32,490 nucleotides of DNA from Verrucomicrobiales bacterium (lineage in GTDB: Bacteria; Verrucomicrobiota; Verrucomicrobiia; Verrucomicrobiales; V1-33). The notes under the pieces are model-generated. The model had not been told where the DNA came from and did not search any database. It saw nothing but the letters and a program-made list of their open reading frames with translations. The stretch is taken from positions 1 through 32,490 of the forward strand of contig JAGNEJ010000057.1 of assembly GCA_018003315.1 (NCBI GenBank), given 5' to 3'. Shown here in pieces: positions 1-32,490 of the stretch; position 1 is the stretch's first letter; the number at the start of each line of letters is the position of its first letter. The position numbers were made by a program, and so were the translations under genes.

Positions 1-132
1 GCGCAACGTGCGGTCATCCGTGGAAAAGCCCAGCGGCTCCACCAAATGCAGCCGGACGCCCGCAGCCAGACACAGCCGGCCCACATTGCCAGTGTTCGGC
101 GGAATTTCCGGCTCCATTAAAACGACGTGCAT
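1..132 (-). CDS. trmL: tRNA (cytidine(34)-2'-O)-methyltransferase, N-terminal 44 residues (cut by window edge)
   Basis: Reading leftward from an ATG at 132, the first residues are [19 protein letters not shown], followed by [17 protein letters not shown]. This is the typical start of SPOUT-family TrmL/YibK, which 2'-O-methylates the wobble base of tRNA-Leu isoacceptors. The P-x-N-T-G-N-x-x-R segment is the conserved N-terminal motif of the family; the C-terminal SAM-binding knot lies outside the window. A second in-frame ATG directly upstream (133-135) could be the true start. The gene is divergent from yebC. The family call is firm for the visible part, but the full length cannot be judged. 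Confidence 0.85.
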
Positions 133-703
133 CATGGCCGGATTACGCCGCCGCCTGTTGATCCGCAACCGCAGGCTCTTGGGATTCCGGGACGCGGCAG
201 TGCACCCGGCGGCGTGTCTGGCAGCAGCAGAAGAAACGGGGATCGTGTCATGGAGCCGGGAGTTTACGCCGTCCTGTCAGCCGCTGGCAAGCCGGCGTCA
301 GCTCCGTTTGTCTGGATTCCGCCAGCCGGTGCATTTTTTCCATAAATTGCTTGCGCAGACCGAACTTTCAGGAATCATTCCCGCACACGATTCTTTCGAC
401 GGGAGTTCCAGACTCCCCGCGGCCAACGCATCAAGCCGGTTTGCTTTTTGCAGGTTCGCGCAAAATCCGGAAAGGACGTGCATTCCCGACATCACTCAGT
501 TTGCCAATTGTGTCCGGAGGCCTGTGGGCAATTCTCCAAGGCGGAAAATTGATTCCACCGCGGGCCGCACGCAGTCGGCTGGCCCTTCTGAAGTCCCCTT
601 CTGGAGGCCTGCCCCCGCGGAGGTTTCCGGCAGTTCCCCACCCCCCTCTCTCAACTCTTTCAGGGCAGCCCACGCTGCCCGCCCCAACCGCTCCCCGCTT
701 CGT
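133..703. other. Intergenic stretch between trmL and yebC
   Basis: About 570 bases separate the divergent trmL and yebC starts. Open frames here give no recognisable protein on either strand; the open frame upstream of yebC has Pro/Ser/Arg-rich translation with no family resemblance. I see no tRNA, no strong hairpin and no convincing promoter. It presumably holds the promoters of both genes. Confidence 0.5.
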
Positions 704-1453
704 ATGGCTGGTCATAACAAGTGGTCCAAAGTCAAGCACATCAAGGAAAAGGTCGATGCCAAAAAGGGCAAGGTCTTCAGCAAGCTGTCCCGCGAACTGA
801 CGCTGGCCGCCAAAAGCGGCGGCGATCCTGACATGAACCCCCGGCTGCGCAGCGCCATACTTGCCGCCAAAGCCGTGAACATGCCATCCGACAACATCGA
901 ACGGGCCATCAAAAAAGGCACCGGCGAACTGGCAGGGGATGTGCTGGAGGAGGCGCTTTACGAGGGCTTTGGTCCCGGAGGAGTTGCGCTGCTGGTGGAA
1001 GTGGTCACGGACAACAAAAACCGGAGCCTCGGGGACATCCGAACCACGCTGAACAAAAACGGCGGCAGCATTGGCAGTTCCGGCAGCGTATCTTTTCTGT
1101 TCGAACGAAAGGGCGAAATCAAACTCCCGGCGGCGGCCGGCAGCGAGGATGCCATCATGGAACTGGCCATGGATGCCGGTGCGGATGATGTCGCTTCCGA
1201 CCCCGACGAACACACCATTCTCACTGCTCCTGACAAACTCTACGCGGTGTGCAGCCACCTCAAAGAAAAGGGCAGCACTCCTGAAACGGTCCGGCTGGTT
1301 TACCTGCCGCAGAACTGCATCCAAATCACCGATGCCGCCACCGCGGCCCAAGTGCTGCGGGTGTGCGATGCCCTCGACGACCTGGACGACACCCAGAACG
1401 TCTTCGGCAATTTCGACATTCCGGATGAAATCCTGGAACAACTCAACACCTGA
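704..1453 (+). CDS. yebC: YebC/PmpR-type protein (TACO1 family)
   Basis: The 249-residue product starts MAGHNKWSKVKHIKEKVDAK and continues with a K-x-F-S-K-L-S-R-E segment, D-x-N-P-R-L-R and the G-x-G-P-x-G-x-A segment (here YEGFGPGGVALLVEV). All are hallmarks of the YebC/TACO1 family. Members are described as DNA-binding regulators (PmpR) or as translation factors that help ribosomes through difficult sequences such as polyproline stretches. The length is normal (about 240-250). The ATG at 704 is chosen because the family always begins MAGHxKW; the frame stays open far upstream but is not protein-like there. No clear Shine-Dalgarno is visible. Rho follows 50 bases downstream on the same strand, so co-transcription is plausible. 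Confidence 0.95.
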   Translation: MAGHNKWSKVKHIKEKVDAKKGKVFSKLSRELTLAAKSGGDPDMNPRLRSAILAAKAVNMPSDNIERAIKKGTGELAGDVLEEALYEGFGPGGVALLVEVVTDNKNRSLGDIRTTLNKNGGSIGSSGSVSFLFERKGEIKLPAAAGSEDAIMELAMDAGADDVASDPDEHTILTAPDKLYAVCSHLKEKGSTPETVRLVYLPQNCIQITDAATAAQVLRVCDALDDLDDTQNVFGNFDIPDEILEQLNT

Positions 1454-1503
1454 TTTTTTCGATCCCGCCGCAGGCCAATCGCCGCGGCTGCAAACCCATT
1501 CCC

Positions 1504-3342
1504 ATGAGCGACACGCAACTTGAAGGGGCCACGGCCCTGGCTGAAGCCAGGTCTGAAGGCAAAAAGCCCAAAGCGGCAAAAAAGGCCGTGGCTAAAAAAG
1601 CCGCGACCAAAAAAACCGTGGCTAAAAAGGCCCCCGCCAAAAAGACCGCAGTCAAAAAAACGGCTGTCAGGAAGTCCGTGGAATCAGACTTGTCCTCCGA
1701 GCCCGCACCCGTCCGTAAAGCAAGCCGCAAAAAGGCCCCCAAAGCGGAAGTCGAACCCGTGATGGAAACCGCTCCGATGCCGATCATCGACGTTCCTGCG
1801 CCTCCGATGGAGCCGGCCTTCAGCACCCCCGCTGCGGTTCCGCCCGCGCCGCCTGCCTCCCCACCGGTTTCCGTGGAATCTTCCGGCTCCCCGACGTCCG
1901 CAGAATCTCCCCCGAATGCTGCCGCCCCGCCGTACCCGTCCCAGCGCCCTGGAGCACCTGCGGCGGTACCCTACAGCGCACCCCGACCACAAAATGGTCA
2001 ACTGTCACGCAAGGCCCGCCGGTGGGAAAAATTCAAGCGCAAAAAGCAGCTGCAGCGCGAAGCCGCCGCAGCTGGAGGAGGAGGAACTTGGACACCAGGG
2101 GAAGCGGCTGGAACCGCTCCCGCCGCGGAAGCGCCCACTGGTGACGGTCCGGAGCCAGGCCCCAGGCCGTGGCAGCAAGACCGGTTTCAGAAATCCCCCA
2201 GACCACCCAAGCCGGAACCGGTGCTGGGCCCGCCGGAGGACACTGCCGGACTGCTGGAAATTTCCCCCAAGGGATTCGGATTCCTGCGGCTGAAAGAAAA
2301 AAACTTCGCCCAGTCACCCACCGACACGTTTGTCACTCCGGAAATGGTTCGGAAATACGGACTGCGCGACGGTGTCTGGATTGACGGTGTGGTGCGGCGC
2401 AGCCATCGCGGCCCGCAACTGACCGAGTTGAAAATGGTCAATGGCTTCGCTCCGGATCAATACCGCCAGCTCCCGATTTTTGAGGAACTCACCGCGATCA
2501 ATCCCAACAAGCGCTACGTGCTCGAAACCGATGCGAAGCACCACACCACGCGGCTCGTGGACATGGTGGCACCGATCGGCCGCGGGCAGCGCGGACTGAT
2601 TGTCGCTGCGCCGCGCGCCGGAAAAACCACGTTTCTGGAGCACATGGCCCAGGCCATCCTGCACAATTACGAGTCGGTGAAACTCATCGTCCTGCTAGTG
2701 GACGAACGCCCGGAGGAAGTCACCGAATTGAGCCGCGCGCTTCCCGGAGCGGAAATCATGGCCTGCAGCAATGATCAGGACCCCAGAGCCCACATCCGCA
2801 TGGCGGAACTGGCCATCGAACGCGCCAAGCGACTTGTTGAGGCCGGTGAGCATGTTTTCATGCTGATGGATTCGATCACCCGGCTGGCCCGCGCCTTCAA
2901 CAATGTCATCCGCGGCGGCGGCAAGGCGATGTCCGGGGGCATCGACTCCAGAGCGCTGGAAATGCCCCGCAAGATTTTTGCCGCGGCCCGCAACACCCGC
3001 GAAGCCGGCTCGCTCACCATCATCGCCACCGCACTCATTGACACCAATCAGAAAGGCGATGACCTGATCTTCCAGGAATTCAAGGGAACCGGCAACATGG
3101 AACTGGTGCTCGACCGGAAAATCGCCCAGCAGTACATCTATCCCGCGGTGGACATCTTCAAATCCGGCACCCGCCGCGAGGAACTACTGCTGCCACCCTA
3201 TCAGCTCGAAAAAATCAACGTCATCCGCCGCGGGCTGGCCGGCCACAAGCCGGCGGAAGCGATGGAACGCATGCTGCATTTTCTGGACCGCTTCAAGTCC
3301 AACGCCGAGCTGCTCACGAACATCGCAACCTCGAAAGGCTAG
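1504..3342 (+). CDS. rho: Transcription termination factor Rho with long basic and proline-rich N-terminal extension
   Basis: A 612-residue Rho, against about 420 in E. coli. The conserved part spans roughly residues 249-612: an OB-fold RNA-binding domain (GLLEISPKGFGFLR), Walker A APRAGKTT (369-376), DERPEEVTE (400-408), Walker B VFMLMDSITR with D456, and the secondary RNA-binding loops around GGGKAMSGGID (471-481). It is the hexameric RNA helicase that ends transcription. Residues 20-58 are lysine/alanine repeats (KKAVAKKAATKK, KKAPAKKTAVKK) like the tails of histone H1, and residues 85-245 are Pro/Ala-rich, probably disordered. Extended N-termini occur in several phyla and add RNA affinity. 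The ATG at 1504 gives the whole basic tail. The next gene starts 66 bases downstream. Confidence 0.96.
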   Translation: MSDTQLEGATALAEARSEGKKPKAAKKAVAKKAATKKTVAKKAPAKKTAVKKTAVRKSVESDLSSEPAPVRKASRKKAPKAEVEPVMETAPMPIIDVPAPPMEPAFSTPAAVPPAPPASPPVSVESSGSPTSAESPPNAAAPPYPSQRPGAPAAVPYSAPRPQNGQLSRKARRWEKFKRKKQLQREAAAAGGGGTWTPGEAAGTAPAAEAPTGDGPEPGPRPWQQDRFQKSPRPPKPEPVLGPPEDTAGLLEISPKGFGFLRLKEKNFAQSPTDTFVTPEMVRKYGLRDGVWIDGVVRRSHRGPQLTELKMVNGFAPDQYRQLPIFEELTAINPNKRYVLETDAKHHTTRLVDMVAPIGRGQRGLIVAAPRAGKTTFLEHMAQAILHNYESVKLIVLLVDERPEEVTELSRALPGAEIMACSNDQDPRAHIRMAELAIERAKRLVEAGEHVFMLMDSITRLARAFNNVIRGGGKAMSGGIDSRALEMPRKIFAAARNTREAGSLTIIATALIDTNQKGDDLIFQEFKGTGNMELVLDRKIAQQYIYPAVDIFKSGTRREELLLPPYQLEKINVIRRGLAGHKPAEAMERMLHFLDRFKSNAELLTNIATSKG

Positions 3343-3408
3343 TCTCTTCCGGCGCTGCTCGCGCCATCATCCGCATTCCATCTGCATTCACTTCAACTCC
3401 CCCCTCCC

Positions 3409-4560
3409 TTGAACGCCGCCATTCCCGTCGAGCATACCGAGCCCATCAACGCGCAGATTCTGGCTGTTTCCGAAGACCTGGTGGGCGGGTTTGCGGAACA
3501 ACCGTTTCACGTCATTGCAGAACGCAGCGGGGTGCCGCTGGAAACCGTACTGGAACGCATCCGCGCCATGATGGAGGCCGGAGTCATCCGCCGGGTGCGC
3601 CTGACGCTGCAAAGCACCCGGCTGGCGCACGGAGCGCTCTGCGCGTGGAAAGTCGAACCGTCCAGGCTCGACGCCACCTTCGACTGGATGTTTCGCGAGG
3701 ATCCGTTCAGCGGCCATGTCGTCACCCGGTCCACCGACCGGGAAATCTCCGGCAGCGACTACCGGCTGTGGACCACGCTGAAGGTGCCGCTGGGTGAATC
3801 CCTCGAAGAGCACGCCCGTGTGTTGCAACGACTGACTGGCGCGGAAGATTGCATCCTGCTTCCGGCCAGGGGCATTTTTGCCCTCGGCGTCGGCCATGTG
3901 CGCCGCAAGTCCCTGGAACCGGGAGACCGCGCCGCCGAACCCGCCCGGATGCTCACGACCGATTCGGTGGAATTATCACCGGAGCAATGGGAAGTGGTCC
4001 TCGCGCTGAAAGAGGAACTGCTGCCAGAAGAAATTTGTGAGAACCCCTGGGCAGGCCGGGCCGCCCAATTGGGGATGAGCCGGGAGGAATTTTTCCGGAT
4101 CTGTCGGCAACTGGAGCAGAAAAATGTCCTTGGCCGCTTTTCCACGTTTCTGGAACATGTGAAACCCTCCGTCACCGGAGAGCGGGTCACGCGGTTCAAT
4201 GGACTTTTCCACTGGGCCGTGCCGCCCGGCATGGAAGAAAAGGCCGCCGGTGAAGTGGGCCGTCATACCTGCATGACCCACTGTTACTGGCGCGACGGAG
4301 GGCCGAAATTTGCCAACGTCAACATCATGGGAGTCATCCACGGACAGGAACGCGACCGGGTGCTGGCCCACAAAGCAGCCATTGACCAACACCTGGCGGA
4401 GGAAGGCATTCCGGTGACTTACACCAATGTGTTCTGGGGCGGACGCAGCGAGATCAAGCCCTCAGAAATTTCACCGAAAGTTTACCGGGCAATGCACCAA
4501 AAATGGAGCGGCATGGACAACGTTTTGCAGCCCCTGGGCAAACCAGGCAGCACCGTCTGA
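3409..4560 (+). CDS. Fused two-domain siroheme decarboxylase-like protein (AhbA/AhbB or NirDL type, Lrp/AsnC fold)
   Basis: The 383-residue protein has two similar halves. Each begins with a winged helix (about 13-62: HVIAERSGVPLETVLERI; about 188-245: AAQLGMSREEFFRICRQL) followed by an AsnC-like domain. The second half carries THCYWR (290-295), an HG pair at 311-312 and a late FWGGRSEIKPSE segment. These resemble the S-H-C-Y, H-G and R-E-K/F-K motifs of AhbB/NirH siroheme decarboxylases. Those enzymes convert siroheme to didecarboxysiroheme in alternative heme or heme d1 synthesis. Start: TTG at 3409, because the first helix aligns only if translation begins near here; no ATG lies in frame before residue 54, and an in-frame CTG at 3382 is possible. 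No other heme gene is adjacent. A pure Lrp-type regulator is the alternative. Confidence 0.62.
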   Translation: MNAAIPVEHTEPINAQILAVSEDLVGGFAEQPFHVIAERSGVPLETVLERIRAMMEAGVIRRVRLTLQSTRLAHGALCAWKVEPSRLDATFDWMFREDPFSGHVVTRSTDREISGSDYRLWTTLKVPLGESLEEHARVLQRLTGAEDCILLPARGIFALGVGHVRRKSLEPGDRAAEPARMLTTDSVELSPEQWEVVLALKEELLPEEICENPWAGRAAQLGMSREEFFRICRQLEQKNVLGRFSTFLEHVKPSVTGERVTRFNGLFHWAVPPGMEEKAAGEVGRHTCMTHCYWRDGGPKFANVNIMGVIHGQERDRVLAHKAAIDQHLAEEGIPVTYTNVFWGGRSEIKPSEISPKVYRAMHQKWSGMDNVLQPLGKPGSTV

Positions 4561-4565
4561 AATGA

Positions 4566-4601
4566 AAAACCCGCGTGCGGTCTGAAACCGACGCGGGTTT
4601 T
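4566..4601. terminator. Bidirectional intrinsic terminator between convergent genes
   Basis: AAAACCCGCGT (4566-4576) pairs perfectly with ACGCGGGTTTT (4591-4601), and CGGT/ACCG (4578-4581 with 4587-4590) extends the stem past a one-base bulge. A-run on the left and T-run on the right make it work on both strands. It sits between the stop of the siroheme-decarboxylase-like gene (4560) and that of the M29-like gene (4630). Confidence 0.85.
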
Positions 4602-4629
4602 GAGTGGGTGGATACTGTTGCCGCGGAAA

Positions 4630-5811
4630 TCACTCGCCAGCCAGGGCGTCAAGCAAATAGGCGGACGGTTGGAAGTTCTCGATGAGAATTTCCCGCTGGT
4701 CGCCGCGCTTCATGCGGACCTGGCTGATGTTGAAGTTCGGCGTTTTGTGCGGAGCGAAAAGGATGTCATCGTGAGTGGCGTTGCGGCGGTCCTTGAAGAG
4801 GTCCGGGGTCAGGTGACCGCCCAGATGGTCGTCGCGCCCGGTGGCGAGGTGACAGGTGCCGAGCACTTTTTCATCCTGAATGTCCGCTCCGGAAACCGGC
4901 AGCACCTGGGTGCCAAATCCGAGTTCTCCCAGCACGCCGGTCATCGGATCAGCCTCCAGCCTCGCATTGTGCGTGGCGATGGTCGCCTCATCTCCGGCAA
5001 TCAATTCGGCACGAATGATGCGTCCGCCTACGACCGTGAGTTTGCCGAGCGTGCCGTCCTCGTATTTCATGGGGAAATGGCCTTCCGCACCCTTTGGAAC
5101 GAAATAAACTTCTCCAGCCGGCAGGTTCGCGATGTCCGGCGTGGTGCCGCGGCACAGCCCGTGGCTTTTCTGCGCCTCCTGCCCGCCAAGTTCCATTCGG
5201 GCAGTGAGCACTTCTCCGTTTTCCAGGGTGAAATCGATCTCGATTTCATCCGCCCGGGTCATGGCCAGGCGCAGCTTTTCCGCATCGCGGCTCACATCGA
5301 GGTAACTGACCGCCAGACCGGAATTGAGGATGACCTCGTTGACCCCGTGCATGGTGGCGCCGCGGAAGTTGTATTTTTTCGCCATTTCCGTCAACGGAGC
5401 GGTGGCGCTGAATGTGGATATGCACAGGATGATGTCGTAATTCGGATAGATGTCCTGTTCCAGACTCAACTCTCGCCCGGACGGGTCCACCGCCAGGTCG
5501 GTGAGGTCCAGGTTCGATCCATAGGTCATTTCAAAGGCAAACATCTCGCCGCCAGTCATGCCGAGTTCCGCAAGCACACGGTTTTTCAGGCCAAGGAAAA
5601 AAACCTCGTAGGCCCGCCGCTGGATCGCCCATTTGGATTCCTTCAGGAATGCGAAATCCTTGATGCCGCGGGGATCGGGCAGGTCGATGAGAACGCAGAT
5701 CCGCCTGCCGCTCACCGGTTCGAACACCTCGCGCAGCAGGCGCGCAAGATCAAAGGGAGGAAAGACGCGCTTTTTCGGATCCAGTTCCAGAGGGGGAATC
5801 GTCGTAGTCAT
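4630..5811 (-). CDS. M29-like metallo-aminopeptidase family protein
   Basis: The 393-residue product has the spacing of metal ligands seen in M29 (aminopeptidase T) enzymes: E234 in AGEVYF, E296 in LGELGFG, H321 in GTCHLATG, and H347-x-D349 in THDDILF. The stretch between them (EDGTLGKLTVVGGRI) is also typical. M29 enzymes are cytosolic two-metal peptidases; the related NicX dioxygenases use the same fold, so the substrate is not certain. The start at 5811 (MTTTIPPLEL) is chosen because upstream translation is not protein-like. The upstream 185 bases (5812-5996) contain no gene and probably hold its promoter; an extended -10-like TGTATGCT lies there on the minus strand but lacks a good -35. 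Confidence 0.72.
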   Translation of the reverse strand: MTTTIPPLELDPKKRVFPPFDLARLLREVFEPVSGRRICVLIDLPDPRGIKDFAFLKESKWAIQRRAYEVFFLGLKNRVLAELGMTGGEMFAFEMTYGSNLDLTDLAVDPSGRELSLEQDIYPNYDIILCISTFSATAPLTEMAKKYNFRGATMHGVNEVILNSGLAVSYLDVSRDAEKLRLAMTRADEIEIDFTLENGEVLTARMELGGQEAQKSHGLCRGTTPDIANLPAGEVYFVPKGAEGHFPMKYEDGTLGKLTVVGGRIIRAELIAGDEATIATHNARLEADPMTGVLGELGFGTQVLPVSGADIQDEKVLGTCHLATGRDDHLGGHLTPDLFKDRRNATHDDILFAPHKTPNFNISQVRMKRGDQREILIENFQPSAYLLDALAGE

Positions 5812-5996
5812 GATTGCTTGATTGGGTTGGTGGGATGGGGGGCGTTCAGCATACACGGAATGCTTGATTTTTTCCCAGAAAATGTGCGGTGCTTTTCGCG
5901 GAGCGAGTCGCACCTGAATCGATTGACGAGAGGACACCACGACCCAGCAGTCTCCGGCCTGCAACGATGATCCTCTGAGCTGCCTGGCAACGACAT

Positions 5997-8111
5997 TCAG
6001 TCTTTGCCTGCCGACTCAAATGCCGTTGCTGCGGCCATGTCCCGCCGTTTCCACACCCTAAGCAATTCCTCTCGCGGCGCACCCTGCGCCGTCTCCCGGA
6101 GAACACCGGGCATTTCCTTCACCAGAAGCGGAAGCGGTGCGGCGGCGGCCCATTGCCTGACAAATTCCGGGCGGCTTCGGGCAATGTCCAGTGCCGCTTC
6201 CATCAGTTCGTCACTCTGCCCGGCCTGCTGGAGAATGCGTTCCATGGCATGCACAGGCAGTGGTTCGCCATGGTGCTCCTCCATGAATTCCGCACGCCGC
6301 ATGGAGTCCTGCCAAAGCATCACGGTTTCCTGACGGTTGATGGCCAGCCAGCCGAGCGACTGGCGCAGCGGAACTTCCACCCAGCGCGGTTCCAGGAGGC
6401 GATGCACCGCGAATTCCTGGCGGGAAATGTCCTCCTTGTCGGTGAAAAACAGCGCCAGCGCTCCGCGCAGGTAGTGCAGTTCGGGGTCGAGCGGCCGCAG
6501 GCGGACTGCTTCATCCAACAGGGAAATGGCCGCTTCGAGCCGGTCCCCTTCCGCTTGATCCACCTTGGGAGTTGGGAGTTCTCCTGACAGGATTTTTTTC
6601 TGTTCGGCGGCATCCTCCAACTGCAACGTCCGGGCCTGGGCAGCCAGGAGGTCCGGTTTCACACTGGCCAGCGGCGGACCGCCAAACCATTCCGCCGCCG
6701 CCAGCCAGCACCCGGCCGCAAGAATCAAGGCACCGGCGGACCGCCAGCCCAACCGTGACCATCTGTCCGCAGTAGCATTTCCCGATGTTCTTCGCAGCGC
6801 CAGCGCCAGACACAGCGCCCCCAGCCAGGCAATGCCCACCCGATGCCCCGGAACATCCAGCAATCCGTGGACTGGAACGATGGCAGCAGCGACGATGCAG
6901 GCCAGCCGGAACGGCCAGCCGGAATGCCTGCGCGCCCCGCGCCATGCCAATGTCAGGGATCCAATGACAGCGCTGGCCAGGAGCAGCGCCGAGGCGGGTC
7001 CGGCCTCCGCCGCCAGCAGCAGCCAGTCGCTTTCCGGGTGCACGCACAGACCGCTGCTGACAAAATTTCTCCGATACTGCGGAAACACATACCGGAATGC
7101 CCCGATGCCGGTCCCTGGCCACGGTTCGGACCCTATCATTTCCAGGGCATCCTTGTAAATCAACAGGCGCGTGTCCGCCGCCACATTTTCTCCCAGTGGC
7201 TCCTGGGAAGCGGTGGCATCAGCCAGCGGATCCGCCGGCGGATTTTGTGCCACCCGCTCAGCGAAATCGGAGAGCCGGGCCTTGACCTTGAAATCCGACA
7301 CGGCATACACCACCGCACCCACCGCCACGAAGCCTCCCACGCCGAGCAGGAGGCGCAGGGAGACATACCGCGTGCCCAACGCCAGAAACCACACCGAGAA
7401 CCCCGCCAGAATGAGCAGCACGCCGGCACGGCTGGAATTGTAGCCCAGTGCCGCCCACAAGCAGACCGCCAGTGTCAGGGCCGCAAGAGCGGAAACGCCG
7501 CCGCGCTTCCAGCGAATGCCCTGCAGCAGCACGCCGCACGCCAAAACCGCCCCGATGGCCAGCACGGTCGCGGAGTGGTTGCAGTTGGGAAAAAATCCGA
7601 ATGAGGGCACCCAGTCCCACGCGAACTGCCAGCCCAGTGACTGGGTGAGCATCGACACCACGGCATAGCCCGCAATGCCCAGGCAGGTCAGGAGCGCCAG
7701 GGTGTGCTGGGTCCGCTCCCCCACCCTGTGGGTCAGCACGAAAAGCGCCCCTGCCAGGAAAACGGCAAACCCTGACAAATTTTCTGCAGAGGCCTGTGGA
7801 TGTGCGGTCACCAGCGCTCCGGTGGCCACGCCGAGCGCTTCCAGTTTTATCCGCCATTCGGGCAGGCCGAACCACTGCACCGGAAGAAAGCACAGAGCGG
7901 CCAGGACCACCGCCAGCAGGCCCAGCGCGGGAAGCCACCACGGCAGCCGTGCGCTTCCGGGAAACAGCAGCATCAGCAATCCCAAGCCGATGAAAATAAC
8001 TCCGTGCGAGGCCTGCACCGGTGCCCCGGCGGAGAAGAGGGCAAACAGCGCCACCACCAGCAGGCCGATCAGCGCTGGCAGAGCGGAACGGGAATCAGAT
8101 TCATCAGGCAT
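5997..8111 (-). CDS. O-antigen ligase/polymerase-like membrane protein (Wzy_C type) with C-terminal helical tail
   Basis: A 704-residue protein with about a dozen hydrophobic segments over residues 11-470. Between two of them (about 272-365) is the large extracytoplasmic loop typical of the Wzy_C family, with TRLLIYKDALEMI, a PWPGTGIGAF segment and a HPESDWLLLAAEAG segment. FFPNCNHSATVLA near 173-185 matches the N-x-N-H motif of the family. These enzymes transfer or polymerise undecaprenyl-linked glycans in the periplasm. The C-terminal 210 residues are soluble, helical and TPR-like (DEAVRLRPLDPELHYLRGAL); a soluble tail of this kind is seen in some Wzy_C proteins. It overlaps the stop of the upstream glycosyltransferase by 8 bases, so the two are translationally linked. 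Confidence 0.8.
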   Translation of the reverse strand: MPDESDSRSALPALIGLLVVALFALFSAGAPVQASHGVIFIGLGLLMLLFPGSARLPWWLPALGLLAVVLAALCFLPVQWFGLPEWRIKLEALGVATGALVTAHPQASAENLSGFAVFLAGALFVLTHRVGERTQHTLALLTCLGIAGYAVVSMLTQSLGWQFAWDWVPSFGFFPNCNHSATVLAIGAVLACGVLLQGIRWKRGGVSALAALTLAVCLWAALGYNSSRAGVLLILAGFSVWFLALGTRYVSLRLLLGVGGFVAVGAVVYAVSDFKVKARLSDFAERVAQNPPADPLADATASQEPLGENVAADTRLLIYKDALEMIGSEPWPGTGIGAFRYVFPQYRRNFVSSGLCVHPESDWLLLAAEAGPASALLLASAVIGSLTLAWRGARRHSGWPFRLACIVAAAIVPVHGLLDVPGHRVGIAWLGALCLALALRRTSGNATADRWSRLGWRSAGALILAAGCWLAAAEWFGGPPLASVKPDLLAAQARTLQLEDAAEQKKILSGELPTPKVDQAEGDRLEAAISLLDEAVRLRPLDPELHYLRGALALFFTDKEDISRQEFAVHRLLEPRWVEVPLRQSLGWLAINRQETVMLWQDSMRRAEFMEEHHGEPLPVHAMERILQQAGQSDELMEAALDIARSRPEFVRQWAAAAPLPLLVKEMPGVLRETAQGAPREELLRVWKRRDMAAATAFESAGKD

Positions 8112-9330
8112 GGCTCATGGCGCTTTCTACCGCTGCGATCATTTTGGCGATCACCTCCGGCGCATTCAAACGAAGGTGAGCGTATTGCCGGTTTCCCTCT
8201 CCCACTTCCCGCCAGCATTCCGGCCCGGCCGCGGCAAAGGCGCGGAGGCTTTCCACCAGTTTTTCAGTCTCGCCGTGACGCACGGAAAGATTTCCAGGAC
8301 ACGCGTGCATGAGGTCGGTGACATGACTGGGCTCCGGCCCGATGTAAACAAAGGGGCATCCGATCCACATGGCACCATAAACCTTGTTGGGATGGGTGAA
8401 CCCGACCTGCCCGTCCCCCATGATGACGACCTGCAGGTCCGCGGCTGTGAGGGATTTGCCAATTTCCGACCGTGGCTGGTAGGGCAGCTGCACGATGTTT
8501 TCCAGGCCGTGTGCGGTTTTGAACCCGCTCACATCGCGCATCCGCACACCGCCGCCGATAAACACGAACAGGAATCGTTCGTCCTCCCGCAGCAGCCTCG
8601 CCGCCTCCAGCAGGGTGTCCAGAGGATGCACCACGGAATGATTTCCTGAATACATGACCACGACCCGGTCCGCGAAGCCTTGGGCCGTGCGAAATGGATT
8701 TTCCAGCCGCCTCCCCTGCCAGGGTTCATCCACCACGGGCCAGATCGGCAGCACCGTGATCGCCTCCCCCGCAGCACCGCGGCGGCTGATGTGGTCTGCC
8801 ATGAACCGATCCAGGGCCACAATTCGGTGCGCATGGCGAAACACGCTCCACCCCATGCGCTCCAGCAGCGTTGCGGGCAGCGAACCCCGGCGCACCATCC
8901 CGGCTTCGATCGCCAGTTCCGGCTGCAGGTCCATCGCCCAATAGCAAAATCGCCATCCTTTCCACCTCGCCACCAGGGAACCGAGAAAGGAAACGAGCGG
9001 CGGCGAGGTCATTCCCAACACAACGTCCACTGAACGTCGGCGCGTCAGGACCACGCGCCATAACATCGCGAGGTTGAAGGTCGAAAAATCCACCAGGCGC
9101 CGCCACACCGAGGCTTTGCCCAATCCGGTGTGCCGCAACCGCCGCACGTCCACTCCTGCGACAGTTTCCCGCTGTGCATAGACCCGGCGCGGATCTTCGT
9201 AGCCGTGCCGGCTGCACAAAACCCGCACGTCATGGCCCCGCCGCACCAAGGCGGCACCCAAATCCGACAAATGCTGGGCCGTGGAAGCCGTATCCGGCCA
9301 GTACACCTGGGATAGAATCAGGATGCGCAT
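8104..9330 (-). CDS. Glycosyltransferase, GT4-like (WbuB-like)
   Basis: The 408-residue product begins MRILILSQVYWPDTASTAQH with a glycine-poor but typical GT-B N-terminal strand-loop, then CYWAMDLQPE near the middle, as in WbuB-like fucosamine or deoxysugar transferases. The second Rossmann domain contains VVVMYSGNHSVVHPLDTLLEA and the PYQPRSEIGKSLTAADLQVV segment. It would add one sugar to a lipid-linked oligosaccharide at the cytoplasmic face. The ATG at 9330 gives the canonical start. It is followed by the ligase-like gene with an 8-base overlap. The exact donor and acceptor cannot be told from sequence. Confidence 0.88.
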   Translation of the reverse strand: MRILILSQVYWPDTASTAQHLSDLGAALVRRGHDVRVLCSRHGYEDPRRVYAQRETVAGVDVRRLRHTGLGKASVWRRLVDFSTFNLAMLWRVVLTRRRSVDVVLGMTSPPLVSFLGSLVARWKGWRFCYWAMDLQPELAIEAGMVRRGSLPATLLERMGWSVFRHAHRIVALDRFMADHISRRGAAGEAITVLPIWPVVDEPWQGRRLENPFRTAQGFADRVVVMYSGNHSVVHPLDTLLEAARLLREDERFLFVFIGGGVRMRDVSGFKTAHGLENIVQLPYQPRSEIGKSLTAADLQVVIMGDGQVGFTHPNKVYGAMWIGCPFVYIGPEPSHVTDLMHACPGNLSVRHGETEKLVESLRAFAAAGPECWREVGEGNRQYAHLRLNAPEVIAKMIAAVESAMSHA

Positions 9331-9366
9331 CGCTCGAATTTTCTCCTAACGCGCCGGTCGGGCTGT

Positions 9367-9975
9367 TCACTCTCTTTCTTGTCTCCGGCCCGCTTTCCTG
9401 CCCACCCACTCATCCAGTTCGTAAAGCTCCGGATCGATGCGTGGCCCCGCGGCGCGCCGTGCCTTGCGCCAGCGGGAAAGCAGCTTGCGACGCTCCGTGG
9501 TTGCTTCCTCTCCGGCATCCGCACCGCCTTCCGGTGTTTCATCGAGAAAATCTCCGTATTCCTCCTCCATTTTGTCAGGATCATCGCCGCTTTCCAGACG
9601 TCGGATCACTTCATCCATGCGGGGATCGTCCGCTTTTTCTCCCATCGCCTCCTTCATCCTCCGCATCATTCGCCCCAGTTGTCGCGGATCGGGGTTTTCC
9701 TCGTCCAGCCCCGCCATCTCATGCTCCATTTCCAGCATCATTTTTTCCATCCCGGGGTCATCCAGCGCGTCACCCCCACCCTCCTCCGCACCGTTCGGCT
9801 TTTCCTTCTTCGCCTTGTCGGTCGCCCCCATGATCGCAAACGCCGACATCCGCTTCTCCAGGCGAAATTTTGGATTGGCCGGGCAGCGCGGCACTATCTT
9901 GTCCATGCCCAGGCGACGGGCGAAAAACCGGTACACCGTATGATTGTCAGGACAGTAGTATTCAAAGATGGGCAT
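9367..9975 (-). CDS. FmdB-like zinc-ribbon protein with acidic/basic tail
   Basis: A 202-residue protein beginning MPIFEYYCPDNHTVYRFFAR, which resembles the FmdB-type putative zinc ribbon. Only two cysteines are seen in the ribbon region (C8 and C31, in YYCPDNH and RCPANP), so a full four-cysteine site is absent. The rest is strongly charged and Met/Glu-rich (GMEKMMLEMEHEMAGL), predicted helical, and ends in a basic patch (RRKLLSRWRKARRA). Function unknown. It lies 36 bases upstream of the WbuB-like glycosyltransferase start and may be a conserved gene of the host rather than a polysaccharide gene. Confidence 0.65.
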   Translation of the reverse strand: MPIFEYYCPDNHTVYRFFARRLGMDKIVPRCPANPKFRLEKRMSAFAIMGATDKAKKEKPNGAEEGGGDALDDPGMEKMMLEMEHEMAGLDEENPDPRQLGRMMRRMKEAMGEKADDPRMDEVIRRLESGDDPDKMEEEYGDFLDETPEGGADAGEEATTERRKLLSRWRKARRAAGPRIDPELYELDEWVGRKAGRRQERE

Positions 9976-10020
9976 TGGCAGGAAACGTTACTCATTCCAA
10001 TTCGCGTTCAAGGCGAGCGG

Positions 10021-10257
10021 TATGATCAAGCCGGAGGCTTGCCAGCCGGTAGCCGGTGGTCGAGCGAGAACGAGCGACACCACCGGAACGATGGTCCCAA
10101 AAATTTTTCTCCATGCCGGAGGCATAGCAGCCCCTGCTACGGTGCCGTGGAGTGCTGCCATGCCTCTGGCATGGGTCGAGGCCAAGGATTCGTATTCCGG
10201 TGGTATCGCCGCGCTCAACCACCGGTTACAAGCTGCTATCCCTCCGGGATAATGATC
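10021..10257. repeat. Compound REP/BIME-like element: four palindromes and two stem-loops in inverted arrangement
   Basis: Four copies of a palindromic unit with a GCTGC-like tail are seen: 10027-10046 and 10112-10131 on the minus strand, 10154-10174 and 10232-10251 on the plus strand (for example GCTGCTATCCCTCCGGGATA). Between each same-strand pair is a stem-loop with arms CCGGTGGT and ACCACCGG (10053-10060 with 10079-10086; 10197-10204 with 10218-10225). The left half is the mirror image of the right half around about 10142. REP sequences of this design are mobilised by REP-associated tyrosine transposases in known cases; no such gene is in the window. Confidence 0.8.
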
Positions 10258-10324
10258 ATCTTGACGGCACATTGGAATCAGCGGAAACGGGAGAAGGCAA
10301 CCGGTTTAGGCACGACAAGGTTTT

Positions 10325-10687
10325 TCAGGATGGCCGCAGCAGCCGTTGCCGCATGAAGACGACCCAGCGCTGGTAGCGCTGCGGGGTGGCCACAAGCATG
10401 CCATCGGTGGCGGCACGGAATGGTCCGGCAAACCCCGTCTCCAGCCATTCCTGAAACGGAAACCGGAACCCGCGCTTTTTCGCCTGGGCAATGTCAGGGG
10501 GAAATTCCGGCAGCGCTGAGGTCCAGAATCGAGAGTCGCGTGTGCACCAACGCCACCCGGTGATCTGTAGTAAGAAACATCCCCTGGTCATCCGGATCCC
10601 GGTGCTGCAACGCCTTCTGCAATGCTTCCGCTCGCCCCGCAGGTCAGGAACTCATTCGCACGTCAGGATGCCGATAACGCCGCAGAT
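10325..10687 (-). pseudogene. Asparagine-synthase remnant (N- and C-terminal ends, middle missing)
   Basis: Reading leftward from 10687, ICGVIGILTCE matches the start of a class II amidotransferase (Met codon changed to ATC, C2 kept) and runs into a TGA. A shifted frame then gives KALQHRDPDDQGMF and DHRVALVHTRLSILDLSAAG, both typical of the AsnB glutaminase domain. Directly after, in another frame, comes LPEFPPDIAQAKKRGFRFPF, the C-terminal end of an asparagine synthase, closing with a stop at 10325. Some 400 codons in between are absent. It is not a copy of the intact asnB at 18.9-20.8 kb, as residues differ throughout. It lies next to the REP element. Confidence 0.8.
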
Positions 10688-10751
10688 GAGCAGACACCTC
10701 AGGACAACGAGAAGCCGCCCTTCTGGGTTCTTCTTCCCTCAGGTTCCCATT

Positions 10752-11675
10752 TCAGTCTGGCAAATTTTTTACGGAGGGCTTCTTCCGCGCCGCGGCCCGC
10801 CGCACCCATGTTTCTGCACTCGTCAGATCCGGAAAGTCCAGCACACAGTCCTCGAGGCGCTCCAATCCCAGGTAATCCAGCTTTTCCAGCCCCGAGCGCA
10901 GCCCGGCTGGCAAACGTCCGAAACGTTTTTCCAAAATATGCATCAGCGTGCCCAGTTTCCCTTCTGATCTGCCTGCGGCTTTGCCCTCAGCCTTGCCCTC
11001 GGCCATGCCCTCGGCCTTGCCCTCGGCCTTGCCTCTGGCAAACAGCGAGCGACCGGCCCGCGTCGTGGTTAAATCTGGTATCTTAAGCATGGTGGCAATT
11101 TCTTCGGCGGTTTTGTTGCGAAATCGGCTGACCACCAAGCTCGTGAACAGCGTCTGAAACTGCTCGCGCTGTTCCCGTGTGTAACCCGGTGTTCTGCCGA
11201 GGGATTCATACACCGTTCGGGCTTTCCTTTCAAGCTTCTCCGCGTCGTTCTCGAACACCGGAGAGAGAATCCCCGGAAGCGGATGCTGCGGGTGCCGCTG
11301 CGCGAGGATGATCATTTCTTCGTCCAAATACACCGCCCTGACAATGCCGCACCATGGTTCCGTCCGCGGATCCAGTCCCCGCCGTCCAAAAAAGATCACC
11401 GACTCGACCCGTCGTTTCGGGTGTTCCCGCTGCACCCCGCACCAGCCTTCCACCGTGCGCAAATAGATGTCCCGATGCGCCCAGAATTGAAACTCCACCA
11501 GCAGCAGCGGACGCCGCACATTTTTGGGAATCACCAGCCCGTCCACCCGCCGCTCCAGCCGTTTGATCGTGACCGACTCAAACCGCGCCGGTTCCGGAAA
11601 CGGATTGTTCATCAAATCCGCTATCCATTCCGGATGCAGCCGGAACATTTCGTAAAACTGGGCGTCCGTTTCCAT
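10752..11675 (-). CDS. Rpn-family (DUF2887-like) PD-(D/E)XK nuclease
   Basis: The 307-residue product starts METDAQFYEMFRLHPEW, the usual opening of DUF2887 proteins of the Rpn/PDDEXK group. D45 (RRVDGLVIP) and E61-x-Q63 (LLVEFQF) fit a D-(E/Q)-x-Q nuclease core. Rpn proteins are recombination-promoting nucleases and are often multicopy. Near residues 215-240 is a Lys/Ala/Glu/Gly tandem repeat (KAEG units, encoded by 12-base DNA repeats around 10976-11040), also usual for the family, followed by a helical C-terminal domain. An ATG 16 codons upstream (11723) is possible, but family members start at METD. Remnants of a related gene lie at 14.2-14.6 kb. Confidence 0.8.
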   Translation of the reverse strand: METDAQFYEMFRLHPEWIADLMNNPFPEPARFESVTIKRLERRVDGLVIPKNVRRPLLLVEFQFWAHRDIYLRTVEGWCGVQREHPKRRVESVIFFGRRGLDPRTEPWCGIVRAVYLDEEMIILAQRHPQHPLPGILSPVFENDAEKLERKARTVYESLGRTPGYTREQREQFQTLFTSLVVSRFRNKTAEEIATMLKIPDLTTTRAGRSLFARGKAEGKAEGMAEGKAEGKAAGRSEGKLGTLMHILEKRFGRLPAGLRSGLEKLDYLGLERLEDCVLDFPDLTSAETWVRRAAARKKPSVKNLPD

Positions 11676-11723
11676 GCAGCAGACGGCGGGCACCAGAAGG
11701 TTGCACGCCGGCATCGTTCGCAA

Positions 11724-12201
11724 TTATTCGCGCTGGTCCTGTAGAGCCGGGTTCATGAAGGCCTCCACGGTGCCTGGCAGCACCCGGGCAATCCCTGTTG
11801 CGTGCCGCACAACGAATGCCTTGGCAACGCGCAGCCCCATCCGCTCAATGAAGTTGAAACAGCGGCCCTACTGGCAGGTACCGCTTTTTGCGCCAGCGGC
11901 AGAATCCTGCGCAAGCCGCTGCCGGGCAAAAGTTGCCGCCAAGCCCGCGAGCCTGACGTCCTCCTGCATGTCCGCAGGCAGCGTTGCCAAGCCGATGCGA
12001 TCCACCGCTCTCCCTCCTTTTCGATTCTTTCCCGGACCCGAACCGGTGCAGACACCTTCGCAGCCGCTCGTGCAGCATCCTGCAAAGCGCCAGCCAGCGC
12101 CGATTCCGCTCTGCTTCCCGTTGTTGCCACAGATGGCTCATCTGTGGGGAAATACCGCGACGGTCCCCTCCTGATGCCAGCCGCACCGCCCGTTTCGTGC
12201 T
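11724..12201 (-). other. Probable decayed coding stretch
   Basis: No intact gene fits these 478 bases. Leftward translation gives protein-like segments in three successive frames: ESALAGALQDAARAAAK and RERIEKEGERW; then LPADMQEDVRLAGLAATF; then MGLRVAKAFVVRHATG ending PALQDQRE with a TAA at 11724-11726. This pattern suggests one gene with at least two frameshifts, but I do not recognise a family. A GGAGG precedes a GTG near 12001, so short independent genes are possible. Confidence 0.3.
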
Positions 12202-13950
12202 TCATCTGTCCGGCGATCTGTCACCCCCCCGCTGCACCCACACATTTCCCAGCACCAGGACATCCATGGCCGTGCGGCGGAAACAGGAAAGCGCCTCCTC
12301 CGGAGTGCGCACCACCGGCTCGTTTTCATTGAGTGACGTGTTCAGAATAATCGGCACGCCGGTCTTTTCATGGAACCTGGAAATGAGCGCATGATAGAGC
12401 GGATTGGTGCGCCGCGACACGCTCTGCAGGCGGCCGCTGCCGTCCACATGGGTTACTGCGGGAATGAGCGGTCTCTTTTCAGGGCGAATGGGAAACACCT
12501 TTTCCATGTAGGGAGCCGGTTCATCCACCTCGAACCACCCGCCCACATGCTCCTCCAGAATGCTGGGCGCAAATGGTCGGAATTTTTCCCGCATCTTGAT
12601 CTTCAGATTGATGATGTCCCGCATGTCCGTGCGGCGCGGATCGGCGATGAGAGATCGGTTGCCCAGCGCCCGTGCGCCAAACTCCATCCGCCCTTGAAAC
12701 CATCCGACCACCTTCCCGTCCATCATCGCCGCGACGGTGCGCTCCAGCAGTTGCCCCTCCTCCAACACCTCGAACGGAAATTCGCCGCCTTGCGCCGCGC
12801 TGAGACACTGCCCGTGCGTAGCCTCCCAGCCCCAGTAGGCATGGTCCTGGACAAACCCCCGCGGATTTCCCAGCACCCGGTTCCAGATGTAAAAGGCCGC
12901 CCCGAAACTCGTCCCGTTGTCCGCGGCTCCCGCCGGAACATACACTTTTTCAAACGGGGTCCGCTGCGTCACCTTTCCATTGGCCACGGAGTTCATCGCC
13001 ACGCCGCCGGTCAGGCACACAGCTTCACTCCCGGTCTTTTCATGAAGCCGGTTGAGCACATGCATGATGATTTCCTCCGTCACCACCTGCAGGGACCTGG
13101 CGATGTTGTCGTGCTTCTGCGTCAACTCCTCCCCTTTGCGCCGCATCGGCCCAAGTTCCTTTTCCAGTCGCGCGCTGTGGAACGGCTCCACAACCGGCGC
13201 GCCGTCGTTCCAGCTCATGCGAATGCCATTTTTGTGGTGTGTGAAATAGTCGGTATCCAACTCAAATCCCTCACCCTTCACCCGCACGATGCGCCGGAAA
13301 ACATCCGCATACTCCGGCTCGCCGTAGGGTGCCAGCCCCATCACCTTGTATTCATCCCCGTAATACGGAAACCCCAGATACATCGTGACCGCGGTGTAAA
13401 GGAACCCCAGCGAGTACGGGTAAAACACCCGGTGCAGTTCCCGCCAGCAAGTCCCCTCGCCCATTGCCGTCAGCATGCTGGTGAAATCCCCCATGCCATC
13501 GACGGACAGCACCGCCGCCTTTTCATAAGGCGACACCAAAAAACCCGCCGCCACGTGGGTCTGGTGGTGCTCGATGCGGTGAAACTTCGCCTTCAGGCGC
13601 GATCGCTCCACCCCGGCTGCCGACGCAAATTGATCCTCCAGCCCCAGCGTCCTGCCCTGACGTTTCAGCCGGTCCAACACCGAGGATATCGACGGACGAT
13701 TCCGCAACACAAACCCAGCCCGCCTCCAAAAGTTCGCCTTCGGATCAAACGAAATTCCCACATGATCCACTTCCTCCGCCGCAACCCCCGCCACCTCAAG
13801 GCACCAGCGGATCGACTCCGCCGGAAAACCGGCCCAGTGCTTGATCCGGTTGAAGCGTTCTTCTTCCACGGCAGCCACGAGCTGGCCGTCGATGACAAGC
13901 GACGCCGACGCGTCGCCATGATAGGCGTTGATACCGAGAATGGTGGTCAT
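12202..13950 (-). CDS. Carbamoyltransferase (NodU/CmcH family)
   Basis: The 582-residue protein starts MTTILGINAYHGDASASL, the ASKHA-type N-terminal signature. It has EEERFNRIKHW (30-39), HHQTHVAAGF (128-137), CLTGGVAMN (312-320), DNGTSFGAA (344-352) and the C-terminal motif GRMEFGARALGNRS (about 420-433; usually GPRALGNRS). Such enzymes use carbamoyl phosphate and ATP to O-carbamoylate sugars or antibiotics; here the polysaccharide locus suggests a sugar residue. The start at 13950 is fixed by the family N-terminus. The 5' side immediately upstream (13961-14005) is a heptanucleotide array, so no Shine-Dalgarno is seen. Confidence 0.92.
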   Translation of the reverse strand: MTTILGINAYHGDASASLVIDGQLVAAVEEERFNRIKHWAGFPAESIRWCLEVAGVAAEEVDHVGISFDPKANFWRRAGFVLRNRPSISSVLDRLKRQGRTLGLEDQFASAAGVERSRLKAKFHRIEHHQTHVAAGFLVSPYEKAAVLSVDGMGDFTSMLTAMGEGTCWRELHRVFYPYSLGFLYTAVTMYLGFPYYGDEYKVMGLAPYGEPEYADVFRRIVRVKGEGFELDTDYFTHHKNGIRMSWNDGAPVVEPFHSARLEKELGPMRRKGEELTQKHDNIARSLQVVTEEIIMHVLNRLHEKTGSEAVCLTGGVAMNSVANGKVTQRTPFEKVYVPAGAADNGTSFGAAFYIWNRVLGNPRGFVQDHAYWGWEATHGQCLSAAQGGEFPFEVLEEGQLLERTVAAMMDGKVVGWFQGRMEFGARALGNRSLIADPRRTDMRDIINLKIKMREKFRPFAPSILEEHVGGWFEVDEPAPYMEKVFPIRPEKRPLIPAVTHVDGSGRLQSVSRRTNPLYHALISRFHEKTGVPIILNTSLNENEPVVRTPEEALSCFRRTAMDVLVLGNVWVQRGGDRSPDR

Positions 13951-13960
13951 GGGGTAAAAG

Positions 13961-14005
13961 CTGAAACGCTGAAGACGGAAATGCTGAAGACGGAAATGCT
14001 GAAAT
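13961..14005 (+). repeat. Degenerate 7-bp repeat array upstream of the carbamoyltransferase
   Basis: Units CTGAAAC, CTGAAGA, CGGAAAT, CTGAAGA, CGGAAAT, CTGAAAT, some separated by an extra G so that 15-base super-units form. It occupies about -11 to -55 relative to the carbamoyltransferase start. Same purine-strand consensus (C-N-G-A-R-A-S) as the other arrays in the window. Confidence 0.75.
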
Positions 14006-14238
14006 GAACGGGATCCCGGATTTGCAATCCGGCGACGCGCTTCATCCGATACGCATCCGGTTGGCGCTGTTGGCACCAAGCCATACCGGCCCATGGCCAC
14101 GCCCGGTAGCGCAGGAATCAGCGCACCATCACGTGGCAATACTCGATTTCTGCGGCGGCTTAATCCTGCCAGTAGGCCAGCGCCTGCGGATGGGGCGGCG
14201 GCCACGCGACGTTGCAAGTGCCGACCCAGGCCACATCC
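14006..14238. other. Intergenic stretch without a recognisable gene
   Basis: A 7-bp perfect stem (CCGGATT/AATCCGG, loop TGC) is seen near 14018-14034. Leftward translation gives one protein-like end (VAWVGTCNVAWPPPHPQ followed by a stop near 14160), possibly a fragment, but no family is recognised. Together with the array to its left, about 290 bases carry no supported gene. Confidence 0.35.
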
Positions 14239-14638
14239 TCACAATGCCGCCGCCAACGCGTCGAACGAATCGCAAACGAGCGAAACGTGCTGCAAGGCGT
14301 CCAGGCGACCATCGTCGCGCACCGCCCGCACCGCTTCGGCCAGCCCGTCGGGCACCGCGCCCAGCCGGATTCGGAGATTGGCGAGAATGGCGTCCTGAAT
14401 CCCTTCCCTATGAACTTCCCGGTGACCTTTTTGTTGGAGTTGTTCGGCGAGAGTCATGGCGGTGGATTGGAGTTCGAGGTTGGTCGAGCTGACTGGCAAG
14501 ATCCGGCTCAAACCGCAAGGCCGACCAGTCGATGGCATCGCACAACGGCCGCGGAAACTGGCTCCTCAGGAACCCGGCGGCGGTCTCCGCGTCGCGGAAT
14601 CCTTCGTTGAACAGCTTGTCGCGGAATTGATGCGACAT
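14239..14638 (-). pseudogene. Rpn/transposase_31-type nuclease remnant with internal deletion
   Basis: From the ATG at 14638 translation gives MSHQFRDKLFNEGF, then AAGFLRSQFPRPLCDAIDW, the N-terminus of Rpn (PD-(D/E)XK recombination-promoting nuclease) proteins. The frame then changes near 14480-14500 and continues LAEQLQQKGHREVHREG and IRLGAVPDGLAEAVRAV, the C-terminal domain of the same family, ending at 14239. The catalytic middle, some 170 codons, is missing. It lies between the carbamoyltransferase and the SAM methyltransferase and probably marks an old insertion or deletion event. Confidence 0.72.
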
Positions 14639-14707
14639 GGTTCAATCTGCCGTCCTTGCGCCCCCGCCCTCCGCTCGGCGGCCAGGGTTGACGCACCAAA
14701 AACCGTT

Positions 14708-14758
14708 GGATTCACCGCAGAGACGCAAAGTTCGCAAAGAAACGCGGAGCAGAGCAAG
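14708..14758 (+). repeat. Degenerate ~9-bp repeat (ACGCAAAG type)
   Basis: Begins TTCACCGCAGAGACGCAAAG (14711-14730), then TCGCAAAGA and AACGCGGAGC. A second copy with 18 of 20 identical leading bases lies on the minus strand at 29386-29405, inside a glycosyltransferase gene. Repeats of this AGACGCAAAG kind are, as far as I recall, dispersed in many environmental genomes. Confidence 0.65.
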
Positions 14759-14797
14759 GGGGCACCCACGGCTCCCATGCCTGGCACCGCCAACGGC

Positions 14798-15443
14798 TCA
14801 CGGCTTCCGGAAAACCAGAATCATCGACTTGCCCAGGGCAGGAATCCGCCCGACTCGCAGAACCTTTTCGCAAACCATCCCCTGCTCGGCGAACAGCGCG
14901 GACAAGGTTTTCACCGACCAGAACTTGATGTGCCCGTGGTCCCACAAGGCGGTGAAATGCGCGTCCATCTTGCCGCTCAACGCCAGCGCGAGGTTCTTCA
15001 AGTAACCATGATAGGGCGTGCTGATGATCGCCCGGCCGCCGGATTCCAGCAGGTCCCGCACGCAGCGGGCATATTGGCGCGGATGATACACGTGCTCCAC
15101 CACTTCCAGCGAGACTACGAACGGAAAACATCCGTAGCGCCCGGCAAGATCCTCATAGGCATTCCCGACATCCAGCCGCAGCTCCGGGTCGGCGCGCCGG
15201 GCGATGGCGATGCCGCTCTCCGAGGGGTCCACCCCGGTCACCTCGTGGCCCAGCCCCTTCAAATACCGGGCCAGCGCCCCGTTGCCGCAGCCGAGGTCAA
15301 AAACCCTCTGCCCTCTGCCCTCTGCCCTCTGCCCTCTGCCCTCTGCCCTCCAGCTCCCGGCGGAGCGGCTCCCATAAATAGGCTTCGGTGTGGGCGGCAG
15401 CCGCCTCCGCGTAGTGGTATCCGGTCGCGATTTCGTCAGTCAT
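14798..15443 (-). CDS. SAM-dependent methyltransferase split by a heptanucleotide array (out of frame; phase-variable or broken)
   Basis: From an ATG at 15443, which overlaps the upstream GT2 stop by ATGA, translation reads MTDEIATGYHYAEAAAAH and EAYLWEPLRREL, then enters a 7-bp array and meets TGA. One frame away, directly after the array, the class I methyltransferase core resumes: VFDLGCGNGALARYL (motif I), GHEVTGVDPS, FVVSLEVVEHV and STPYHGYLKNL, ending at 14798. Joined, the two parts make a normal UbiG-like methyltransferase of about 210 residues. Losing one 7-bp unit, or gaining two, would restore the frame. The target is probably a sugar of the polysaccharide or its precursor. Whether it is a switch, a dead gene or a repeat-count sequencing error cannot be told from one sequence. 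Confidence 0.75.
15304..15350 (-). repeat. Heptanucleotide tandem repeat (CAGAGGG)6.7 inside methyltransferase gene
   Basis: Six perfect consecutive copies of CCCTCTG on the plus strand (15304-15345) plus a partial CCCTC. On the coding strand it reads (CAGAGGG)n, free of stop codons in every frame, encoding cycles of G-R-G-Q-R-A-E. It is the purest array in the window along with 31000-31041. Confidence 0.95.
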
Positions 15444-16207
15444 GGTTTTGATTTGGTGAGTTTGCGGTCGAGCAGTTCCAGGGAAAGCAACAACTCCGCG
15501 TAGCTGCGTTGGAGGGCGTAATGCCAGCCCGGCCAGCCATCCAGGATCATGCGCTTGGCGAGGAGCGTGTAGAGAAATGCCGCCGGAGCCGCCGGCCAGA
15601 TCATTTTCCGCAGGCGGTCGGGCCAGCCGGAATGGCCGTCCGTGGCGAGCAGTTTGTCCGCTTCCAGCTTGGCATACTTCGCCTGAGACGAAAGCCAGCG
15701 GGACAAGGGCTTGCGGTCGTCGTGGTCGATGCGCTGGTCCATGGAGATCACCGTTCCTTCGATGACCACTCGATGACCATGTCCATCGTCTTGATAAACC
15801 GCGTTTCCCTTGCGATAGAGGATAGTCCGAGGCGGATACAAACAAGCACGCAGCGGGTGCCCGTAGATACAGTATCGGAAAGGGAAACGATAACCCACCG
15901 CCCCCTGCGGTAGTAACGCCAGATGCTCCGCGAAGTCCACGGGGACGACATAGTCGGCGTCCATCGAGAGCACCCATGAAGTTTCTACCTGAAGCAAGCC
16001 GAAGTTGCATTGACCTGCGAACGAATCAAACGCCCGCTGAATCACCTCCACGTTCGGAAATCCCGCGCAGATCCGCAGCGTCCCGTCGTCGCTGCCGCTG
16101 TCGATGACCACCACGCGGCGCGCCCAGCCCAGGCGCTCCAGGCAGCGACCGATGTTCGCCTCCTCGTTGTAGGTGAGGACCAGCGGGGTGATTTCGGAAA
16201 GTTCCAT
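15440..16207 (-). CDS. Family 2 glycosyltransferase
   Basis: A 255-residue GT-A protein: MELSEITPLVLTYNEEANIG, VVVIDSGSDDGT with the nucleotide-binding acidic residues, and LSMDADYVVP carrying the D-x-D metal motif near residue 88. It resembles the WaaE/KdtX-like group of GT2 enzymes, including the later RKGNAVYQDDGHGH region. The start at 16207 is chosen because upstream translation is Gly/Arg-rich nonsense. It begins 11 bases after the preceding GT4 stop and overlaps the next gene (methyltransferase) by four bases (ATGA), so all three are likely one transcript. Confidence 0.9.
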   Translation of the reverse strand: MELSEITPLVLTYNEEANIGRCLERLGWARRVVVIDSGSDDGTLRICAGFPNVEVIQRAFDSFAGQCNFGLLQVETSWVLSMDADYVVPVDFAEHLALLPQGAVGYRFPFRYCIYGHPLRACLYPPRTILYRKGNAVYQDDGHGHRVVIEGTVISMDQRIDHDDRKPLSRWLSSQAKYAKLEADKLLATDGHSGWPDRLRKMIWPAAPAAFLYTLLAKRMILDGWPGWHYALQRSYAELLLSLELLDRKLTKSKP

Positions 16208-16218
16208 CGCAGGGTCGT

Positions 16219-17361
16219 TCAAGGGGTTCCGGACAAGATGGATTCGTACATCCCGCGCAAGCGCCGGCCCATCACCTCGGCGGAAAGCTCGGCCTGCGCG
16301 AAATCCACCGCCCGGCGGGACAATTCGGCGCGTGCGCCTGCATCGTGAATCAATCGCCGCAGCGCCGCGGCCAGGGAATCCACGTCCGGACCGCCGAGGA
16401 TCGCCGCGCCCGCCTTCGCCGCCACGGCTCCCAAAGCCACGCCCGGGGAGAACACACAAGCCCTCCCCGCGATCAATGCCTCCGCCGCCGCGATCCCAAA
16501 GTTCTCCGAGAACGACGGCAACACGAACACCGCGGCTCCCCGTTGCAGGCGGCTCTTGGCCACGCCCGCCACATGCCCGGGCCAGCTCGTCCGCTCGCCA
16601 ACACCCAGCTCGCGGGCCAATGCTTGCAGCGAGGCGACGTAGCTTGCCTCGCCCGATCCGGCGACTACCAAGGTCCACCCCTCGGCCACATCCGCGACTC
16701 CCGCCCAAGCACGCAGCAAGGTCTCGATGTTCTTCACCGGGTCGATGCGGGACAGGAAGAGGATGACCGGCTCCACAGCCACGCCCGCCTCCGGGATCCC
16801 GGAAAACTCCAGCCCCAGAGGCACCACCCGGGATCTCAGCGGTATTCCGAGCATCTCCGCCTCCTCACGTTCCGCCTCCGCCGTGAAATGCACCGCCGCC
16901 GCGCCGCGGACCAGCGGCCCGTCGATCCACCGCAGGCAGAACCGTTTCATGAACGCGCGCCGTTGCCGCACCCCGTATTGATTCAGTACCCCCAGCGGCC
17001 GGATGACATAGGGCACGCCCGCCGCCGCCGCCGCACGGCAAGCCGCCACGCTGGCGTGGGAAAAAAGGGCGTGGACATGCACCACATCGAAGTCCCGCAC
17101 ATGCCGCCGCAGCCATCCCGCCAAGGGCAGCGACACCTTGTAAAACTCCGTCTGCTTCCGGAAATACCGCCGCACCACGCCATTCTCCGACCGCGCCTCT
17201 CCATCGCCCAGACCGTTCCTCCGGCCGGGCCCGTCGTCATCGGTGGTCACCGTCACCACCTCGACTCCCTCGCGGGTCAGCGCCCTTTCCATGACGGGCA
17301 GGACCACGCTCGGCCCGCCGTGGCAAGGAGCGAGGGACGGAATGACATGAAGAACGCGCAT
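16219..17361 (-). CDS. Family 4 glycosyltransferase
   Basis: The 380-residue product begins MRVLHVIPSLAPCHGGPSVV, a standard GT4 N-terminal domain. The C-terminal Rossmann domain has ILFLSRIDPVKNIETLLRA, VVAGSGE, and the E-x7-E nucleotide-sugar motif in SFSENFGIAAAEALIAG. It would add a hexose-type sugar in the cytoplasm. The start ATG at 17361 gives the canonical first strand. It lies 30 bases after a PIN toxin gene stop, which is in the same orientation. Confidence 0.94.
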   Translation of the reverse strand: MRVLHVIPSLAPCHGGPSVVLPVMERALTREGVEVVTVTTDDDGPGRRNGLGDGEARSENGVVRRYFRKQTEFYKVSLPLAGWLRRHVRDFDVVHVHALFSHASVAACRAAAAAGVPYVIRPLGVLNQYGVRQRRAFMKRFCLRWIDGPLVRGAAAVHFTAEAEREEAEMLGIPLRSRVVPLGLEFSGIPEAGVAVEPVILFLSRIDPVKNIETLLRAWAGVADVAEGWTLVVAGSGEASYVASLQALARELGVGERTSWPGHVAGVAKSRLQRGAAVFVLPSFSENFGIAAAEALIAGRACVFSPGVALGAVAAKAGAAILGGPDVDSLAAALRRLIHDAGARAELSRRAVDFAQAELSAEVMGRRLRGMYESILSGTP

Positions 17362-17391
17362 GATAAAGCCGCCGGCACTTGGAGGACATTC

Positions 17392-17880
17392 TCAGGAATC
17401 CGAAATGGTTCGTGCAAGCCGCTCCACCGCCTGCGCCGGGGTGAGGCATTCGCTGTCCGCAAAGGCCTCGAAATCCGAAACACTGTCCGTGACCAGGCAG
17501 CGGATTCCCGCAGATAGCAACGTGGCGACGATATTGACGTCGTGCAGGCGCTTTCCCGCAGTGCCGTGGCGGAGAACAAGCTCCTGCCAAAGCGTCCACG
17601 CTTTTTCGGTCTCGGGCAGAAACTCTGCCCGCAAGTGAAAAGCCTCCATGTTGGCCATCGCATCGTCGACCGCCAGCCCAAGTCCGTTGGCCGCGACTGG
17701 ACGAGTGGCGACCACCGCATACTTCCGGAGAACCTGCCCGCTGAGCGCCAACAGAATGCCGGATCGCCCGGCATATTCCCATAAAGCGAACGCCGCCGGA
17801 TGACTGCCGCGACTGGTGTCCGTGGCGGCCACCAAGACATTGGTATCCACAAACCAACGCTCAACGATCCCCGCCATCAT
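17392..17880 (-). CDS. PIN-domain toxin (FitB/VapC-like), possible catalytic substitution
   Basis: About 161 residues with a PIN fold: VDTNVLVAAT (D11), LSGQVLRKYAVV (helix usually ending in Glu, here K52), LHDVNIVATL (D113) and LVTDSVSDF (D131). PIN toxins are Mg-dependent RNases. Three acidic positions are kept, but the usual second Glu appears to be Lys; the alignment was made by eye. Two adjacent ATGs (17880, 17877) are possible starts. It overlaps the upstream RHH antitoxin gene by about 20 bases, the usual layout of FitAB/VapBC pairs. Confidence 0.82.
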   Translation of the reverse strand: MMAGIVERWFVDTNVLVAATDTSRGSHPAAFALWEYAGRSGILLALSGQVLRKYAVVATRPVAANGLGLAVDDAMANMEAFHLRAEFLPETEKAWTLWQELVLRHGTAGKRLHDVNIVATLLSAGIRCLVTDSVSDFEAFADSECLTPAQAVERLARTISDS

Positions 17881-18094
17881 CGTAAATGTCGGCCCGCTGG
17901 AACGGACGGGATTCGCCGCTGGCGGCGAACTTGAGAGAAAATCGCTCGCGGTGCGTCTCCTCCGACGCTTCCCGGGCTGCCGCTTCCAGCAATTCGAGCA
18001 ACTCCTTCTGCAAGCTATGGTTCCGAGCTTTTGCCAGCCGCCGCAGGGCGGCCGCCGTATGGTCGGGAACATTGCGAATCAGCAGGGATTTCAT
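17861..18094 (-). CDS. Ribbon-helix-helix antitoxin (FitA-like)
   Basis: A 77-residue protein with MKSLLIRNVPDHTAAALRRL and ARNHSLQKELLELLEAA, the FitA/Arc-MetJ RHH pattern. It would bind the PIN toxin encoded by the overlapping next gene and repress its own promoter. The start at 18094 is preferred over an upstream in-frame codon since the first beta-strand begins here. The tail (ADIYDDGGDR) is acidic, as expected for a toxin-binding end. The upstream 100 bases carry a short GATAGY hexamer repeat (about 18095-18115). Confidence 0.85.
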   Translation of the reverse strand: MKSLLIRNVPDHTAAALRRLAKARNHSLQKELLELLEAAAREASEETHRERFSLKFAASGESRPFQRADIYDDGGDR

Positions 18095-18196
18095 GATGAT
18101 AGTGATAGCGATAGCGTGAGAGTCAGGAATCGTCAAGACAACCGCCTTGCCGCTGCGAGTCCCCGAGACGGTAGAGTCATCACTTTCCTCTCGCGG

Positions 18197-18607
18197 CTAA
18201 CCCTGGGGAGGAAACTCGCAGGGGATGGGATGGTGACCATTTCGCCGGTAGATCACAAAATCCCCGCGATCCACCGTCCATACCCGTGACCTTGGATGCA
18301 GTTCGGTCATCCTTACCACGCAAGCGTCGGCCAGATCCATCGGTCGATCCGCGTATTTCGTGGCCAACGCCAACACTCCCGGCCACTCGCGGGAGAGCGA
18401 GAACTCGGGATCGACCACCACGTCACCACGAGAAACCAGCTTCAACAACCCCGTCGGATCCGGAAAAAAACTGCCCGCCTCGGCCAGCATCGCATCGCAA
18501 GCCACGAACGGCGACCATGCGCGAAATGCGTCCAACGCCCATGCATGAAACGGGTCGTTTCGCGTCAGTAAGGCCACCAGCAAGCCGGTGTCGGCGATTT
18601 CTTTCAT
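18197..18607 (-). CDS. PIN-domain toxin (VapC-like)
   Basis: A 136-residue PIN protein: MKEIADTGLLVALL (D6), CDAMLAEAGSFF (E43), PMDLADACVVRM (D91, D94) and VWTVDRGDFVIYRR (D113, D116). All expected acidic residues are present, so an active RNase is likely. It overlaps its RHH antitoxin gene by four bases (ATGA). It is the second of two tandem PIN pairs here; the two toxins belong to different subgroups. Confidence 0.87.
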   Translation of the reverse strand: MKEIADTGLLVALLTRNDPFHAWALDAFRAWSPFVACDAMLAEAGSFFPDPTGLLKLVSRGDVVVDPEFSLSREWPGVLALATKYADRPMDLADACVVRMTELHPRSRVWTVDRGDFVIYRRNGHHPIPCEFPPQG

Positions 18608-18861
18608 GTCTCGCGTCCACCGTCAGATTTTCTCAACCGGTTTCGGACGAGTGCGTTGTCGGCCGACTGGCCCGAGCCTTCATACATGCCGACCAGATCC
18701 TCGGACGCGAACTTCCGGGCCGGAACCGCCGTCCCATCTTCCAGATCCTCTTCGATCAAGGATCTGACGTAATTGGCCCGGTCCAGCCCCAGCCGTGCGG
18801 CACGTGCCTCGACGGCGGCCAGCAGTTCCGCGTCCAGGCAAAGCGTGAGGATTTTTGTCAT
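18604..18861 (-). CDS. Ribbon-helix-helix antitoxin of the VapC-like toxin
   Basis: An 85-residue protein: MTKILTLCLDAELLAAVEAR and LGLDRANYVRSLIEEDLED, a CopG/RHH domain, with a C-terminal part (KFASEDLVGMYEG) that fits toxin binding. The ATG at 18861 is chosen because upstream translation is in the asnB region and not protein-like. It starts 32 bases after the asnB stop and overlaps the toxin gene by ATGA. Confidence 0.85.
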   Translation of the reverse strand: MTKILTLCLDAELLAAVEARAARLGLDRANYVRSLIEEDLEDGTAVPARKFASEDLVGMYEGSGQSADNALVRNRLRKSDGGRET

Positions 18862-18893
18862 ACAATATTGAATACAGAATTTCCCTCGCTTCG

Positions 18894-20774
18894 TCAATTC
18901 GCGGTTCGAAGCGGCTTGGGCATCACCCGCCCCGCCGTTGACCTCACCACCGCCGCCACCGCCCAGGTGCGGTACCACGCGTTCAGCTCGACGGGCGAAA
19001 CCCGCTTCGCCTCTGCCAGCAGATCTCCGAAGCGCCCCTCCATCCACTGCTGGAAAGGAAAGCGGAATCCCCGCTTCGGCTGGTTCCACACCCATTCCGG
19101 CACTTCCGGCACCGCTTCGAGCAGCAATTTCTTGCCCTGCCGCAAACGGGCCTCCGGCGGCAGGGCGAGCAACGTTTCCGCAAGCCGCACATCGACAAGC
19201 GGCACCCGCAGTTCCAGCCCGTGGGCCATCGAAAACACGTCGCTGTCCCGCAAAAGCTGGTTGCGCATGTAGCGCGTCACCTCCAGGTGCGACACCATCG
19301 CGCAGTCCGAGAGCGGAGAGCGGGGGGCGGAAAGCGAAACATCCGAGAAGTCCGGCTTCTCCGCCACCTCGCCGAGGAGCGCATTCACAAGCTGGCCAGC
19401 CTCGTCCGGAGTGAAAATCCCGCGCTGTGCATGATACGCGGCCAGCCACGAGTTTTCACCTCGCAGGAAAGCAGCCAGGCGTCGCCACGGACTGCCCGCC
19501 GCACGCCGGTCGAGCCACCAAGCTACCAGCGGCCGCAGCGGCCCGAGCCCGCGATGGAGCCTGCGGAACTGTGGCACCCGCTGAAACGATCCGTAGCCCG
19601 CGAAAAACTCGTCACCACCCAGCCCGGACAGCACGACCTTCATCCCTTCGCGCCGCGCCAATTTGCTCACGCACCAGGTGTTGAAGCCATCGATCGACGG
19701 CTGGTCCACCGCCGCCAGGAACGCCGGGATTTCCGCCGCCCCCTCCTCCGCCGTCATCCGCCACTCGGTGTGACGTGCGCCGAAATGCTCCGCCGTCCGC
19801 CGGGCGATCCCGGATTCGTCGAACTCCGCATCGTCGAAACCGATGGAAAAGGTCCGCAGATCGGCATCCGGCCCCAGAATCTCCCGCGCCAAGGCCAGCA
19901 CCACCGTCGAATCGATCCCACCGCTCAGGAAAATCCCCACCGGCACGTCCGCGACCAAATGCCGACGCATCGACTCCACCAGCGCCCCGCGGGTGGCCTG
20001 GATGGTTGATCGTTGATGGTTGATGGCACTCCGCCTTCGTCTCTCTCTTGTCTCTTGCCTCTTGCCTTCAGGTTTCCGGTCTCCGTCCTCAGGTCTCGTC
20101 TCCCCCTTCCACCGCTCCGCCGTCGCCCGGCCATCCTTCCACCGCAACAAATGACCCGCCGGGAGCTGGCGGATCGCCCGGTGCAAGGTCGCCGGCTCCG
20201 GCACGCTGCCCCACAGGAAATAATCGCGCAGCGCGTCCGCATCCACCTCATCGCCCTCGCGCCGCAGAACCCGCATCTCCGAGGCGAAGGCCAGCGTCCC
20301 GCCATCGATGCGATAATAGAGCGGTTTGATCCCGAACGCATCCCGCGCCAGCAACGCCTCGCCGCGACCCTCATCCCAGAACGCGAACGCGAACATCCCC
20401 GCCAACTTCGGCAGCGCCTGTCCCCCCTCGCGCACCAGCAATCGCAGCAACACCTCGGTGTCCGAGTCCCCCGCAAACTCCTCCCCCGCCGCCTCCAGTT
20501 CCGCCCGCAGCTCCCGGAAATTGTAGATCTCCCCGTTGAAGGTGAGGACGGAAGTGATGGATGGTCTCCGGTCTCCCGTCTCCGGTCTCTCATACCCCAT
20601 CGGCTGCGCCCCGGCCTCGCCCAGGCCGATGATCGCCAGACGCGTGTGCACCAGCGTCGCGCCGTCGCTCCACCACACGCCCGAACCATCTGGCCCGCGC
20701 TGGCGCAGCCCGTCGCGGAACTTCTCCGCGTCCCAGCCCGCGTCCGGACCCATCCATCCTGCGATGCCGCACAT
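18894..20774 (-). CDS. asnB: Asparagine synthase (glutamine-hydrolysing) family amidotransferase with repeat-derived insertions
   Basis: A 626-residue class II amidotransferase. C2 (MCGIAGWMGP) is the glutaminase nucleophile, RQRGPDGSG, LVHTRLAI and FNGEIYNFRELR follow, and the synthetase domain carries the PP-loop SGGIDST (284-290), VLSGLGGDEFFAGY (381-394) and the C-terminal KRGFRFPFQQWMEGRF. In polysaccharide loci these enzymes probably amidate a uronic acid or related sugar. Three 7-bp arrays lie inside it, all in frame: residues about 62-74, 225-258 (the linker between domains) and 478-490. They encode charged or low-complexity loops absent from typical homologues. Upstream bases 20775-20870 hold no gene. 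Confidence 0.93.
   Translation of the reverse strand: MCGIAGWMGPDAGWDAEKFRDGLRQRGPDGSGVWWSDGATLVHTRLAIIGLGEAGAQPMGYERPETGDRRPSITSVLTFNGEIYNFRELRAELEAAGEEFAGDSDTEVLLRLLVREGGQALPKLAGMFAFAFWDEGRGEALLARDAFGIKPLYYRIDGGTLAFASEMRVLRREGDEVDADALRDYFLWGSVPEPATLHRAIRQLPAGHLLRWKDGRATAERWKGETRPEDGDRKPEGKRQETRERRRRSAINHQRSTIQATRGALVESMRRHLVADVPVGIFLSGGIDSTVVLALAREILGPDADLRTFSIGFDDAEFDESGIARRTAEHFGARHTEWRMTAEEGAAEIPAFLAAVDQPSIDGFNTWCVSKLARREGMKVVLSGLGGDEFFAGYGSFQRVPQFRRLHRGLGPLRPLVAWWLDRRAAGSPWRRLAAFLRGENSWLAAYHAQRGIFTPDEAGQLVNALLGEVAEKPDFSDVSLSAPRSPLSDCAMVSHLEVTRYMRNQLLRDSDVFSMAHGLELRVPLVDVRLAETLLALPPEARLRQGKKLLLEAVPEVPEWVWNQPKRGFRFPFQQWMEGRFGDLLAEAKRVSPVELNAWYRTWAVAAVVRSTAGRVMPKPLRTAN
19307..19334 (+). 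repeat. Heptanucleotide array in asnB (synthetase domain)
   Basis: Four units in exact phase: CCGAGAG, CGGAGAG, CGGGGGG, CGGAAAG, with a fifth weak unit CGAAACA. On the coding (minus) strand it yields SLSAPRSPLSD near residue 480, in frame. Confidence 0.8.
20004..20101. repeat. Heptanucleotide arrays in asnB linker
   Basis: Two parts: three units of (G/C)GTTGAT at 20004-20024, and eight pyrimidine units at 20046-20101 (TCTTGTC, TCTTGCC twice, TTCAGGT, TTCCGGT, CTCCGTC, CTCAGGT, CTCGTCT). The coding strand reads them as a strongly charged stretch (GDRKPEGKRQETRERRRR) and then NHQRSTIQ between the glutaminase and synthetase domains. Confidence 0.8.
20563..20590. repeat. Heptanucleotide array in asnB glutaminase domain
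   Basis: GGTCTCC, GGTCTCC, CGTCTCC, GGTCTCT in exact 7-base phase. On the coding strand this is ERPETGDRR, inserted between GAQPMGY and the conserved FNGEIYN. Confidence 0.8.
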
Positions 20775-20870
20775 CGGTTACAAACTCAACAATCTGAGAA
20801 TCCGTCGAAAAATCCTTTGGCTGGTCAGCGCGACGACTGAAGCAGCGCGGTCACCACCGGAAGTCGCCCC

Positions 20871-21137
20871 TCATTCGTAAACATTCCTGCGATGCCCCAC
20901 CGCCACCACCAGGACTAACAACTCGCCATCCCGAATCTGGCAGAGAATGCGGTAATCGCCGACCCGGTAGCGCCAGATTCCAGCCAGGTCCGACCTCAGC
21001 CCTTTGCCAAAGCGGCGCGGATCTTCATCACCAGAGATCCGTTCGTCGAGATAGGCGACAATGTCGCGCTGGGCCTGCTTGCCGAGCTTTCGAAGGTCCT
21101 TCAGTGCCCGCTCATCGAACCTATAAACCCAACTCAT
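20871..21137 (-). CDS. RelE/ParE-family toxin
   Basis: An 88-residue RelE-like protein: VYRFDERALKDLRKLGKQAQ, then GKGLRSDLAGIWRYRVGDYR and ILCQIRDGELLVLVVAVGHR, with the family's typical R-V-G-x-Y-R-I core and C-terminal GHRRNVYE. RelE toxins cut mRNA on the ribosome. It overlaps the preceding antitoxin gene by 17 bases. Confidence 0.93.
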   Translation of the reverse strand: MSWVYRFDERALKDLRKLGKQAQRDIVAYLDERISGDEDPRRFGKGLRSDLAGIWRYRVGDYRILCQIRDGELLVLVVAVGHRRNVYE

Positions 21138-21327
21138 CCTTCACCTCGTTGGCTGAATAGGTTCTAGCGGGATGGCTCAACCGTTCGGAAACCAAATACC
21201 TATCCTCCAAATCGTCCAGATGTTCGAGAATCGCTTCACGTGCGTAAAACGTCTTGGTTCTCCCGGTCCTCTTGGCCAGAAGTTCCAAGCGGCGTTCGAT
21301 TTCGGGGGCAAGTCGAATGGCGAGCAT
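21121..21327 (-). CDS. Ribbon-helix-helix antitoxin of the RelE-like toxin
   Basis: A 68-residue protein: MLAIRLAPEIERRLELLAKR and TFYAREAILEHLDDLEDRYL form the RHH DNA-binding domain, and YSANEVKDELGL the toxin-binding tail. It is encoded just ahead of the RelE-like gene, with overlap, and just after the FkbM gene end (44 bases). The order antitoxin-toxin and the overlap support a functional type II pair. Confidence 0.88.
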   Translation of the reverse strand: MLAIRLAPEIERRLELLAKRTGRTKTFYAREAILEHLDDLEDRYLVSERLSHPARTYSANEVKDELGL

Positions 21328-21371
21328 GTCCGAAATCTAGCCCTGCTTTACGTGTATAGCAACGAAATAGA

Positions 21372-22217
21372 TCAGAACGACACCCCGAGAACCTCCACCA
21401 TTGGCGAGCTTTGCACCCGCGCCTCGCATTCCTGTCGATCCCGAATCCACAGAGCGTTGTGAGAACCACCTTTTCCCTCGCGGAACTCCCGCCGGAAAGG
21501 ATCGTAGCTGCACGCCTCGAAGCCCTGTTTCCTTAAAATTTCCACGGTCCGCGCACTTTCCGTCTCGACCATGAGCGCTTTCAACCGCGGATCAGCCAGA
21601 GCACGGCCCGCTCCCTCAAGCACCTCCGTTTCGAATCCCTCGACATCGATCTTCCACAAAATTGCCGGAAATTCCTCCAGCTGATCATCCAGGCGCACCA
21701 CCGGCACATCAATCGTCGCGCCCTGGTAATCCTCCCTGACGACCTGATTCATGGTATCGCGATCTGCCGTGAACTGCAAAACCCCGGACTCCCGGCCCAC
21801 CGCACTGAGGACAGCGTCCACTTTCTCGCTGATTTCGTTAACGGCCACGTTCCGCAAAAGCTTCGCATGGGTGGCGGGATGAGGTTCGAAAGCGGTCGTT
21901 CAGGCACCAACGACCGCGGACGCCAAAACCGAGTAGGACCCGATATTCGCGCCGATGTCCGCGAAGCCGTCCTCCGGGCGCAAGAGATGCAATACCAGCG
22001 CCATGTCAGCGAACTCATGCAGGCCGCAATACAGGTTTCCCGTCGCGCCTGTCATCCCGGTTTCAACCACTAGCTTCGCATCACCGATCCAATCCCAAAT
22101 GACCGGCTTGCGCAGAACCCGCGAGCCGATCTGCCATCGCAGCCACCTCTGGAGCGCCATGGCGCGGTTCCTCGACGAAATCGGATGCCGGCAGATATAT
22201 TTGATTGTTTGATACAT
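21372..22217 (-). pseudogene. FkbM-family methyltransferase interrupted by one in-frame TGA
   Basis: From the ATG at 22217 translation reads MYQTIKYICRHPISS, then FADIGANIGSYSVLASAVVG (SAM-binding motif I), then A and a TGA at 21902-21900. The same frame continues TTAFEPHPATHAKLLRNVAVN, then PAILWKIDVEGFETEVLEGA, and ends at 21372. Apart from the stop, a normal FkbM protein of about 280 residues results. The family puts O-methyl groups on sugars and other small molecules. The stop is where homologues have a variable residue, often Arg; CGA to TGA is a single transition. Sequencing error, true decay, or TGA readthrough are all possible. The upstream glycosyltransferase 3' end stops one base before the start codon. 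Confidence 0.82.
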
Positions 22218-22218
22218 G

Positions 22219-22317
22219 TTAAATCTTCCCGAAGACATCGGCCACCCTCCTCCCGAATGCCTCCCTACCAAACTGTTCCCGCACCGCTCCGGCCAAGGAT
22301 CCCCGGTCGAACCACCA
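22219..22317 (-). pseudogene. Duplicated 3' end of a GT4 gene (remnant)
   Basis: Leftward this encodes WWFDRGSLAGAVREQFGREA and then FGRRVADVFGKI with a stop at 22221-22219. It matches the last 31 residues of the intact glycosyltransferase at 23321-24406 (WWFERGSLAGAVRELF...). At DNA level, 22271-22317 and 23370-23416 share 45 of 47 bases in direct orientation. The stop lies one base before the FkbM start codon, as in an operon. The similarity ends at 22318. Confidence 0.85.
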
Positions 22318-22430
22318 GATGAGAAGAGTTACGAGGCCATTCGAAGAAAATGGACAGGCTCCGAGAGCCACCTTGGTTGTTGCCAGCGGCGTGACGCTTG
22401 AAAACGTCCAAAGAAATGGGAGCCGTCAAC

Positions 22431-22827
22431 TCAGGAACGGGATCCGAGTTCCGCCTTAATGAGGGCAGCCATTTCACCCATGAAACGCCGCAGGTCGGGA
22501 TAATCGTGTCCCACTTCGGTGAGATCACCGCCGGGGTAGTGCTGTGCCCAAAATTGATTCGTCAGACCGTCCGCGAAGTCCTCGAACGCGCTGAATCGTG
22601 GGTCCAGAGCCACGGCTCTCGGCAACGAGAGCGCCAAGATCGTGGATCCGCCGGAGCTTCCAACCGCAGGCAATTAAATAAGCCTTCAAATACCGCTCGG
22701 CTGCCTCATGCAGCAACTCGATCACCGACTCGTTGGCCCCTTCGAGCGGATGGAGGGAGTCTGCGGATTGCAGGCGCGTGCGGGCGGACCGAAGCCAATC
22801 CGCGGGGTTATTCTCGCTTGTTTTCAA
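22431..22827 (-). pseudogene. HEPN-domain protein, frameshifted
   Basis: The ATG at 22827 opens MKTSENNPADWLRSARTRLQ, then LLHEAAERYLKAYLIACGWK and HDLGALVAES, the HEPN (PF05168-like) pattern. Near 22614-22623 (GGCTCTCGGC on the plus strand) the frame shifts, and the expected C-terminal half continues one frame away: AVALDPRFSAFEDFADGLTN, FWAQHYPGG, and MGEMAALIKAELGSRS ending at 22431. Joined, about 137 residues, a normal HEPN length. HEPN partners of MNT proteins act as RNases or as the toxin. In the present reading the product is truncated with a wrong tail. It overlaps the MNT gene by four bases. Confidence 0.75.
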
Positions 22828-23216
22828 ATGAGCACGAGCCCCTTCGTGGTGATTTCCTCATGAAAATCGGCTCCATGATCGAGCCGTTGCTGCAAGTCCT
22901 CCGGAGAGCGCACCATGATATCGAGGGGCAGGTTGGCCCCCGTGTGGCGCAGGGGCCTCAGCGCCCGGCGGATGCGGGTGGCTTCGGAAACCGGCGCGCC
23001 CTCGAAGTCTTTGATGACAAGCAAGTCCACATCGCTGTCCTCGGTCGGCACGCCGTAGGCGTAGGACCCGAATAAAACAACACGATCCGGCCGAAACCGC
23101 TCCGCAAGCACCTTCAGATAGGGTCGCAGTTGATCGGCGATCCTGTGAACCGGATACCGGGGATCCCGCAGTACGCTTTCCCGGATTTTCGGGAGACCGA
23201 CCTCAGTGGACTTCAT
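22824..23216 (-). CDS. MNT-type nucleotidyltransferase (antitoxin of MNT/HEPN pair)
   Basis: A 130-residue protein with VVLFGSYAYG (G50, S51) and EDSDVDLLVI (D62, D64), the G-S-x(n)-S-D-x-D nucleotidyltransferase motif. MNT antitoxins in this family AMPylate the HEPN toxin in characterised cases. The stop overlaps the HEPN start by ATGA. The pair lies between two copies of a glycosyltransferase 3' end. Confidence 0.9.
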   Translation of the reverse strand: MKSTEVGLPKIRESVLRDPRYPVHRIADQLRPYLKVLAERFRPDRVVLFGSYAYGVPTEDSDVDLLVIKDFEGAPVSEATRIRRALRPLRHTGANLPLDIMVRSPEDLQQRLDHGADFHEEITTKGLVLI

Positions 23217-23320
23217 GGATCAAGGGTAGCAGAAGTGTCCGCAGGTGTCGAGCGGGTGAGCAGGGGCAAACAATGGCTCGGGTTCGGCAAGAAACGGTGG
23301 CCGGTGCCAACGGCCGGGAG

Positions 23321-23416
23321 TCAGAAAGCAAAAACCTCCGCCACCTTTCCCCCGAATTCCTCCCTTCCAAACAGTTCCCGCACCGCTCCGGCCAAGGATC
23401 CCCGCTCGAACCACCA
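23321..23416 (-). repeat. Right copy of the direct repeat flanking the MNT/HEPN pair
   Basis: The 3' end of the intact GT4 gene. Its core 23370-23416 matches 22271-22317 with two mismatches in 47 bases, same orientation, and weaker similarity to the gene ends. The copies are about 1.05 kb apart and enclose only the MNT/HEPN genes and about 110 and 100 flanking bases. Confidence 0.85.
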
Positions 23417-24406
23417 CTCCGGCCCCTGCCGTCCCAGCAGCTCGATCAAGCCGCCCGCGATCTCCCCGACCGACGTCGGGTCCACCAGCTTGCCCAGCCG
23501 ACCGCCGTCCAGCGCATCCACCGAGCCGTCCAGGTTTCCACCCAGCACCGGAGTGCCGCAGGCCATCGCCTCCAGGAAGACAATCCCGAATCCCTCGCCC
23601 GTGCTGGGCATCGCGAACACATCGGCCAGGCGGTAGTGGTCCGCCAGTTCCTCGTCCGGGACGAAGCCGGTAAAAGTCACCGCCTCCGCCACGCCGAGGT
23701 CGCGGGCCATTGCCTCCAGCCGCGCCTGGTCGCCGCCCTTGCCGGCGATCAGGTAGCGCACCGGTCCACAGGCCGCGCGCACCGCGGGCAGGGCCTGCAG
23801 GACACGGTCGTACCCCTTGTAGCCCTCTCCCGGGTCGAGCCGGGCCACGGTGAGAACTAGCTTTTCGCCTTTGGCGATCCGGTAGCGCTCCCGCAAATGC
23901 ACGGGATCCCCGCCCACTACGAACCGCCCGTCATCGTAGGTGTTGGGAAGAATACAGATCTTCCCCTCCGGGATGCCGCCCAGTGCCAGCAGCCGCTCCT
24001 TCGTCCAGCGGCTGACCGCCACCAGGCGATCCGCCCCGCGCAGCGCGTTCAGCCGCGCTTGCGACAAACCCGGATGGACATCGATCCCGTGCGCTACCAG
24101 GGCGTAGGGGCAGCGCCCGACCCGCGCCGCCCAGCGCACCGCCGGGCCGAAATTGAGGTGCGTGCTGACGATGAGATCCGGCCTGGCGGTCGCCGCCATC
24201 GCGATGCCTCGGGCAGCAAACTCCAGCGTGCGCCCGCGGCCGCCAGCCAGCGGCACCCCCTCCCACTCGCCGCAGCCATCCGCCTTGCCAATCAAACGGA
24301 GCCGCGCCCCACCCGCCCGCAGCGCCCGCGCCAGCTCACGGCTGAACGCCGTGATCCCCCCGCCGAAACCGCCGAAACCGGGGGCCCAGAGGTGAATAGC
24401 TCGCAT
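23321..24406 (-). CDS. Family 4 glycosyltransferase
   Basis: The 361-residue product begins MRAIHLWAPGFGGFGGGITA, with the Gly-rich acceptor-domain loop. It continues LVAHGIDVHPGLSQ, VLTVARLDPGEGYKGYDRVL and the E-x7-E motif in STGEGFGIVFLEAMACGTP. A typical GT4 retaining glycosyltransferase. Start at 24406; upstream in-frame codons give no family similarity. Its last 100 bases are repeated at 22219-22317. The gap to the polymerase gene (24407-24560) has no gene. Confidence 0.94.
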   Translation of the reverse strand: MRAIHLWAPGFGGFGGGITAFSRELARALRAGGARLRLIGKADGCGEWEGVPLAGGRGRTLEFAARGIAMAATARPDLIVSTHLNFGPAVRWAARVGRCPYALVAHGIDVHPGLSQARLNALRGADRLVAVSRWTKERLLALGGIPEGKICILPNTYDDGRFVVGGDPVHLRERYRIAKGEKLVLTVARLDPGEGYKGYDRVLQALPAVRAACGPVRYLIAGKGGDQARLEAMARDLGVAEAVTFTGFVPDEELADHYRLADVFAMPSTGEGFGIVFLEAMACGTPVLGGNLDGSVDALDGGRLGKLVDPTSVGEIAGGLIELLGRQGPEWWFERGSLAGAVRELFGREEFGGKVAEVFAF

Positions 24407-24560
24407 ACCTCGCAACGAGTGCATCATGTCAATCGGTAGAGACGGACTGCCAGGCCGTCCCACTTTACCCTACGGCTGAACCGCAACCGCCACGCCACTG
24501 AATCGCCCCATTTTCATCTCCCGCCGATGGTGCCAAGCCGGTCGACCCAGCAATCCGCCC

Positions 24561-26108
24561 CTACCGCGGACTTCTTGAATGCCGCATGTGTCCCGTGGTG
24601 CGTGCACGACCCAACTCTGAATCCGCAGCGATCCACCCCCATGCCTGTTTTCCCCAAAAATGCAGCAACACCGCCGTCACCAGAAAACCAGCCATCAAGG
24701 AACCCATCATCTTGATGTTGGAACTTTCCAACTGCAATACCGTGGAGAGCAGCAGGCACGCACCCAGCGCCGAACCCATCACCATGTGCGGTGCACGCCG
24801 GATCAGAAACTCGTGGCACCACCCGATCAGCCAGCCCCAGAGCAGGATCGGGACGAACATGCCATATTTCCCGAAATCAATGTAGCTCTCCCCCACGTAG
24901 CCGATGCTGATCGAGGTACCCTCATCCGCTCCCGCCACCGTCACCCCGGTGTAGGTGTTGGTCCGGTCCGAGTCATTGATTGCGGGTTTGTTCGGAAAAA
25001 ACAGCCGGGGCATCAGCGGGTGCAGCACCGCCTCCTTCCAGAGCAAGCCATGGGTATGGGGGATCATGGCCGGCACGTTGCGCAGACTCTGTGCGAAAAA
25101 ATCGACATAACCCAAACGCCTCAGCCCGTCCTCCAGACCTTCGTCCAAGCTTTCGGAATCAATTTCACCTGCGTGGGCAACCAGCCAGGAAATACGTTCC
25201 GGCACACTCACCGTCACAATCTGTGCCCGCTCGCCCTGGCTTAGAAACATCCGGTAGGGGCCTTTGATCGCCTGCCAGACCACCGCCAGCAGCAACAGCC
25301 CCGCTCCAGTCGCCAGCAGCGGAGCCAGATTCCGCCGTCCACCCGCCAGCACCCCGGTTCCGGCAACCAGCAGAACGAAAAATACCTCCTTAAACCCGCT
25401 GAAATAGCCCAGCATGCCGATTCCTGCTTCGACTGCCAGCACCGTGAGTGCTTGTCCCGTCCCCCTCCCGCTGCTCAGCCAGCAGAAAAACAACAACAGC
25501 ACGGCAGCCCACTTCCAGACCTCCAGTGTAATCAAACCCTGCCTCAATGCAGGAAACGCAGCACCCACCACTCCCACCGCGGTGTTTGCCGCCAGCAGCG
25601 CCATCCACGCCACAAACAACCGGTTCACCTTCAGTTGCGCCAGCCCATTGCGGAAGCGCTCCGCATCCAGCGGGTGGTGGCGGCGGCCCGCAAGCCGCAG
25701 CCCCAGCGCAAACGCGCCCACCGCCAGCAGGGTGAGCACCGCCGCCTGCTCAAATTCCGACCCGCCCATCATGATGGCAATGGGAGTGTCGTCGTAGAGG
25801 CTCAGCAATACTGGCGCAAAGGCCTGCAGCCATTGGAATCCCACGATAAACAGCAACGCCTGCGGCTCGCCCGGCCGCCACAGCAGAACGGCGGCCCCTG
25901 CCGCCACCGCCACCCCTGTCAAGCCAATGCCCGCATTGGGTGAAACAACCGCGATGATGGCCACCACCCCGATCAACCACCAGACGGGGCCTGGCACCTT
26001 CGCAAAGGCCCTTCCACGGAAGGGACGATGCCCGGCACCTTGCTGCTTCCAACGGGTTTGCTCCGTCCGCGCTGGCACATCCGGTTTCATGGGTGGCTCC
26101 TCATTCAT
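24561..26108 (-). CDS. Polysaccharide polymerase-like multi-spanning membrane protein (Wzy-like)
   Basis: A 515-residue hydrophobic protein with about 12 predicted spans, among them WWLIGVVAIIAVV, AALLAANTAVG-like segments and LLLLAVVWQAI. A large extracytoplasmic loop contains HTHGLLWKEAVLHPLMPRLF and GTSISIGYVGESYIDFG, as in polysaccharide polymerases of the EpsK/Wzy type. It would join lipid-linked repeat units at the membrane. The start ATG at 26108 overlaps the upstream glycosyltransferase stop (ATGA); MKPDV at 26090 is an alternative. Sequence identity in this family is low, so the exact role is inferred from topology and context. Confidence 0.72.
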   Translation of the reverse strand: MNEEPPMKPDVPARTEQTRWKQQGAGHRPFRGRAFAKVPGPVWWLIGVVAIIAVVSPNAGIGLTGVAVAAGAAVLLWRPGEPQALLFIVGFQWLQAFAPVLLSLYDDTPIAIMMGGSEFEQAAVLTLLAVGAFALGLRLAGRRHHPLDAERFRNGLAQLKVNRLFVAWMALLAANTAVGVVGAAFPALRQGLITLEVWKWAAVLLLFFCWLSSGRGTGQALTVLAVEAGIGMLGYFSGFKEVFFVLLVAGTGVLAGGRRNLAPLLATGAGLLLLAVVWQAIKGPYRMFLSQGERAQIVTVSVPERISWLVAHAGEIDSESLDEGLEDGLRRLGYVDFFAQSLRNVPAMIPHTHGLLWKEAVLHPLMPRLFFPNKPAINDSDRTNTYTGVTVAGADEGTSISIGYVGESYIDFGKYGMFVPILLWGWLIGWCHEFLIRRAPHMVMGSALGACLLLSTVLQLESSNIKMMGSLMAGFLVTAVLLHFWGKQAWGWIAADSELGRARTTGHMRHSRSPR

Positions 26109-27283
26109 CGCTTGACATGGCTCGCCGCCGCCATGGTTCCGGAAGCACAGGCGTCCACCGAATAGTCCTTCAACTTCCTCGCCAGCGCCGGCGTCCAGTC
26201 GTGCCCTGCGCGCTTCCGTTTCCAGACCTCGCGGAGGCGATCCGCCAGCGCTGCCACATCGCCTACCGGATGGACAAAGCCGGTTTGCCCCGCGTCGATC
26301 AGATCCGGTGCGCAACCGCAGGCGTCCGAGACCACCGCCGGCGTCCCGCAGGCCATCGCCTCGTTCACCACTAGCCCCCAGGTTTCGCCACCATCCGATG
26401 GCAGTGCCAGGAGATCGGCCGCCGCATAGGCACTAGGCAGCTCGCTCTGGTTGAGGAAACCCGGAAACACCGCGCCAACACCTGCCCGGGCTGCCTCCCC
26501 GCGCAACGATTCTTCCAATGCCCCGGAGCCGACGAAAACCAGATGTGGCCGTTCCGCCGCCGCCAAGGCCGCCACCGCCCGCACCAAATCCAGCGGTCGT
26601 TTTTTCTCCTGGAACTTCCCCGCGAACAGGACGGCCATGCCATCCGCCGGTATGCCCCAACGCTCCCGGATCGTGCTCCGGTCCGCCACTGCGGCACGCG
26701 CGGCAAACCAATCGTTGTCCACGAAATGCGGGGCGGGAAAAATCCGCGCCTCCGGGACTCCATAGTGCCGGAGATACTCGCGGTTCCGCTGCCCCACCGT
26801 CAGAAACCCGTCCGGACGTCCCAGCAGCCAGCGGTACACCGGTTCCTTGAGCCACTGCTTGACCCGCGAGCGCGGCGTGCCGAGTTGCGAATCCCCGCGC
26901 ACCAGCACCGGGATGCCCGCCCGCTTGCACGCCCACAGGGCCTGCAGGTAGCTCTTGAGATACCAGCCGTTCAGAATCACCGCGTCGAACCCGCCCGCCC
27001 GCAGCTTCCCGCCGATCTCCGGCGTGTCACAGCCGCCGAAATGCCCGGTGCCCGGCGCGCGCGAAACATTGCGCAGAAACTCGGATTCATACCCCGCCAG
27101 CAGATCCACGTCCCACTCGAAGGCCTTCCCGAACCCTTCGCCCTGCTGCGCCGCATCCGGCCGGTGCGCGAAAAACACCTTGAGTCCGCACCGCTTCGCC
27201 AACTCCCGGAACCACGGAGCCTGGTATTGGATCGGGTGGCTGGTGAGGATGCCTACTCTGGCGTCATTGGTGGTTTCCTTCAT
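26105..27283 (-). CDS. Family 4-like glycosyltransferase
   Basis: A 392-residue GT-B protein: VGILTSHPIQYQAPWFREL at the start, FDAVILNGWYLKSYLQ, then VLFAGKFQEKKRPLDLVRAV and the E-x7-E-like ETWGLVVNEAMACGTP. The H-P-I-Q-Y-x-x-P opening is typical of a subgroup found in polysaccharide loci. The start at 27283 overlaps the upstream stop by ATGA, and its own stop overlaps the polymerase start in the same way. The four genes from 24561 to 30149 thus form a tightly coupled unit. Confidence 0.92.
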   Translation of the reverse strand: MKETTNDARVGILTSHPIQYQAPWFRELAKRCGLKVFFAHRPDAAQQGEGFGKAFEWDVDLLAGYESEFLRNVSRAPGTGHFGGCDTPEIGGKLRAGGFDAVILNGWYLKSYLQALWACKRAGIPVLVRGDSQLGTPRSRVKQWLKEPVYRWLLGRPDGFLTVGQRNREYLRHYGVPEARIFPAPHFVDNDWFAARAAVADRSTIRERWGIPADGMAVLFAGKFQEKKRPLDLVRAVAALAAAERPHLVFVGSGALEESLRGEAARAGVGAVFPGFLNQSELPSAYAAADLLALPSDGGETWGLVVNEAMACGTPAVVSDACGCAPDLIDAGQTGFVHPVGDVAALADRLREVWKRKRAGHDWTPALARKLKDYSVDACASGTMAAASHVKR

Positions 27284-28515
27284 GGGAGTGCCGTGCTCGT
27301 GTAGATCTCTGCCCATTCCTGTCTGAACCGCTCCGGACCGAATCGATCCTCATAGTCAGCGCGGGCGGCTACCCCCATCGTCTTCGTCCGTTCCAGATTC
27401 GCCAGCATCCCATTCATCGCCGAAGTCAGCGACTCCACGGTTTTCTCCTCACATACATAACCATCCACCCCGTGCCGGATCATTTCGGGCAGCCCGCCCG
27501 ACGGAAAAACGACCGACGGGAGGCCCGCCCGCTTGGCTTCCATCACCACGTTTGCCGACGGTTCTTCCCAGATCGACGGACATACATGGAGAGAACCCCA
27601 TCGGAACCATCCATCGACGTCCGTCACCTGCCCGGCCCAGAAAACGAATCTCTCCAGCCCGAGTTCCTGCACTCTTGCGACCACTGCAGTCCGGAAATCG
27701 CCATCCCACCGGCTCGCACCCAGGAGCCACAGTCTTGCCCCTTGGTGGTCGGCCACCACCTTCGCGAACGCGTCGATAAGAGTCATTACTCCCTTGTGTT
27801 CGGAAATCGCCCCGACATACATGATCGCGAATTCATGATCTCGGAGGGGCGGCGGTTTGCTTGATTCGCCAGAAGGAATCATCGGTGCAAGATTGTAGAT
27901 TCTCGATATCCGCTGCGCATCCACTCCTGCAGCTACAGCAGACGCTCTGACATACTCGGAATTGGCGACGACCCGCGTGGTCCGCCCCATGCCCGCCTTC
28001 CAAATCCGGAAATTGAACGGTGACTCCACCGGCGGGCAATCACCCATGCGCCAAATCAAGGGGATTCGCCGGTGACAGGCCAACGCCAGCGAGAGGAACG
28101 AATAGGCAAGCTCCGAACCGAGCTGAATATGCGTCGGCTGAAATTTCCGGATTTCCCTGGAAAACGAGCGACTGCACTGCCAAACCGCTCCGAGATGCCT
28201 GAGTCCATACATCGGCCCTTCCTTCTTCAGCCATTGCAGCGACCACTGCGGGCGAAAAGGCAGCGGAAAGATCGCAAAGCCGAGATCCTGCAAATGACGG
28301 CCTACGGCACCGCCATTATCGCTCGCATTCACCCCCACACACACCTTGGCGCCCAACTCGCGCAGCGCGTGGAAAACCTCGATATTTCCCTTCTCATGGC
28401 CGAACAGCTCCAAGCCGTTGAGCGCGGAAATCACCCTCACTCCTCGCAATGATTGCCCACATTTGGAATCCGTTTCGGCCATACCCTCGATCAGCAAAAG
28501 GTGATCGATTAACAC
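27280..28515 (-). CDS. Family 4 glycosyltransferase
   Basis: The 411-residue product has VRVISALNGLELFGHEKGNI, RRIPLIWRMGDCPP, IMYVGAISEHKGVMTLIDAF and PSIWEEPSANVVMEAKRAG (E-x7-E type), the standard order of a GT4. A GTG at 28515 overlaps the upstream stop (GTGTTAA) and is used here. An ATG at 28482 (MAETDS) is the alternative; a GAGGG lies only one base before it, too close for a normal ribosome-binding site. Confidence 0.91.
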   Translation of the reverse strand: MLIDHLLLIEGMAETDSKCGQSLRGVRVISALNGLELFGHEKGNIEVFHALRELGAKVCVGVNASDNGGAVGRHLQDLGFAIFPLPFRPQWSLQWLKKEGPMYGLRHLGAVWQCSRSFSREIRKFQPTHIQLGSELAYSFLSLALACHRRIPLIWRMGDCPPVESPFNFRIWKAGMGRTTRVVANSEYVRASAVAAGVDAQRISRIYNLAPMIPSGESSKPPPLRDHEFAIMYVGAISEHKGVMTLIDAFAKVVADHQGARLWLLGASRWDGDFRTAVVARVQELGLERFVFWAGQVTDVDGWFRWGSLHVCPSIWEEPSANVVMEAKRAGLPSVVFPSGGLPEMIRHGVDGYVCEEKTVESLTSAMNGMLANLERTKTMGVAARADYEDRFGPERFRQEWAEIYTSTALP

Positions 28516-30149
28516 AAATCCGGCCGAACAGGCTCCTTGAGCCTCCCGGCTGCCACGATCCGGCGAAAAAAACCGGCAAGCATCTTCGCTTGCGACTTCG
28601 CGGAATACGGTTCGAACGCCTCACGATCCAGCGGCTTGGACTCAGGACTCAGTTCCAAAAATCCCGGCACGTCACAAATCCGCCTGGCGATCTGTTCGGG
28701 AGTTGCCCCGCTGGAAAAAGGCACCAGATGCCCCCCCCCAACCTGTTCAAGCAGCCTGCACACCGAGCTTTGTTCGTGAAACACCGCCAGCAGCGGCTTT
28801 TCCGCCAGTAGATAGGGATAAATCTTCGACGCCGTGTAGCCGGGATCGTCCGTGCCAGGAACGAGAAGCAAATCCGCATCGAGCAGGCACCTGAGAGCCT
28901 CGGAATACGGGATTCGATCCGTCATCTCGGAAACCAGATCCTGTAGCCCGAAATGCGCCGCCAGCGGCTCCACCACTTTCTCCGCCGTGCCTGCGGGAGC
29001 GTACGATGTCCCGGCGAAATGCAGCTTCAACGTCTCGAACAGCCCGGGCTGTGAAGATCTCAACCGAGACAAGGCCTCGAAAAGCGCGCGGATCGAAAAC
29101 AACATGCTAGGCGGGCATACCCCCACATACACCCAATGCTGCTTTGCATCGTTCGGATCGAAAACCGATTGCCGAATGCCCGACTCCCGTGCGCGTTCGA
29201 GATCCCGCTCGTCGCCGGGGAAAGGAAGGACGAGGGAGAAAAGCTGAGAGCGGAAAGCGGAAAGCGGAAACCTGAAACCTGAAACCTGATGGCGGAAACC
29301 TGATGGCTGAGATGGGAATGTGGCTTCACAGGGCTCCACAGGGTCTCGGCTTTCCTCGTCTTCCGCCTCTGCGCCCCTTGGCGTCCTTTGCGTCTTGGCG
29401 GTGAACTCTTCAATCGCAAGCCATGGATAGCGCGCCTGAAGCTGTCTGGGATACGCTGCGGACACGCTGGTGATCCCGGCGCACTCCCGTAGCACCCGCG
29501 GTTCTTGGCGGCGGGCCAACCATTCGACGATGGAGTATTTCAAACGCCCGCCCGGCGGCACCACCTCCGGGTGCTCCCGGTAGTAGTCGCTCACCCAGGG
29601 ATCCTGGTAGTCCATCACGAAGGGCACGCCGAAGCGCTTCTTCCAACGGGGACCGAGCACATGCACCGGAAACACCGTGGTCGAAAAATAGACGAGGTCG
29701 AAAGGCAAAAGCTGAGAGCTGAAAGTGGAAAGTTGAAATGAAGAAGCAGAACCGTCATCAGCCGCCCGGCCTCCGACCACAACCTTCCGCTTTTCGCTTT
29801 CCGCTTTCAGCTTTTCGTTTTCACCTTTCCGCTTTCCACTTTCCGCTTTTCTTCCCAACAGCTCATCCCCCTTCTTTCTCAGGGCGCGCAGCGCCCGGAA
29901 TCCCAGCGTTCCCAGTCCGGGCAGCCGGCTCCACCCCGTTCCCAGCGCCTTCACCCGGTGGACCGGCACTTCCGGCGGCAATCCATCCGCCAGCCAGTGG
30001 TCAAGCGGCGAGGCGACATCCGAAGGTTCCACCGCCAAAACCTCCGCCTGGACCCCATGTTCCGCCAGATACGGCACCAGTAGCCTCACCCGCTGCATGT
30101 CCGCCGCGTTGGTCGGCGGAAAGTGTGGCGAGACGATGAGAAGGCGCAT
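28509..30149 (-). CDS. Glycosyltransferase with two repeat-derived in-frame insertions
   Basis: A 546-residue GT-B protein: MRLLIVSPHFPPTNAADMQR at the start, PFVMDYQDPWVSDYY, HWVYVGVCPPSML, and LLVPGTDDPGYTASKIYPYL near the end, typical of GT4-like enzymes of about 430 residues. Two stretches are extra: residues about 100-149 (Lys/Glu/Ser-rich, then FQLSTFSSQL) and 249-305 (TAKTQRTPRG, then SGFRHQVSGFRFPLSAF). The DNA of both (29703-29852 and 29237-29407) consists of 7-bp arrays and a 9-bp repeat. Reading frame is kept across both. The start codon is directly preceded by another 7-bp array, so no Shine-Dalgarno is visible. Confidence 0.87.
   Translation of the reverse strand: MRLLIVSPHFPPTNAADMQRVRLLVPYLAEHGVQAEVLAVEPSDVASPLDHWLADGLPPEVPVHRVKALGTGWSRLPGLGTLGFRALRALRKKGDELLGRKAESGKRKGENEKLKAESEKRKVVVGGRAADDGSASSFQLSTFSSQLLPFDLVYFSTTVFPVHVLGPRWKKRFGVPFVMDYQDPWVSDYYREHPEVVPPGGRLKYSIVEWLARRQEPRVLRECAGITSVSAAYPRQLQARYPWLAIEEFTAKTQRTPRGAEAEDEESRDPVEPCEATFPSQPSGFRHQVSGFRFPLSAFRSQLFSLVLPFPGDERDLERARESGIRQSVFDPNDAKQHWVYVGVCPPSMLFSIRALFEALSRLRSSQPGLFETLKLHFAGTSYAPAGTAEKVVEPLAAHFGLQDLVSEMTDRIPYSEALRCLLDADLLLVPGTDDPGYTASKIYPYLLAEKPLLAVFHEQSSVCRLLEQVGGGHLVPFSSGATPEQIARRICDVPGFLELSPESKPLDREAFEPYSAKSQAKMLAGFFRRIVAAGRLKEPVRPDLC
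29244..29313 (+). repeat. Heptanucleotide array, ten units, inside glycosyltransferase
   Basis: In exact 7-base phase: CTGAGAG, CGGAAAG (2), CGGAAAC, CTGAAAC (2), CTGATGG, CGGAAAC, CTGATGG, then CTGAGAT. The gene reads the opposite strand, where the units have no stop codon. Confidence 0.93.
29361..29405 (-). repeat. Degenerate ~9-bp repeat inside glycosyltransferase
   Basis: On the minus strand: TTCACCGCCAAGACGCAAAG (29405-29386), then GACGCCAAGG and GGCGCAGAGG. Same family as 14708-14758 (18 of 20 leading bases equal), opposite strand. Confidence 0.7.
29712..29739 (+). repeat. Heptanucleotide array, four units
   Basis: CTGAGAG, CTGAAAG, TGGAAAG, TTGAAAT in exact phase. Purine-rich strand is plus, opposite to the array at 29783-29852, so the two face each other across 43 bases. 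Confidence 0.85.
29783..29852 (-). repeat. Heptanucleotide array, ten units
   Basis: Plus-strand units CCTTCCG, CTTTTCG, CTTTCCG, CTTTCAG, CTTTTCG, TTTTCAC, CTTTCCG, CTTTCCA, CTTTCCG, CTTTTCT; purine-rich strand is minus (coding). It encodes the KAESGKRKGENEKLKAESEK segment. Confidence 0.92.
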
Positions 30150-30150
30150 G

Positions 30151-30192
30151 GAGAGAGCAGAGAGCAGAGAGCGGAGAGCGGAGAGTTGAAAC
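30151..30192 (+). repeat. Heptanucleotide array directly upstream of the glycosyltransferase start
   Basis: GAGAGAG, CAGAGAG (2), CGGAGAG (2), TTGAAAC. It fills 42 of the 58 bases between the DUF3368 gene stop (30208) and the glycosyltransferase ATG (30149), replacing the usual ribosome-binding region with a pyrimidine-rich leader on the transcribed sense strand. Confidence 0.9.
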
Positions 30193-30207
30193 CGGTGGAC
30201 GCTTGGT

Positions 30208-30714
30208 TCATTGGCATTCCCCGACCTCGGCGAGCGCCAGGCGGATCAGGTCTTCTGAAAGCCAGATGCCCTGGGAGCGCATGCGCCGGATGCTTTGATC
30301 GAGGCTGGCAATAACACCTTCTTTCCTTGCCCTGACCAAGATGCCGAGGGAACCGGTCACCTTTAACCCATGAAGTCTTGCCACTCTTCTTCCGGATTTT
30401 TCGTCGATGGCAACCGTGGCGATGCCACGCTCAAGAGCGGTGTGAATCACGCTGGCCTCGCCCCGATCGAGTTCACGAGTCAGAAATGCCGGCAGTCCGC
30501 GCGATGGAGGCAACCGCCGGATGGTCTCCCAGGTGGCGCGAACAAGTGCCGGTTCCGGGGCCAGCGGCCCACCCGCGGAAAGTTCTTCATCCACCTCTCC
30601 GGGCACCCAGACATTTTGATAGAGTGAAGCCAACCAGTCCAACTTCCCCGTGGCGGCAACCAGAGCGATGACGGGTCCCGTATTGATGACAATCTCAGGC
30701 GTGCTCGATTTCAT
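30208..30714 (-). CDS. DUF3368 PIN-like putative toxin
   Basis: A 168-residue protein: EIVINTGPVIALVAATGKLD, VWVPGEVDEELSAGG (Glu after the first strand), LDRGEASVIHTALERG and TVAIDEKSGRRVARLHG, then GSLGILVRARKEG. This is the layout of DUF3368, a PIN-like family usually paired with UPF0175. The start at 30714 overlaps its partner gene by 20 bases. Proposed role: RNase toxin; this is inferred from the family. Confidence 0.85.
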   Translation of the reverse strand: MKSSTPEIVINTGPVIALVAATGKLDWLASLYQNVWVPGEVDEELSAGGPLAPEPALVRATWETIRRLPPSRGLPAFLTRELDRGEASVIHTALERGIATVAIDEKSGRRVARLHGLKVTGSLGILVRARKEGVIASLDQSIRRMRSQGIWLSEDLIRLALAEVGECQ

Positions 30715-30946
30715 CGGCAAATTCGTCTCCATCCCACCCTACCGCCGCGACTCCCACCCGGTGCAGGGAGCGCAGGAACGTGCCGCGGTCCATCGGGATC
30801 AGCGCCGCGGCTTGGCCCGACGAGAGGCGGCCGAGTTCGAACAACTTGGAGGCCAGGGCCAAACGCATGGTGTGCTCGAACTCATCCCGGGACAACCTCG
30901 CGCTGTCAGGCAGGCATTCCGGGTATTCGATAACCAGGGTGTTCAT
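30695..30946 (-). CDS. UPF0175 putative antitoxin
   Basis: An 83-residue protein: MNTLVIEYPECLPDSARLSR, EFEHTMRLALASKLFELGRL and SSGQAAALIPMDRGTFLRSL, the UPF0175 helix-turn-helix family. It is commonly encoded before DUF3368 proteins, as here. The start at 30946 is the family start; the frame is open upstream but runs through the 7-bp array at 31000-31041 (giving FQVSGFRFQVS) and is probably not translated. Confidence 0.85.
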   Translation of the reverse strand: MNTLVIEYPECLPDSARLSRDEFEHTMRLALASKLFELGRLSSGQAAALIPMDRGTFLRSLHRVGVAAVGWDGDEFADEIEHA

Positions 30947-30999
30947 GGGATGAAGGTGCGCCGCAAACCGCATTCCTGCAAGCTGCGAAGCCCGGAGGG

Positions 31000-31041
31000 C
31001 GGAAACCTGAAACCTGAAACCTGAAACCTGAAACCTGAGAG
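31000..31041 (+). repeat. Heptanucleotide array, six units, upstream of the UPF0175 gene
   Basis: CGGAAAC, CTGAAAC (4), CTGAGAG in exact phase. It lies in the 143-base gap between the acyltransferase stop (31090) and the antitoxin start (30946). Purity of the four central units suggests recent copying. Confidence 0.95.
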
Positions 31042-31089
31042 GGAAGCGACGAGAGCCGCACGAAGCCCTCACCTGCCATGCTCCCTGCC

Positions 31090-32115
31090 CTATGTTCCCT
31101 GCGGAACCGCAGGCTCGGGCTGCTGCTTCGCGCCCGCACGCCAGCGGCGGCTCCATTGGTGGCAGGGGTTTTCAACGTAGCGCCAGAACAGCCACGCCGC
31201 CGCCAGACTGAACATCGTGGCCAGGATAATGATCCCCCAAATGGCGATGCCACTGTCGCCATAGCGACCGAGCAAGTTGACCACCCGCCCGCCCAGGGGC
31301 ACATGGACGAGGTAAAGGGAGAACGAAATGGTACCAAGAAACGCAAAGGCACGTGGCAGCCGCAGCTTCCAGAAAAGAATGAACGCCGCCGATGCCACCG
31401 CAGCGACAGCCGCCGCAAGCGAAACCTTGGCGAAGAGGACAGCCACGACACCCACCATCGCCAACCAGGGAAGCACGCGTTTGCTTCCGGCCATCTGGTA
31501 CCAGGCCGCCGCCCACCCGAGACAAAAATACGGCAGATAGGCAAACAGCCAACGTGAGTCCGTCACCATCCATGCCGTGCAGGCGAGTCCAACTAACCCG
31601 ACCGCCAACCAACGGGGACGCTCCAGACGCACAACCGGCAGCAGCAAACCCGCCAGCAGGTAGAACTGCACCTCGATGAAAAGCGTCCACGCGACTACCA
31701 GGAGCCATTGGCGGCCCAGCACCCCGCTCAGATACGTGGAGTCGGACAGCAACGAAACTGCTGCGTTTTGAAAAAAGTGCGGGGAAACATTTCCCGCAAA
31801 CCCCGGAGTGCGCGACGAGGCAAAGTTCAGACCTAGCGCCAGAACGCATGCCGCGACGAAGGGCGGATGCACACGCAACATCCGTTTGACAAAGAATCCG
31901 CCGAAATCCGCCCAACGGTAGCCGGTGCGCCACATCGAAAGGGGAATCACGAAACCGGAAATGACGAAAAACGCCTCCACCCCGAGGAATCCCAATGAGC
32001 TAATCTCAGCCGCAGCGCCTTTTCCCAGCAACTTTCCGCCGTGGGTCATGTGGAACCAGCATACCATCAGGGCGGCGATTCCGCGCAGGGCATCAATATG
32101 GGTAAAACGAGACAT
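31090..32115 (-). CDS. Acyltransferase-3 family membrane O-acyltransferase
   Basis: A 341-residue protein: MSRFTHIDALRGIAALMVCW with the R-G-I-A motif, LGFLGVEAFFVISGFVI, FFVKRMLRVHPPF, and a late SFSLYLVHVPL and FWRYVENP, all typical of the OafA/YrhL family, with about ten membrane spans. Such enzymes acetylate sugars of surface polysaccharides. The start at 32115 is chosen as upstream translation is not protein-like. Gap to the preceding gene: 68 bases. Confidence 0.93.
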   Translation of the reverse strand: MSRFTHIDALRGIAALMVCWFHMTHGGKLLGKGAAAEISSLGFLGVEAFFVISGFVIPLSMWRTGYRWADFGGFFVKRMLRVHPPFVAACVLALGLNFASSRTPGFAGNVSPHFFQNAAVSLLSDSTYLSGVLGRQWLLVVAWTLFIEVQFYLLAGLLLPVVRLERPRWLAVGLVGLACTAWMVTDSRWLFAYLPYFCLGWAAAWYQMAGSKRVLPWLAMVGVVAVLFAKVSLAAAVAAVASAAFILFWKLRLPRAFAFLGTISFSLYLVHVPLGGRVVNLLGRYGDSGIAIWGIIILATMFSLAAAWLFWRYVENPCHQWSRRWRAGAKQQPEPAVPQGT

Positions 32116-32183
32116 CAAATGGACCAAGAGTTGCGAAACAGAGACAAAACGAGGGAATGACAACGGCACCGTGAACGGAACGA

Positions 32184-32490
32184 TCAAATCTCCCGCCCCG
32201 CCCGCCCGTAGAGTTCCAAATAGCTCTCCGCCACCCGCCCGACCGTAAACTTCTCCTCCACCTGCCGTCGACAGGCCGCGCGGTCGATTTTGCCGAGCCG
32301 TCGCACCGCCACCGCGCCCTCCTCCGCATTCCGCACGTGAAAGCCGTGTACCCCGTCCTCCACGATCTCCGGCACCGCCCCGCGCGGCGTGGAGATGACC
32401 GGCGTGCCGCAGGCCAGCGCCTCCGCGAACACGATGCCGAACGGTTCCTCCCACTCGATCGGCACCACCATAGCCGCCGCCTGCCCGAGC
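32184..32490 (-). CDS. Family 4 glycosyltransferase, C-terminal part (cut by window edge)
   Basis: Reading leftward from the edge: LGQAAAMVVPIEWEEPFGIV, FAEALACGTPVISTPRGA and VPEIVEDGVHGFHV, the E-x7-E region and the C-terminal end of a GT4. The last 102 codons plus stop are present; the frame is open to the window edge, so the N-terminal two thirds lie beyond it. Confidence 0.92.
   Translation of the reverse strand, partial: LGQAAAMVVPIEWEEPFGIVFAEALACGTPVISTPRGAVPEIVEDGVHGFHVRNAEEGAVAVRRLGKIDRAACRRQVEEKFTVGRVAESYLELYGRAGREI

What the first reader, a model, noticed from the sequence alone, without database searches (positions are those of the whole stretch)
3409..4560. Fused siroheme-decarboxylase-like gene beside rho and yebC
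Two AhbA/B-like halves are fused and no other heme gene is near. If active, the organism may use the siroheme branch of heme synthesis, or heme d1. The final motif (GGRSEIKPSE) differs from known decarboxylases, so a derived regulator is possible.
Basis: partly seen in the sequence, partly recalled or inferred. Interest (0 to 1): 0.5.

Follow-up and report, generated by a model that had tools for sequence, protein, structure and literature searches.

The report
Siroheme-based heme synthesis in aerobic bacteria
The gene most likely makes an enzyme that trims siroheme on the way to ordinary heme, and it stands in for the missing standard heme enzymes across a large group of Verrucomicrobiota, many of which lack a known enzyme for the step after it.

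Summary
ORF 3409-4560 (+) encodes 383 aa made of an AhbA-like and an AhbB-like half. Its closest solved relative is fused siroheme decarboxylase NirDL (profile E 6e-72; Z 26.2 over 303 residues); DNA-binding Lrp proteins score far lower. The iron-ligand and catalytic residues His103, Arg107, His291, Tyr293 and Arg295 are kept. The 'odd' end motif GGRSEIKPSE aligns with the canonical REFKK tail.

The main result is phyletic. Of 50 genomes with a close orthologue, 1 has hemE. In a 25-carrier panel, 24 lack both hemE and ferrochelatase; 16 of 16 same-class genomes without the gene have both. All 18 non-Akkermansia carriers have coproheme decarboxylase (ChdC). So the siroheme branch most likely makes heme b here. 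In a 0.9-Mb endosymbiont-like pair with no siroheme-using reductase, CobA stays under strong purifying selection.

The open part: 15 of 25 carriers have no recognisable AhbC (the next step), and all six radical-SAM proteins of one 0.9-Mb genome have other assignments. An unknown, possibly oxygen- or peroxide-dependent, enzyme is predicted.

The rho/yebC neighbourhood is incidental. Enzyme activity was not tested.

The parts
3409..4560 (+). fused AhbA-AhbB/NirDL-type siroheme decarboxylase gene, 383 aa, TTG start
3409..3903 (+). AhbA-like half (about residues 1-165): HTH plus ligand-binding domain
   Evidence: aligns with 4czd chain A, E 1.7e-33
3715..3729 (+). HVVTR, residues 103-107: H103 and R107 align with the AhbA iron ligand His115 and with Arg119; the motif Tyr is V105
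   Evidence: H103 and R107 invariant in 34 of 34; roles from PMC4145669 passages
3964..4557 (+). AhbB-like half (about residues 186-383)
   Evidence: aligns with 4czd chain B, E 8.7e-29
4279..4293 (+). HCYWR, residues 291-295: the HXYXR motif with catalytic Arg295 (Arg102 of AhbB)
   Evidence: H291, Y293 and R295 invariant in 34 of 34; Arg102Ala inactive in PMC4145669 (passage)
4432..4470 (+). FWGGRSEIKPSEI, residues 342-354: clade signature aligned with the canonical REFKK tail; K350 kept, Lys152 of AhbB aligns with P351

Best explanation
The gene encodes a fused AhbAB/NirDL-type siroheme decarboxylase that works in heme b synthesis. [quoted passage not shown] In this organism the AhbC-like protein would turn that into coproheme, and ChdC (with oxygen or peroxide) or the AhbD-like protein (without oxygen) would turn coproheme into heme. 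The pathway replaces HemE and HemH in the carrier families sampled, which look like Verrucomicrobiales, Methylacidiphilales and Chthoniobacterales (names inferred). Shown here: homology, fold, kept residues, gene presence and absence, selection on CobA. Inferred: the reactions, their order and the conditions.
For: Profile and fold match to NirDL. Active-site residues kept (with roles). hemE in 1 of 50 close carriers; hemE and ferrochelatase in 1 of 25 panel carriers and in 16 of 16 same-class non-carriers. ChdC in 18 of 18 non-Akkermansia carriers and 0 of 8 classical genomes tested. Own genome has CobA-HemD, chelatase, AhbC-like, AhbD-like and ChdC genes. In the 0.9-Mb genomes G057/G036 CobA has dN/dS 0.079 although no NIR_SIR reductase is found. 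In other classes of the phylum the homologue sits in operons with ahbC, ahbD, hemC/cobA/hemD, hemB and hemL.
Against: Both NCBIfam equivalog cut-offs are missed. The motif Tyr of half 1 is V105 and Lys152 of AhbB aligns with P351. AhbC-like proteins are found in only 10 of 25 carriers, so the pathway as known is complete only in some. No clear precorrin-2 dehydrogenase in any of 35 genomes. G013 carries both systems; G030 (Akkermansia-like) has neither hemE nor the fused gene.
Confidence: 0.8

Rival explanations
1. Uroheme route: the CbiX chelatase puts iron into uroporphyrin III, the fused protein removes all four acetate carboxyls to give coproheme directly, and ChdC finishes. This would explain both the missing AhbC and the missing precorrin-2 dehydrogenase.
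For: AhbC-like proteins missing in 15 of 25 carriers; no clear precorrin-2 dehydrogenase in 35 genomes; NirDL was crystallised with an iron-uroporphyrin III analogue (title of 4czc); chelatase in 17 of 18 and ChdC in 18 of 18 non-Akkermansia carriers.
Against: CobA stays under strong selection in G057/G036, which have no NIR_SIR reductase and only two TP_methylase hits; 10 of 25 carriers have AhbC-like proteins.
Confidence: 0.09
2. Derived heme- or siroheme-sensing transcription regulator of the Lrp/AsnC type that no longer decarboxylates.
For: HTH domains are present; both equivalog cut-offs missed; PMC4145669 cites DNA binding by a NirL homologue (passage).
Against: Catalytic residues invariant in 34 of 34; Lrp-type proteins match far more weakly; a regulator alone would leave carriers with no HemE replacement.
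Confidence: 0.05
3. Decarboxylase for heme d1 of a cytochrome cd1 nitrite reductase.
For: The own AhbC-like protein scores slightly better with NirJ1 (440.8) than with AhbC (424), both below 650. Cytochrome cd1 was not searched for.
Against: ChdC, an enzyme of heme b, goes with the gene in 18 of 18 non-Akkermansia carriers; G057 has no NirJ among its six radical-SAM proteins; hemE and hemH are missing, so a heme b route is needed in any case.
Confidence: 0.03

Closest known systems
NirDL siroheme decarboxylase of Hydrogenobacter thermophilus (PDB 4ch7, 4czc)
   Same: Fused two-half architecture, fold (Z 26.2 over 303 residues), HXYXR in half 2, His and Arg in half 1
   Different: About 20-23% identity; V for Tyr in half 1, GGRSEIKPSE tail, extra loops in both halves; the known protein belongs to heme d1 synthesis (recalled)
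AhbA/AhbB of Desulfovibrio desulfuricans (PDB 4czd, 4un1) and Methanosarcina barkeri
   Same: Each half matches its own subunit; residues with assigned roles kept except Lys152 of AhbB
   Different: Two separate genes there (PMC3942049 passage), one fused gene here; no heme gene beside it here
Fused AhbAB in ahb operons of other Verrucomicrobiota classes
   Same: Fused; invariant H103, R107, H291, Y293, R295
   Different: 21-25% identity, REFKK tail, in operons with ahbC and ahbD; ChdC in 0 of 6 such genomes tested
Haloferax volcanii pathway with ahbC, ahbD and chdC
   Same: Siroheme branch with a ChdC ending used in air (PMC5746218 and PMC8305020 passages)
   Different: Archaeon, has AhbC; most carriers here have none
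Deinobacterium chartae, a control genome
   Same: Rings for NirdL-like HTH, ChdC and CbiX and not for hemE or ferrochelatase
   Different: Seen only as a control row; its sequences were not examined

Membership tests
AhbAB/NirDL siroheme decarboxylase family | Two HTH plus AsnC-like ligand-binding halves, AhbA-like then AhbB-like | tested here: met
AhbAB/NirDL siroheme decarboxylase family | Fold of NirDL over the whole chain | tested here: met
   Z 26.2, 303 aligned, on a model with mean pLDDT 93.9
AhbAB/NirDL siroheme decarboxylase family | HXYXR motif with catalytic Arg in the AhbB half | tested here: met
   HCYWR 291-295, H, Y and R invariant in 34 of 34
AhbAB/NirDL siroheme decarboxylase family | Iron-ligand His and Arg in the AhbA half | tested here: met
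   H103 and R107 invariant in 34 of 34; the Tyr of the full HXYXR motif is V105, so the motif as printed is not complete in this half
AhbAB/NirDL siroheme decarboxylase family | Lys152 of AhbB (proposed acetate contact) | tested here: inconclusive
   aligns with P351, K350 is next to it; PMC4145669 calls its density poor
NCBIfam equivalogs AhbA (NF040708) and AhbB (NF040707) | Score above the curated cut-off | tested here: not met
   67.4 of 140 and 92.8 of 125 bits; not filed under these equivalogs, but as a divergent homologue of the wider family
AhbAB/NirDL siroheme decarboxylase family | Decarboxylates siroheme | not testable with these tools
   needs an enzyme assay
Siroheme-dependent (Ahb) heme pathway | No HemE and no ferrochelatase in the genome | tested here: met
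   own genome and 24 of 25 panel carriers
Siroheme-dependent (Ahb) heme pathway | AhbC (didecarboxysiroheme deacetylase) | tested here: inconclusive
   own genome has an AhbC-like protein at 424 of 650 bits; 15 of 25 carriers have none
Lrp/AsnC transcription regulator | Closest relatives are DNA-binding Lrp proteins | tested here: not met
   best Lrp-type match E 2e-7 against 6e-72 for NirDL
Heme d1 synthesis | Cytochrome cd1 nitrite reductase and nir genes in the genome | not tested
   no cd1 search was run; the own AhbC-like protein is below the NirJ cut-off (358.9 of 515)

The most novel reading that the evidence does not exclude
Aerobic Verrucomicrobiota, including methanotroph-like and endosymbiont-like lineages, make heme b through siroheme by an oxygen-adapted route: CobA, a DR2241-type chelatase, the fused decarboxylase, an unknown non-radical-SAM enzyme in place of AhbC (perhaps using oxygen or peroxide at the substrate's own iron, or ChdC doing both steps), then ChdC. 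A similar set may exist in Deinobacterium.
Probability: 0.5. Interest if true: 0.78.

Novelty: new variant of a known kind. Interest (0 to 1): 0.62.

Why it matters
The siroheme route is usually told as a pathway of archaea and anaerobic bacteria: PMC8529089 calls it specific to archaea (passage); [quoted passage not shown] Here it appears to be the heme pathway of whole families of Verrucomicrobiota, including Akkermansia and lineages with a ChdC ending. It offers an answer to why heme genes were reported missing in Xiphinematobacter, whose authors guessed at 'diverged analogs' (PMC4607532 passages). It leaves one sharp gap: no AhbC in 15 of 25 carriers, so an unknown enzyme can be hunted in a 0.9-Mb genome.

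Tried and rejected
Neighbourhood as a clue: rejected. Neighbours of the fused gene differ by clade and I recognised no heme gene among the recurrent ones. Neighbours of chdC, cobA and the chelatase gave hemA-hemC-cobA/hemD and a DR2241/Fer4_23 partner, but no AhbC substitute.

AhbC substitute among radical-SAM proteins of a 0.9-Mb genome: rejected for G057. Its six are MiaB, MqnC, HemW, MqnE, LipA and a KamA-family protein. The six of G036 were listed but not classified.

Precorrin-2 dehydrogenase by PF13241: only 20-31 bit hits, some in hemA frames by position; not resolved.

First ORF picking took antisense frames and was replaced. The first orthologue alignment read minus-strand loci in the wrong orientation and was replaced: 87 loci matched; 76 proteins kept after dropping the own copy L002, identical copies and those under 330 aa.

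Tree: the 30 close orthologues form one side of a branch (100/100) and mostly group by family, f3 apart; the inner order is mostly unresolved and the outside rows have long branches, so no claim on transfer is made.

Literature: Verrucomicrobia with siroheme-dependent heme (1 paper), Akkermansia with heme biosynthesis and siroheme, Methylacidiphilum with heme biosynthesis, Verrucomicrobia with uroporphyrinogen decarboxylase and heme, Verrucomicrobia with AhbC, Verrucomicrobia with HemQ, Akkermansia muciniphila with siroheme. I saw listings, and passages only of the papers read; none that I read describes this pathway in the phylum. The library lacks most subscription journals, so this is not proof that it is unpublished.

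The terminator scan did not flag the inverted repeat that I saw after the gene.

Full report
What is there. The window is one contig (C138, 32,490 bases) of a 5.09-Mb, 155-contig genome, 96.5% complete. The ORF at 3409-4560 (+) has 383 codons and a TTG start. Pfam finds two AsnC_trans_reg2 and two NirdL-like HTH stretches. Half 1 matches NCBIfam AhbA and half 2 AhbB, below both equivalog cut-offs. The best solved relative is the fused NirDL of 4ch7/4czc, then AhbA and AhbB of 4czd. With a 34-sequence profile the E-values are 6.4e-72, 1.7e-33 and 8.7e-29; the best Lrp-type regulator is at 2e-7. All 34 members match both the AhbA and AhbB models. The AlphaFold2 model has mean pLDDT 93.9 and matches 4ch7 at Z 26.2, rmsd 4.0, 303 aligned; apart from 4czc, the same protein, no row exceeds 9.5.

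Active site. Passages of PMC4145669 give the roles: His115 and Arg119 of AhbA; His98, Tyr100, Arg102 and Lys152 of AhbB; Arg102Ala is inactive. By the alignments these are H103, R107, H291, Y293, R295 and P351. The first five are invariant in 34 of 34 sequences, including divergent homologues at 21-25% identity. Two things differ: the motif Tyr of half 1 is V105, and the second tail lysine is P351 (K350 is kept).

Who has it. A phylum search of 288 genomes found matches in 73: 50 close orthologues (E 3.0e-71 or better; one Akkermansia-like copy, G220, is in two pieces) and 23 weak or divergent.

Replacement of HemE and HemH. hemE at E <= 1e-60 is in 82 of 288 genomes: in 1 of the 50 close carriers (G013) and 0 of the 23 others (Fisher p 2e-7 for the 50 against the rest, not corrected for kinship). 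Forty-three same-class genomes have hemE and no close orthologue. In a hand-chosen panel of 53 (25 carriers, G030, 16 same-class non-carriers, 11 with a divergent homologue), hemE over the cut-off is in 1 of 25 carriers, 16 of 16 same-class non-carriers, 0 of 11 and not in G030. Ferrochelatase, searched in 48 of the 53, is in 1 of 25, 16 of 16, 0 of 6 and not in G030. Several carriers are single-contig genomes (G021, G024, G036, G042, G057), so gaps do not explain the absence. The ferrochelatase survey PMC8529089 found verrucomicrobial ferrochelatases only in Opitutaceae and Puniceicoccaceae, 4 sequences (passage), which fits. Exceptions: G013 has both systems; G030, an Akkermansia-like genome, has neither decarboxylase but has AhbC-like.

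End of the pathway. ChdC (PF06778), searched in 40 of the 53, is in 18 of 18 non-Akkermansia carriers, 0 of 7 Akkermansia-like carriers, not in G030, in 0 of 8 classical genomes and 0 of 6 with a divergent homologue. The copies of the own genome and of G057 pass the NCBIfam cut-off for hydrogen-peroxide-dependent heme synthase. AhbC-like proteins of 395-505 bits (cut-off 650) are in 10 of 25 carriers: the own genome, G215, G190 and the 7 Akkermansia-like; the other 15 reach at most 92.9 bits. The AhbD-like proteins of the own genome and G024 pass TIGR04053 (444 and 445 of 395 bits) and score 307 and 314 of 500 with AhbD. So the own genome has parts for both endings. That ChdC means growth in air is inference.

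Start of the branch. A CobA-HemD fusion of 505-511 aa was confirmed in G057 and the own genome (TIGR01469 285 and 282 of 185 bits); a TP_methylase hit is in all 53 genomes. A two-domain CbiX chelatase is in 17 of 18 non-Akkermansia carriers, not found in G237; it also occurs in classical G125. In 14 of 17 fetched stretches a DR2241/Fer4_23-like region follows it, fused or as a neighbour; G057, G036 and G280 keep only the CbiX pair.

The 0.9-Mb test. G057 and G036 have CobA-HemD, the chelatase, the fused gene and ChdC, and no hemE, hemH, NIR_SIR reductase or AhbC. In all, 10 of 25 carriers lack NIR_SIR yet have the TP_methylase hit. Between G057 and G036, dN/dS is 0.079 for the CobA half, 0.080 for HemD, 0.109 for the fused gene, 0.147 for ChdC, 0.127 for hemC and 0.073 for atpA (Nei-Gojobori, one pair). 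CobA thus stays useful where no siroheme-using reductase is found, which speaks for precorrin-2 as a heme precursor. PMC4607532 reports Xiphinematobacter as enriched for heme genes with hemD, hemE, hemY and hemH missing and suggests diverged analogs (passages); these results offer candidates.

Anchor. In other classes of the phylum the homologue lies with ahbC and ahbD, and with hemC/cobA/hemD, hemB and hemL. This is clear in stretches L233, L234, L235, L240 and L242 of the 12 fetched; the other seven show parts of the set or, in L243, none (hemB named by eye). In the own class the genes are scattered.

What remains unknown. The AhbC step in 15 of 25 carriers, the precorrin-2 dehydrogenase in all 35 genomes tested, and activity. 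The six radical-SAM proteins of G057 are assigned elsewhere, so the substitute there is unlikely to be a radical-SAM enzyme. Haloferax authors left open where aerobic coproheme comes from (PMC5746218 passage), although that archaeon has AhbC. A 2007 paper notes that Deinococcus geothermalis lost HemE, HemZ and HemY (PMC1978522 passage), and the control genome Deinobacterium chartae rings for the same set as the carriers.

Verdict. The new part is the scale (a clade-wide replacement of HemE and HemH), the ChdC ending in bacteria, and the missing AhbC.

Noticed in passing
L234:3015-4790 (G276): The fused AhbAB-like frame of 591 aa also carries a CbiX hit: a possible decarboxylase-chelatase fusion.
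   Followed up: no
L243:6321-7535 (G215): G215 has a second, divergent fused homologue (about 25-27% identity) besides the close orthologue; no ahb or nir gene recognised beside it.
   Followed up: partly
L144:9239-11564 (own genome, contig C86): The AhbD-like gene lies between a Crp/Fnr-like regulator and a truncated-hemoglobin-like ORF (named by eye), which would fit control by oxygen.
   Followed up: no
L216-L232, chelatase gene: DR2241-type chelatase: two CbiX domains with a DR2241/Fer4_23 region fused or adjacent in 14 of 17 stretches, lost in the 0.9-Mb genomes.
   Followed up: partly
control genome Deinobacterium chartae: Rings for NirdL-like HTH, ChdC and CbiX but not for hemE or ferrochelatase: the same pathway may exist in Deinococcota.
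   Followed up: no
window 1504-3342: rho has a long lysine/alanine-rich N-terminal extension with a weak histone-H1-like HC2 match (28.4 bits, cut-off 40).
   Followed up: no
window 4570-4601: GC-rich inverted repeat followed by T's just after the gene, seen by eye; the scan did not list it.
   Followed up: no
window 6000-32454: Large surface-polysaccharide cluster on the minus strand: O-antigen ligase, several glycosyltransferases, carbamoyltransferase, asparagine synthase, methyltransferases and an acyltransferase, with a UPF0175-DUF3368 pair at 30208-31156.
   Followed up: no
G220:C1:1693197-1694271: In one Akkermansia-like single-contig genome the orthologue is in two overlapping pieces in different frames: frameshift or assembly error.
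   Followed up: no

Follow-up and report, generated by a model that had tools for sequence, protein, structure and literature searches.

Why is a methyltransferase gene in a surface-glycan locus split between two reading frames by a short tandem repeat? In the window, as we call the whole 32,490-nucleotide stretch of Verrucomicrobiales DNA analyzed here, the N-terminal segment of this gene (MT) and its SAM-binding core lie on either side of a heptanucleotide array and out of frame with each other. We regard a slippage-switched (contingency) glycan methyltransferase, OFF in the assembled state, as the probable though far from secure explanation, and treat the placement of MT among contingency genes, made from its sequence, as provisional. 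The gene comprises the following elements:

15351–15443, minus strand: MT N-terminal segment, 31 residues from the ATG at 15443
15304–15350, minus strand: perfect (CAGAGGG)6.7 array, whose final G opens the Val codon of VFDLGCG
15297–15299, minus strand: TGA that closes the out-of-frame (OFF) reading, with a product of 48 residues
14798–15304, minus strand: MT SAM-binding core, 168 residues plus stop, in the +1 frame relative to the N-terminal segment; PF13489 (Methyltransf_23)

TRF finds 6.7 copies of CCCTCTG, which is CAGAGGG on the minus strand, at exactly 15304–15350 with 100% matches. The frame that opens at the ATG at 15443 translates to MTDEIATGYHYAEAAAAHTEAYLWEPLRRELEGRGQRAEGRGQRAEGF and ends at the TGA at 15299–15297, the residues up to the array being MTDEIATGYHYAEAAAAHTEAYLWEPLRREL; the core, which runs from VFDLGCGNG to RKP and a stop at 15304–14798, is one base off this frame. 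The repeat unit therefore sits inside a reading frame with a length that is not a multiple of three, and since 7 mod 3 equals 1, the frame is restored by the loss of one unit or the gain of two. The array is free of stops in all three frames, each of which encodes a permutation of GRGQRAE, and some copy numbers yield a single continuous full-length MT frame. The essentials had been claimed in the initial annotation, namely that 6.7 copies of a 7-bp unit separate the 31-residue N-terminus from a core in another frame, that one unit fewer or two more would regain the core frame, and that no frame of the array holds a stop; TRF and translation agree with the first statement to the base, and frame arithmetic and three-frame translation bear out the others. 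Two further routes into the core were considered and discarded: internal initiation in the core frame, where no ATG, GTG or TTG occurs from the upstream stop to motif I, and stop-codon readthrough from the preceding glycosyltransferase gene (GT2), which shares the frame of the core and would insert a nonsense linker.

The array is not a product of chance, as 7-bp arrays of at least three copies were absent from 200 first-order Markov (dinucleotide-based) randomizations of the window (maximum 2.86 copies), and period-7 arrays of that size number five in the 32-kb window versus none in 950 kb sampled as 60 stretches from the same genome. A CAGAGGG array of at least three copies is unique to the MT gene in the entire 5.09-Mb assembly, a 96.5% complete draft of 155 contigs and the single genome of its species. 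On the coding strand, the array presents GGG every 7 bases, and a motif of the G-quadruplex type reaches 15358; such a structure may promote slippage.

To judge from its sequence, the MT product is a class I SAM methyltransferase. The core scores 69.2 bits against PF13489 (cut-off 27) and carries motif I (VFDLGCGNG), and among solved structures those closest to it are of UbiG-like and other class I methyltransferases. Assignment to the UbiG equivalog TIGR01983 was rejected, as two intact homologs score 59.8 and 67.8 bits, below the curated cut-off of 102.95. We examined about 100 homologs chosen by core similarity, so that breaks within the core are under-sampled and linker and core are not fairly comparable. 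Nearly all of them have a homologous N-terminal segment in frame, marked by GYxY and HxYLLP/YLW motifs and followed by a variable linker and motif I. One otherwise intact homolog (L028, from position 10007 onward) has VFDLRCGNG in place of VFDLGCGNG, and its enzyme may be impaired.

Measured from the YLLPxV/YLWEPL motif, the linker spans 10–24 residues across the family. The predicted window alleles of 2.7, 5.7 and 8.7 units would have loops of 10, 17 and 24 residues (30, 51 and 72 nt), so the in-frame alleles fit the family. For the intact homolog L026, AlphaFold2 (mean pLDDT 89.9, alignment of 54 sequences) predicts a helix at residues 19–33, a short loop and a strand at residues 38–42 with motif I. 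This places the array in the surface loop that joins helix A to strand 1.

The genes surrounding MT point to its likely role. It forms part of a conserved cassette with the following members:

18894–20774, minus strand: asparagine synthetase-like gene (AsnB)
16219–17361, minus strand: GT4 glycosyltransferase, weakly HpsP/XYAG1-like
15440–16207, minus strand: GT2 glycosyltransferase, directly upstream of MT
12202–14217, minus strand: carbamoyltransferase (NodU-like); its Pfam match begins at residue 93, which makes a true start downstream of 14217 probable

The TGA of GT2 overlaps the MT start codon at 15443 as ATGA. The order AsnB-GT4-GT2-MT-carbamoyltransferase is common to the window, to the nearest relative, the Akkermansiaceae MAG UBA2367 (L025; G059) from the same order as the source genome, and to L028, and it is partially present in L027, L029 and planctomycete records. 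A Wzy-type (O-antigen) ligase, further GT4 genes and an acyltransferase flank the cassette. The proposal that the locus codes for surface glycans thus stands, with glycosyltransferase, O-antigen ligase, acyltransferase and carbamoyltransferase genes as neighbors, and judged from these genes MT would act on a surface glycan. A close MT copy is absent from the same-genus genome G001 and from the other same-family genomes searched, which suggests that the cassette was probably acquired horizontally. Toxin–antitoxin-like genes (PIN, ParE, nucleotidyltransferase and DUF3368) are interspersed among the glycan genes on the minus strand, at 17392–18072, 20871–21137, 22824–23216 and 30208–30732.

Both halves of MT are under purifying selection, and neither has been free of it for long. 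In the comparison with UBA2367, which is 84% identical to the window over the MT core, dN/dS is 0.102 for the core and 0.091 for the N-terminal segment; these are coarse estimates, with large synonymous distances and 31 codons behind the N-terminal value. Both are lower than the values of all four neighbors in the same pair (AsnB 0.21, GT4 0.24, GT2 0.21, carbamoyltransferase 0.15). The dN values of the window and UBA2367 to the outgroups are similar (L026, 0.183 and 0.160; L027, 0.183 and 0.170; L028, 0.199 and 0.172; L029, 0.244 and 0.249), and thus do not strongly indicate that constraint has relaxed along the window lineage. A second stop or frame break was found in neither half. A dN/dS of about 0.10 would nonetheless be compatible both with a young pseudogene and with a switch, and cannot tell the two apart.

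According to the switch model, MT would be translated just behind GT2, and the array in the helix A–strand 1 loop would be prone to slippage of DNA polymerase, which would alter the count of 7-bp units. Counts of 2.7, 5.7 or 8.7 would make the frame continuous and yield the full enzyme (ON); with any other count, including that of the assembled state, translation would end just past the array (OFF). A population would then mix cells with methylated and unmethylated surface glycan. Reversible slippage, expression, substrate and benefit of the switch are features that we infer. Against the model stand the modest copy number of 6.7 and the fact that MT is represented by one allele in one draft assembly.

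Heptamers are a recurrent feature of this cluster. Besides the MT array, the window contains the following:

29249–29289, minus strand: AGCGGAA (3.1 copies) and GAAACCT (3.3 copies), inside the glycosyltransferase ORF 28509–30149 and in frame at present
30152–30185, minus strand: array of the CTCTCTG/CTCTCCG type, immediately upstream of the ATG at 30149 of the same glycosyltransferase
31002–31038, minus strand: perfect GAAACCT array of 5.3 copies, intergenic

Several different arrays between 29240 and 31102 surround the PIN/DUF3368 pair, the start of the glycosyltransferase gene and the end of the acyltransferase gene. The glycosyltransferase ORF 28509–30149 (minus strand) keeps two heptamer-derived stretches in frame (29785–29851 and 29240–29303), and is a second candidate for repeat-driven frame change, presently ON. 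In addition, fragments resembling dispersed repeats, with units of the CGCAAAG/CGCCAAGG type, occur at 14700–14790 and 29340–29400 in intergenic and coding DNA.

The same cluster in relatives carries heptamers with other units, such as ATGAGGC (6 copies) in UBA2367, CAGAGGT (8.1 copies) in L029 and several in L028, which lie between genes or at gene ends where they could be read. Across the order, 17 of 387 genomes contain (CAGAGGG)3; as far as domain matches show, these arrays lie mostly in intergenic DNA or at the edges of genes, and the CAGAGGG unit is thus not a dedicated switch. Among the heptamer arrays of the cluster, the one in MT is special in splitting a frame. The MT array probably derives from a kind of heptamer repeat that builds up in the glycan cluster. 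Membership in a dispersed heptamer STRR element was rejected, given its intragenic position and the confinement of such arrays to the window in the genome sample.

The linker of MT homologs is also interrupted or repeat-bearing in other bacteria. UBA2367 likewise has N-terminus and core in different frames, with the break in this linker; it falls at a G6 run, a weak slippage tract, and heptamers are absent there. A Chlorobiaceae MAG (L077) is out of frame in the linker at G8. A Burkholderiales MAG (L061) has an in-frame G11 tract in the linker, 18 nt ahead of the core, which by its sequence is a strong candidate for homopolymer phase variation. Marivita lacus (L098) shows a linker frameshift without a repeat. 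An apparent poly-G frame break in a genome from the Thiohalocapsa family search (L225) was set aside, as a second break at a T4 run in its N-terminus marks it as a probable sequencing error or decay. Searches of plasmid and viral collections returned few additional homologs and no new linker tract.

G/C runs of at least 8 are about sevenfold denser in the MT gene than in its flanks (6 in 50 kb versus 21 in 1.21 Mb; 120 versus 17 per Mb). However, four of the six runs fall on the LEPGG motif, where codon use favors G runs, so codons explain part of the excess. The G7–G9 tracts at LEPGG (in Thiohalocapsa, Contendobacter and others) arise from GGG GGG GTN codons, and we accordingly left them out of the linker evidence. 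Four gammaproteobacterial homologs (L035, L063, L070 and L078) carry in-frame G8–G9 runs at this motif, about 262 nt into the core. Convergence is therefore supported by the linker G11, G8 and G6 tracts together with the heptamer, whose positions are suggestive but not conclusive. It is a tentative idea, which we think rather less likely true than false, that unrelated bacteria have convergently adopted the helix A–strand 1 loop as a contingency site, each lineage with a repeat of its own (the heptamer here; poly-G in UBA2367, Chlorobiaceae and Burkholderiales), and that on/off methylation of surface glycans is widespread in free-living environmental bacteria.

The most serious rival to the switch is recent loss of function, in which an STRR-type heptamer, common between the genes of this cluster in relatives, expanded by chance within MT and left a young pseudogene in a gene-losing locus. 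The intergenic or gene-end position of the relatives' heptamers favors this account, as does the repeat-free linker frameshift of Marivita lacus. It also draws support from a second methyltransferase gene in the window, of the FkbM type (22217–21372, minus strand), which is broken by a single in-frame TGA at 21902–21900 (ASAVVGA-stop-TTAFEPHP). The frame is open on both sides of this codon and the FkbM match lies downstream of it, so that the TGA is either a nonsense mutation or a consensus error. A nonsense codon is not a switch and slippage does not explain it; part of the locus may therefore be decaying. On the other hand, neither half of MT bears a further lesion, dN/dS of both halves is below that of the intact neighbors, and a G11 tract in frame with G8 and G6 tracts out of frame at the same site elsewhere would not be expected from random decay. 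Weighing these points, we consider recent inactivation unlikely, if well short of negligible. The initial description of MT as having the classical structure of a contingency gene consequently holds only in part: the anatomy, the low dN/dS of both halves, the length-tolerant loop and the recurrence of simple sequence repeats in the linker of other phyla agree with it, whereas the mostly intergenic or gene-edge arrays of relatives and the nearby FkbM nonsense codon keep inactivation in contention.

An error of assembly or consensus, such that the real copy number differs and MT is always in frame, seems to us improbable. Miscounted repeats are typical consensus errors, the assembly is a draft of 155 contigs, and the two homopolymer frame breaks within the single gene of L225 form the pattern expected of sequencing error. 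However, a usual short read exceeds the 47-bp array and easily spans it, and the array is perfect and flanked by unique sequence. Least credible of all is translational +1 recoding, a slip at UUU UGA C at the array end that would give low-level enzyme from unchanged DNA: the frame-0 codons GGU UUU UGA CCU would yield GFDLGCG after a +1 slip, the site is similar to the prfB slip site CUU UGA C and the GAGGG repeats resemble a Shine–Dalgarno stimulator, but the spacing is unlike that of prfB, UBA2367, whose core is likewise offset by +1, reads CUU CGA at this site and lacks the stop, and intact relatives read straight through.

Should the slippage switch be real, it would matter beyond this locus, as most known cases of phase variation are from host-associated pathogens. 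A glycan methyltransferase that can be switched in an uncultured member of the Verrucomicrobiales, together with different slippery tracts at the same loop in other phyla, would suggest that stochastic variation of surface glycans extends to free-living bacteria, perhaps as a defense against phages or grazers. Our literature search found no published description of heptamer phase variation in Verrucomicrobia.

Among known systems, UbiG-like class I SAM methyltransferases (PF13489) share the core fold and motif I (DLGCGNG) with MT, which forms a family apart from UbiG, located in glycan loci and marked by an N-terminal YLW/YLLP helix. Xanthomonas and Nostoc have G-rich heptamers (GGGAATC and GGGGAYT) that vary in copy number and are G-quadruplex capable (PMC4692102). 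They resemble the MT array in their G-run plus loop, with GGG every 7 bp, but are scattered genome-wide, chiefly in non-coding DNA, and do not favor surface genes, whereas CAGAGGG forms one intragenic array. In Haemophilus influenzae, heptanucleotide repeats are found in the hmw1a and hmw2a promoters and, as AACAACC, upstream of a TonB receptor gene, and one tract has 1, 6 and 7 units at the same gene in different strains (PMC2651432). The 7-bp unit is shared with MT, and copy number differing between strains is a feature of H. influenzae; its tracts precede the genes and influence transcription or initiation, in contrast to the MT array inside a reading frame. Like MT are also the phase-variable poly-G/C genes of Campylobacter jejuni capsule and LOS, where a slippage-prone tract lies in or near a glycan-modifying gene and the frame sets whether the full-length product is made; the HS:19 capsule locus includes a methyltransferase gene with such a tract (PMC8743553). 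These are homopolymers of a host-associated pathogen with documented variation, whereas MT has a 7-bp unit and belongs to an uncultured Verrucomicrobiales bacterium known from one assembly. By analogy, the proposed MT switch would follow the mechanism of Haemophilus and Campylobacter contingency genes.
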